DNA of 64,000 nucleotides from Cladochytrium replicatum (Eukaryota; Chytridiomycota; Chytridiomycetes; Cladochytriales; Cladochytriaceae). Made by a program: the position numbers and the translations under genes. The notes beneath the pieces were generated by a model, which worked only from the letters and a program-made list of their open reading frames with translations, did no database searches and was not told the DNA's origin. Positions 1 to 64,000 of the stretch are shown in pieces; position 1 is the stretch's first letter; the number at the start of each line of letters is the position of its first letter. The stretch spans positions 248,001-312,000 of the forward strand of contig JAHLKD010000055.1 in the NCBI GenBank assembly GCA_025526935.1, in the 5' to 3' direction.

Positions 1-37
1 GCAACAAATTTGATATTTATGTAAACTTCCCACTCAG

Positions 38-904
38 AGCCGATTCAGCAATGCTGAGATTGTGGATGAGCTTGTGGCGTTCATGCTTGCTGGTCAAGAG
101 TATGTTGCTCACCATCTAGTGTTGCTTTGCATAAATGCTTTGATGCTCTTAGTACCACCGCAAACACCATGTCGTGGTATCTAATGGAGCACGCGCGAAA
201 CCCGGAACTCGCAGAAGACGTGGAAGCGGAAGTTGATTCGCTTTTCAGCGCACTTTGTTCAGATGACAGATTAACGCTCTCTGACACGAATTTCGACACC
301 ATTCTCGGGGAGTCTCCGAAGTTTGACATGTTCTTCAAAGAAGTTCAGCGGTTTCACCCAGTCGTGACTGGAATAGTAAGAGAACTTCACGAGGACAAGG
401 TTACGCTGGCTGGCCACACTGTAAACGCAAGTGTGAGTTTGACGCACTTACCCTCTTGGCAATCTGTGAACGTGTTAAAAGGACGGGACTCTGTTCTTTG
501 TGAGAATTCGTAGCCTGCATTTTAACGAAGCGCACTGGAAGGATCCCGAAAGGTTCGATCCGTCTCGCTGGACTGAGCCCCCTGTTCCTGGTGCTTTCCT
601 TCCCTTTGCCGACGGCCCCCATAATTGTTAGTGATCGGTCCTTATCATCTTGTTGATTCTAAGCAATATTCTACTTCAAGGCATTGGAAAGAAAATGGCG
701 GTGATCGAAGCAATGACAGCTCTGGCTGTGCTTGTACACCACTTCAGGTTCAAACTTATTCCAGGGCAGCATCTTCGTGGAAAAGTAAGCTTGGCTTGAC
801 CTGAAGTTTTCGTAACTTTCCAAATTTACCTCCCTCCTCCTCCTCAGACTGCTCTCACAACTGGGCCGAGAGATGGACTTTTCTTTGAAATCGAGAGTCG
901 ATGA
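38..904 (+). CDS. Cytochrome P450, 3' part (5' end outside window)
   Basis: Haem-thiolate monooxygenase, substrate unknown. Five exons can be joined in frame: 38-99, 153-432, 482-626, 681-784 and 848-904. Splicing at 99/153 restores the I-helix motif AGQDTTANT. Later come the K-helix ExxR (EVQR, about 335-350), a PERF motif (DPERFDPSRW) and the haem-binding loop FADGPHNCIGK, whose Cys codon is split by the intron at 627-680. The C-terminus TGPRDGLFFEIESR is the usual P450 end. All five segments agree in phase, so this copy looks functional. The N-terminal membrane anchor and helices A-H lie before the window. The relic immediately downstream is a paralogue. Family assignment is secure; subfamily is not. 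Confidence 0.85.
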
Positions 905-1164
905 CTGCAGCACAAATTCTGGAGCGCTCGATTCTCATCCATACTATCTATATGGTACAACTCATTGCCTATTTCGATTTTATTATTGAAGAACCACCTT
1001 GATGAATATTTCGGGCGGTTCCGAACCCCGATCAAGCAATGGACTTTGAGCGAAAGTTTTTTATGTTTAAATGTGTTAGAGTCCATGTCTCATTTGGTTT
1101 TGAACAAGAATCTTAAAATTCTGCTGTGATCTGCCACTCCATTGCTCGAAGATCATCCAGCCAT
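905..1164. other. Spacer between the two P450 copies
   Basis: AT-rich sequence after the first P450 stop. No coding segment is recognised here. The first open stretch that could belong to the second P450 copy starts near 1165. Confidence 0.4.
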
Positions 1165-2408
1165 CATGCTTGCTTCGATCCTGACAGTGCAAGGAGCTTT
1201 GGCAGACATCCCTAACAGCAGAGAGCTACTCCTCCTCGCTTTGAGGAAGAGGAGTTTCTGGAAATCTCTTATGCACAACTGTGCCTCTCATCGCTAACAC
1301 ATCCATCCAGCTATAGCAGGTGATCGGTTAACGTTGATATCACACTTGATCATTGCTTACTAGCTCTTCCAAAACGAGGGCCCACTTTTTTTTCCCATCG
1401 TTGGAGGCTTCCTTTCATTCGTCGATACTTCAGAAGACAGAGATGCGCATATAAGCAATTTCAATCGGCTCATACGTGGCAAACGACCCAAAAGATTGCA
1501 ATTGATTGGAATGTAAAGAAGTTTCGTGATTTTGCCGTTATCTGCTGATAACTTCTTTCAAGGGATTTGGTAAAGTTCGGGCTCTTTGTAATCCCCACAA
1601 CTGATCTGTGGAAGTCCCACCGAAAGGGAGTATGTGAGACCATTGGAATGTTAAATGATGACTCTTACCCTGGAAGCTGTTCCCACACATCTCAAGCATG
1701 CCTTTTATTTCACAAATGACTTATCCCAGCTTCTTGTGAATGGGATTAACATCAAATTAGCTACTGCAGAGGCAAAAGGAACTCCCCTGATACTTGATAT
1801 GCACGAACTACTGTCCTGCTTAACTCTTGCGTCCCGTGAGTGCTTTGTCCCGTTGTTACGCTTTGTCACTTGGAACTTTCAGATCTCAAGTTGTGCTTAG
1901 CTCCAACTCTGCGATTTCATCTGGTGGCGAATGGGTAGGCCGAGAGATTTATGAGGACGAAATCATGCTTGGGAACACAAAATAAAGACCCTCGCTTCCA
2001 ACAAACTGATTACCTGATTGTGACAAACGCCCTATTCTTCACGAGCTTTAACACTTTAACGAGGTGTGCTGGAAAGATCCCTGTAGGTTCAATTCTGCAC
2101 GTTGGGTCTATCCACCAGACATTCCTTCCGTTTGCTGACAGCCCACATATCTGTATGTGCACGGAGAGCTAAAAAGTTGCACTCTCTAATCATACCGAAG
2201 GTAATGGGAGGGAAATAGCCATATCGAGGCCGTTACAACACTGGCTGTTCTTGAGTACCATTTCAGGGTCAAACTCGTTCCGGGACAGCACCTTCGTGGA
2301 GAGGTTATGCAGGACATCAGCGGATTCACAAATGAAAGTCTTTCCGTGTTGACAAGGATCACTACTAAACACGGGCTCCTTTTCGAAATCGGGAGGAGAT
2401 CGAGATGA
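1165..2408 (+). pseudogene. Cytochrome P450 relic with internal deletion
   Basis: A second P450 copy in several frames. Recognisable pieces, in order: a possible N-terminal stretch near 1165-1300; the proline-rich hinge GPLFFPIVGG at about 1377-1410; the C-helix DLWKSHRKG near 1600; helix D/E text ending DMHELLSCLTL at about 1690-1835; the PERF equivalent DPCRFNSARW near 2072; the haem loop FADSPHIC, with the conserved Gly changed to Ser; and the C-terminus ending at 2408. The I-helix AGxDTT and the K-helix ExxR are not found between 1840 and 2050, although the pieces on either side align with the first copy, so about 150 codons appear deleted. Some frame changes can be explained by introns (about 1512-1561); others cannot. 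Judged a decayed tandem duplicate. Confidence 0.75.
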
Positions 2409-2702
2409 CAGAGCTCACGTACGATTTCAGTGTTCTATTTCTACTCTTGTAAAGTATGAGATGTTCGTATTTGTTTCCTTATTATTTTGACGCCGCACAT
2501 TAGCTTGTATAAAAATACTGAATAAGAAAACACGGAGCAAGCACTATCGTTATGTAAGAATGTACCTCGCATTTTGGTGGTGGTGCCTTCGACGAATCCA
2601 ATCATCTACAAAGAAATCCAGAAGAACCTTTAAGGATACTTGCGTATTTAGCTTCACACCTTGTTATCACCAGTTTTACAAATTCCAAGGGCTACTTCAT
2701 AT

Positions 2703-3721
2703 TTAAGCATACCTTGCAGAATCGTTTCCTGCATAAAAACGGTATAAAAAACTCAAAATACACAAATATGTTCTTACAGGTGAAAAGGTGTGATGGTACA
2801 TCCGAAGTCCAAAGCGCAGGTTCAACTGCCTGGCTGTCTGAGCGACAAGCATGGCGGTAATGACCGGGATCTGCGGCCTATATTTCGCAACAAGACGTGC
2901 TGTCTCGCCGAGCTCCGTGATTGAAATGATCACGGCAGCGTTGATCTGACGCGCGCAAATAAGAGCACCGGAAGTGATCGCTCAGCGCGGGGAGGTCGTC
3001 AATGATACGCCGAGGGAAGTTGATCCCTTTGTGCTCTCCAAGGTAGCCTGCCCAATTTTTGGATATCAGCTAAATGATATCTGGTGAATGTCGATGTACA
3101 CTCACCGGAGTTTGCCAGCGATTGTTCGAACAGCCTCTGGAAGTCTCTCTTCTACAGTGAATGAAAGCAAACCGTCATCAACGAACAGTTGGTCGCCGAC
3201 TTTGAGCAGCTTCTTCGTGTATGATGTTGCGACCTTCGTGCTACCGCCTACTACAGAATAGTCGTTCATGAAGAGGAAATCGTCTCCGGCGCGAACGGAG
3301 ACAGGTTTGCCGTCTTGAAGCGCGCCAGTTCTATTAAGAGATTAATTGATGCATCAGTGCACGTTGAAGCAATGTTTGATCATACCGGACCTTCGGGTCA
3401 TTGATGTCGAGCCAAATTCCGATCTGAGCAGCAGTCTTGGTTGCCTCCATATATTCTCTGAGCATTTTTATTCCCTCTGTAGCGAACGCCTGGTCGGCGT
3501 GTGTCATGTTCAGCCTCAGGATGTCCAATCCTTCATCAATCATTTTGGTCAGCATGCCTTTGTTTGCCGAGGCTTTTTTCCGACCAGTTTTCAAATAATT
3601 TCATAGGCTCAACGCTAAAAGGAAAGCGACGCTCACCTGGGCCAATTGTGCAGACCAACTTGGTGCGCACAAAGTCATTGTTTTGCAGGATCAGCGTTTG
3701 GAATAGACGTGTTCCAAGCAA
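2703..3721 (-). pseudogene. Pyruvate kinase remnant lacking its central domain
   Basis: Read on the minus strand. The N-terminus holds RTKLVCTIGP, then after an intron GMLTKMIDEGLDILRLNMTHAD and LDINDPKVR, where the family normally has LDTKGPEIRTG. A further intron leads to the B domain (TGALQDGKPVSV, NDYSVVGG, VGDQLFVDDGLLSF). After the segment KGINFPRRIIDDLPALSDH the text jumps directly to the C-terminal domain (ARQINAAVIISITELGETARLVAKYRPQIPVI). The second half of the A barrel, with the KGDLG, MLESM and SGETAKG-type active-site motifs (about 180 residues), is missing, and the C-terminus stops early. No ATG was found at the expected start. Enzyme identity is clear; the gene is almost certainly dead. 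Confidence 0.8.
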
Positions 3722-3911
3722 GATACTTTACCTTTGAGATGGGAACCTTGAGAGCCCATAATAGATGTTGAATACATAGTCGATGCCGTGATACTCACCT
3801 TCGAAGTCGGCCGTAGTTCAACCACAAGAAAACGAGCCGAGGCATCAGATCAGATCAGATCAAGGAAGAGTGGGATTTAATTTTTTGTTTCATTTGTGTA
3901 TTAAACATTGA

Positions 3912-6819
3912 TCATGTCGCTTGATCGCTGCCAAACCGCACTCGTAAGAGCTCGTACTTCTTCCGATCCTGATAAAATTTTCAATTTTCAAACAATTTTT
4001 AAACAATTTTTGCGAGGGATCGAAGACATTACCTTTGTCGAGACTGAAGGGGTCACCTTCGTGTACGCCGCTTTAAAATCTGCCGGCGATATTCGAATGT
4101 TTGTTGGAGAGCCTGATGCGGAAATCCCCTGACTATCTGAATCCACAGTCGCTTCTGTCACCAGGGCCCGTCTAAGCGCTGAAACAGCCGCCTCGCGAAC
4201 CAGCGCTTTGAGGTCAGCCCCGCTGAACCCGTCGCATCTTGGGTCAGTTGCAACAGCAGAGAGGTTAAGATCTTCGTGTAATGGCGATTCCCGCACGAGA
4301 GTGCGCAAAATATCTTCTCGTTCTCTCGGATCTGGGAGATCTACATACAAAGTTTTGTCAAGCCGACCCGGTCGAATCATGGCAGCGTCAAGCATATCTG
4401 GTCGATTGGTTGCGGCCAGTACATAAACTTCCTTCCTTCCTTGCATTCCATCCAGCTCGGTAAGAAGGGTGTTTACCAACCGCGATGCTGATACAGACTA
4501 ATATGAAGGAAAGTTAAGGCTTCGCAAACGTGGGCTGTGAGCTGCACCTACATCTCCATCATTTGATCTCGTTGGTGCCAGTGCATCAAGCTCGTCGAAG
4601 AAAACTATGCATGGTCGAGATGCCTGCGCTCGAGCAAATACTTGTCGAATGGCTCGCTCGCTTTCACCGACATACTGAGTATTTTTATGTCAAACACAGA
4701 TTTACGTGGCAATGAGTAAGGTTCCTACCTTGTTCAGCAACTCTGGTCCCTTCACGGAGATAAAGTTACACTTGCTTTCGTTTGCCACAGCTTTCGCCAG
4801 AAGCGTCTTTCCACATCCAGGCGGACCATAGAGCAAAACGCCCATTGGCGAAGTGATCCCAACTTGTGCAAACAACTCGGGTCTCCTAATCGGCTCGATG
4901 ACTGCCATTCTTAATTCCTCTCGCACTGTTCCTAAAGCGCCAATATCCTCCCACGTTGTATCTGGAACAGTCGCAAAACCTTCGCGCTTAGAAGAGGGCT
5001 GGACATGTTTTGTAGCAACGAGAAAGTCATCAAATTCGATCGATAAGGGCTCGAGCTCTTCCGAGCTCATTGCATTGGGATTCTCGGATAGAAAACCGGC
5101 AAGCGTAGAGATGTTCTCCGTGGAAGGTTTACCAGCAATCTCTCCTTCAAAAGCAGTTTCTCCTCCTTCCACCGCCATCACAGTTCCGTTATTGGAGTCA
5201 CGGTTCTTGAAACCCATTGTCTCAAAAATTCGTTTCACTGCAACCATTCCGGCTTCTGATGTTAAAGCGTTTAGGTCTGCACCAACGTAGCCAGGTGTCA
5301 GTTTCGCAAGCTGTGCGCAATCAACATCCCCTCCCAATCTTAGTCGTGAGCACAGCTTTTCCAAAATCCTATCACTGACGCATCAGCTGATGAACACAGC
5401 GACTGGTCGATTAGCTGTACCTTTTCCTCGCTTGTTCGTCTGGTACGCTCAACCCAATCTCACGGTCGAATCGCCCTGCTCTTCTTAGTGCTGGATCCAA
5501 CGAGTCTGGCCGATTTGTCGCACCAATGATCATCACAGGTCGGCCGCTCTCAGCCTCGTGCGCTAAATCTGACAGCCAGACCAATAAGCTACAGGTCCTT
5601 GACGAAATCCCAAGACATACCATCCATGCACGTCAAAAGTTGAGCGACAATACGTCTCTCCATCTCTCTTTGAGCCGTATCACGTTTCGGTGTGATCGCA
5701 TCGATTTCATCGATGAACAGCAAGCATGGCGCGAGTTCTCTCGCCTCTTCGAAAACTTCACGAATCTTCTTCTCCGACTCCCCCGACATACCTGACACCA
5801 CTGATGGTGCAGAAATGTTTAGGAATGGCACATTTGCTTCCTACATCCCCTTAGAAACATAACATAAGAAAAATTGATCCGACCACATACCCCAGCAATT
5901 GCATGCGCCAGCATAGTTTTCCCACAACCAGGTGGACCATGAAGGAGAATCCCGCTGGTCACAGGGTCAGTTTCAATTGAATTGTTGCGACAGGCGTACA
6001 TACCGAGGAGGCTGGATTCCGAGATGTCGATATATCTCCGGGTGCTTGAGCGGCATCGCAACCAGTTGCAATATATCCTCCAGAAAGTGATCGATTCCAC
6101 CCAGATCACTGAGTCGTGCTGTCGGTGTTGGCCACTTGACCTTAAGCGACCTTCCTCCTAAATCAACGCGTGCACGTTTTCCTCCAGCTGAAAGAGATCC
6201 CACTGCCGGTGATTTCCGTTTCTTTGGACGAGCTGAATCGTCCTCCACGCCATCTGCAGCTGGAGTAGTGCCATCATCCTGAGCTTGTGTGCCGCGATCA
6301 CCGTCTGCCTCACTGCCAGGACCTTCACTTGCTCGATCTTTCATTTGGGCATATATCCGATGCATCGAACGATTCAAATGATTCTGATCCTGAACTCGAT
6401 GTTAGTGACTCTACTTCTGAATCGCCTGCTGTGAAGACCCATCACCAGCACTGATTACAAACCTTCACTTCCATTATTGGAATGTCAGGCTCTACATCCA
6501 TTTCTGACTCGGCGTCCTCCGACCCAGTTGTTGTCCCGGTTTGCTTCATTGTCCGAATTGCTGAAGCACATATGTTGGCATGGACTGCCTTTCTATACTC
6601 TAATTATCAAAGAATACCTGCTTCAATCGCTTTTCTAACGTTCCGTCCAGGCTTTCTTCTCAATCCAGGTTCTTTGATTTGTACAAATCCGAGAATAGCC
6701 TCCACGTTCCACATCATCTCTGTCCCCGCAGCCGCGGTTTCGGAATGATATCTGCCAATCAGCTCACTGAGCCGTCGCTCCAATTCACCCTCCAAGCTAC
6801 GTCCGTTTGCTCTTCCCAT
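3912..6819 (-). CDS. RIX7: RIX7/NVL-type double AAA ATPase, pre-60S ribosome assembly
   Basis: Nucleolar AAA ATPase with two tandem ATPase domains that remodels pre-60S particles. The start is the ATG at 6819, followed by a helical N-terminal region and an acidic/basic linker (6110-6560) resembling a nuclear targeting segment. D1: Walker A GPPGCGKT near 5930, Walker B LLFIDEID near 5720, [14 protein letters not shown] near 5510. D2: Walker A GPPGCGKT near 4820, Walker [13 protein letters not shown] near 4590, [17 protein letters not shown] near 4390. The final intron (3969-4032) joins phase 0 to a 57-nt exon encoding [18 protein letters not shown], the usual Rix7 tail. D2 Walker B has FFDELD, which separates NVL/Rix7 from CDC48 (IDEID in both domains). 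Seven or more short introns; all key residues are present. Confidence 0.9.
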
Positions 6820-7553
6820 CAGAAACCAAAATCAACGACACGTGACATGTCAAGAATCAAATTTGGAATGGACGGATCAGGATCACTATGGAAGACAAGG
6901 GGCGACGCAAACCCAGCATCCTCCGCCGTTCGAGGTCAGGTAAAGGACAACCAAGGCTAGAATAACTAAGGATAGAGATGATGTTTCTCCATTTTCAGCG
7001 AACAGAGTATAGCAAGGGCAAAACAATGACGAACAATTAAGACTGAAAGCAGATGAAATGATGAAGCTTGTGCGAAGAATAAAGGCAGAATACAGGCCGG
7101 AATATATCCTATCCATGCAAAGGAGAACCGGAAATTAAGGAATGGTCGGCTTGAAGACACCTAAAAGCACCATCTAGAATGGATCATCTGTTCATTGACC
7201 CATTAGTAGTTGCAACACTGTTCTGTTCCAACATTATCTCCTCGACGTATTCGCCTCAAGGTCGACCTCAACCAAGTATACTCCAAAATGATCAATCCCT
7301 TGTAAAACGGAGTACTTTCAGACATGTTTTTGTGGTTAATTTCCAAGGAAAGTCGCATATGTGTTTGGCGGTGAGCAAAACAAATATCAATGTCAGGGCA
7401 AGTTCATAATTAGAATATGTCAAATGATACAAATAAGTTGTCGACCACTCCCAAGAAAGCAAATAGAACCACCACCATGCACCTCCAAAAAAGTTAACAT
7501 ACAGCCAATATAGTGTCAGCCTCATAAGCAAAAGTATCCCTCGATTTTCTGCT
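6820..7553. other. Spacer between RIX7 start and ROCK-like stop
   Basis: About 730 bp of AT-rich sequence. Two hydrophobic minus-strand open stretches (about 6966-7160 and 7292-7525) read like membrane segments, but they have no convincing start and splice signals and no recognised family. It presumably holds the RIX7 promoter and the 3' UTR of the kinase gene. Confidence 0.4.
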
Positions 7554-13080
<5,527 letters not shown>

Positions 13081-13531
13081 GAGAAGGTTGATGTTCTCCT
13101 GATGAAAAGCGATTCGTAAATTCGAATCCAATGAGTATAAGATGGATTAGACTTCGTAGCTCTAGAATCGAGGGATTCTGAAGTAAAGTCGTGCTCGAGA
13201 GAGTGGATGGTGTCTGTGGGGTTGCTTGGTCGTCCTAAGGCCGGTTTGTGACACGACGCGCGAGTCATGTGACCAGTGGGGGAGGATCAAGATCACAAAT
13301 GTCTGTCAGGTGGAATTGTGTGTGGTCGAAAGCTATAAATTATGCACAGTTGGTCTTCTCGTTTAGGCACACTGATGATGCTGGGGATTCAGACACCATT
13401 CCGTCTGAAACTGAAAGATTTGAAGTAAAACAGGGAAGAAATAAATATAAATAAAAGGTTATGGAGACGAGATCCTTCCGATTCGAAAGTCTCATCCTCC
13501 CATACAATCTTGGTTGATTTACAGACGTTAT
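13081..13531. other. Spacer between ROCK-like start and cyclin stop
   Basis: No coding segment is recognised. Likely holds the kinase promoter and the cyclin 3' end. Confidence 0.4.
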
Positions 13532-15427
13532 TCACAGTAGGGTTCGCCCTTGGGTGTATTCCTGCCAAATATCCATCTAAAAAGACGTTCTAAATTTCGC
13601 CAACCATTTTATTCATGTTCAGACTTACCATCGTGGACGACTCCACTGCTAAATGTGGTTGCCTGCACTGAGGAAGCCCGCTAGCACACTGGTAGTATTT
13701 TTCGAAGGTGGTCCAGATGCGTTCGAGCCACTCAGTGCACATATCGATATCTTGCCGAGAATATCCAGTCCGGAACTCAAAGACCTCGTCTGAATTAGGC
13801 GAGGAAATTTGTTTGGAGACAAGGTCGTACACCGCAGCAGCGAGAACGGCTCGAGGGTACTCCAATGAAACGTTGTCCGCGGTTGCAAAGTCGAGAAAGT
13901 CGGCCGACGTGCTGAACATGGGCTCTGGAAATGCGGGTGGCAGGTGCTTGTCGTGAACACCATTCTCATCATGACGGTACGTTTGAAGATGACGCCGGAA
14001 AATTAATAGCAAGTGCTCGTAAGCAGTGGGATTCGCAACCGTAAATTGGTGACCGAGCAACTTTTCAACACAGCATGTTAGAACACTGCCCGAGCTAGAA
14101 AAGAACGATCAACTTACCTGAATCATGTTGGTAATCATGCGACCAAGTTTGCGACATTCTTCCTGGGCGGCTTCGTTATCAGTGTTGCCGTCGACAAGAG
14201 CCCATAGAACATATTCGCTCAGAGCGGGTGGAAAATATTCCTACATTGGTCTAATTTAGATCTCGAGCTGCAAACGCCAAATGTAGTCAACCTCAATTGC
14301 GTGTGCCCATGTCAAGCAACTTGCGGCCAACATTTGGAGGTCGTCCTGAGCGATCGTTACCCCCTTCTGTGCTGCCGCAGAGCCAACTGTGTCCATAAGT
14401 TCGACAGCGATATGAAAAGTAGTTCGCTGAAGGAGTTGCTCACAGCTCATCTACATTGCAACATTGCAATATCTAAACATGCTGCGTTCCAGACACTTTG
14501 CCCGGCTAACTTACTGATGCCATCCAGTTCACCAGGAACCAGCGCGAGCACGAGTTACCATAGGCGTTCTTGTTTACCCACTCAGGATCAAGGATTCTCA
14601 CCGATTCACGATCTTCCATACAAGCAAGCTGGTCTAATTCGTCCTCAAGTTCATCCCTCTGTTATTATGTTAGCACTTTGACTCAATAAAGTGTCTAGAA
14701 CAGCTTACAACGCATTCGTCCAAGTTCGCCCCCATGTTGGCAACAAGACGTTCGCGCGTCTTTTCCCAAGAGGCACGGCGGAGCTGACGCGACGCAAGCT
14801 TGCCATATTCACTGAACGAGGTGGAGTGGAGTAACGTAACCGAGCTTGCGTCCTTCTCTTGATCGCGACCAGCGCGTCCGAACACCTTGCGAGTTGACTC
14901 AGGCGTAGGTAGGTTTGCTGCTTGGAGATCGCAGATGGTGAGAGACCTCAGAGTGATCGGTGTGCCGTCACGGGAGGCAGATCCTTCAGGAGGGGTAGGC
15001 GCGACCGCGAAGCCCTTGAATCCTTGGTCGTGATTGACTGAAAGGAAAGGCGGACGTGTGTTAGCGTTTTTCTTTGCCTCGGAGCAAACAACTACCGTTC
15101 AACTTGCGTCTCTTATTTCCAGATTCCAGGTAGACAGCTTGCTCCTCCGGCATCTTGCGTTTCTGAGGTGTAAGGTTCGGGCCAGTAGGGGTGCCTGGAT
15201 CATGGTTCTCCTTTTCGTATGGCTCCTTGTTGGACTGTCCCTTGATCAGCAAGTGAAGGAAAAGAAACTTAATTTGAAGAATCGGTAGAACAGGTCTGAT
15301 TCAGCACACTACCTGCTTCAAATGCGGAGCGGCCACCCGAGAACTGCAACTGTCATCAAAGCTACCAGCACTGTTAGCACGAAAGAAAACAGAACTAGCC
15401 AATGGTAACGTACGGATCCCCGATCAT
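13532..15427 (-). CDS. Cyclin, two cyclin folds (E-like G1/S type possible)
   Basis: CDK regulatory subunit. The ATG at 15427 opens a five-codon first exon (MIGDP) that splices in phase to PFDDSCSSRV, then to an exon starting at GQSNKEPYEKENHDP. The N-terminal fold has SVRILDPEWVN, SCSRWFLVNWMASV (equivalent of the MRAILVDWLVEV helix, about 14510-14560), LLQRTTFHIAVELMD and LQMLAASCLTWAHAIE followed by EYFPPALSEYV. The C-terminal fold has NPTAYEHLLLIF, LEYPRAVLAAAVYDLVSK and TGYSRQDIDMCTEWLERIW. The last intron leads to MDIWQEYTQGRTLL and the stop at 13532. The usual invariant Arg-Lys pair is altered (SRWFLVNWM in place of MRAILVDWL), so CDK pairing cannot be predicted. No clear destruction box was seen. 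Cyclin identity is secure; E-type is a guess. Confidence 0.75.
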
Positions 15428-16867
15428 CTTAATATGTCAACGTTCGTATACAATGCAGATGCTAATCCGGCAGAAGTTATGATGACAGAGAGAGTGGATA
15501 AGTGCAGGCTAAGGAAGGGAAACCTTTGTCAGAAATGACTTTGCTTGGAGAAACCCAGTAATCAATATATATAGTCAGGAAGGTAAAGGTGATCTTGTAC
15601 ATCAAGGATTGTGGCATACTGGTTGGGGTTAGGTGAACAGAAAACTACCTTTCACGTGAAACCAGAGTGGACCGTCGGAGTTTCCCAAAGATCCAATGAT
15701 CGCGATTGTTACAAAAGCAGAGAGAGAATGTTATCGAAAAGTTCCAAGACTGGAGTGAACAGAATAGAGAGTGAAACGGCCGCTCGTCGCCGTTCGCTAG
15801 GCGGAGACCTGGAGTGAGTCCACAGACTTGTGACGTGGATAGACCACGCGAAAACAAATCCTGTCAAAAGGACTGCAAACGGAGGTGGGAAGCGGCAGCC
15901 AGCAGCAGTAAAGTCGGCGGTGGTGTGATGAACGGGTGGGAATGTGGCTTTTAGTGCCCTGGTTGGAGTGGGGAGGGGAAGATGGAGGGAAGGACAGTGT
16001 CACCGAGAAGCGTTCTCTATTACTCGCAGATAGGCACAGCGTTGCAATGATGCTGGATACTGAAGTGACTGCAGCATTTCTGCACATGTTCAACCACCAA
16101 AGTGCCTGCACATTGATTATCTCCCACCTTTGATCATAACGCCGGATATATCGACTGCGGCCTGTTGCTTGTTACCCAGACTCGTCCAGTGGATATGTAT
16201 GTACGTGTTGTGATCCGACAACACGAACCATGGACTTTTCTGATTAATAATTTTTAACACAACAAAACTGATTAGGGACTTCATCCTGAATCGTAGGTCC
16301 ACGAGAGCAACGTGAAAAGGCAGTCCGTCGACTGAAGTGTGGAGATCATGTGAGTATCCCAGTGTGACGCTTACGTGCACTTCAACGACTCAATGCAGAA
16401 GAATTAGTCGTTCGCAATCGCAGTGATCGGTTCGGATTGACTGTGGCACTGAGCATGGTAGACGCAGGTGGCAGCCTCCCACTGCTGCTACGTTCCATAC
16501 GTATACCCTGTAGAAAATCACGATCAGGATGGGAAAGGATATTGGAGAGGCGAGAAAGAGCACATAAACCCTTCTTCAACTCGCCTACGATCGTCGTGGG
16601 TACACGGCAGAATCTCAGTATCGCTAAAAGGAGGGCTCGCGGTTCCAACACATTGCCCAGTGATAAGTGCCAGAACAAAGAGTTACGATTTCCAGAGCGA
16701 GTAGCCAGGCGCAGGTTGCCAGAGAGTCGCGTTGGTATTGTAATCGAAGGACGCAATGTGGTATAAAATCGAGCGTCAGAGTGTATGTTTGGGGAGTAGC
16801 CAATGTATTGATATGCCGTATCTTTTGTTTTCTAAATCCACAAACACCAAGCCCCTGAAAAGAGGAA
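15428..16867. other. 1.4-kb divergent intergenic region
   Basis: Lies between a minus-strand cyclin and a plus-strand Nudix gene, so both promoters should be here. Several open stretches exist, but none shows a domain, a credible intron pattern or family resemblance. Confidence 0.4.
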
Positions 16868-17926
16868 ATGGATTTCAAGCTCATCACATCTTCCCCGTCC
16901 CATTCACAATGCCACATATACAAGCTCCTGACATCATCAGCACAGAGGCCCCCCAATCAACTCGAAACCGACATACATTTCGTGCTCAATGATAACACAT
17001 TCTACATCTCCGCGGATCCTGCTCTACTGCCGGGTGATCTTTCTCACACTTCCACGATCGCCCCACTTGCGCATCCTACAGTATGCCCATTCGCAGTTGC
17101 CGAACGCACCGGTGTTCATGTATCCGATCTTCCGGTCAGCGTCAGCGCGTGCATTCTGATAACCGCACTCGTCCGAATATCTTCAGAATTGATTACTCCA
17201 GCAGTTTTGTTAACTAGAAGGCCAAAGCACATGAGAGTACGGAAACACCCATATTTTACTAGAATTGCATTTTTTTAATAACGCTCTATATTTCAGTCAT
17301 TTCCGGGAGTTTGGGTGCCTCCTGGCGGCCGGGTTGAGAGAGATGAAACTGTGGGTCTTTATGAACTTCATACGATTAGCCATACTGACCCGATCTCTTG
17401 TAAATATCAGTTGGATATGGCGGCAATTCGAGAGATGGAAGAGGAGACAGGGATTCGACTTTCCGCTCATCGTGTCAAAATGTCACAAAGTCCTGCAATG
17501 TTCTCGCCAAACTGCCGCGTTCTCGGACTCTGGGAGTCTGTCTTCCCGCCATTCCTGGAAATGGGAGTCCCGAAACGCAGACATGAAGTGGTGTATCTTG
17601 AGGCAGCGTTTGATGGAGTTTATTCTGGAGAAGAACTGCTCTCGATGCTCACTCCTGAGGTGAATGAAGTGGATGTGGCAGCATGGTTTGACACCGACGC
17701 GGTGAACGCTCTCCTGAACGGAGATGCTGATGCTAAGGACATCCGCGTTGCGGCGCTATGCTTCGATGGTCGTGAGTGGAAGAAAGGGTCGGTACCCCTT
17801 GCAAATCTGGTTTCATCGCCGGATGAGGATGTGGAGATCCTGGCCGATGCTGAGCGATTAACTTCGGGAACAATCTATGCGCTCGGCAAATGGCTTGAAA
17901 TATATCGCAACACGAATTCACTGTGA
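16868..17926 (+). CDS. Nudix hydrolase (NUDT17-like)
   Basis: Hydrolyses a nucleoside diphosphate linked to another moiety; the substrate cannot be predicted. Exons 16868-17236, 17297-17350 and 17411-17926 give 312 residues in frame from the ATG at 16868. The Nudix box appears only after removing the 60-nt intron at 17351-17410: GRVERDET joined to LDMAAIREMEEETGI fits G-x5-E-x7-REUxEExGU exactly. The preceding segment SFPGVWVPPGG is the usual strand before the box. The N-terminal third (HPTVCPFAVAERTG, PAVLLTRRPKHM) resembles the NUDT17 layout, but that assignment is tentative. No targeting signal is obvious. The gene ends 52 bp from the stop of the small minus-strand gene that follows. Confidence 0.8.
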
Positions 17927-17978
17927 ATCGATAGGTTCATTTATTCTCTTAGCTGGTTTAGTACCCCAACCGTCTGAA

Positions 17979-18350
17979 CTATGAAGACGATGTTGATGCT
18001 GCTCTTTGTATCCGAGATGGCTCTTGCCTACATAAATTGATCAGAATATCATAAGTCCACCAATGCATTTCCACTCACCCTTTCTGGGATCCCATGCATT
18101 TCACGAACAGGGAAAACCCTTCCCACACCCTGTCCATAGACACCACCGAGTCGAAGAAATCCTCGAGGTGTGCATTGCATCGGTGTGGCCTCATCTTTTT
18201 CATCGCCTCATCGAATGCTCTGCAATTTCTAGGTTTCAGGCTAATCTTCGAATATGATTCCTCGGGGAATTACCCGACACCGAACTGCTGATCTACACGC
18301 AGCCGTCTCAATTCCAAATCGCTCAGCTTCCGTTCCGAGCTCCCGGTCAT
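17979..18350 (-). CDS. Small hypothetical protein, about 95 aa, three exons
   Basis: Not recognised. The ATG at 18350 opens MTGSSERKLSDLELRRLR. Splicing 18350-18274 to 18240-18079 removes a 33-nt stretch with GT-AG ends that contains a stop, and gives a charged helical segment CRAFDEAMKKMRPHRC followed by WEGFSLFVKCMGSQKG. A third exon adds a short Ser-rich tail ending at 17979. The Cys spacing and aromatic residues are loosely like small CHCH/CMC1 mitochondrial proteins, but the paired CX9C motifs are incomplete, so no function is proposed. It starts 124 bp from the IDP1 ATG in the opposite direction, which supports a real promoter between them. The 33-nt intron is unusually short. Confidence 0.4.
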
Positions 18351-18474
18351 TGCAAGGTTGACTAACTTTTTCTATAATGGAACACCCACCCGTGCGTGGC
18401 TGAGACCCCATCTTTGTGTGCTGTGCAGCTGATCATCACCCGAAAGAATTCCCTGAAAAATCTCTGCAAGTGAT
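18351..18474. promoter_or_regulatory. Candidate bidirectional promoter (small gene / IDP1)
   Basis: The 124-bp interval between divergent start codons at 18350 (-) and 18475 (+). No TATA box or named motif was identified. Inferred from gene orientation only, and it depends on the small gene being real. Confidence 0.3.
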
Positions 18475-20474
18475 ATGTGGAAGGCATCCCTACGATCCGC
18501 TGCAAAGCCTGTTCCACGCTCGCACACATTGGCGGTGCGTTCGCAGGCTGCATGCATCAGCCCTGCATTCAATCGCTACTCGTCCTCTTCCATCAAGCGA
18601 GTGCAGGTTGCCAACCCCGTTGTGGGTAAGCATGTTTTGCATGTGATGTGGTTCGAAACAATGTGCTTACTGAAGGTTGTATTGCTTTGCTTATCGGATC
18701 CGTGCAGAACTCGATGGTATGGTGGAACAGAGCTTGTGCGTAGTCTGATTGTGAATGACTCATTTGTGGATGTTAATTGTAGGTGATGAAATGACGAGGA
18801 TCCTGTGGGCATGGATTAAGGAGCGTCTCATTCTTCCCTTTTTGGACTTGGACATCAAGTACTACGACCTTGGGATCGAGTACCGAGACAAGGTGAGAGA
18901 TGGTTTGGAAGTCTTCACGGGGAGTCGCTGACGCCTGTGACAGACGGGCGACCAAGTTACTATTGATGCTGCAAGGGCAATTCAGAAGTACAATGTTGGG
19001 TGAGTGGACCAAGTTCACAACTTCACACGAGAGGTGAATCTAGCTTAATCTAACCTTGCAGAATCAAGTGCGCGACAATCACCCCTGACGAGCAGCGTGT
19101 CGAAGGTTTTTCAGAAACAAAAGATGGGCTGAGGTTTGATTGTCTTACCATCAGATTGTTGTAGAATTCCACCTGAAAGAGATGTGGAAGTCACCAAATG
19201 GGACGATCCGCAACATTCTTGGAGGAACGGTGTTCCGCGAGCCGATCCTTCTCAATAACGTTCCCCGTATCGTACCAGGTTGGACCCAACCCATCGTGAT
19301 CGGCCGACACGCATTCGGCGACCAATATCGTGCGACCGACATCGTTGTCCCCGAGGCTGGCACATTTGAAATGGTGTTCAAACCTCAGTCTGGTGGGCCA
19401 GACAAGGTATTCCGAGTGTTTGAGTTCAAGGGTCCAGGGGTTGCCATGTCAATGTACAACTTGGACGAGGTACGCAAAGTGCAGACTAACTCTGTCATTC
19501 ATGCTGATATAGTTCTGTCTCTGCTTAATCAGTCTATCATTGGATTCGCGCACAGCTGTTTCCAGATGGCTTTGGCCAAGAAGCAGCCGCTCTTCCTCAG
19601 TACAAAGAACACTATCTTGAAGCGCTACGACGGGCGTTTCAAGGACATCTTTGAGAACATTTATCAGACGTAAGAGAAATGGTAATTGAAGTTCCCCAAT
19701 GACTAACAAGTTAAAGTGAGTACAAGGCACGCTTCGATGAGAACAAGATCTACTATGAGCATCGCCTGATCGACGACATGGTTGCCCAAATGCTCAAATC
19801 TCATGGTGGCTTTGTGTGGGCAACCAAGAACTATGACGGGTAATCTATCAGCTGAATTTCAATTATTGGGATCCTCATTCGAATGCTTAGAGATGTGCAG
19901 TCGGACATTTTGGCTCAGGGCTACGGCTCGCTTGGATTGATGACCTCAATTCTGATCACCCCTGATGGACGAACTGTCGAGTCTGAAGCGGCGCATGGGA
20001 CTGTCACCAGTTGAGCTCGATAAATTAATATCTAAACATCATTCGCTGATACACGCTTTTCAAGGGCATTATCGTGAGCACCAAAAGGGCAAGGAGACCA
20101 GGTTGGTTTGGATGATTGATTTTGGTAAATCATGGCTAACGGGGTTTCTCGCTATCTATAGCACAAACTCGATTGCGTCTATCTTTGCTTGGACGCGTGG
20201 TCTGGAGCACCGTGCGAAACTCGACGGAAACGGTGAGCTTGCAAAGTTCACCCACGACCTTGAACGGGCGTGCATCGACTCCGTAGAATTGGACAACGTG
20301 ATGACCAAGGATCTTTCACTTGCGATTCACGGTGAAAGGTGGGTTTCGTAATCTCATACGCCGGGTAACTGAATTGTTTTTTGTTCATTTAGCATGAAGA
20401 GGGAACACTGGGTGACCAGCAAAGAGTTCATTGACAATGTCGCTCGCAGGTTGATTGCTGCGAGATCCTCTTGA
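18475..20474 (+). CDS. IDP1: Mitochondrial NADP-dependent isocitrate dehydrogenase
   Basis: Oxidatively decarboxylates isocitrate to 2-oxoglutarate, producing NADPH. The ATG at 18475 starts a basic, Ser/Ala-rich stretch of about 40 residues ([20 protein letters not shown]) typical of a mitochondrial presequence, followed by [22 protein letters not shown]. The join uses a 9-nt exon at 18708-18716 flanked by introns 18626-18707 and 18717-18782. Further motifs: [30 protein letters not shown], the core [63 protein letters not shown] and [17 protein letters not shown]. The final exon ends [16 protein letters not shown]. At least nine introns; every family motif is intact. No peroxisomal C-terminal signal. 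Confidence 0.92.
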
Positions 20475-21472
20475 TTTGATTTGTGACGAGAACTGTGAAG
20501 GACCCTGGATACTTTTTCACGCTGCAAACCTGCAACACTCTTCTCTCTGTGTGCTAATAGTCGTGGTTTACTTTCAGAAAGCGTATCTCTGTATCGCGTT
20601 AGAACCTTTTGGCAAAAAAACAATAAAATTGAACCTTTGAATAAGGTTGATACAGTCTCTGCTATCTAACATCGAGTTGATCCTCCTTTACATCAGCTTG
20701 GTGCAGACTCTCACCTGATGCCCTATTGCTTGATTAGGAAACTAGTTTGCCTAAAGCTCCTTCCTAATTTCGCCATCGACTCCGCTCTACCTCTACCAAT
20801 GGCTGCCCAACATCCGTGATCGGCCCTTGTGGTTATTAGCTCACATCAGTGGGCTCCCGCCTGTCCCAACTCCGCTGCAGACGAACTGGCAACCTGGCTG
20901 CAAAGGGAACTGTAACAAGATGTTGGCGGACGCTACTGTAGTTGCGGAGGCCGTACGCAACCATCACCTTGCACCCTTGGTATTAGCGTTGCTCTCTGAA
21001 GCTCAGCATGTCTTTCCCAACCTTCCGGTCGGCGTGCGGCGCTAGTGCTAGCGACATACTTTAATATACAAACCTTTACGATCAAAGCTTCACACAAAGA
21101 CACAATGTTGGATCCTTGTAAGTGCATTGACATATTTCCATCGTTGTTTGAAGTCTCATTTTCATCGGAACAGCGTTTGAACCATTGCCTTTGTGCAATT
21201 AGTCAACATTCCAGATGACAATAACCCTGACTTTTTCGATTTACTGCAGGAGCATTTCAACGACGAGAGCATGTTTTGGACGTTATGTTTCTGATTTTTT
21301 GTAGAAGTTCGCATCTGTACAGATGTGGTAAATAAACTTTAAAAGCGAAACATTTCTCGGCTATCGCAAGCCAATGAATGGTGAGGCATCCAACGTGTCC
21401 ACCTGGCACGGTCGATTCTAGAGGTCACTGTACATCAATGTGAGGGCTCCACGCAATGGAGCTGCTGATCTA
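20475..21472. other. Intergenic, no gene recognised
   Basis: About 1 kb between the IDP1 stop and the stop of the next minus-strand gene. It holds an AATAAA near 20621, a plausible IDP1 polyadenylation signal. Nothing else is supported. Confidence 0.4.
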
Positions 21473-21838
21473 TTAAAATTTCAATGAGACAGTTCTTATG
21501 AAGGTTTTGTAAACATACTCATATCGTGTCCAACTATCGGCGTCAATGCTCACAGGAACTTCCTTGCGCTCATCCTTGTTTGTTATCCACAGTCTTTCTG
21601 TGATGAGGCAAGAGAGTATATCGACGTGGATACTACCCCCATCAATGCTGCCTAAAGCTTGAATGACTGCATTGTTAATGACGGCTCTTAACAACGAGTT
21701 GTCCAAATGACCAGGACAAGAAGTTGGCTGATACGTTCTGAAGAAACGTAAAGCAAATTTTTCCGTCGTTGCAAGATACTTACAGGCGTATTTTGAGATA
21801 AAACCATTCGCAAGTGTTAAGTGTAAACTTCCAAACAT
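21473..21838 (-). CDS. Hypothetical protein, about 107 aa, two exons
   Basis: Read on the minus strand from the ATG at 21838. An intron from about 21779 to 21738 (GTATCT..CAG) joins FISKYAC to KTYQPTSCPGHLDNSLLR. The middle (LLRAVINNAVIQALGSIDGG followed by VDILS) has the helix-then-strand look of the small RNase P/MRP proteins Rpp14/Pop5, but the C-terminal half does not help and the likeness is weak. An alternative 3' splice near 21545 would change the end. The gene starts 158 bp from the divergent KIN1 start. Called coding mainly because the spliced frame stays open and the composition is protein-like. Confidence 0.35.
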   Translation of the reverse strand: MFGSLHLTLANGFISKYACKYLATTEKFALRFFRTYQPTSCPGHLDNSLLRAVINNAVIQALGSIDGGSIHVDILSCLITERLWITNKDERKEVPVSIDADSWTRYEYVYKTFIRTVSLKF

Positions 21839-21996
21839 TTTTAGATCCCCGAAATTGTCGACTCCTCACGTGCTTTCCAAATATGGTAATTGCGTGGATT
21901 GCTACTTTTGCTCTTCCAATCAAGTTCCGGGGTTGAATTGGACAAGAATCGCTGCTCGACAAAAAGAAATAAGCTAGTATAAAATAGCTGGTTAAA

Positions 21997-24502
<2,506 letters not shown>

Positions 24503-24664
24503 TCGCAAGATGACATCGATGTATTCGATCCATGGTATCCAAATAGCATTATATGCGACTATATCTTGATTGGTAGAACTATTATATCCCCATGTTACTA
24601 TGTTATTAATACAAACAACACTGCTGTCGTCCCACACCAAGCTACTATTCTGGTTATCATCCCA

Positions 24665-26905
24665 ATGGGGCTATCTGATCCTATCATCGCCGCTGCTGTC
24701 GCTGCTGCTACCGCCGCAGTAGATACAGCAACTGAAGTTGTCACAACAACTGACGAATATACGGATCATGGAGGACACCCCGCAGGAAGCACTGACCTAG
24801 CACACGCAAGCGATGGAACTCATCAGCTTTTCATGCGCGCGGCGGTGATGCTATCGCTCATTCTAGTTTCGATGCACATAAACGGATTTCTTCATCACAA
24901 GAAGTTCAACTATCTCGGTGAATCCGCCGTAACCATTATTCTTGGTACGGAAGACCTGATCGTTGCTTCCAATCAAAAGTTCTGACTGGATTATGATCAA
25001 AGGCCTTTTTGTTGCAACAGTCTGGCGATTTATTGACAGTGACGACCAAGCGAAGACCATCCAGCTCTCATCAAACCTTTTCTATATGGTTCTTCTCCCA
25101 CCTATCATTTTCGAGGTATGACAGCAACGAAGTTTAACTTTTGCTATCTCAACCTGTTCCCAGGCTGGCTTTACTCTTCAGAAGGTTGCATTTTTTCGGA
25201 ACTTGCGATCCATCGTGTCCCTTGCGTTCGTCGGTGCACTCTTCTCTACATTCCTAACATCAACGTTGATGTACTTCTTCTCAAAGCTGACTAAAACCCA
25301 CTGGTCGTTTGTTGAATCGCTGGTCTTCGGATCCTTGATTTCATCAACAGACCCGGTTACAGTTCTTTCTCTCTTACCATCAAACGTGGACAAAAACCTC
25401 TATATGCTTATTTTCGGAGAATCTGCCTTGAATGATGCGGTATCGATCATTTTGTTCAGATTCTTCACCGACCTTGCGGATCCCAAGATGAGGTTGTCAG
25501 TTTCCTCATTCTTTATACTTGTTTTGCAGTCGGCGGGAGTCTTTATTGGATCAACTATAGTTGGTTTCGCTGTGGCGGTCCTGTTTGCTCTTCTCACGAA
25601 ACACATCCGCTTCATGCACGACCAGCCGATATACGAAACTACGATGTTGTTCATCTTTGCATACCTCTCATACCTCCTTGCCGATATCTTGTCTCTAACT
25701 GGTATCATATCCATTTTCTTTTGCGGCATAGGAATGTCATACTATGCAATGAATAACGTTACTAAGAAGGCCAAGTCATCCGTCAAGGTAAGCTCGATAT
25801 CACTTGGTGTTCTAAAGAGGCCAAAATGCATATGTTTGGATAGGTTTTGCTCAGGTTTCTGTCCAGTACTTGCGAAGGATTCGTGTTTCTCTACCTGGGT
25901 CTCGGGCTTCTGTCTTTTGGCGGTCAAACCGTTTATGATCCGGTCTTGATCGTATTTTCGTTTGTAAGATCGAACGACACATTCCTCCAGCGGATCTGAC
26001 ACTCTTTCTAGCTCACAATCATGATCTCTCGTTGCCACGTATTTCTCCTTATCGGTCTTGGGTGGATTCTCCCGGGTGGCTCAAGGGTACCCTGGAACCA
26101 CGCGACGTTGATCTGGTGGTCTGGTCTTCGAGGTGCTGTCGCTTTTGCACTTGGTGTGAGTTTCTCCGAGCACCCAGTTTTCGACGCCGATATTAAGGGC
26201 CAAATATTTGGAACTACTGTGATGACCGTTGTGCTCACGGTGATGATCTTTGGAGGTTTCACACCTGCGATGCTCAAAGGTCTCAAGATTATAAGACCAG
26301 AAGATGCTGCAGCCGCAAACTCCCACGAGCTTATCGAGAAGAAATTGGCAGGACATGTGCAGGCGGTCGACCCCGAAAAACAAGGTGTTTTAACTGAGGA
26401 GGAGATAAATGCACACGGATTGAAAGGCTTGCCACGAATTCAAACAACCAAGAATCAGGGCCAGATGTATCAAGAGCTGGACGACCATGGGGATGTTGAA
26501 GAACAGGAAATGCAGCCCAACACCGCCGATTTGAGGAAGCCCGAGCTTGGATGGCTCCACATGCTTGACATGAGGTAAAGGGCTAACAGAACAGAATCGT
26601 GGATATAATGTCTCATTTATGCTCTGTCTCGCAGGATCCGTCCTTACCTCACGGTCGATAACAACGCCGTCGCTGGCAATGAAGCGATTTTGCCACAGAA
26701 TCGTCTGCATAATAGTTCTGCCTCACCGTCGCACTCGCTTGGTTCAGGTTCCACTCCATCGACCAAAGCCAGCCTATCGGGAGGTTACGATTCTCCTGGA
26801 AAACACATCGATATGGATCATTTCCTGGACGACTCTGACACCGTCCGCTTAATTGCACCAGCGAAGCAAGATACCACCATCCAGCTCCAAGAGCTGGACA
26901 AATAA
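24665..26905 (+). CDS. Na+(K+)/H+ exchanger, endosomal/NHX type
   Basis: Multi-pass CPA1 antiporter of endosomal or vacuolar membranes that exchanges luminal protons for Na+ or K+. Six exons join in frame (24665-24944, 25003-25115, 25164-25787, 25844-25963, 26012-26574, 26635-26905) to 656 residues. The start is the first in-frame ATG, after stops upstream. Signatures: LFYMVLLPPIIFEAGF, the SSTDPVTVL motif, the ion-binding FGESALNDAVSIILF (Asn-Asp, as in electroneutral exchangers), CEGFVFLYLGLG and WWSGLRGAVAFALG. About 11 hydrophobic segments precede a hydrophilic tail of about 190 residues rich in acidic and Ser residues. It resembles NHE6/7/9 and yeast Nhx1 more than plasma-membrane Nha1. 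Confidence 0.9.
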
Positions 26906-28310
26906 TGTTTGTTAAGACTTAATTGATTTCAGATGCAAAACAAGCGTCCCTTTTCTTATGATGCCTGCAAATAAACCTTAGGCTGCGTTCCACGGGAGTA
27001 TAACATGACAGATTTAAAGCTCAAAATGGTGTGTTCCGAAATTGCCTACTCATTGCTTGTCTGTAACGACCACCCATCTCGAGACCGATTTCTGTCCGCT
27101 GTTGAAAGGCACCAAATATTTGTCCTTCAGAGCCCTAGACACTTCCGCGACTTTCGATCCCTGAATCACAACTTCCAAAAGGCTCAACTATAGCCGATCC
27201 CTCGTCCACTTTTGGCGCACCAGGGTGTGAAGCCACTACATTCTAATGTCAGACTGGTTGGAAACCAACTTTGCAACGTAGGACCAACCCGAAGTGCTCG
27301 CAGCACATGCGATCTTCATTACCGAAGCAAATGCGAAAAGCTCGAGAACGGAAACTCGTGAAACTAACTTGTGAAACTAACTTCGCGTTGCGTCGCTCCA
27401 CGAGAATCTGTATTGGCTTGGCCGAGCCTTTCCTCACCACAGATATCGCGTGTTTTCCGTCCATCATCGGAATGTTGTCTTGTTGTGCCCTTTAGATTTT
27501 GCACATTGCTGTTGAGACTTTGCGGGCGGATATGTAGAAACTGGCTTACCTACATCTTCTCAGCGCAGTTTTCGACAATGTAATATCGTGGCATTGCCTC
27601 AATTGATTCACTTTCGCCATTCTTAAGCAAATTCTGGATGCTGCTTGTTCACACCAAGCACGACTGTGTCTCCCTTCATCTCCTTTGTCTTTAGCACACC
27701 TTTCTTGTCGTATGCTTTCAGAAAATTTCCGTTTTGTGGTTGTATGACGAATGAGGGTCGTTCCGTGCTTACGGCAGGGAAGGATGTGCTTTGAATAAAG
27801 ATTGCTCGAAGAAAGAGGGAAAACGTCTGTCGGATTCGCAGTCGCTAGGTGTTTAATAACCGCTGATTACAATGCGGTTTGGAAGAGTTGGTACATTTCA
27901 GCCGGGGATACTTTCTGCTTCTTGCTGATTATCTTTCTCTTCGCCAGGTTCAGTGTTTGAGCGGATCCTTTTTACTGTCGTTTTTACTGTCAAGACTAGC
28001 CGCTGAATCCGACGACGAATTGTATGCTGGACATTTTGTGCAGAATCGGTTTCTTTCTTCGACTTCTTTCTTGTCTAATTCCTGTCGACGATGTTCAAGT
28101 GGAGGTAGGGACTTATCGCCAAATTCCCTCAAACAGAGATCAGTGAAGTGTGGTGGAAACCATTGCTGCGTAACATAAAAGTACTGGAACGTGTGCAGTA
28201 TCTTTACACCTTCCACTCATACCACCGGTTAACCTTCATCCTTGCTTCCCAGGACCTCTCCAACAGCCAGCGCACAAGTTGAATAGCTAAAGCAGACCAA
28301 CTCGTATATT
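26906..28310. other. 1.4-kb intergenic region with unassigned minus-strand open stretches
   Basis: No gene can be supported. Two minus-strand stretches read protein-like: about 27631-27790 (NGNFLKAYDKKGVLKTKEM, then TVVLGVN) and about 27950-28180 (LREFGDKSLPPLEHRRQELD, then ERNRFCTKC). They could be exons of one unrecognised gene, or relics; no convincing start codon and linking splice sites were found. Confidence 0.3.
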
Positions 28311-28859
28311 ATGGACACATCTATGTCGAATGAAGCCTTTCGGATGTTCCTTCAACGCGATAGCGATCTCTCCTTTTTTGAAATCGTGGCATCAAATCTT
28401 ATGAGTCTCAATGAACTACCCGTCCTTGCCGAAAAGTTGATGACGTACCAACCTGCACGATCAGCCAAGCGATCCATAACAGCAGCATGCGTCAACATAA
28501 CTGGAGCAAGATATGCGACCTTCCACACAGTATACACTAAAACTATATGATCAACCATACCAGTAATGATTCATCCCTTCTTACCCGTTGGGTTGAGCCT
28601 TTCACTTTCCCGCGGGTGCCAAAACATAAGTTGCCCACCAACACGTTACAAGATAGTTGAAACACCCTCCGCTTCTGCATTCAAAGCAATCTTCGCAGCT
28701 TGGACATCCGCTTTGGAGGGGATTGCGTCAAGTACATCTGTTTGCGATGCCAAAGCAAACCAAATCGTGCAGTTTGTCCTCAGTCATTTGGCGTCCGAGC
28801 TAGTGGTTCACGGATATTGCTGCGGTGTGGCACGTACTGAGGCTTGCGTGGCTGCGTAG
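28311..28859 (+). pseudogene. Possible truncated gene, F-BAR-like fragments
   Basis: The ATG at 28311 opens a 79-codon frame. A separate frame from about 28600 to 28859 holds SAFKAIFAAWTSALEGIASS and IVQFVLSHLASEL, vaguely like the second helix of FCH/F-BAR domains (W at the position that follows the loop). The two cannot be joined with a convincing intron, and the second ends three bases before the next gene's start. Either a decayed fragment or an unrecognised short gene; low certainty. Confidence 0.2.
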
Positions 28860-28861
28860 CA

Positions 28862-30603
28862 ATGGGTTCTTCTGTTCACCTGAAAGGAATCGAGCTTATG
28901 GAACGGGCAGCCTATTTACTGGAAAAGATCGATGCCTGTGCTAAGATGTATCCCCGTATCGAAGGGATCGGGAAATTCCGCACCGCTGTGAGAGCTGAGC
29001 ATCGTTTTATTGAGAATGTGAGCATTTTGCGAAAATGTTTTGTTTACAAGCTAATTCTTTTTGGTTTTTGAAGCTAGTTTCGACCAACTCCGTTCGATCG
29101 ATGCATCTCGACTGCTCTAACATACCCAACCTGGAAGCTGTTCTGAGTGTTCTTCAGCGTGAGCTCGTGAAATTTCCGCGATCGCCATCTCGTCCAACTC
29201 CTCCCGTGGCAGTATTCAAACCGTTCGCATTCATTCATCAGAGAACGGGAGAACGTGACAGAGTCCGTGTCGATGTTGTCACTGATAGCGGCAGGGTGTG
29301 GATCAAGGTGAAAGCGTCGAGCATGAGGTCCACTGTCGCTGATCTCAATGCGGCTCAAGCAGAAGCTGATGCTGAAGAAGAGGAAAGTGATGACGATGAT
29401 GAATTTGATGATCCGTTCACCAACTCTGAATGGGACGTAGGTCAGAGTGATAGCAGTGATGAAGATGAGAATCTAGGGAGACCTTCGGTTTTCGATGTCG
29501 CAAGACGGCTACTCCATGCTGCGACTCAAAATCTTGTCGCTTACCAAGTACCAGAAGTTCGATTCTGTTTCATCCCACCGTCGGGCGAATCTGCCTTCAA
29601 CCTCGATCAACGGATCATTGACGGCCTGCAGAAAGTTGGTGCAACAATAGAATACGAATCTTACGCAGCTCTTGCATCAACACCGGCAGAGCCTGCGTCT
29701 CCCATAATTCTACTCCCACAGCAATCATCGAATGGGGGCGTTCGTTCCCCTGCACTTCCTCCGCTCGCCTGTCTCGGTAAATGTTCTCCAGCTTCATCAA
29801 TATTCACGGATGTCGTCAACCTCGACGTAACGACACTTGTCCTGCTCGCCTCAGATCTCCTCTATGACCTCTCAAACATTCCGGCAACATCGCTGACTGG
29901 TAACGATGCTCTTACTGCACAATACGAAGCGGAACTCCGTGCCCCGATTCTCCCATTGATCCGATCTACCATGTTCCGCCCTGCTCGTGATGACGACGAA
30001 TCAAACTCTGCAAAAGAACGATGCTCGGTTTGTGGTGTACTACTCGTGCCCCGTCGTGCCGTCGCATGCCAGACCGCTGTCGAGAAATTCCTCTCTATCC
30101 TGGACAAAATTGGAGGCCCGCGCGAAAAAGCCCGAGGTGCATCGTTGTTCGATCTAAGCGATCCTGCGTTAGACATCGGCGGACCACTTTCAGTTCTCCT
30201 TGGTGAAGATCCTCGAAACCTCGAAGGTCGCAACCCGGTTGGTGTGAAAGTCCAAGTTGTACCAGACACACCCTCTCAAGCTTTCCTTGCTCTCACGGGT
30301 AAGAAACTACCTACCTCTCCAAAGATTCAAGACTTCCACATCAAAGTATTTGGAACCGGAAACTCTTTGCTTGCTACAACAATCACAGCGAACACCTGGA
30401 TCTACCGGTCCTACACCGAACAACAGTCGGCGGCGTTGGCGGTTCGCGGGCGTGATATGGGCGAAGCGAAGGAAGGTGGAACAAGTTTGGACCTTTGTGT
30501 TTGGACGCACGATCCTAGGAGCTTGGTGGAGAAAAGGGTCTTTGAGGTCAAAAATGGTACATGGAAGGGTCGGCAAAAGAAAAAACAGGAGGAATCGAGT
30601 TGA
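28862..30603 (+). CDS. C7orf25/UPF0415 homologue (DUF1308)
   Basis: Conserved eukaryotic protein of unclear biochemical role. Exons 28862-29017 and 29074-30603 give 561 residues from the ATG MGSSVHLKGIELMERA. The N-terminal helical part (LLEKIDACAKMYPRIEGIGK, FRTAVRAEHRFIEN) continues after the intron into LVSTNSVRSMHLDCSNIPNL. The DUF1308 core contains RVDVVTDSGRVWIKVKA, an acidic loop (EEEESDDDDEFDDP), NLDVTTLVLLASDLLYDLSN, ACQTAVEKFLSILDKIGGP, VQVVPDTPSQAFLAL and FGTGNSLLATTITANTWIYRS, all in the same order as the human protein. It is longer than human C7orf25 because of the acidic loop and extra Pro/Ser text. Family match is strong; function is not established. Confidence 0.85.
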
Positions 30604-30639
30604 GACATTGGATTATAAGTTTCATTGCAATGTTTTCAG

Positions 30640-30843
30640 GCATAAAACCTACATGAATCTCCAGGCGGTTCTTAACTATCCTCACCTTCGCCATGTTCGT
30701 CTGCATCCTTGCTGCCTTCATCTTCGTCGTCATCGTCGGTATCCTCACTGTCTTCATCGGTATTCTCATAATCTTCAACCTCGATGGTCCACTTCTCCGC
30801 CACCAGTCAAGAACGACCGTGTATCCATTTTCTTTCCGAGCAA
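30640..30843 (-). pseudogene. Frameshifted 3' continuation of the repeat gene with acidic tail
   Basis: Beyond the stop at 30844, reading on the minus strand, the repeat resumes in another frame (NGYTVVLDWWRRSGPS, about 30780-30830). A third frame then gives a highly acidic end (NTDEDSEDTDDDDEDEGSK) closed by a stop near 30675. This looks like the original C-terminus, cut off by two small indels. An acidic tail is not itself proof, but uninterrupted Asp/Glu codons for about 40 codons are unlikely by chance. Confidence 0.45.
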
Positions 30844-32550
30844 TCAAACATCCGGGCTCCATTGCAATTCCAGGCCGCTTGCCAGCCACCAGTCAAGTGA
30901 ATCTGTATACGCGAGCTCAGTTGCCTCGTCCATAGCCCGAGCGGACCACTTCAATTGAAGTCCACTCCTTGTCCACCAGTCGAGCACATCAATATGGCCA
31001 AAGGCGCTCGCACCATCCATAGCACTTTCTGACCACCGTAGTTCCAAACCACTGGCCATCCACCAGTTAAGAACAGATACATGCCCGTTGGAGCTCGCAT
31101 TATCCATTGGCCGGTGATCGTACTGCAGTTCGAGCCCACTGGATCTCCACCATTCAAGAACATCAATGAGCCCCTTTTGGCTGGAATGACGTAGAGCACC
31201 AGTGCTCTCCATAGGCAAACCATTGTCCCTCCACCAATTTAGGACCGGTACGCCAGCATCGTCCAACCTAAGATTCGTCCATTTCATTTCCTCGCCGCCT
31301 TCTTTCCACCATTCGAGTACTGCCACGTGGCCCCCACTGATCGCCTCACCAATCGGATTCCTAAACTTCATCTCGAGTCCGCTCTGCTTCCACCAATCTA
31401 GAACGGAAATATGCCCGTTCTTGCTTGCTCCATCCAATGCGTCTGAGCTCCAGCGCAGTTCCAGACCACTTGAATTCCACCAGTTAAGTACGTTGATATG
31501 ACCTTTCTCACTTGCGCCGTCCATGGCCTGATGACTCCAATTCAGCTCTAGTCCACTGGACCTCCACCAGTCAAGAACCATGATATGACCGCTGGAGCTT
31601 GCCCAATCCATCGCCCTTTCAGACAGAATCAAGGGAAGTCCAGATGATTTCCACCAATCGAGAATATGGACGTGTCCCTCTGAACTTGCCGCAGCGAGTC
31701 CGAACTCGATGTACTTCATCTCGAGTCCGCTGTCGCGCCACCAGTTCAAGACTTTGATGTGACCGTTTCTCCCGGCGTTATCCATTGCTCTAAAGCTCCA
31801 CTTGAGATCCAGCCCACTCGAAAGCCACCAATCGAGGACTTCTACATGGCCATACTCGCTAGCCTCATTCATCGCGCGTTCAGAAAAGTCAAGCTGAAAT
31901 CCGCTCGATTCCCACCATTCTAGAACGTCTAAATGAGCGTTCTTGCTCGCATCGTCCAAAGCATACTCGGTCCAACGCAAATCGAGCCCATTTGAAGACC
32001 ACCATTCGAGAACGTCAATATGGCCGTTCTTACTGGCATGATCCATCGCCAGCTCATACTTTAACGGCAACCCGCTGTTCAACCACCAATCAAGAACCTC
32101 GATGTGCCCCATCTCGCTCGCCTTGTCCATCGCGTCTTCCGAATACCACATCTTAAGCCCACTTCTCTTCCACCACTCGAGAACTTTAACGTGGCCGTTC
32201 TTACAGGCCAGTTCCACCGCAAGAGTGTTGTATTTGAGACTCAGTCCGCTCGTCAACCACCAATCGAGAACATGGACATGGCCCTTCCCACTTGCAGAAT
32301 TGAGCGCGTTTACAGTGCATCGACATCGAGAGGTGTGCTTTAGATGGAGTTCCAATGGATCGATTAAGCCTCTCGCGCTGGCATTGTCCATGGAAATGAT
32401 GTGGTGGATGAGAAGACTTTGTACGTGCCCTCGTCGCAGAGAGGTTGCAGCTTGGAAAGCCAGACGTGGACAGCCAGCCCATTCTGCGAGGGCTACCAGA
32501 ATAGAATCGATCAATTCGAGCGAAAGAGAAGGACAGCGGGCCATAGTCAT
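30844..32550 (-). CDS. 17-unit WW-repeat protein with F-box-like N-terminus
   Basis: Intronless frame. The start is placed at the ATG at 32550 (MTMARCPSLSLELIDSILVA); another in-frame ATG lies at 32637. The N-terminus LSLELIDSILVALAEWAG followed by AFQAATSLRR resembles an F-box-like helix. From about 32300 to the stop there are 17 units of about 29 residues, with consensus GH-x-x-VLDWW-x-x-SGL-x-LKWS-x-x-AMD-x-AS-x-N; the first starts GHVHVLDWWLTSGL. Unit 13 is shortened, and units 5 and 17 lose the GH pair. The pattern suggests ankyrin-like helix pairs with an unusual WW signature. It could be a substrate-binding platform for a ubiquitin ligase if the F-box reading is right; that is inference. 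Family function unknown. Confidence 0.75.
   Translation of the reverse strand: MTMARCPSLSLELIDSILVALAEWAGCPRLAFQAATSLRRGHVQSLLIHHIISMDNASARGLIDPLELHLKHTSRCRCTVNALNSASGKGHVHVLDWWLTSGLSLKYNTLAVELACKNGHVKVLEWWKRSGLKMWYSEDAMDKASEMGHIEVLDWWLNSGLPLKYELAMDHASKNGHIDVLEWWSSNGLDLRWTEYALDDASKNAHLDVLEWWESSGFQLDFSERAMNEASEYGHVEVLDWWLSSGLDLKWSFRAMDNAGRNGHIKVLNWWRDSGLEMKYIEFGLAAASSEGHVHILDWWKSSGLPLILSERAMDWASSSGHIMVLDWWRSSGLELNWSHQAMDGASEKGHINVLNWWNSSGLELRWSSDALDGASKNGHISVLDWWKQSGLEMKFRNPIGEAISGGHVAVLEWWKEGGEEMKWTNLRLDDAGVPVLNWWRDNGLPMESTGALRHSSQKGLIDVLEWWRSSGLELQYDHRPMDNASSNGHVSVLNWWMASGLELRWSESAMDGASAFGHIDVLDWWTRSGLQLKWSARAMDEATELAYTDSLDWWLASGLELQWSPDV
30850..32310 (-). repeat. Tandem array of 17 degenerate 87-nt coding repeats
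   Basis: Protein-coding tandem repeat, period about 87 nt (29 codons), inside the repeat gene. Units have diverged at the nucleotide level, but Trp-Trp, Gly-Leu and Ala-Met-Asp positions are strongly kept, so selection rather than recent amplification maintains the array. Confidence 0.8.
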
Positions 32551-32648
32551 ATTTAGATGACAAATCCGAGCAACAAGAATGAGTATTATTCGAATATTAG
32601 TAATAGCTGTGGAACAAGAGTCATCAGTTGCGTGCATCAATCAATCTA

Positions 32649-33140
32649 TCATACTACTATTTGCGTACCATGTCCACTTCGGGTCCAGTAAACTTTGTTT
32701 CCACATCTCAAGAACATCGAGTCTACCCCTCTGCTTTGCATAATGAATTGCATTTCCGCTCCAACCCGCTCTCCCCGGCTTGCCAAATCTATTATCAATC
32801 TAAATCCAGGCCGCTCACTTTCCGACCGCTCGTCAAATTTCAACCCCGTCCACCGCCTTTCCACCATGGAGTGCTTCTCGCTGACCCACATCGCTGCGGA
32901 CGTTCTGTACTTGATAGCAAGACTACTTTCTTTCCATCAATTCAAAACATCCAGATGACCATGCTTTGTTGCTTCGTTGATGGAGTAGATGTCCATCACA
33001 AATCCAGACCGCTCGACGTGGCCATTCGTGCTTGCTTTGTCCTAAATCCAAGACATGGACGAGACCGCGCTCGCTGGCTTCGTCCACAGAAAATATGCTT
33101 GTGGACCAGCTTCTTGGTAACACTCAACCCTGAAATCCAA
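32649..33140 (-). pseudogene. Relic of a WW-repeat protein
   Basis: Minus-strand fragments of the repeat family in several frames, such as SVDEASERGLVHVLDLG near 33080, HLDVLN near 32945, and repeat-like text near 32700. Stops and frame changes interrupt every unit. It lies just upstream of the long repeat gene in the same orientation, so it is probably a decayed tandem copy. Confidence 0.55.
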
Positions 33141-33497
33141 ACGCGGTTGCTCTGCCCAAACTAACCCAGGATCTGCACAATCACGGCGAGGTTATACGGG
33201 GGAGCAGTTCCCTTCTTCAGTGTTAAAGTTGGATGGTGGATTGCATTGACCAGTGTCATCTTCTACACTGTACTTTGTTGTTTTTTTAGGTCACCGTGTA
33301 ATCTAAAAGTCCACAGTATGTGATGTTCTTCACGCATCACGAATGTGTACGTTTCGCTCTCAAATCTAAACAGAAAAGCAAATTCGAATATGATACCAAC
33401 ACGCCATCGACGAGCACCTGCAAAAAACAAATCGCACCCACTCTTCCCCAAGAAACAGAGCTCACAAACAAAGTTTTCTTTTCAAAGCGCTACCGCT

Positions 33498-34854
33498 TTA
33501 GGCAAAACAAACCGCAACGACAGCTGCAAAGAGAGTCGCAAACAACGAAACAATGGCCCTAGGCTGAGCGGCGGATGACAGGTACGCAGAGTCCTTGTCA
33601 CCAGCGGGTGAGGGGGTGGTTTCACCTTCCACCTCTCCGGGAGTGGTCTCGTAGCTACCGTAGCCGCCGTAGCCTGCGCCAGAGGGAGTAGAGTCACCGC
33701 CCTCGACTGTCGCAGTCCCTTCGCACGGGGAGGTCGTTCGAGAGGGAGTGGTCTCTCCCCCTTGGACTTCACCGGTGGTCGCGTATCCGCCTTCGGGGTG
33801 GGCACCGCCGGCGGGGGTCGAGTTCTCACCTTCGACTTCGCCGGGGGTGGAGGTTTCGCAGGGGATCGTGGCGGGAGCGGTGGTCTCAACTCCGCTGACA
33901 TTGGGGGTGCTGGTAGCGTAGCCGCCAGCGGGGGTCGAGTCACCGCCTTGAACTGTTCCGGTGGGGGTGGTTGCGACAGTAGTGGTGGTGCAGGGAGTAG
34001 AGTCACCTCCTTGAACTGTACCAGGCGAAGTGGTTGCGACAGTAGTGGTGGTGCAGGGAGTAGAAGTATCGACGGTGGGCGTACCAGTGGGACTGGACAC
34101 CGGAGTGGACACCGCTGTGGTTGTGCATGGAGATGAAGTGGAAGTTCGGGCCATAGAAGTAGCGCCGGCCGAGGTGACCGCAGTCACGGTGGTCACAGAC
34201 GACGAGGGTAACGACGAAGTCGCGGCAGTAGCGGAGGACGACGAGACGACGGCTGAGGTGGTGGTGGCCGCAGAGGACGAGGGCACCGCCGACGTGGTAG
34301 TTGTGGTGGTCACAGACGACGAGGGGAACGCCGAGGTAGCCGAGGAAGACGGAATTTCCGAAGTGGGGGTGATCGAAGAAGCTGGGACAGAAGTGGTGGT
34401 AGTGGTAGTGGGCGACGCCTCCAATGTTGTGGTCGTAGTGGTGACCGGCACATCTGTAGTGGTCGTAGTGGTGACCGGCACATCTGTAGTGGTCGTAGTC
34501 GTAGTAGTGGTGGTGACAACCTCCGAGGTGGGCACAGTGGTAGTGGTGGTGGTGGTCACCGGCGGGATGGAGGTGATGGTAGCAGGGGGAGCTTTACAAT
34601 TGATATTAGCCTTCTTGTCCCAACAAAGGCAGTCACAAATACATACCATCACCAGGGTACGTAGCAGGCGGGCTGGGGTCAACCGGGCAAGTGCTAGGGA
34701 ATACGACTGCTTGGCGACGGAAAAACTGGCGATAAGAAGGTTGTAAGCTTTAGAACACGCAATGCACCGGTTAAGTACGTACGATAGGCGAGGCGTTAGC
34801 CTGGACTGCAGCGAGCACGATTGCCACGAGCGGGGCGATGACCGAGGAGCGCAT
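33498..34854 (-). CDS. Secreted mucin-like GPI-anchored wall protein
   Basis: Three exons (34854-34783, 34725-34647, 34591-33498) give 414 residues. Exon 1 encodes a signal peptide (MRSSVIAPLVAIVLAAVQA, then NASPI). The mature protein opens with a short Cys/Pro segment (RRQAVVFPSTCPVDPSPPA). It is then almost entirely Thr/Ser/Val/Pro: long Thr runs (about 34330-34570), imperfect repeats around TTTTVATT and TVQGGDSTP, and Gly/Tyr/Glu-rich text. The C-terminus AIVSLFATLFAAVVAVCFA is a hydrophobic tail typical of GPI attachment. Dense potential O-glycosylation suggests a wall or surface adhesin. There is no catalytic domain. The repeats are prone to length variation. Confidence 0.8.
33520..34570 (-). 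repeat. Thr/Ser-rich low-complexity coding repeats
   Basis: Within the mucin-like gene. Includes two near-identical 24-27-nt units encoding TTTTTTDVPV near 34440-34510 and repeated GGDST and TPCTTTTV blocks near 33930-34060. Such tracts usually vary in copy number between strains. Confidence 0.7.
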
Positions 34855-36600
34855 GTTGCAGTCAGTTGTATAGGATTCTAAAAGAGTAGGTATTCAAATG
34901 CGCTGAAGCAGTGGTTCCAGTAGGAAGAGCCGTGGATCGAGAGATAAAATTTGGAATAAAACAATGTTGGGCGAAAATTTGTGTTTTAGATAAAATATTA
35001 CTTGAAGGGTTTCATTCTGTAGATAATATGTGAAGTTGTAAAGCTAGTAAAGTCAAGTAGAAGTCACCGAGCTTTGAAATCAGCTACTTTAGTTTGGATT
35101 CACTCCGGTATCATTGCATCTCAAATTAAAGCATTTCTGGTACATCAGACTTTGTCCGCTCAATAACATGATGAATCTTGGCATTCGTGTGCTGGTGCAC
35201 ATTTGGGCATTCAGAATGTTCCTGACATTTTATTCATAGTGATGGTACACCTTGCGTTACTGAGTTTCCTTTTATCTGCTTCAATTGTCCAAGATGTTGT
35301 AGTTATTCTTGATAAATTTAGGGGGCAAGTTATGAAGTTCTGGTTCCTCAATCAGAGAGTAACTCACAATTCTCATCAATCTCTATGAGTTCTTGGAGCC
35401 TTTGAAAGGACAACATCATCTGTCAAGAGTGGCTGTCAATTGTACCGACTCCGGTTGATTACCTGCTGCTGTCCTTAAATTGCTTAGAGGACACCAATTT
35501 GAAAGCTATGCTTCTTCATCTATACGTCAGTATTGTCTAAGATAACTGCTTGATGCTGCCCGATTCTTTGTCACCCACCACCAAAAATGGAGGAAAGCAT
35601 TCTTCATGGTATGAAGGCGCAGCTTGTTTGAAACTATGTTTGTGACCTCAAGAGTCAGGGAAAGTTTAGTGATACCAGGGAAGTATGAGATTATTTGTGA
35701 AATATAGCTCTATCCTGGGATCAATGAAGGGGTCTTGAGGTTTGAACTGCTGCGATTCATTGGAGAGAAGAGCAAAGCAGATTTATGGAAGTAGCAAATC
35801 AGGATCAACAGCTCAGGCCACCATTTGAGAACCTTGGAATATGCCTAATCTTGCTTGCCTTGTCCAGCTGTGTTAGTCCAGGATTCAGTCCACTTGAATC
35901 CCACTATTCTGTGTCTACTCTCACCTGCGCATTCAACTACAGAATATCTGTAGAGCAAAGTGGTTGTCTTTGAACATCATGATCCGGTAGTTCTTGACGT
36001 TATACAAGAAAGGCAACCCAACATGAGAAAAGCAACCTTGAACTAGCATGACCAAACAAATAGTCAAAACCTGGTTTGGTATTTAGAGATGTGGCCCAAA
36101 TGAATTGTCAGGACTGATTTGGTAGAAATGTGGGAACATTCTTAAGTCCTACCAAACTAGTTGCACCAAAGGACTGGCAAGCCTCGAGAAAACTTGACAT
36201 CCACCAAATCACTTTTTCTTGCGTGCCCACACCACTTCACGGGTCAGCTAGAGTTTGAAAAACCGCAGAAACCCTGGGTCCGTCCATATATGCAACATGT
36301 CATTTAACCCACAGAAGTATCTATTCTGTCTACATCCACAAACTCTACATAATTTAAAAATCTATGTCAAACACATCTTATTCAACGTCAGCTTCAATGT
36401 CAGTGAGACAGGTTGCCTTCCTACATCAATGTACCCCATTTCGCTCTGCTGGAAGACTCATTGTGATTCAAAGCCACGGTCCAACGACTACCCAAGCGAG
36501 ATCACACAAGTGCTCCACTTCATTTCCAACCCACTGGACTTGCACTGATTGTCCACATTGAAAGCTCTGTATTCACTCTGAGTCTGGCTGAATAGCCCTC
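34855..36600. other. 1.75-kb gene-free AT-rich stretch
   Basis: Short open stretches only, rich in stops on both strands. No domain, terminal repeat or RNA gene recognised. The text after 36240 may be old mobile-element debris, but no diagnostic motif was found. Confidence 0.35.
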
Positions 36601-36621
36601 ATATGCCTTTGGATTCGGAGT

Positions 36622-37216
36622 TCAATAGATCAAAGGGGCCAAGTGCGCCGGTGTCGTCCATGGAGATAGTGTGGCATATGGACAATTCGAGATGAGGATA
36701 TTGTCAATGATCTCTGGTTTTTGCTGAGAAAGCAGGTCAGTGATGAATTTGGTCTCAACAAGCGTGGTGACGACTTTATAAAGCGAATAATCAAATATTA
36801 AGGCAGCTTTACTCCCACCATTTGACAACCTCAGGTTGCGCCAACGCAATTTCACTGGCTGTCCACTCTAGTTCGAGACCACTCCCTTTCCGCTACTCAT
36901 GAATCTCTATGTGATCATTTTTTGGTTGCATGATCATTTTTGGTTGCATAATCCAACGCAGATTTACTCCATTTTAGCACCAGTCAACTCTCCTTCCACC
37001 ATTCAAGGACTCTTACATGTCTATTCCGACTTGCCATATTGATCGCCTCGCAAGACCAATGCAAATTCCTGGAAGCTCTCTTTCTGGCCACCATTCGAAG
37101 ACCCAAAAGTGCCCATCCTCGCTCGCCCAATCCATTGCGTCGAAGGTCCACATTAATTCAAGAAACCACTGGAGAAAATGAACATGACCGTTCAAGCATG
37201 CATAATCCAGGATCAC
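36622..37216 (-). pseudogene. Relic of a WW-repeat protein
   Basis: Minus-strand fragments: LNGHVHFLQWFLELMWTFDAM and DWASEDGHFWVFEWWP (about 37085-37195) match two consecutive repeat units, and SGLELEWTASEIALAQPEVV (about 36830-36890) a third in another frame. Stops separate them. Same family as the 17-unit gene. Confidence 0.6.
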
Positions 37217-37494
37217 AAGATTGTGCTAATCCTCGGACAGTGGGCTGAGCAACTGGATTTCAGGGTTTTACCAAACAGCGGGCCAACAAGCTCATTTCGA
37301 TATTTGGACGGACGAAAGAATCCCCTTCCATCCGTGAGTCCCTTGCGTGTCCGTGTGTGACATGTAACAGTGAGACTCAATCAAATTCAAATATATTCCC
37401 ACGTGATCCTCCCCCGCTACTGTCCCTGTCCTACGGTGTGTTAAATCCCGACTATCGATTACGTCATCCCCCCTCTCTTGTTAAAGACTCGCCC

Positions 37495-37552
37495 TCCCAG
37501 ATCCAGATCCGAAGTTCTCTCTCCAATTCTCATCTCTCACATCTAAATCACC
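37495..37552 (+). promoter_or_regulatory. CT-rich leader before the perilipin-like gene
   Basis: The 58 bases before the ATG are strongly pyrimidine-biased, ending in ATCACC just before ATG, a good fungal start context. Such CT-rich leaders are common at highly expressed fungal genes. Confidence 0.4.
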
Positions 37553-38457
37553 ATGCCCAACGAGATCAACCCCAAGGCTGTCGAGGCTGCTGAGGCCGTC
37601 ATGAACGCTGTTGACGGTTACGTCCCCAAGGTTGTCAAGGACGCTTCCTCATACGCCGGTAAATATCTCTCCGACTCTTCTCCAATTCCTAGATCTAACT
37701 CAGATTCCTCAAGTCAACACCGGCTCTGCTTACCTCCCCGACATCGCAAAGAACATCGGCATCTACGCCATCAACACCGCGACTCAGGTCATCGAGTCCG
37801 GAATCTCGACTGCGACCTCAACACAGAAGGCCATCTCCGACAACGTCGCTGCCACTCGCGAGTTTGCCGCGCAGAAGGTCTCTCAGACCGTCGACATTGG
37901 AAAGGTTGCAGTCTCGGGCGCCACTACCACCATTTCTGCATACACCCCCTCCCCGGTCGCCCAACTAGTCACATCCGCAATCGACGGTGCTAAGGCCCTC
38001 CAGAAGGACCCCGTCGGCACAGTGAAGCCTTACATCCCCCTTTTCGTCATCAACGTTGGTACGTTTAATGAAAGAAAAGAGTGTTATGTCACGTTTGAAG
38101 AGGGAAAGGGAAGGTCAGCGTGATGAAACCAGATGGAATGCTGGTGACGAAAATGCGTGCGAGAAATTTGAGTGTTCTGTCACTGACATTAATACTGCAG
38201 GTGAAAAGACCTACGAGATTGTATCGCACACCGTTGAGACCACGCAGGCGAACATCTCCTCCACAGCAAAGTCCGTCTCGGACACCGTCCACACCGGGAG
38301 CGGCTTCATTGTCACCAAGGTCAACGGCACAGTCGAAACCATCACCCAAATCCCCGCAATCCAGAACGTGATCGAGCAGATCGAGAAACTCGTCAACCCC
38401 ATTCTGGCAAAGATCGGTGCAGGCCCCAAACCCGCCGCCGCTGAGCCCGAGAAGTAA
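37553..38457 (+). CDS. Perilipin-like / amphipathic-helix lipid-droplet protein (tentative)
   Basis: Exons 37553-37658, 37714-38058 and 38201-38457 give 235 residues in frame, starting MPNEINPKAVEAAEAVMNAV. No signal peptide or membrane span. The whole protein is predicted amphipathic helix with Ala/Thr/Ser/Val-rich, imperfect 11-residue-type periodicity (TATQVIESGISTATSTQKAI; QANISSTAKSVSDTVHTGS), broken by YTPSPVAQLV and PYIPLFVINVG. It ends in an Ala/Pro tail, PKPAAAEPEK. This resembles PAT/perilipin-type lipid droplet coat proteins, but a generic LEA- or apolipoprotein-like protein is possible. The upstream region is CT-rich immediately before the ATG and codon use favours C-ending codons, both signs of high expression. 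Confidence 0.55.
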
Positions 38458-40486
38458 ATCGCTTTCAATTGTGAAGAAGGAAGAAATCTTCGAAGGTTTT
38501 TTTGGGGAGGCTGATTTGGTTGGTTTTTACGGTGCACATATCCTTTGGTTTCCAGTTTTGCTGTTGTGATCATTGGCATTTGAGGTTCTTTATAGCTGGA
38601 GGTTTGGTTTGCTATGGTATATTTCCCTCCATAGCCCGCATAATCGTTCGTGATTCCCAAAAATATCTCATTTCTTTTGTTTTTGATATCCAGTTTGCTG
38701 GAGAGCATTGACTTCTCCATTTCCTTATTATTTTGTTTTTGCCATTGCCTCAATTCGGACATGTTCGTATCAGTCTCTGACCCATGGTTTTCCTTTGTGT
38801 GCTCGTTGGCCAGCCTTTCAGTTCACCAGAAAAGCAGCTAAATGTTTCTCTTTTTGGGCTAACAAAGTTGCGGTGCGAAGTGAAAGTGGGATACTGAACT
38901 AGCAGGAACGTGAATCCACCTTGCAACCTCATTATGACCATTTACCATTTTATTGGAGGTCGAATGAAATAAAACTGACCGAAGTTATTGCTAATCCACC
39001 AAGTGGTGGTGCAACAACTTGAACTACCTCGAAGACTTTTGGCTCGTCAATCTCCTTCATTCGCTGTTATTGACTTTAAGGGCTGTCTGAGTTATATACT
39101 TCAACTCCCCGCTGACAATAGTTATCGGTCCAGGTTCTCAATCTAAAAACCTCGACTCTCCACCAGTTCCAGAAGACATTTCAGGAACTGTTGGAGAGTC
39201 AATATGAACGTGGGTACACAAATGCTTCCCTTGCTGACATCTCGCTTTTCTGTTTGAATGTCACAACCGGTATTGACGAAGTTAACTGAGGAAGAACAGA
39301 AAAACAATGTTGAATGCGACCAAATGAGAGCCCACCAACTTGAGATAAGATGGGAGCAAGAAATTGAGGTGGTTTTTAAAGGCGACAATAGCTGTTTACA
39401 GGAGTGATTGCCTCAAAATTAACGAGGAAGAGCAGTGTGGCAGAAAACGGAATCAAATGTTCCTCTAACATCCTACTCTAGAGGCCACTGGAAGAAATCT
39501 TTGCTCGCTCAAGTTCGGCCACCCATATATGATCCCTTCGATAATTGGGTATTCGGTCGAACTCCAATAGGGATAACTGTCTGTGAAACATCGAATGCCT
39601 TGACCAGAACGAGCTCATGCACAATGACCACGGGATCAGCTTGTGAGTGCTCACCAGTGCCAGCCTCTCTCGCACGAACCCATCTAAAACATTATTGTGC
39701 TCGTGAGAGATTGCGAGGTACTTGATTTTATTCGGGAACTTATTTCCATTGACAGCCTCGTGTTGCTTTGTGTTCAGCAGTAGACACGGCTTGTTGCTCG
39801 TGTGGTACTATTCGGGTAGGAGCTCAGAAGTGCTGCGGACGTGCCCGAGCTTTCGTTCCCAATACTGGTCGAGGGCGTGCCATGCGGTTCGAAATGGGAG
39901 AAGGGTCAGGTTAAGTCGGATCTGCTCACCGTATCCGGAGGTCCAACCACGGCACAACCTGGTGTACCAAAGTTTGGATTGAATCCCTTGAACTACCGAA
40001 ACTCTAAAACTGGGCTCACTGTTGCTTTGCTCACAAATTGATGAAACTGCGGCTCAAACCAATGGACAGGAGATCCGTCACCACTTGACATTACGAATTG
40101 CGTCCGCTTTTGAGGGTCTTTTCCATTTCTTAACAAACAACTCTTCCGCGAAAATTGTCCCAAATTCGCTCCAGCATCAAACCAACGAGTCCGTGATTCA
40201 AACCAACAAACGAGTACCGTGTTTCAGCCGGTTACAGCTTCAAATGTCAGAAAACATATTACAACAAAAGTGCGCCGATTTATATTTTGGCCACGTTTGC
40301 ATTTTGCTGTGCTGAGTGCTGTGTTCAATATCCAACTCACACTGTCACTCTGCACAGGCAGGTTAGAACAATCCGGTGTTGTGATTCTTGAGCCAATATA
40401 CATGACGGATTAATGTGCTATGGTTCAAACCATTGCACAAAAGTTCTACAATCAACCGTGACCGGAATCAATGTATATCCCACCAT
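38458..40486. other. 2-kb gene-free region
   Basis: Between the convergent perilipin-like and PEX5 genes. Only short open stretches (for example 39435-39725 and 39722-39982) without family resemblance or credible introns. Confidence 0.35.
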
Positions 40487-42849
40487 TAAAACTCAAACTC
40501 CCCTCGGAATTGTCCCAAATCCGCACCAGCGTACGCCTTTTCCGCAAGATCCTGTCGGTCCATCTGAAGAAACAGAAACGTGATTAAGCACACCATCGCT
40601 TAACGACAGGAAGGAAAGCTTACAAGAACAAAAGTGCGTCGAAGAGTGTTCCACAGGTTTACGCTCACGTTGTTTTCCGTTGAGCCGCCCCTTCCCCCTG
40701 GGAAATCAGCACCGCCGGCGACACCAGGACCAGCCGCGGGTGGTTCGACCACATGGAGTGCCAAAGCACCCAGGAGGTGTTCCACAGCCTCTTCGTACAC
40801 GCCTATATTGATGCACGATACTCCGAGGTTGTACCGTCCACGTACAAAGGTCGGTTTGATCGACAGCGCCTGATGGTACGCCGAGATAGCTTCCTCGCCT
40901 GAATTTCTATCAGCCATCCAGTTAACACTATCAAAAAGCAACTCACTGTTCCCAGAGTTGGCGAGGGTGGCACCGAGGCGATTCCAGAGCACGTAGTCTC
41001 CTGGCCTCACGCTCAGGGCACAACGGAAGCAGTCAACAGCCTTTTCGAATTCTGCAGAGTTGTAGAACAAAACACCGAGTCCGACTTGGACGTCGGCGTC
41101 GATGTCGCTTGTTTTGACGTCGTCGGAAGTCGAAGTCGTGCTCACGGTCGGCTGGGCAGCATGCGAGCGTCCAAGACGCGCGGCTTCAAGGAAGAGGCTC
41201 GTGACGTGTTTCTGGAGGTCGATGGCGGAGAGCGGGGAAACGGAGGTGGGGACTGGAATAGAAGGATACTGGGTTTTGATGTATCGTTCGAGGGTGGTGT
41301 AGGCTTGGATATCCTGGCTCTCATTAGTGTAGGACACCGCCAAAGCCTGATAAATAAAAAACTTCCTTAGTATCTAACAAGGGTTGTCGGTAACTATTCT
41401 CTTACCATAAGAGCCTTCAAGTTTTGTGGGTTCTCTTGCACACACCGCTGCAACGCGGCGATAGCCGCCTCCTCTTTCTCATTCTCAGCCTGACACAGAC
41501 CCAAATACATCCACGCCTGCTCGTCTCTCTCGTCTCTCTGGCAAGCAGCCTCGAAAGCTAAAGCGGCCTCACTCAAGTTCCCGCCATCCATCATCCGCAA
41601 ACCAACTCCCAACGGATCCGGATGCGCGAGGTACGGGTTCTCCTTCTCAAACACGTAGGGTGCAAGCGGCGCGGTGACTGGATCGGGATCCGTGATCGAC
41701 TCGGCATGGGAAGGTAACCACTCATTGTTGAAATCCTGCTCCCAATCTCTCGCTGCACCAAGCTCCTTGTCCTGTTGGACCATGTCGCTCCAGAGCGAGT
41801 TAAACTTCTCCATAAACTCCGGATCCATCATTCCGTCCTCGCCCGCTTCTGCCCTCAACTTGTCGAATTGCGCAGCCCAATCTGTGACGTCGTTTCCGGA
41901 GGGAATTGTGAGCGGTTCCTTGCCTTTTGAAGTCAGTGTCGCAGAAACCTCTTCAAAATGTTTGGACCATTCTTGTTCCAGGACAGCGTTGTGGTGCTCT
42001 TGGAAGGCACGTTCGAGTTCAGGATGAGAGGACTCCGCTGGGATGCTGGAGAGGCTGCCGCCGTGGCTCTGCATGAACTCGTCCCGCCATTCTTCACTCG
42101 GAAAATTTAGTGAATGGACCACTAAAAGCTGATTTTTGTTTGGGTTTTACCAGCTGGTGGTCCACGCGCTACAACGTGCTTGTTAAAAACTTCCTCGAAT
42201 TCAGCGTTGCTGCCGCTGCCACCTGCACCTCCATGGAATCGACCGAACTCGTCTGCCCATCCTGAATAACAAGTATGAATCCTTTGCATTCGACATACTC
42301 ACTTATCCTTCAAGCTATACCTGCAGGGTGCAATGGTGCGGGAGCGGAAAATTGTCGCTCGAGGTGCCTCTCGAGGTCCGGCAATGAGTGGTGGGACAAA
42401 TGCGTCAGTTGTACTGCTGCCGGTGGCCCATTGCTCAGAAATTCATCGACAAACTAAAGAAAGCGTAAATCCTCAATTATTGATAATTTAAGGCGATTCT
42501 CTTCACTTACTCGAGATTCATTGAACACCGCTTGTCGACCAGGTCGCTAAGTCGGATAAAAATTGGTGCGATTCACCAAGCACGCAAAGAAGCCGGAGAA
42601 TGAGTTCTAAAACTTCAGTTAAAAATTCATCACTTACGGAGCTTTGCCCTGCAATGATCGGGTCAACCGGTCTGAACGCCTGCCAAATGCGGATGGTAAG
42701 TCAAGCTTACTAAGTGCTCATCATGAATAACCGATGCATGCACAAACCTGCGACGCAGCCGAGTCCTTCTCGAGGTGGCTGACCAGCTTTGAGAAGTTGT
42801 TTCCGGTGGAGCATTCTGCCCCCGAACCGACGAAGGATTCGAATGACAT
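40487..42849 (-). CDS. PEX5: Peroxisomal targeting signal 1 receptor
   Basis: Cycling import receptor that binds C-terminal SKL-type signals through its TPR domain. The ATG at 42849 gives MSFESFVGSGAECSTGNNF, with the conserved Cys at position 13 used for monoubiquitination and recycling. Small exons follow, then Pex14-binding WxxxF motifs: WADEF, WRDEF, WSKHF, WAAQF and WEQDF (41750-42240). The TPR domain spans 40600-41640 (WMYLGLCQAENEKEEAAIAAL, LWNRLGATLANSG, GRYNLGVSCINIGVYEEAVE). A 48-nt stop-free intron lies at about 40895-40943. The last exon, MDRQDLAEKAYAGADLGQFR followed by GEFEF, is the canonical end. No PEX7-binding insertion was recognised. Starts 127 bp from the divergent CFAP119 gene. 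Confidence 0.92.
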
Positions 42850-42976
42850 CAGGAATCGAATCGTTTGGGGATGATGTTGGGGGAAAGCCACAGAAACTAC
42901 GCGTGTTTGCGTGTTTGAAAAGATTAGCCGAGAACACATGGTATTTGGAAAATAAGATCATCATCCACTTGGTTTA
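42850..42976. promoter_or_regulatory. Candidate bidirectional promoter PEX5 / CFAP119
   Basis: 127 bp between divergent start codons at 42849 (-) and 42977 (+). No core element was identified; inferred from orientation and spacing. Confidence 0.45.
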
Positions 42977-44215
42977 ATGCTAGGTCCGATAGGCACAGTC
43001 GAGAGTGTGGTGAGTACTGGATCTAAGCAGATGCGTTGAATTGATTAACAGTCCGTCAGGAAGCACTTGTCGATGAAGCACATCTATGATTTCAACGAGT
43101 TTCGCACGCCAGAGAAAGGGAGATTGTAGGGACCTGCAGACATGGGTGGAATCTTTAAATCGTTACACATTCGTTTTTTAGGTATATCGCGAGCGTGATG
43201 AAGCTGAATCCTGAAATGAACGATAAAACTGCGATCCTCATGGATTTCCTGTACTATCTGCTGAGGTGACCATGCTCTCAAGGTTGATTCCTGAGTCTCT
43301 TGATCGTAAACTTTCACAAAGCTTCGCAAAGGAGAATGGGTTGACCCCGCCTCAGGCTTCAGCTTTCTTCTCGATCATGCTGGAGACACACGAGCGGTGC
43401 ACAGGTCGGACAGAATACATCTCTATGGGGTGATGTGGTCTCAACGTTTCCCTTTTGCGGAACAGAAACAAGCTTTATAAACCTTGCTGAAGATTTCGAC
43501 TTTTTCAAGACTCTTCTTCTCCAGCATTCAGTCAACCGGCCCCCCTACTCCCAGAAAGTGTTTTCTCTGGATGATCTCAAGCTAATCACGGATTATGCAC
43601 TCAACACGTATGAGTCGTAAACATGGTCGAATTGCTGATCTGATGGGCATCCCAAAGATACTTTAGGCACTACCTAATGTACAAATATGTGTTCACCAAG
43701 AAGTTGAAACTCGACTTTGCTGTTGAGGCTGAAACCCAAGCGATCGGAGGTGCCACTAGCAGCGAAGACAACTGTGCCGTGGAACCGGATGATACGGGAG
43801 ATACATCCGTTGCGAACGTAATTGAGCTGACAGATAGCAGCCCGCCTGATGCGCAGAAAGAGGCACCTATCGAACAGGAGCCAGTCTCGAACACCATAGC
43901 TGTCTCGGAGAATACTTCTATCGAGCCCCAGATCATGGAGCTGAAAGAAAACGAGCCGGTTACAGCTCCCCCAGAAGTAGCTCAGGCCCTTGATCCGCAA
44001 AGTACTTCATTTCAGACTAAAACCAGATTTAGTAGTGCTAACCAAACAATTTTGCAGCTCGGCACGAGGCAGCGGTTTTGGAGCTGAAGGGGTTGGTGAC
44101 GAATCTGGTGGGATCAAAGTTGGATGAGATTCGAATGACATTTGAGAAGAAGGTCAAGGAAGTAGACGATACAATTGTCAAGAAGCTTGGAAAATTGGAT
44201 CCTAAGAAAAAATGA
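42977..44215 (+). CDS. CFAP119: CFAP119 (CCDC189)-like cilia/flagella protein
   Basis: Axoneme-associated family found in organisms with motile flagella. Seven or so small exons can be chained: MLGPIGTVESV; SVRKHLSMKHIYDFNEFRTP; then after a GTAGGG intron YIASVMKLNPEMND and AILMDFLYYLLR; FAKENGLTPPQASAFFSIML; LAEDFDFFKTLLLQHSVNRP; PPYSQKVFSLDDLKLITDYALNT joined to HYLMYKYVFTKKLKLDF. An acidic, Glu/Thr-rich stretch and a C-terminal coiled coil (RHEAAVLELKGLVTNLVG, ending KLDPKKK) finish the protein. The Phe-Ser-x-x-Asp-x-x-x-Ile-x-x-Tyr and Tyr-Lys-Tyr-Val-Phe-Thr blocks are the family signature. Its presence implies a zoospore stage. The 3' end runs into the UTP3 gene on the other strand. Confidence 0.75.
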
Positions 44216-45700
44216 TGTGTAATTCGTCGAGCATAATATTTAGTTCGAAGTATTTATCAATCGCCGCATTCGCCACGTACATATACTTCTCGACCGAATG
44301 GGCCCGCTTTGCTTGCTTATAAAAGCCGCTGACCTTTCCGAGGATTTCAAAACCTCGGCCACGTTCGATCTTGCTGGTCAGTCCGCATGGAATGAAATCA
44401 TGTGCATGATATTTCGGTAAACATTTTGTTGAAGATGTATTTTTAATCTCAACTCGATCCAATTGAAAGATGAATTGAAATGCCAATGGAATGGGCAAGC
44501 TGCTCGATTGTTGCGCTAAAAAAACATATTTGCCTTCGACTGTGCGCTCCAATCGATCCAATAGCGATCGAGTCGTTACGAGCGTTTTTGTGACGGGATG
44601 TGTCTTTACGGTGTTCACGGTTCCAGCTGGAAGGAGTGAAGGGTTAGAGCGGATCGAGAGGTAGTACGCAATATTCATCAGGTAGTTCGTGAGGATTCCT
44701 TAGGGCCACAAAAGCATGAGACATTTTTCTGCGTATTATTTCAAGAATCTCACCGTGCCTCAACTTCAAATATTGCAAAACTCTAAGAGGACCATCGCCT
44801 AGTTCACCACCACCCTCTAACTCTTCCCATCGCTCCTTCAGCTCAGTCGCCATATCCACAGCGTCACTGGCAAGTTCTCTAGCCAACGTGTCCCTTTCTT
44901 CAATGGACACCCCTTCAAGCGCTGCCTCACCCGTTGCCTCGTCATCCTCCACCAACGATTCCAACGCGACGGTTTTCGCCGCGTCGGAAAGCGCAGAAGT
45001 TGTCGCTCCAGACGCAGCCTTGGCTACAAGCGCGCCTATCGAGTCGTCCTCAAAGAAATCCTCCTCGCGCATTGCCTGTCGCCGTCGTTTCTGGATCCGA
45101 AGCGCCTCGGCTTCTTCCTCCATTGCAAGCTCATCGTCGTCACTTGCGTCGTCGGCGTCGTAAAATATGCTTTTGGATTTCCCCCACGCGCGGTCGATCC
45201 CCTTTTCGGGCTCGGTGCGCTTCTTCTTTGAGCGATCGTGGTCCGAGTCGTCCAGATTCGACACGGTTCTGAGACGGCTCTCGAGACGATCGAGAAGTTC
45301 CTCCTCGGCGCAAAACTCGTCGTCATCGTTGTCTTCATCGTCGTCCTGGTCGAAATTGTCATCGTTGTCTTCGTCGGAAGAGAATGGAATGTCTAGGCCG
45401 AAAACTTCTTGGTCTTGGTCTTCGTCTTCGGGCATTGCGCGACGCATGCCGCGGACGCGAGCGTTAGAGGAGCCGTCGAGAAGCATTTTTTCGCGACCGG
45501 CATGGACTGGAGGGGAAGAGAATGGTTTAGATACAAAATCTGGCAAGGAATTGATTTGTTGAAATACATTGATCTTCTTCGTCGAGAGGGATGTCGTTCT
45601 CTGTCTGCCATTCCTTCATGCTTGCGCCCTTGCGCCAGTCGATGTCCTCATCGGCAGCCTCGACGGGCCGCTTGATGGGACGCCGCGCTCTCTTTGGCAT
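44202..45700 (-). CDS. UTP3: UTP3/SAS10 small-subunit processome protein with atypical C-terminus
   Basis: Nucleolar factor for 18S rRNA processing. The ATG at 45700 gives a basic start (MPKRARRPIKRPVEA) and DWRKGASMKEWQTEND; an intron near 45490-45565 leads to HAGREKMLLDG. A long Asp/Glu region follows, then AWGKSKSIFYDADDAS, a Utp3 signature. The Sas10/C1D domain spans about 44560-44790: GPLRVLQYLKLRHGEILEII, IAYYLSIRSN, VKTHPVTKTLVTTRSLLDRL. After that the expected basic Sas10 tail (R-x-I-x-Y-x-I-x-KN-x-GL...RNPR-x-KHR-x-K) is not found. The frame instead continues through about 110 AT-richer codons of unrelated text to 44202. Either the tail is lost or another exon lies elsewhere. Confidence 0.75.
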
Positions 45701-45961
45701 TTGGGATTATCAATTTTCGAATTTTGATTTTCTGACAGGTTGGACACGTGAGCAAGGATTGGAGATCGAAAATTACAAAATTATTATTAAAAACTATTAC
45801 CAGTTTGAAATAGGGAGATCGAAACGTCACAATAAAACTGGCAGTAAAGGTCGGAAGAATCATATCATAGTTTCACAAGATCCGCGCAAGGAAGATGACG
45901 ACGACAAGACACCAAGGTGCTCACCGCTGCATCTGAGAGCCCCCCATCCAGAACTTTGAGT

Positions 45962-47653
45962 ACGCTGTGCGCGGTGCTCTTGCCATTAGCGCAGAGGAAC
46001 TTAGAAATGTGGGCTTCTACTCCTATGTCACCCTTCCGATTCTGATCTCATATACTACTGGCCACAAAGGCAAATGGTCTCCCGTTCTCCAAAATCACCA
46101 ACTGCAACATCGGGAATCCACGGCAGCTCAACCAGCAGCCGATCACTTTCTCCGACAGGTTTCCGCCCTCGATGAATACCCCGACCGGATGGCAACCCAC
46201 GCGCGGCTAACATTTTCCCGCAAGATGCCATCGCCCGTGCCCGAAAGCTTTTGGGTGAAATCGGGAAAAGTTGGCGCGTACTCACACCCACAGGGGATCC
46301 CGTCTGTCAGGAAAGAGACGTCGCCGCATTCATGGCCGGGGGGTGTGGTATTGAATTACTTGATGTGTACGCCTTTGCTTATCCACCCGTATATCAGAAC
46401 GTGATGGATACCTGCGAACCCAGACGACTTCTTCCTGACCGCCGGTGCGAGCCCGGGCGTCCATCTCGCTCTTCAAACAATCTATCCCACATTACACGAC
46501 AAAGTTGGGGCTAAGTTGTTTGAACTTCTGACCAATGTTTGCTTCGTTGCTGAATCTCTCGATGACCCCCATTCCGCAAACCGCTCTACAGTGCGTCCAT
46601 CACGCTCTTTGGAGTCCAGCTCGCACCCTAAAACTCAATGAGAAGAATGGTCTCTGTCTCGTCGCTCTCAGAATCTCTTGCCGGTGCACGCAGCAAAGGG
46701 ATCGAGGTGCGCGCATTGAGTGATCAATCCGGGGAACCCCACCGGTCAAGAGCTCTCCTTCTACAATATGAAGGAGCTCATAAACTTTGTTAAGAAGGAG
46801 AGACTCGTTTGCTCGCCGACGAAGTGTACCAGAGAAGTATCTACATGCCTGATAGTCTTCCGTCCCACTCGTTCAAAGGTGCTCAAGAGGTGTGTAATGA
46901 CACATAGCTAATCTATGCACAGTTTTTTGTATTCAATGTTTTTGCATAGCCTAGGGCAGGAGTACGATTCCGTCGAGCTTATCTCGTGCAATAGCGTCTC
47001 GAAGGGAATGATTGGTGAATGTTGCCGAAGTGGAGTGGTACTTTGAGTGCACAGGTATAGTTTGGAGAGAACTACATACGATTTTGTATCCAAGAACCTT
47101 ACGATTTTGTATCCAGGAATCGACAAAAGCGTCAAGGATCTTCTACAAAGTCGCATCTTTATCGCTCTGCCCGCTCGTGCAAGGACACGTCATGACCTAA
47201 TGGCTCGACCTCCTGTGCCGGGCGATATGCCCCTATGAGTCGTACAAGTCAGAAGTGAGCACCATTCTGGGTAAGCACGACATGCAGCCTTGAAGTTTTT
47301 GGTTTCACTAATACAATTCATTGTACCAGAATCGCTCAAGCGCCTTGCATCCAATATCGCCGTCGCACTCAATGCTATCCCTGGAGTCACATGCAATCCC
47401 GCCCAGGGAGCAACGTACCTCTTCCCACAGATCCGACTCCTACCGTGCGCGGTCCAAGAACGTGCAGCCGGACGAGATGTACTGCATGGAGCTCCCGAAT
47501 GCGACGGGTGTGTGCATGATTGCCGGATCTGGATTTGGACAGGAGGACGGGACGTGGCATTTCAGGACGACTTTCTTACCGTTCGAGGAGGAGGTGGAAG
47601 GGTTTTGTGGAGAGCTTTGCATCGGAAGTTTTTGGAAAAGTGCGCATGATTAA
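45962..47653 (+). pseudogene. Alanine aminotransferase pseudogene
   Basis: PLP-dependent ALT family, broken by many frameshifts. Pieces in order: NFEYAVRGALAISAEELRN (about 45951-46007); KITNCNIGNPRQLNQQPITF (46090-46150), which continues as LRQVSALDEYPDRM only in another frame; VGAYSHPQGIPSVRKE; LTAGASPGVHLALQTIYP; INPGNPTGQELSFYNMKEL (46722-46780); LADEVYQRSIYMP; the PLP-lysine segment NSVSKGMIGEC (about 46990-47025), followed by a shift; LMARPPVPGD; SLKRLASNIAVALNAIPGVTC followed by AQGATYLFPQ; TGVCMIAGSGFGQ and GTWHFRTTFLPFEEEVE. At least six frame changes without plausible introns. Identity certain, function lost. Confidence 0.85.
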
Positions 47654-48009
47654 GAAGCCGGTGTTTTAAAGTCCGCACGTTTGCGAGGGGGGTTTTCTTG
47701 GTATAGATATCATATCGTTGAAAGTTGAAATGGTGGCACGCATTTTATCAACGGCCCACGCTCTTGTATGAAAATTTTCGTGCTTCGGTGATTAAAAACT
47801 CCTTTGGTTCGTTTCCCCACGGCCACACGAACGCAGGGAAGAGGTTTTCAACTTTTGGGTCGGCAGAGAGCGGCCCGACTCAAGGATATAAAACGGGCTG
47901 GCATACACCGGTTGCTGTGTCACCAGATAACCTAAACCAACAACAAGAGTGAGTGGCATAGTTTTTTCGACCTTGGCGGTTACTGAAAGTTCTGGCGCTC
48001 TCCGACAGC
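47654..48009 (+). promoter_or_regulatory. Promoter region of the FAD monooxygenase
   Basis: Contains a good TATA box (gatataaaac) at about 47885-47894, 116 bp before the ATG at 48010, and an ACCAACAAC-type leader. Otherwise no feature. Confidence 0.5.
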
Positions 48010-49365
48010 ATGGCAAGCATACCAAACGAACCTATCAAAGTGATCATCATCGGTGCTGGAACCGTTGGACCACTCCTCGCACTTGCACTCAAGCGCGCAC
48101 CGCAGAGCAGGGAGACTTTTGCGCCGGTCGTGTTTGACTCTGTCGGGGATTGGAAGGACGTTGGCGGCGGATTCGTGCTGCAACCTAGCGGTCTCAACGT
48201 GTTTGAGCGTCTCGGGCTCCTTGACGACGTGTACAAGGCCGGGATGCGTCTTGACCATCTCAAAGTGACAGACGAGAAAGGCAACCCGATCATCGACATC
48301 GACACCAAGTCGGCATTCGAGGACCGGTACGGCAAGCCCCAGGTCGGGATGAAGCGCCACAACCTCATCGAGGCCATCATGGAGCATGTCCGCGCCGAAG
48401 GGATCCCCGTGCACTTTGGCAAGCGTCTAACGAACGTGACGCAATCCGACGACGGCAGCGTGACCGCGACGTTCGAAGACGGGCACGTCGAGACCGGCCA
48501 CGTCCTCGTCGGATGCGACGGCGTGCGATCTGCAGTCAAAGCCGCGGTCTTTGGTGAGAGCCCCGAGCTTCGGTGGACGGGCATCGAGATGGTCATGGGC
48601 TTGACACACGCCGAGATCCCCGATGTTCCACGGAACCTCAACCGCGGGATGATCGGCAAAGGCCACTCTGCGCTCGTGTACGGTCTCTCTGAAACGGAGT
48701 CGATCTGGACGATCGCTTACAGGCCCGAGAAGATGGAGCCGTCGCGCTGGGGACAGCAGAGCGACCGGCAGGCTGTTGAGGAGCTTACGGAACTTCTAAG
48801 GAAGGGGGAGTTTGACGAGTGGATGGTCAAGTTGGTGCCGACCGCGCATCGGGTGATTAGGATCGGGATTCGGGACAGGGATCCGATCGATACGTGGACG
48901 AAGGGACTCGTTGCGCTCGCGGGGGACGCGGCGCATCCGATGATGCCCGATTTGGGGCTCGGGGCGAACTGTGGGCTCGAGGACGTCGGTGTGCTTGCGG
49001 AGCTTCTTACGAGGGCGGTGGAGAGTCCTGAGGATCTGCCGCAGAGTGCGATGAGCGAGAGGCTCGCGGGGGCGTTGAAGGCGTATGAAAAGATGCGGTC
49101 GGAGCGTGCAAAGATGATGGTGGAGGCGAACCGCGGGGTCGAGGTAATCAATTACCTGGAAAACGGGTTCCTGTGTGCGTTGAGGAATGTGTTTATTAGG
49201 GCGCTGTTTGCGATCGTGAAGACTACGCCGAGCACGGCAAAGTTCCACAAGTATGACTATAAGACTGCGGTCGAGGAGTTTCTTGTGGAGCAGAAGAAGG
49301 TGGAGCCGAAAGGGTGGTTTGAGAGCCTCTTCGGAAACAAGGGTAGCGCAGTGCAGGCGCACTAG
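48010..49365 (+). CDS. FAD-dependent class A monooxygenase, intronless
   Basis: 451 residues. Flavoprotein hydroxylase of the salicylate/zeaxanthin-epoxidase-like group; substrate unknown. Rossmann motif IIIGAGTVGPLLA at residues 11-23, VLQPSGLNVFERLGL, the DG motif VLVGCDGVRSAVK (about 165-177) and the GD motif VALAGDAAHPMMPDLGLGAN (about 300-320). A hydrophobic helix near LCALRNVFIRALFAIV could associate with membrane. Unlike nearly every neighbour it has no intron, and its codons are rich in G/C at third positions. AATAAA lies at 49439. A recent acquisition or retrocopy is possible. Complete and apparently functional. Confidence 0.85.
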   Translation: MASIPNEPIKVIIIGAGTVGPLLALALKRAPQSRETFAPVVFDSVGDWKDVGGGFVLQPSGLNVFERLGLLDDVYKAGMRLDHLKVTDEKGNPIIDIDTKSAFEDRYGKPQVGMKRHNLIEAIMEHVRAEGIPVHFGKRLTNVTQSDDGSVTATFEDGHVETGHVLVGCDGVRSAVKAAVFGESPELRWTGIEMVMGLTHAEIPDVPRNLNRGMIGKGHSALVYGLSETESIWTIAYRPEKMEPSRWGQQSDRQAVEELTELLRKGEFDEWMVKLVPTAHRVIRIGIRDRDPIDTWTKGLVALAGDAAHPMMPDLGLGANCGLEDVGVLAELLTRAVESPEDLPQSAMSERLAGALKAYEKMRSERAKMMVEANRGVEVINYLENGFLCALRNVFIRALFAIVKTTPSTAKFHKYDYKTAVEEFLVEQKKVEPKGWFESLFGNKGSAVQAH

Positions 49366-50257
49366 TGACCAACGACCGGCATAGACTACGTGGCAATCTT
49401 CTGAGCCAATGATATGAATCTCATAGGAATGTTATCCCAATAAACACAAGCTGACTTCATTGTTATTTTTAATGTGATATCTGCAGATGTGGTGTCATAC
49501 CGCAAGCGTTCTCACTTTAACATATCGAAACTCAAAATTGTGCTGCACACGAAAAACACGAATGGGAAGGCGGCTGTTGGATTATGAACGTTACAGGACT
49601 GCAGTCACTTTAACAACCATATATAACACACTACAACATAACAGATAGACTGGAGACGTCCAGGAGTTCTCAATGCGGGATGAGAGAGACCTGTTGGTTA
49701 TAATTGTTAAGCTGATAACAGTCGTTTACTCAGGAAGAGTGATATGTATTTATGATCGTGAAAGAGCGTACGTACTTGACTTCTATGATGTTACCACATA
49801 TGGTAATATTAATTACAGTACATGTCATATCATCAATACAAGCACGTTAAGTTTCATGAAGGAGTGTTTGTCGGGTCTCAACCAAAACCAGATCTTCTTG
49901 AAATCACTTGGAGTATTACTGCTCCAACGGCACCAGGTGTACCCATTGATAATCAGCCTGATCAACAGTAGTTCAGTAATCAAGCCATACTGCTATATAA
50001 GAGTATGCAACACTGATTGAATAGGGTGTATGAGTCTCAGGATTGACTCTGCTCAATCACGTTCGAACGGAGTATACTCTACTCCTACTACGCCGATCTA
50101 CCACAACATTCAACATGATTTAGTAATCAAGAGTAAAATTATTGGGAACAGAAGTTTAGTAATCAACCGTATCTCTATAAAAGGATACGTTCGATGGTTG
50201 AATGGCATGTATGAAGCTCAGGATCGACTCTACTCAACCACAAAGTAATGGAGTATA
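49366..50257. other. Degenerate retroelement-like sequence with imperfect direct repeats
   Basis: After the monooxygenase polyadenylation site. Two imperfect copies of a block run from about 49970 and from about 50153; shared text includes TAATCAA, then CTCAGGAT(T/C)GACTCT(G/A)CTCAA and GGAGTATA. A TATA-like ATATAAGAG (about 49996) and CTATAAAAGG (about 50174) occur at matching positions. A TG-starting boundary near 49573 (tgttggatta) is possible. It reads like R/U5 portions of old LTRs, but boundaries are uncertain. Confidence 0.4.
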
Positions 50258-51221
50258 TGTTAAAAACTGGCATATCAGACTGTTCGCTATATGGGTTATC
50301 CCTTGGGTTGTCTTTTTTCTCTTTGATCTGAGAGTTTTTTGTCAATCCCTCTTCATTCTTATTTATGGACTTGTATTTCATGTATTTATTTCCATGTTTG
50401 GCAGGTTCTGTGTGGAGTGATGGGTGGCATTTAGTGGGGGAATGTGGTGTGGCTTGGTCCTTTGAGTTGATGTGACCAGTGTCTTTGACCACAGGTATGC
50501 CCACACGCACTGTTCACTTGAATATAGGAGTTGATGTGACCAATGTCTTTGACCACAGTGTTAAAAACCAAGGGCTTCTCCTGGCAGCGGTAGGGCGTGT
50601 TTAGCTGTACTGTAGCTAGCACAACAGCTCCAGGTTCCGTCTCTTGGCCCAGTACCTGTTCTCCCAGGTGTGTATATGCCTAATACTCCAACAGGCTGTA
50701 CACTACACCCAAGCTGGTCAGGCAACCAGGGAATGATGTGGTCAAAGACATTAGTAACATCAACTCCTATATTCAAGTGAACAGTGCGTGTGGGCATACC
50801 TGTGGTCAAAGACACTGGTCACATCAACTCAAAGGACCAAGCCACACCACATTCCCCCACTAAATGCCACCCATCACTCCACACAGAACCTGCCAAACAT
50901 GGAAATAAATACATGAAATACAAGTCCATAAATAAGAATGAAGAGGGATTGACCAAAAAAACTCTCAGGTCAAAGAGAAAAAAGACAACCCAAAGGATAA
51001 CCCATATAGCGAACAGTCTGATATGCCAGTTTTTAACACACAGCATTCCCTGGTTGCCTGACCAGCTTGGGTGTAGTGTACAGCCTGTCTCATTATTAGG
51101 CATATACATACACCTGAGAGAACAGGTACTGGGCCAAGAGACGGTACCTGGAGCTGTTGTGCTAGCTACAGTACAGCTAAAATGCCCTACCGCTGCCAGG
51201 AGAAGCCCTTGGTTTTTAACA
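50258..51221 (-). mobile_element. Outer LTR-like element, interrupted by a nested copy
   Basis: Begins TGTTAAAAACTGG at 50258 and ends GGTTTTTAACA at 51221, flanked on both sides by the identical 5-bp GTATA (50253-50257 and 51222-51226). Removing the inner element (50559-51038) and one CACAG copy leaves about 479 bp that is the reverse complement of the inner element. TG...CA ends plus a 5-bp duplication are what LTRs leave. No coding region fits inside, so it is a solo LTR or a similar non-autonomous element. Confidence 0.8.
50559..51038 (+). mobile_element. Inner LTR-like element (480 bp)
   Basis: Starts TGTTAAAAACCAAGG and ends CCAGTTTTTAACA, with perfect 10-bp inverted ends TGTTAAAAAC. 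The target duplication CACAG lies at 50554-50558 and 51039-51043. It carries AATAAA at about 50904, compatible with an LTR polyadenylation signal. It is inserted into an opposite-orientation copy of itself, with only scattered differences between the copies, so both insertions are recent. Confidence 0.85.
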
Positions 51222-51948
51222 GTATATCCAACTCCCACAACACCGATTCACTACATTATTCATCAGCGGCATCCAGCACTATGCCAAGCTCTGCTTCAGT
51301 AAAATTCGCCAACAGCGACGACTTGTCAGAAAGAAGATCATTCTTTTCAATGTTCACCTTGAATGGGTATCAGCAGCTAGTCGCATTGCTTGCCGTTGTC
51401 ATGTTTGGGTTCCTACTACTCTCTCTGCAGTTGATTTAATAAGCGATTCCGTTTCACTGGATACCACCTGAATACGTTATCGGGAACTATGAAGGAAAAC
51501 TCACAGATACCGGCACTGACTACAGCTGGGACCATAAGTCAATGTTGATCACTGGAAATAATCTTCACTGCGGAAGGAAACTATGCTTGAATCTTTAACA
51601 ATTTCTTTTTTTTCATTATTTATTACTCACCTGTTTTTTTGGCACCTTGGCAGTATCTGACGGATAGCTACAGGTTTGAGTTAACTTTCTCTGTTTTTCT
51701 TTGTTGCTTTTCCTTATGCTGCGCGCTGTTGGTATTTCCTCATCATCGTCATTATGTGGTCATATGCAACAAAAGAAAGTGGAGAACATAACCAAGAAAA
51801 ACAAGGTCAAAAATTACACACTGAACCACAAAAACGTTCCGAAGATGATTTTAAACTTGCTGAAGCAATGTCAGAAATCAGGCATAAGAAAGCGTCTGCA
51901 AAGACGGATGTTTCACCCCCTGAGAGCTGAGATTTTTTATTGAGAAAA
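51222..51948 (+). other. Possible gag-like remnant after the LTR elements
   Basis: The frame 51281-51439 reads MPSSASVKFANSDDLSERRS and then FTLNGYQQLVALLAVVM, loosely like the N-terminal part of Ty1/copia gag (Leu-x-Gly-x-Asn-Tyr-x-x-Trp), though the Trp is absent and the frame stops soon. Downstream text is broken. No protease, integrase or reverse transcriptase motif was seen. Weak. Confidence 0.25.
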
Positions 51949-52827
51949 TCACCCTATTTTCCCCCTTCCGAGTCCTTTTTGCAGAGGACGACGTGTACTG
52001 TTCCGAGTCCTTCTCGCAGAAGTTGGCGAGGAGATGCTCTCGTGCGATAAACGGGTGTTGTTCCGAGTCCTTCTCGCAGATGATGACGAGGTGGACTGGT
52101 TTTCGCTCGATAAACGGGGCGTTCGTCCAGGCGACATAGTTCCTGAAAGTCCGGCTTGAAAGCAGGATCGAGCGGCAGATCGAACAAGCCCTCGGACTGA
52201 TTCCATTGATTGCAAGTCCAAACCGCTCTCTTCCCACCACCACTGGCCTTTCTCCACCGCGCATTTGATTGCAGCCGGCGCATCATAGGTCACAGGCAGT
52301 CCGGATTCCATCCACCAACGGAGGACTTCTACATGACCATTTTGGCTCGCAATAGTCATGACCTTTTCGATGTGTACAAAAAAAAAAAAATGGGTAATAA
52401 GACAGTACTCCATCCAAGGGATCTTCTTTGGTACGAAGTGATTATTGGATTCCCACGACACAATGACAAAACAATATCAGAGGTTAGTGGTGCTGAGAAT
52501 TGCACGCTCTCCGTTTACAAAACTTCCAATCTCCAGTGAAAGCAAGGTCCTCGTGCCCGCGAACACTGTGGTGTCAAGTGCTCGCAATGCAGCTGCCCAC
52601 TTCCACCAAATAACTGGCAATACTTTGATTGGGAGAACAATCTTCAGCTGAAGGTGTTTTATGACGAACGCGGCGACATGAAAATCATCAAAGTACGCGA
52701 GACCACCGATCGGAAGGGAATAATGTTCTATAGCTGCATCGATTGCCTCCGAATCAAACACTGGGAGAGGTACAAGTAATTGCGGATGTTTGCTGTCGGG
52801 GTCGCAGAGCTGTATTCGAGGGACCAT
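51949..52827 (-). CDS. Short WW-repeat family protein with tandem-repeat C-terminus
   Basis: The ATG at 52827 (MVPRIQLCDPDSKHPQLLVP) begins an open frame to about 52477. An intron, not precisely placed, would connect it to the frame ending at 51949. The second part has one clear repeat unit, IASQNGHVEVLRWWMESGLP, then a degraded unit, WWWEESGLDLQS. The C-terminus is Ser/Arg-rich and built from a DNA tandem repeat (SARRTRNNTR, SARRTRNSTR). The run of A/T near 52378-52391 encodes Phe if translated, but is more likely intronic. It may be an active short gene or an early-stage relic. Confidence 0.45.
51966..52095. repeat. Imperfect tandem repeat, 60-bp period
   Basis: The block TTCCGAGTCCTTCTCGCAGA starts at 52001 and 52061 (60 bp apart), with a degraded copy at 51966. 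A second shared block, GATAAACGGG, follows at both full units. Lies in the C-terminal coding part of the short WW-repeat gene. Confidence 0.75.
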
Positions 52828-53398
52828 GGCATCCTACGAGATCATTTCATATGCAAATTCAAAGAAACTTGTCCCGATTCCGTTTGAGGGGGACAATGGC
52901 AATATTAAACTGAATGGACGTACGCTCAGAAGCAAAAAAAAATCAATTTGATAAAGGAGCGTACACTTGAGAGTCAGGATTTACATCAGTTTGAGCAAGG
53001 TTCCAAGTGCAAGGCACGGAATTCTGCTAAAAAGGAAGAGCACTGTAAAGAGGAGTTCCATGAGTTTGTTTTTCCAGGTGTTTTGGGACGATATGGATGA
53101 GAGCACATGAAAGTAGAAAGACAAACCGCTTATGAAACTTAAGTGAGGCTCTAATTCAAAGCAAAGCGATTGTTTTGTATCCCAGGACAATGCTATTCTC
53201 TGGATATTTTGATGAAATTCTTCAAGTTTTTCGACTTGTCAACAATCAGAGATCACAAACGTTTTCCATTAAACAAATACTATTTTGAAGGATACAAAAA
53301 AGCGCTTGTTTTGCACATAACTTTTCAGATATCACGCACAAAAAAACAAGCGAAAGCGGATAGTCCGGGACGATCCACGGAGTGCAACTGCGATTTCT
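52828..53398. other. Spacer upstream of the short repeat gene and 3' of RPT2
   Basis: AT-rich, no coding segment recognised. Confidence 0.4.
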
Positions 53399-55302
<1,904 letters not shown>

Positions 55303-57474
55303 TTGTCCAGATATTAAATAACGATGATTCGAAAGGTGTGGTCGATCCTCAAGCAGTACCGGCCGACGTGAGCCTGGGTTTCACTGGGTAGGTGTGCCTT
55401 CGTCGCGTCTTGGATGGCAGACGTCAGCACAGGGTATTTATTAAAAGATTACAATGTTGTAAACTGTAAAAGAAAATGGAACCAGGTAGAAATTTGGGGA
55501 CAGATGATTGATGACATGTTTTAATAATGAAGATCAACTATCATGAGATCTAATTCTGTTTTCTGCTTTGAGTTCCCGTAAAATTCATGGCAAAGAGCAG
55601 TTCTGAATCTGGAATGCATTTGCTTTGGCTGTAGTTGGTGCGACAATCCAGAAGATTTTCCTAGCTCACAATGAAACGTCCATTCAATCTTAGCACCCTA
55701 TCGGAAAGACGAAACTCTTTGGAGACGCAGTTGCTTGCCCAAGCACCAAAGTTGCCGAGTTCATTATTTCTCACAATCAATACTGTATTACTGTGCCGAA
55801 GAGTTGGAGGAATCATTGCACATATCTATCGAGTGGAATAATGCTCCAACACTCAGCCCTTCTTTGACCACGGTATCATTCAATTACTTAATTTGAACAA
55901 AGAATTGGAGTGTGCAATCTATGCTGAAAATCACAAGTTAGTGCTTCAGCTTGTTGATTTAGCATGTTGGGCAAATTTCCAATTCTGCTTATATGTTAGC
56001 CAATTTTAGTGAACAGTGTTATTGATGTTCAGCTTTAGATGGCACCAGAGTTCAAGCCCACCTTCTCTCATACATTAAAGCTTTAAAGCTGACAAAAGAG
56101 GGCATCAGATACAGTTCTTCCTGCTTTCAAATTGCCCATCGATTCCAGTGACATCACTGAATCAGTATCTTGAAAAGGCTGTAGAAGCAATCAACTATCC
56201 GGTTGCTGATATGCTTCTAAGTAGAGGATGTAAATATATGGAAGCAGACTCTGCCTAGTATGAAGATAAGACAAAGAATACTTGATTACCTCAATTTTTT
56301 AGCAGTCTTTGCCAATTATGGGTACACTTATAGAGAACTTGAGAAGGAAATATCAACCAATGTCAATGTATCACTATTGCATCAGTTAGCTTGGAATAAA
56401 TGGAAAGCATAACACAAAATCCCTTTTGCCTCGTGAGATTTTGGATGATATTAAAAGAAGGCTTGCTTACAATGATGCCACATGCCTTGAGTTGACATAT
56501 CTTCACTAGTATAAGAATGTCATACACAAAAGTCAATATTATTTATGCTCAAAATGTCAATGAATCATCAGTACTGAGTAGCGTCTCTTGAGATCGTGCC
56601 AAATTTGTTTCAGACACCTTACTTTAACGTGGAAATAGAAGCTGACCTTATTATCAGCATTGCATCATTTGCTGGACGCTAGAAAATGAGCAGTTTCCCG
56701 TTGTTGAGATTGCAATACCCCTCAATCTCACAAAGCTAAATTTCTGCGTTTTTAATAAACTCACATTTGACAAGAGGTGTTATGTTAGTCAATTTTGGAT
56801 GAAATTATAGCTTCGTTTAACAACCAACAAGTCTGTTCAGAAACTTCTTTCAATAGTGCTCTTTAGCAATTTTGATACACGAGATGGTTTTGAAACATAC
56901 TTGATGGATATTTGGTATGCGAGTTTCAAAGTTCAGCATTTGTCAACTGCAAAGAGATCTTTGCGAAGAAATTTGTCCCATCTTCTTGACACTGATGATG
57001 GGATTATATAGTCCCCTTCATGATAGAAAACTTTGCTAAGTGGAAATGATGTTGAGTCATGAACTGCCACGTTTTGGCATTTTGCTATTTTCATGTTTGT
57101 TTTAAGATGTCAACTTACAGATGTTTTTTGCAATCTTCTGCTCCGTCGGTTGTTACATGTGTTTCTTCTCTCTACTGGTTTGTTTGCTAAAGTGTGGTAT
57201 GCTCCCAGTTCTTCTCGTTATTTTTGTTCTGTTTATAAAGAATTCAAACCAAACAGTTGAATGTAAGAGGTATCTTGAAGAAAAGTACTTCGAAGTACTG
57301 CTACATGGCCATCTGCGGATGAGGAATTGATTGCCAGTGGGGAATATTTTAAGGCACACACCATGTAGGTCAAGGATACGTGTCAGTGGTTGAGTGCATG
57401 GCATTTTGCAACCTGCGAGTTTCGAACCTCCACCCCCCCTCACATCCACCCCCAACACCTCGTGCCCAGTTCCG
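55303..57474. other. 2.2-kb gene-free AT-rich region
   Basis: Stops are frequent in all frames. One plus-strand stretch (KSLLPREILDDIKRRLAYND, about 56418-56480) and a hydrophobic stretch at 57121-57240 stand out, but neither belongs to a recognised family. Probably decayed sequence plus the F-box gene promoter. Confidence 0.35.
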
Positions 57475-59163
57475 ATGGTCGTCTTGGCCTCACACCCGCA
57501 CCTCCTGCACGAACTGTTCAGGGCAATCGTCGATTCAACTGCTGGACCACCTCAGGTAGCTCAATCCTCAACTGGAATTATCTCTTGCTAATGCATGATC
57601 CATAACTCTGCAGTTCCAGCGCAAGGATCTCATTTCCTGCAGCCTTGTGTGCAAGACATGGGCCTCCTATGCCCTCCCCATCCTCTGGCGCGACAGCGTG
57701 CACCTCCGTATCCTCAATGAGAACAGTCGAAGGCTCAGACAGCTGGTGGCGATTGACTCTGATAAGCAGACAGAGCGTCTGATCGACCTGCTCTTGAACC
57801 CCAAAGGTGATTTTGGTTGTTACTTGTGAGAGAACTGATTTCAATGGCTAATTATTGGGATTCATTAGTGGAGCGTTCGCTGTTTGATTACACGAGTTTT
57901 ATAAGGACCGTGGTGATAGAGATTGGGTTCCCTGGACGACAGCCGCAATCGTCCATGCTCAATCTCTTGCGCAATACCGTGGCTGCTGTGCAGATCCTTG
58001 CTTTGCACAACAATAACAGTAACGTTCGCTCTGGTGTAACGACAGTTAAACTGGTCTTGCATCCACAGTACCCCTCCGAAGAATTCATGGACCTTTTCTG
58101 GACTCTCATCGCGGCTATTCCGACCCTTCGATATCTCCGCAGCGTGAAGATCGAGCTGAGAGAACACTTGGAGCCCGGGACCGCCTCGAAACTCATCGAC
58201 ACTCTCTGTGCAAACGAAGCCCCCGCCTTCAGAATCTCGGAACTGAAGCTGCTGGGATCGACCGAAGTCCACCCCGTCGGAGAGAGCTCTGTCGTGCCCC
58301 CGCGCGAATTCGAACGCATCGTGCGCACCGTGATCTCTTCCGGATGCGAGTTCCTTGTCGTGCGCGGCCAAGCCGTCGAAACACGTCCGGACATGTGGTG
58401 GACCCCGCCGAAAGCACCCATCATCGTGCGCACGGACGAGGAACTCGAGCAGATCCCGGAATTTGAGACATCCAGCTTGCGGAGACTGTGGATCGAGGGG
58501 GTGTCGCTTGCGCGCGGGGTGTTCGAGGTTCATGTGTCACCGAACGATTCGGCGCGGTTTTTGGCGGGATTGAAAGAACTCAGACTGGTCAATACTGTTT
58601 TCGCAGACGACGAGATGGTCTCGAATACGCTTGCAGGGACGTTGAGGAATGTTGAGAGGCTGGTTGTTTCGGCGCCTAGGACGAGGAGAGCGATTCCCTC
58701 CGGGGCGGGGATCACGAGAGTGCGCTGGCCAAAGATTCGAAAACTTGATCTGTCGTCGACGGAGTTTGGAGCGTCACCGCCGTTCTTCAAGGCACTTGAA
58801 TCGTGCAGTGTGCTGGAATCCGTTCTGTTGCGATCAGTCGAGAACCTTACGGATGAGTGTGTTGAGGCTCTTGTCGACGCGATCGGGAAACTTTCCTTGC
58901 GGGAGCTCGATCTTTCGGGTTGCAGGAAACTCACTTCTCGATCGGGATGGGCGATATCGACATCTGCGCCGTTGCTTGTGTGGATTAGTGTGCAATTCAC
59001 GGGAATCCTTGGCGATGACGATGCTGTGGAGATCCTCAGGGCGTGGGCGGAATGTTCTGTGTTTGAGGACGTACGGTGTGATCCGGATCCTCGCTTCTTG
59101 ACTTATGTCAACACTGACCCAGGGATCATATCCCTGGATAAAGTGCGTAAGTCGCTCGAATAG
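57475..59163 (+). CDS. F-box/LRR protein
   Basis: Substrate adaptor of an SCF ubiquitin ligase. Exons 57475-57555, 57614-57806 and 57869-59163 give 522 residues from the first in-frame ATG (MVVLASHPHLLHELFRAIVD). The F-box spans residues about 5-50: HPHLLHELFRAIV, then DLISCSLVCKTWASYALPIL followed by WRDSV. Residues from about 90 to the end form leucine-rich repeats: TLRYLRSVKIEL, ISELKLLGS, LKELRLVN, IRKLDLSSTEFG, LRELDLSGCRKLTS. These resemble AMN1/GRR1-like cysteine-containing units only in the last ones. A target cannot be named. The LRR exon is GC-rich relative to the flanks. Confidence 0.75.
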
Positions 59164-60339
59164 TGTTATTAATACGATAACGGTAGTATTCTCTTCACAA
59201 TTATGGATGTCAGCGCCAAACATCTATCAGTCTCCCTCAACTAGATTTGGTTGCTGCTCGGGGGATGGGGAAGAGGTCCCAAACTCGCGGACCCGGCGTC
59301 AGTGGTGGAGTCCCGATGTGCAGTGTAGCTCGTTCGGTCATGGAAAATGATTGCTGCAAGGATGACAAATATGGCAAGCAAGTTTTAATAAGGTGCCCAG
59401 TTATGGAACTTCCTAAATGGCACGATCAGCGAAGCTATGTTGGATCATGAACAGTATATCTGCTGTCAAACATCAGACAGTACTTAAAAAAATCGAGCAC
59501 TCTCATGTGAAAAACTCCTCGGCACTCCAAAAAGATTCCAAATTATGTGCATCGAGAGAAGTCAAGTGTCATATTTCCTTTACTGAGCAATTTTGTGTTT
59601 CTGTTCCCATACGTCGACGTTGCCTCCAGAACTCATCGACAAGATCCTGTTGCAGCTCAGTCGGCGTGGAAAGGACGGCATGCTCGCATTCCAAGCAGCG
59701 TCGTTCCTGAGGAAGAGGCTGGTCTGAAGGATGAAGTCTTGTTCTCTTTTCAAAGTTAGCATGGCGTTGAAACCGAAGAAGCTATTCTATCAGACCGCGT
59801 CTGGTTTGGTTCTGCCGTTCAGAAATAACAAAACATTATTTTTCATTCTTCCTCGGCCACACAGAAACTGAAACTGTCAACGAATTGCAGTCGCCTGCAA
59901 TCTCTCATACTCCTAGCTGTGTCCCGAACTACTGGGCTCCTGATGAGTTTATGTTTCTTCCGAATCCGTGATCCACAGCGCCGCGTCTTCCTTCTACACG
60001 AACGATTATTGGGTGCACGTGGGAACTCTCCGTTTGGCTCACTCTCAAAAGGTCAACATCAATATTGTAATAAATTATGCGGAAAGCAGTTGGTGGCACA
60101 TTCAAGGCTTCATTACGCTGATAAACGTTGATGTCTCACTCGATCAGCCATAAACGCCATAATACACGTCTGCGGGATGCCTTCGAGGGTGGCTCCCTTT
60201 CTCGACTGGATAAAAGGCGGAACGATTTTGCGTATTATCTTCATCAAAGTTCCTGTCAATCCAAGAAACTTCAGTGCTCTTCAAATCGGACCATCTCCTT
60301 GATTCCTCAACATCCTCACCAAGTTGAACACCTATCACT
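59164..60339. other. Intergenic region holding a repeat-family N-terminal relic
   Basis: Apart from the relic at about 59617-59720, listed separately, no coding sequence is recognised. The WSC gene promoter should lie at the right end. Confidence 0.4.
59617..59720 (+). pseudogene. F-box-like N-terminus relic of the WW-repeat family
   Basis: Reads LPPELIDKILLQLSRRGKDG, then MLAFQAASFLRKRLV, then a stop. This parallels LSLELIDSILVALAEWAG and LAFQAATSLRRGHV at the start of the 17-unit gene, so it is probably the first exon or a fragment of a lost family member. No repeats follow directly. Confidence 0.5.
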
Positions 60340-61100
60340 ATGATCCTCGCATCGGCCATCCATATCGTCGTCCTCTCTGCGATCATCCCTTTCTCCATCG
60401 GAGTCGCCGGGGTGAGAGTTACATATCGATGTGTATTTGATTGAAACTGACTTGGGTTAAACAAAAGGCCACGATCAAGCAAACGGGTCTGGAAAGTGGT
60501 TGGAAATACAAGGGTTGCTATACCCCCAACACTTCGCCAAACATTCTCAACGAGTTCGCCAATCCCTCCTCAGTTGCGATGACTCCCAACTTCTGCCTCT
60601 CTGACGTTCAATCTCGCGATCTACGATTCGCGGGACTCTCGTACGGGTATCTCTGCACAGGAGGGAGCAACCTGCTTGGAAGCCCAACCAAGGTCGACGA
60701 CAGCTTCTGCACAACGTACCCGTGTCCTCAATCCCCCGGCGACGCTTGCGGTGGAAACAACTACACGCTGACGTACGCTCATTACGCGATCAAAAAGACG
60801 GGGTTACCGACCCACTGGCATTATGTTGGGTGTTACAAGGACCAGAGCTCCCCTCGATTGCTTTCGGCGTATACATTCAACACGGGGCCGATGACTGCCA
60901 CTACGTGTATCAATGCATGCAACAGTCGCGGCTACCCGCTGGCGGCTGTTCAGTATGGCGGTGAATGCTGGTGCGACAATACGTTCCACAATAATCTTGG
61001 TACGGCGCCGGAATCTGAGTGCTCCACAAGCTGCTCGGGAGATGAATATGAGTATTGTGGAGGAACCTGGCGCGCACAGGTTTACTCATACGAACCTTGA
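60340..61100 (+). CDS. Secreted protein with two WSC domains
   Basis: WSC domains are Cys-rich carbohydrate-binding modules of fungal wall sensors and oxidases. Exons 60340-60411 and 60468-61100 give 234 residues. Exon 1 is a signal peptide (MILASAIHIVVLSAIIPFSI). WSC 1 (residues about 33-125): WKYKGCYTPN, MTPNFCLSDV, YGYLCTGGS, GDACGGNNYTLTYAHYAI. WSC 2 (about 138-233): HWHYVGCYKDQSSPRLLSAY, MTATTCINACNSRGYPLAAV, GGECWCDNTF, CSGDEYEYCGGTWRAQVYSY. The second is canonical; the first lacks one Cys pair. No membrane span or GPI signal follows, so it should be secreted rather than a WSC sensor. Confidence 0.85.
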
Positions 61101-61359
61101 TAATCGTCATTGGAACACCGCCCGAGAGTCAATTAACACATGATATATGACAGCGTCTTTTGAAATCAGAGTTCATCTTGTTTTGTGCTTTTGGGTCTTT
61201 TTGTTGAAGGCAGGTTTGTTTGAACAAATATTCTATCCCGTTTCTTCTGCTTGGAGAGGAGATATCGTCTATTGCTATTCAATATATGCTTCTTCGTTGT
61301 GCCATGAGACGATGGGATGGCTGTTACTTGACCTGGTGGAACCTCCATATCAAATCATC

Positions 61360-61760
61360 GCGGCCATTGATTTACACACCGACGCAGCCATATTCTTAAC
61401 GGACACCTCGACGTGCTCCGATGGTGCAAAAGACAGCGGTCTCGAAGTCAAGTGGACCTTTAAAAAAATGCTATGAACACAAGGCCCTTCAAAATGGTCA
61501 GTCAAGTTCCTAGAGTGGTGGCGTCAAAATGGGCTTGAGCTCAAGGAGCCGCTTTTCGTTGGACTTTGCGAGCGAAAATTGGCACTTTGACGTCTTGGAG
61601 TGATGTGTGTCGCTGCTGGTCTCGAGCTTGAATGGAGCGATTTTGCACTTCGGCGTGCGCGAATGAACCTTCATGTTCGAGTGGTGGAGTGTTGTGCAAT
61701 TTTGGCTGGACAGGTTGTTGTGCTCCGGTGGGTCAAGAATACAGTGTGTTGAGCATGCGC
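61360..61760 (+). pseudogene. Relic of WW-repeat units (plus strand)
   Basis: Fragments in shifting frames: HLDVLRWCK near 61407, SGLEVKWTFKKML near 61436, LEWWRQNGLELKE near 61510, and GLELEWSDFALRRARMN near 61618 followed by HVRVVECC and a stop. The order and spacing match three to four successive repeat units with indels. Confidence 0.6.
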
Positions 61761-61954
61761 ATGGCGAGTGGAGCCGGGGTGCTCCTTGACGAAAGGAGTA
61801 AGGTCGTAGACCTAAAGGATTGCAATTGGGAGAGATGTTAATAGACATGGAGATTAGAGCATAACGATTCACGTACGGTGCGGTGGATAGCGACCCAGCA
61901 GCCCGCCAGTGTGGCATGCTTCGCGAGTTCCTCCAAAGACAGGATTTTTGCCAT
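61671..61954 (-). pseudogene. Truncated cytochrome b5-domain gene
   Basis: The ATG at 61954 gives MAKILSLEELAKHATLAGCW followed by VAIHRT. An intron (61812-61876, GTACGT..TAG) then joins VYDLTPFVKEHPG. This is the first half of a cytochrome b5 fold, including the first haem-ligand His in HPG. After that the frame runs 33 codons through sequence that, on the plus strand, is clearly a WW-repeat relic, and stops at 61671. The second half of the fold with its second His is therefore missing. The intact splice and start suggest recent truncation. Could have belonged to a fatty-acid hydroxylase or flavocytochrome b2-type gene. Confidence 0.55.
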
Positions 61955-62110
61955 GATGATGATGATATGATGAGTAAAGAATCTCACTAAACGTTTGACA
62001 ACATGCCATCACTTGGTAAATTTGATACTCGGGAGAATTCAGCCGATTGAGAAACGTTCATCATTGTTGCATGGAGCTTTCAAGGCAACCAATTAACTGG
62101 AAAGTCTGTT

Positions 62111-62610
62111 TCACAAGAGAAATACATCGAGCTCGTCAATTAGCTGTAGAACGGCGGTGTGGTTGTTCTCGCTTTTGCGCAGTTGAGCGCCCCAGTGCGT
62201 CCATTTGAGCTCGAGGCCGCTTTGGAGCCACCAGTTCAGCATTTTGATGTGGCCGAAGTCCCTCACTTCGTCGAGAGAGTATGTAGAGTACTGCGATTCG
62301 AAGCAGCTGTCTTTCCACCATTGCTGTACTGGTGTGCTGCCTTCCATGCCCGTGCTGTGGTGCGGCTCGAGACGGCTCTCTGTCCACCATTGGAGGACTG
62401 CGGGGTTGGATTCTTTGCCCATTGCGAAGACTTCGACGTGCATCAGTGGTAGAAAGACAGCCCAGTCAAACACGATCGCCTCGATGGCCTCGCCTGGTGA
62501 AAACACAGTGGAATGAGCCTCTGTTGGACAGCACGTCTTGCTGGCAAGATCTCATTGCTGACGAGTTCCATTGCAAGTCAAGACCAGAGCTTTTCCACTA
62601 ACAGAGGACC
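62111..62610 (-). pseudogene. Relic of a WW-repeat protein (minus strand)
   Basis: Open from about 62506 to 62111 with degraded units: PAVLQWWTESRLE, TPVQQWWKDSCFESQYS, FGHIKMLNWWLQSGLELKWT. A further unit, WKSSGLDLQWNSSAMRS, lies upstream in another frame at about 62545-62600. The GH and AMD positions are largely lost. Likely non-functional. Confidence 0.5.
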
Positions 62611-62614
62611 TCTA

Positions 62615-63554
62615 CGCCGAGGATCAGCAAGATGGGGTGGATCATGGTGGAATGAAAGCAGCATTCATTTCACACATTTGCGAATTGCTTAAAGCCATCA
62701 GAAAGCGAGTTTGTGGATCACACAGAGCACACAGACCAAACACTGCTTGCAAAACGACTCTGTTTTTTAACACCTAGATGTTTTTCTTAAAAAAGTCCCC
62801 ACTCGCCAGCCACCTCCCAAAAATCGCCAGTCTCGGTGAGTGCAACAAATTCACGGCAAAACCAGGGCATAGCTGACCTGTTTTCAGGTGGGAAGACTCA
62901 ACCCCCGTCGCGAAAGGCAAGTAGTGCTTGGTGCTCACCCTACGATCGTGGATTTCTCCTTGAATTGCTATTGCGCGCACACTCCACCTCGATCGCTCGC
63001 CATTTCAGTTTTCTGCTCTGTATTCCTTTGCGATAATGGAATATATCGTTTTGGGCAGATGAATCTCCCGCTCTTTCATTTCCCTTTTTCAACCCTACAC
63101 ACTCGAAATTGGCCGATTACGGACGGCTGTAATTGGAGGATTGAAATAGGAGGGAAAGAAAAGAAAATGGAAAGGTTAATGTGCGAATTGTTGTTATACC
63201 GACAAAAGACTGGAATAGTAGGAATGGGAAGATACTTTGAAAAAACAGAAATGGGTTTGCCATTGTCCTTGGGGAATCGATGAGATGGAAATTCGCTGGA
63301 TAAGTTGCTTCGAGATGCGCGAGCGAGACGACCGCTATGGCCATGAAGGGAGCAGGATTCCGGTCTGGGAAGTACGTATGCTATCTTCGGAGAAAAAGAG
63401 AAGAAAACATGAAGCTAAAAGTTCAAAAACTCGAAGAAAAAAGTTCCATTTTTAGATTAATAGAAAAGAGCAGGGGTCTGTTTATTTTCTTGGGCGTGAA
63501 TTTGATTACTTCTGCTTCGTTATATAATTGTTCTCAACCACTTGCTTTGTAGTA
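62615..63554. other. Intergenic, promoter region of PAB2
   Basis: No gene recognised; purine-rich between 63140 and 63460. Confidence 0.35.
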
Positions 63555-64000
63555 ATGGCCGACCTCGAGCACGACGAACACCTCGTTGTGGAGCCCGACC
63601 ACGATCTCGAGCATGAACACGTTCTTGGAGGTGACGGTGATGTTGAAGGAGCTGAGAGTGCCGAGCAAGGGGACGACTACGATCCCGTAAGAGCGCATAA
63701 AATTGCTGATTTTACTGCTATCCTGATCTCAACTCTTGGTGTTTCAGGAGCTTGCTGCGATGCAGGAGCGGGTCAGGGAGATGGAGAAGGAGGCGGAAAA
63801 GCTGAGGGAGATGCAGGACCAGGCGGAGAAGGAGATGCAAATGTCTGGTGTGGATAACCAAAGTTGATGATTTTGATGTTTGGTCATTGACGGTTATTGA
63901 TTCAGATAATCGGACGGAGGTGGACAACCGATCGATCTACGTTGGAAATGTGAGCTTCTGTTGGGAAAATTTGATCGAATTTTTTGATCGACATGTGGTG
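63555..64000 (+). CDS. PAB2: Nuclear poly(A)-binding protein PABPN1/Pab2, 5' part
   Basis: Binds nascent poly(A) tails in the nucleus. The ATG at 63555 opens an acidic/His-rich N-terminus (MADLEHDEHLVVEPDHDLEH; 44 codons). Exon 2 (63748-63847) encodes a coiled coil, ELAAMQERVREMEKEAEKLR. Exon 3 (63906-63949) gives DNRTEVDNRSIYVGN, the linker and first RNP2 strand of the RRM, matching the PABPN1 VDxRSVYVGNVDY block. Introns 63687-63747 and 63848-63905 keep phase. The coding sequence stops at a GTGAGC donor at 63950; the rest of the RRM and the Arg-rich tail are beyond the window. Confidence 0.85.

Follow-up and report, generated by a model that had tools for sequence, protein, structure and literature searches.

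An intact gene for a Trp-Trp repeat protein

The locus studied here raises the question of what kind of protein is encoded by a long open frame that repeats a unit with two adjacent tryptophans (WW), whether the unit is a new fold, how large its family is and what its members may do. The frame lies in a 64,000-nucleotide stretch of the Cladochytrium replicatum genome, hereafter the window. The initial annotation had described an open frame of 17 units, and the results showed that this frame is real: it lies on the minus strand, starts with ATG and runs for 568 codons without an internal stop (Table 1). The 17 WW anchors are separated by 29 residues in 12 of the 16 spacings, by 28 in three and by 25 in one, and the unit consensus is approximately xxGH[IV]xVL[DE]WWxxSGLxLKWSxxAMDxAS. 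The array is preceded by 87 residues. An HMM built from the 17 units gave 28 matches of at least 12 bits in the window, compared with none in 20 shuffled windows (best 9.2 bits).

Among the 120 matches listed of 1046 in a protein search, the closest was 42% identical to the window protein and the window protein itself was absent, so the gene seems to be unannotated. The copy may have begun to erode, since a remnant of an 18th unit lies out of frame past the stop codon and residues 396-456 of the array, mostly of low confidence in the structure model, are degenerate. Over residues 391-460, identity to the family frame L009 is 34% (compared with 55% over residues 81-390), to L032 39% and to L042 50%, the last not being reduced. 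Two neighbouring genes were also recorded. A DUF1308 gene (29014-30603, plus strand) lies tail to tail with the ankyrin gene, and a 459-residue Ser/Thr-rich, mucin-like frame with tandem repeats (33498-34877, minus strand), for which a Pfam search gave no match, lies beside it.

Table 1. Positions of the intact gene and of related sequences in the window
Feature	Position	Strand	Evidence
Intact ORF, 568-residue protein: N-terminal helical domain, then ankyrin array of 17 WW units	30844..32550	-	ORF, Pfam, unit spacing, structure model
Three-helix N-terminal domain, residues 1-52, possibly F-box-like (profile comparison via other chytrids)	32395..32550	-	Sequence pattern, models, profiles
Array of 17 units, residues 88-568	30847..32289	-	Unit spacing, unit HMM, model
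Remnant of 18th unit in another frame, directly past the stop codon	30788..30832	-	Unit HMM 23.5 bits
Decayed relative; N-terminal-domain pieces 33043-33099 and 32940-33008, unit 32662-32733	32649..33140	-	Unit 24.7 bits, N-terminal domain 20.5 bits
Decayed relative, unit pieces spread over several frames	36503..37192	-	Best unit 24.4 bits, tblastn 1.6e-17
Decayed relative	51892..52767	-	Unit 35.6 bits at 52282-52344, tblastn 5.5e-11
Possible additional relative, marginal trace	57236..57448	-	tblastn 0.011; unit matches of 7-8 bits, in the chance range
Orphan N-terminal-domain piece, no WW unit	59614..59724	+	37.1 bits, tblastn 4.5e-5
Decayed relative	61285..61790	+	Best unit 20.5 bits, tblastn 2.8e-10
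Decayed relative, strand opposite to its neighbour at 61.3-61.8 kb	62192..62597	-	Unit 36.4 bits

The WW units are a shortened class of ankyrin repeat

A Pfam search of the window protein gave 97.9 bits for Ank_4 (cut-off 22.7) and 30.2 bits for Ank_2 (cut-off 27.3), and all 37 C. replicatum members scanned matched Ank_4 at E values up to 1. The structure model of the window protein is a solenoid of stacked helix pairs that matches the ankyrin domain of Espin, with the Trp-Trp located in the second helix of the unit; DSSP assigned no strand, and the loop between repeats is shorter. The curated models and the helix-pair solenoid show that the WW units are ankyrin repeats, which agrees with the initial view of them as ankyrin-type helix pairs with a fixed Trp-Trp. 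The classical ankyrin unit has 33 residues, a TPLH motif and a hairpin turn. Because of the 29-residue period, the AMDxAS motif, the shorter loop and the lack of a strand, the WW units are a variant form. The WW repeat is therefore a real, large and distinctive ankyrin subclass, a variant of a known fold and not a new one.

The family had been said not to be special if its units scored as ordinary ankyrin repeats with typical TPLH capping and its copy number was low. The units did exceed the Pfam cut-offs, but they lack TPLH and the copy number is high (see below). No description of the WW repeat was found in the literature searched, mostly freely available papers, and we do not claim its absence in print. 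As a shorter ankyrin module, the 29-residue repeat may interest protein designers.

Decayed relatives in the window

Relics in the window were sought with two HMMs, one for the N-terminal domain and a broader one for the unit, and by tblastn using 49 family proteins. The best scores from 20 shuffled windows were 12.9 bits for the unit and 14.3 bits for the N-terminal domain. Six further loci had been reported to share the unit. Family sequence was found at all six, but the one at 59617-59720 proved to be N-terminal domain with no repeat. The HMMs and tblastn showed that the other copies in the window are decayed pieces, and thus broken as described. When the cluster at 61276-62782 was joined, its tblastn match reached 1.7e-32. 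As to the strong expansion claimed for the window, it contains 14 strict WW motifs compared with 0.9 per 64 kb at the genome-wide rate (697 in all), but all except one of the 14 sit inside the single intact array.

An F-box-like match above the Pfam cut-off (27.1 bits, partial model) was observed at 57617-57694 on the plus strand (C55:305617-305694). It just precedes a 450-residue frame (57811-59163), in which a leucine-rich repeat match lies below the cut-off; match and frame may together represent an ordinary F-box/LRR gene in the vicinity of the ankyrin relics.

Copy number and arrangement in the genome

A strict DNA motif for GHxxVLxWW matched 697 times in the 50.5 Mb genome and its reversed control once, and a looser WWxxSGx motif matched 1582 times compared with four for the control. 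A genome search with the N-terminal domain gave 290 candidates, of which 150 were scored; every one of these matched, at 1.8e-9 or better. Since 150 of the 290 candidates were scored, the domain is present in the genome in 150 or more copies, intact or not, and each complete gene examined has one. These results confirm that the family is large. The 150 copies are spread over 74 contigs, and 94 of them lie within an ORF of at least 300 residues. They are also clustered: 21 of 76 neighbour gaps are shorter than 10 kb compared with 4.3 expected, and no more than 12 such gaps arose in any of 2000 random placements made without regard to contig ends.

Three side observations concern this arrangement. 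The contigs numbered first, C1-C10, hold only 10 of the 150 copies, which, with contig sizes unweighed, is only a hint of a bias away from large contigs. Two loci, L009 on C38 and L041 on C14, carry long family arrays in frames of 879 and 842 residues that are 60% identical. Roughly 1 kb downstream of each lies an F-box-like match of 22.5 bits, below the cut-off (C38:148120-148251 and C14:447818-447949). This shared downstream match suggests an old segmental duplication. Near the C-terminus of P0135, a C. replicatum WW ankyrin protein, there is a copia-type gag match (Retrotran_gag_2, 1.7e-6), possibly an element insertion or an annotation fusion.

Age of the copies and selection on the repeats

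We compared 44 long frames, chosen as the highest-ranking in similarity to the window protein, a choice by which the sample leans to intact genes. The median pS over the 946 pairs was 0.78. Of the eight pairs with the most similar proteins, a tandem pair on C63 was the only one with a pS below 0.5. This pair is recent (pS 0.006, pN 0.004, ratio 0.8) and too alike to inform on selection. These results indicate that the sampled copies are mostly old, with saturated synonymous sites, and constrained. Birth-and-death evolution had been proposed; the relics and the clustering do show births and deaths over the long term, but the median pS speaks against fast turnover. Overall, the family looks old and its members retained, with some births in tandem and some relics.

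The same data bear on passive amplification, for example by mobile elements and with little function. Synonymous sites are saturated between the sampled frames while the protein is conserved, and 94 of the 150 copies lie in long ORFs, so that this explanation is disfavoured and appears very improbable, despite the clustering, the relics and the one member with a gag match.

To describe variation along the repeat, entropy was calculated over 584 units. It was highest at positions 23 and 27 (about 4.1 bits), followed by positions 22, 1, 2, 6 and 13, and was 0.2-0.4 bits at L8, W10 and W11. Designed ankyrins are the basis for reading the variable positions as ligand-facing. Positive selection at surface positions, suggested initially as something to test for, was not seen in any of four pairs, in three of which dS is near or past saturation. 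The sole pair with a usable dS, L034/L042, gave a dS of about 1.0, a dN of 0.066 and a dN/dS of 0.07, and at the seven variable positions a dN/dS of 0.05 with a dS of 1.7 there. In the other three pairs, dS was at least 1.8 and overall dN/dS 0.08 to 0.15. Their variable positions had dN values of 0.38, 0.60 and 0.65 compared with 0.11, 0.19 and 0.26 in the framework. In protein, the seven most variable positions of these three pairs change 2.5 to 3.5 times faster than the framework. Because dS is near or past saturation, this is read, as far as one can tell, as weaker constraint at the variable positions and not as positive selection. The window protein itself was past dS saturation with all four paralogues tried, and hence gave no dN/dS.

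The N-terminal domain as a candidate F-box

Residues 1-52 of the window protein form three helices in both structure models, with a pLDDT of 86.9 in the model of the domain. The domain starts with LPxE..IxxIL..L, as F-boxes do; residue 10, almost always Pro in family members, is Ser in the window copy. A simple start pattern found the domain in 35 of 48 fetched frames, and the window protein has it too. In the Pfam search, F-box models matched none of the 37 C. replicatum members at E values up to 1, and among 10 hand-picked relatives they matched none above the cut-off and two below it. The genome has 136 F-box-like matches, and not one of them begins within 300 bases of an N-terminal domain among the 150 scored.

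We then compared profiles, using 13 F-boxes of the C. replicatum genome as the reference; these and the 44 C. replicatum N-terminal rows include near-duplicates. The stretch before the first unit, taken unpicked from 27 of 27 chytrid relatives, matched the F-boxes at 67.8% with a score of 28.1 (best of 60 shuffles 10.2), and 14 rows hand-picked by eye for an LPxE-like start matched at 91.5%. Zopfochytrium N-termini alone gave 12.3% and a score of 19.4 (best shuffle 11.8), and the C. replicatum N-termini matched weakly (9.7%, score 16.9, best shuffle 14.9). The negative controls, Blastocladiomycota and megaviruses, gave 0.1% each. The 27 chytrid stretches matched the C. replicatum N-terminal domain at 97.0%. 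A longer N-terminal cut reaching the first repeat matched the ankyrin profile (30.7% over 11 columns). With moderate confidence, we read the N-terminal domain as common to chytrids and as a candidate diverged F-box.

Other features would fit an ankyrin scaffold or adaptor with no link to ubiquitin, in which the N-terminal helices cap the solenoid and the partners belong to signalling or cell architecture. The sequence immediately following the domain (MDxASARGxVxxLDLHL) resembles a repeat itself. When the N-terminal model was used in a fold search, no F-box was listed and no match was significant, a result that excludes nothing. A protein search with residues 5-80 gave no matches, but it also missed the relative P0002 and was therefore blind. 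The missing Pfam F-box in the 37 members and the weak resemblance of the C. replicatum N-termini to F-boxes point the same way as the repeat-like stretch and the fold search. However, the domains of other chytrids match F-boxes well above shuffles with clean controls, two relatives match Pfam F-box models below the cut-off, and one relative, the single protein P0149, has six units (WW in three) and a C-terminal RING-H2 finger, which provides a separate link between the WW repeat and ubiquitin ligation. With this evidence on both sides, a scaffold role is possible but rather unlikely.

The best reading, to which we give about an even chance, is that the family is a repertoire of ubiquitin-ligase substrate receptors. 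Counting against it are the Pfam result, the distance of all 136 F-box-like matches from the family domains, the low C. replicatum and Zopfochytrium figures, the fold search and the Ser at residue 10 of the window copy, and the RING finger is a single case. It builds on features computed here, namely the ankyrin class, the repeat type, the copy number, the conservation of the N-terminal domain among chytrids and the constraint in the measurable pairs. The gene belongs to an old C. replicatum family of 150 or more members, in which a complete protein begins with a short helical domain, which may be a diverged F-box, and continues as a solenoid of 29-residue WW ankyrin repeats. The repeats are predicted by the structure model to form a curved rod, and sequence variability suggests that seven variable positions per unit form its ligand-binding face. 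The N-terminal domain would dock the rod on Skp1 and a cullin ligase, and each member would bring a different protein to ubiquitin ligation. Why a chytrid should have 150 or more copies of a single receptor-like family is a functional puzzle. The age and conservation of the sampled copies point to a large number of different, stable targets and away from an arms race. If the domain is an F-box, the ubiquitin-ligase receptor repertoire would be very large for a fungus.

Relatives in viruses and other organisms

Relatives were taken from two protein searches, with 120 matches listed of 1046 and 120 of 347. The matches listed included the chytrids Cladochytrium, Zopfochytrium, Nowakowskiella, Rhizophlyctis, Geranomyces, Gaertneriomyces, Obelidium and Entophlyctis, the Blastocladiomycota Catenaria, Allomyces and Blastocladiella, and one basidiomycete, Botryobasidium. 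These protein searches, and no other search, also listed the giant viruses Megavirus, Moumouvirus and Cotonvirus, with at least three WW ankyrin proteins in Megavirus baoshan among the matches listed. The repeat common to both groups offers a tangible starting point for studying gene exchange between giant viruses and zoosporic fungi. By eye, the viral N-terminal sequences are of another kind than those of C. replicatum, and many unnamed relatives have this viral type.

The DNA motif pattern used for scans, which has 157 matches in 40 family loci, gave 23 loci in bacteria and archaea (one genome per species). At 22 of these, at most one unit reached 12 bits with the unit HMM, and hence there was no array. 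The remaining locus, L094 (NYXK01000106.1, titled Deltaproteobacteria), has five units and an LPPE-type stretch. It was rejected as a bacterial relative, since its contig carries fungal-looking genes and is probably fungal contamination of the assembly. The IMG/VR motif scan gave three loci, none with a unit of at least 12 bits; an earlier IMG/VR scan gave six, in four of which one unit alone scored 12 to 15 bits. When P0029 was used in a protein-based scan, no relative was confirmed.

The viral WW ankyrin proteins could mean that the family is a repertoire for recognising intruders such as giant viruses; host and viral proteins built of the WW repeat would then compete for the same ligands, and an arms race would drive the turnover of copies. 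Its great size, its clustering and the relics would suit such a role. However, the paralogues are saturated at synonymous sites, the sole usable pair shows no higher dN/dS at its variable positions, and 12 megavirus N-terminal stretches matched the C. replicatum N-terminal domain at 0.5%, so that the viral members lack this domain. Megavirus, Moumouvirus and Cotonvirus infect amoebae and are not known to infect C. replicatum. Overall, we consider an antiviral repertoire improbable. A broader conjecture, equally speculative, extends the substrate-receptor reading: zoosporic fungi and mimivirus-like giant viruses might share a private, hairpin-less ankyrin class, serving in Cladochytrium as at least 150 cullin-ligase substrate receptors with long-kept specificities that viral versions would mimic or jam.

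Comparison with known systems

The WW units resemble Ank_4 and Ank_2 ankyrin repeats in exceeding the curated cut-offs and in their stacked helix pairs, and GHxxVLxWW aligns with GHxxIVxVLL of designed ankyrin repeats. They differ from the classical unit in having 29 residues instead of 33, AMDxAS instead of TPLHLAA, SGLxLKW instead of the GADVNA turn, and Trp-Trp in helix two. Megavirus, Moumouvirus and Cotonvirus units are like those of C. replicatum, with Trp in 86% and 89% of 128 units and a commonest spacing of 29, and giant-virus ankyrin models top the viral fold search.

Cellular F-box proteins of the C. replicatum genome have an LPxE..IxxIL..L start that the family resembles, by profile in the versions of other chytrids; unlike them, no member scanned reaches the Pfam cut-off. 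Poxvirus ANK/F-box (PRANC) proteins likewise combine an ankyrin array with an F-box-like docking domain. Truncated F-boxes of poxvirus ankyrin proteins are reported still to bind Skp1 (PMC4353913), which provides a precedent. In architecture, the PRANC F-box is C-terminal to the array, whereas the candidate domain of the C. replicatum family is N-terminal, the order being reversed in the window protein and in the 35 of 48 frames with the start pattern.
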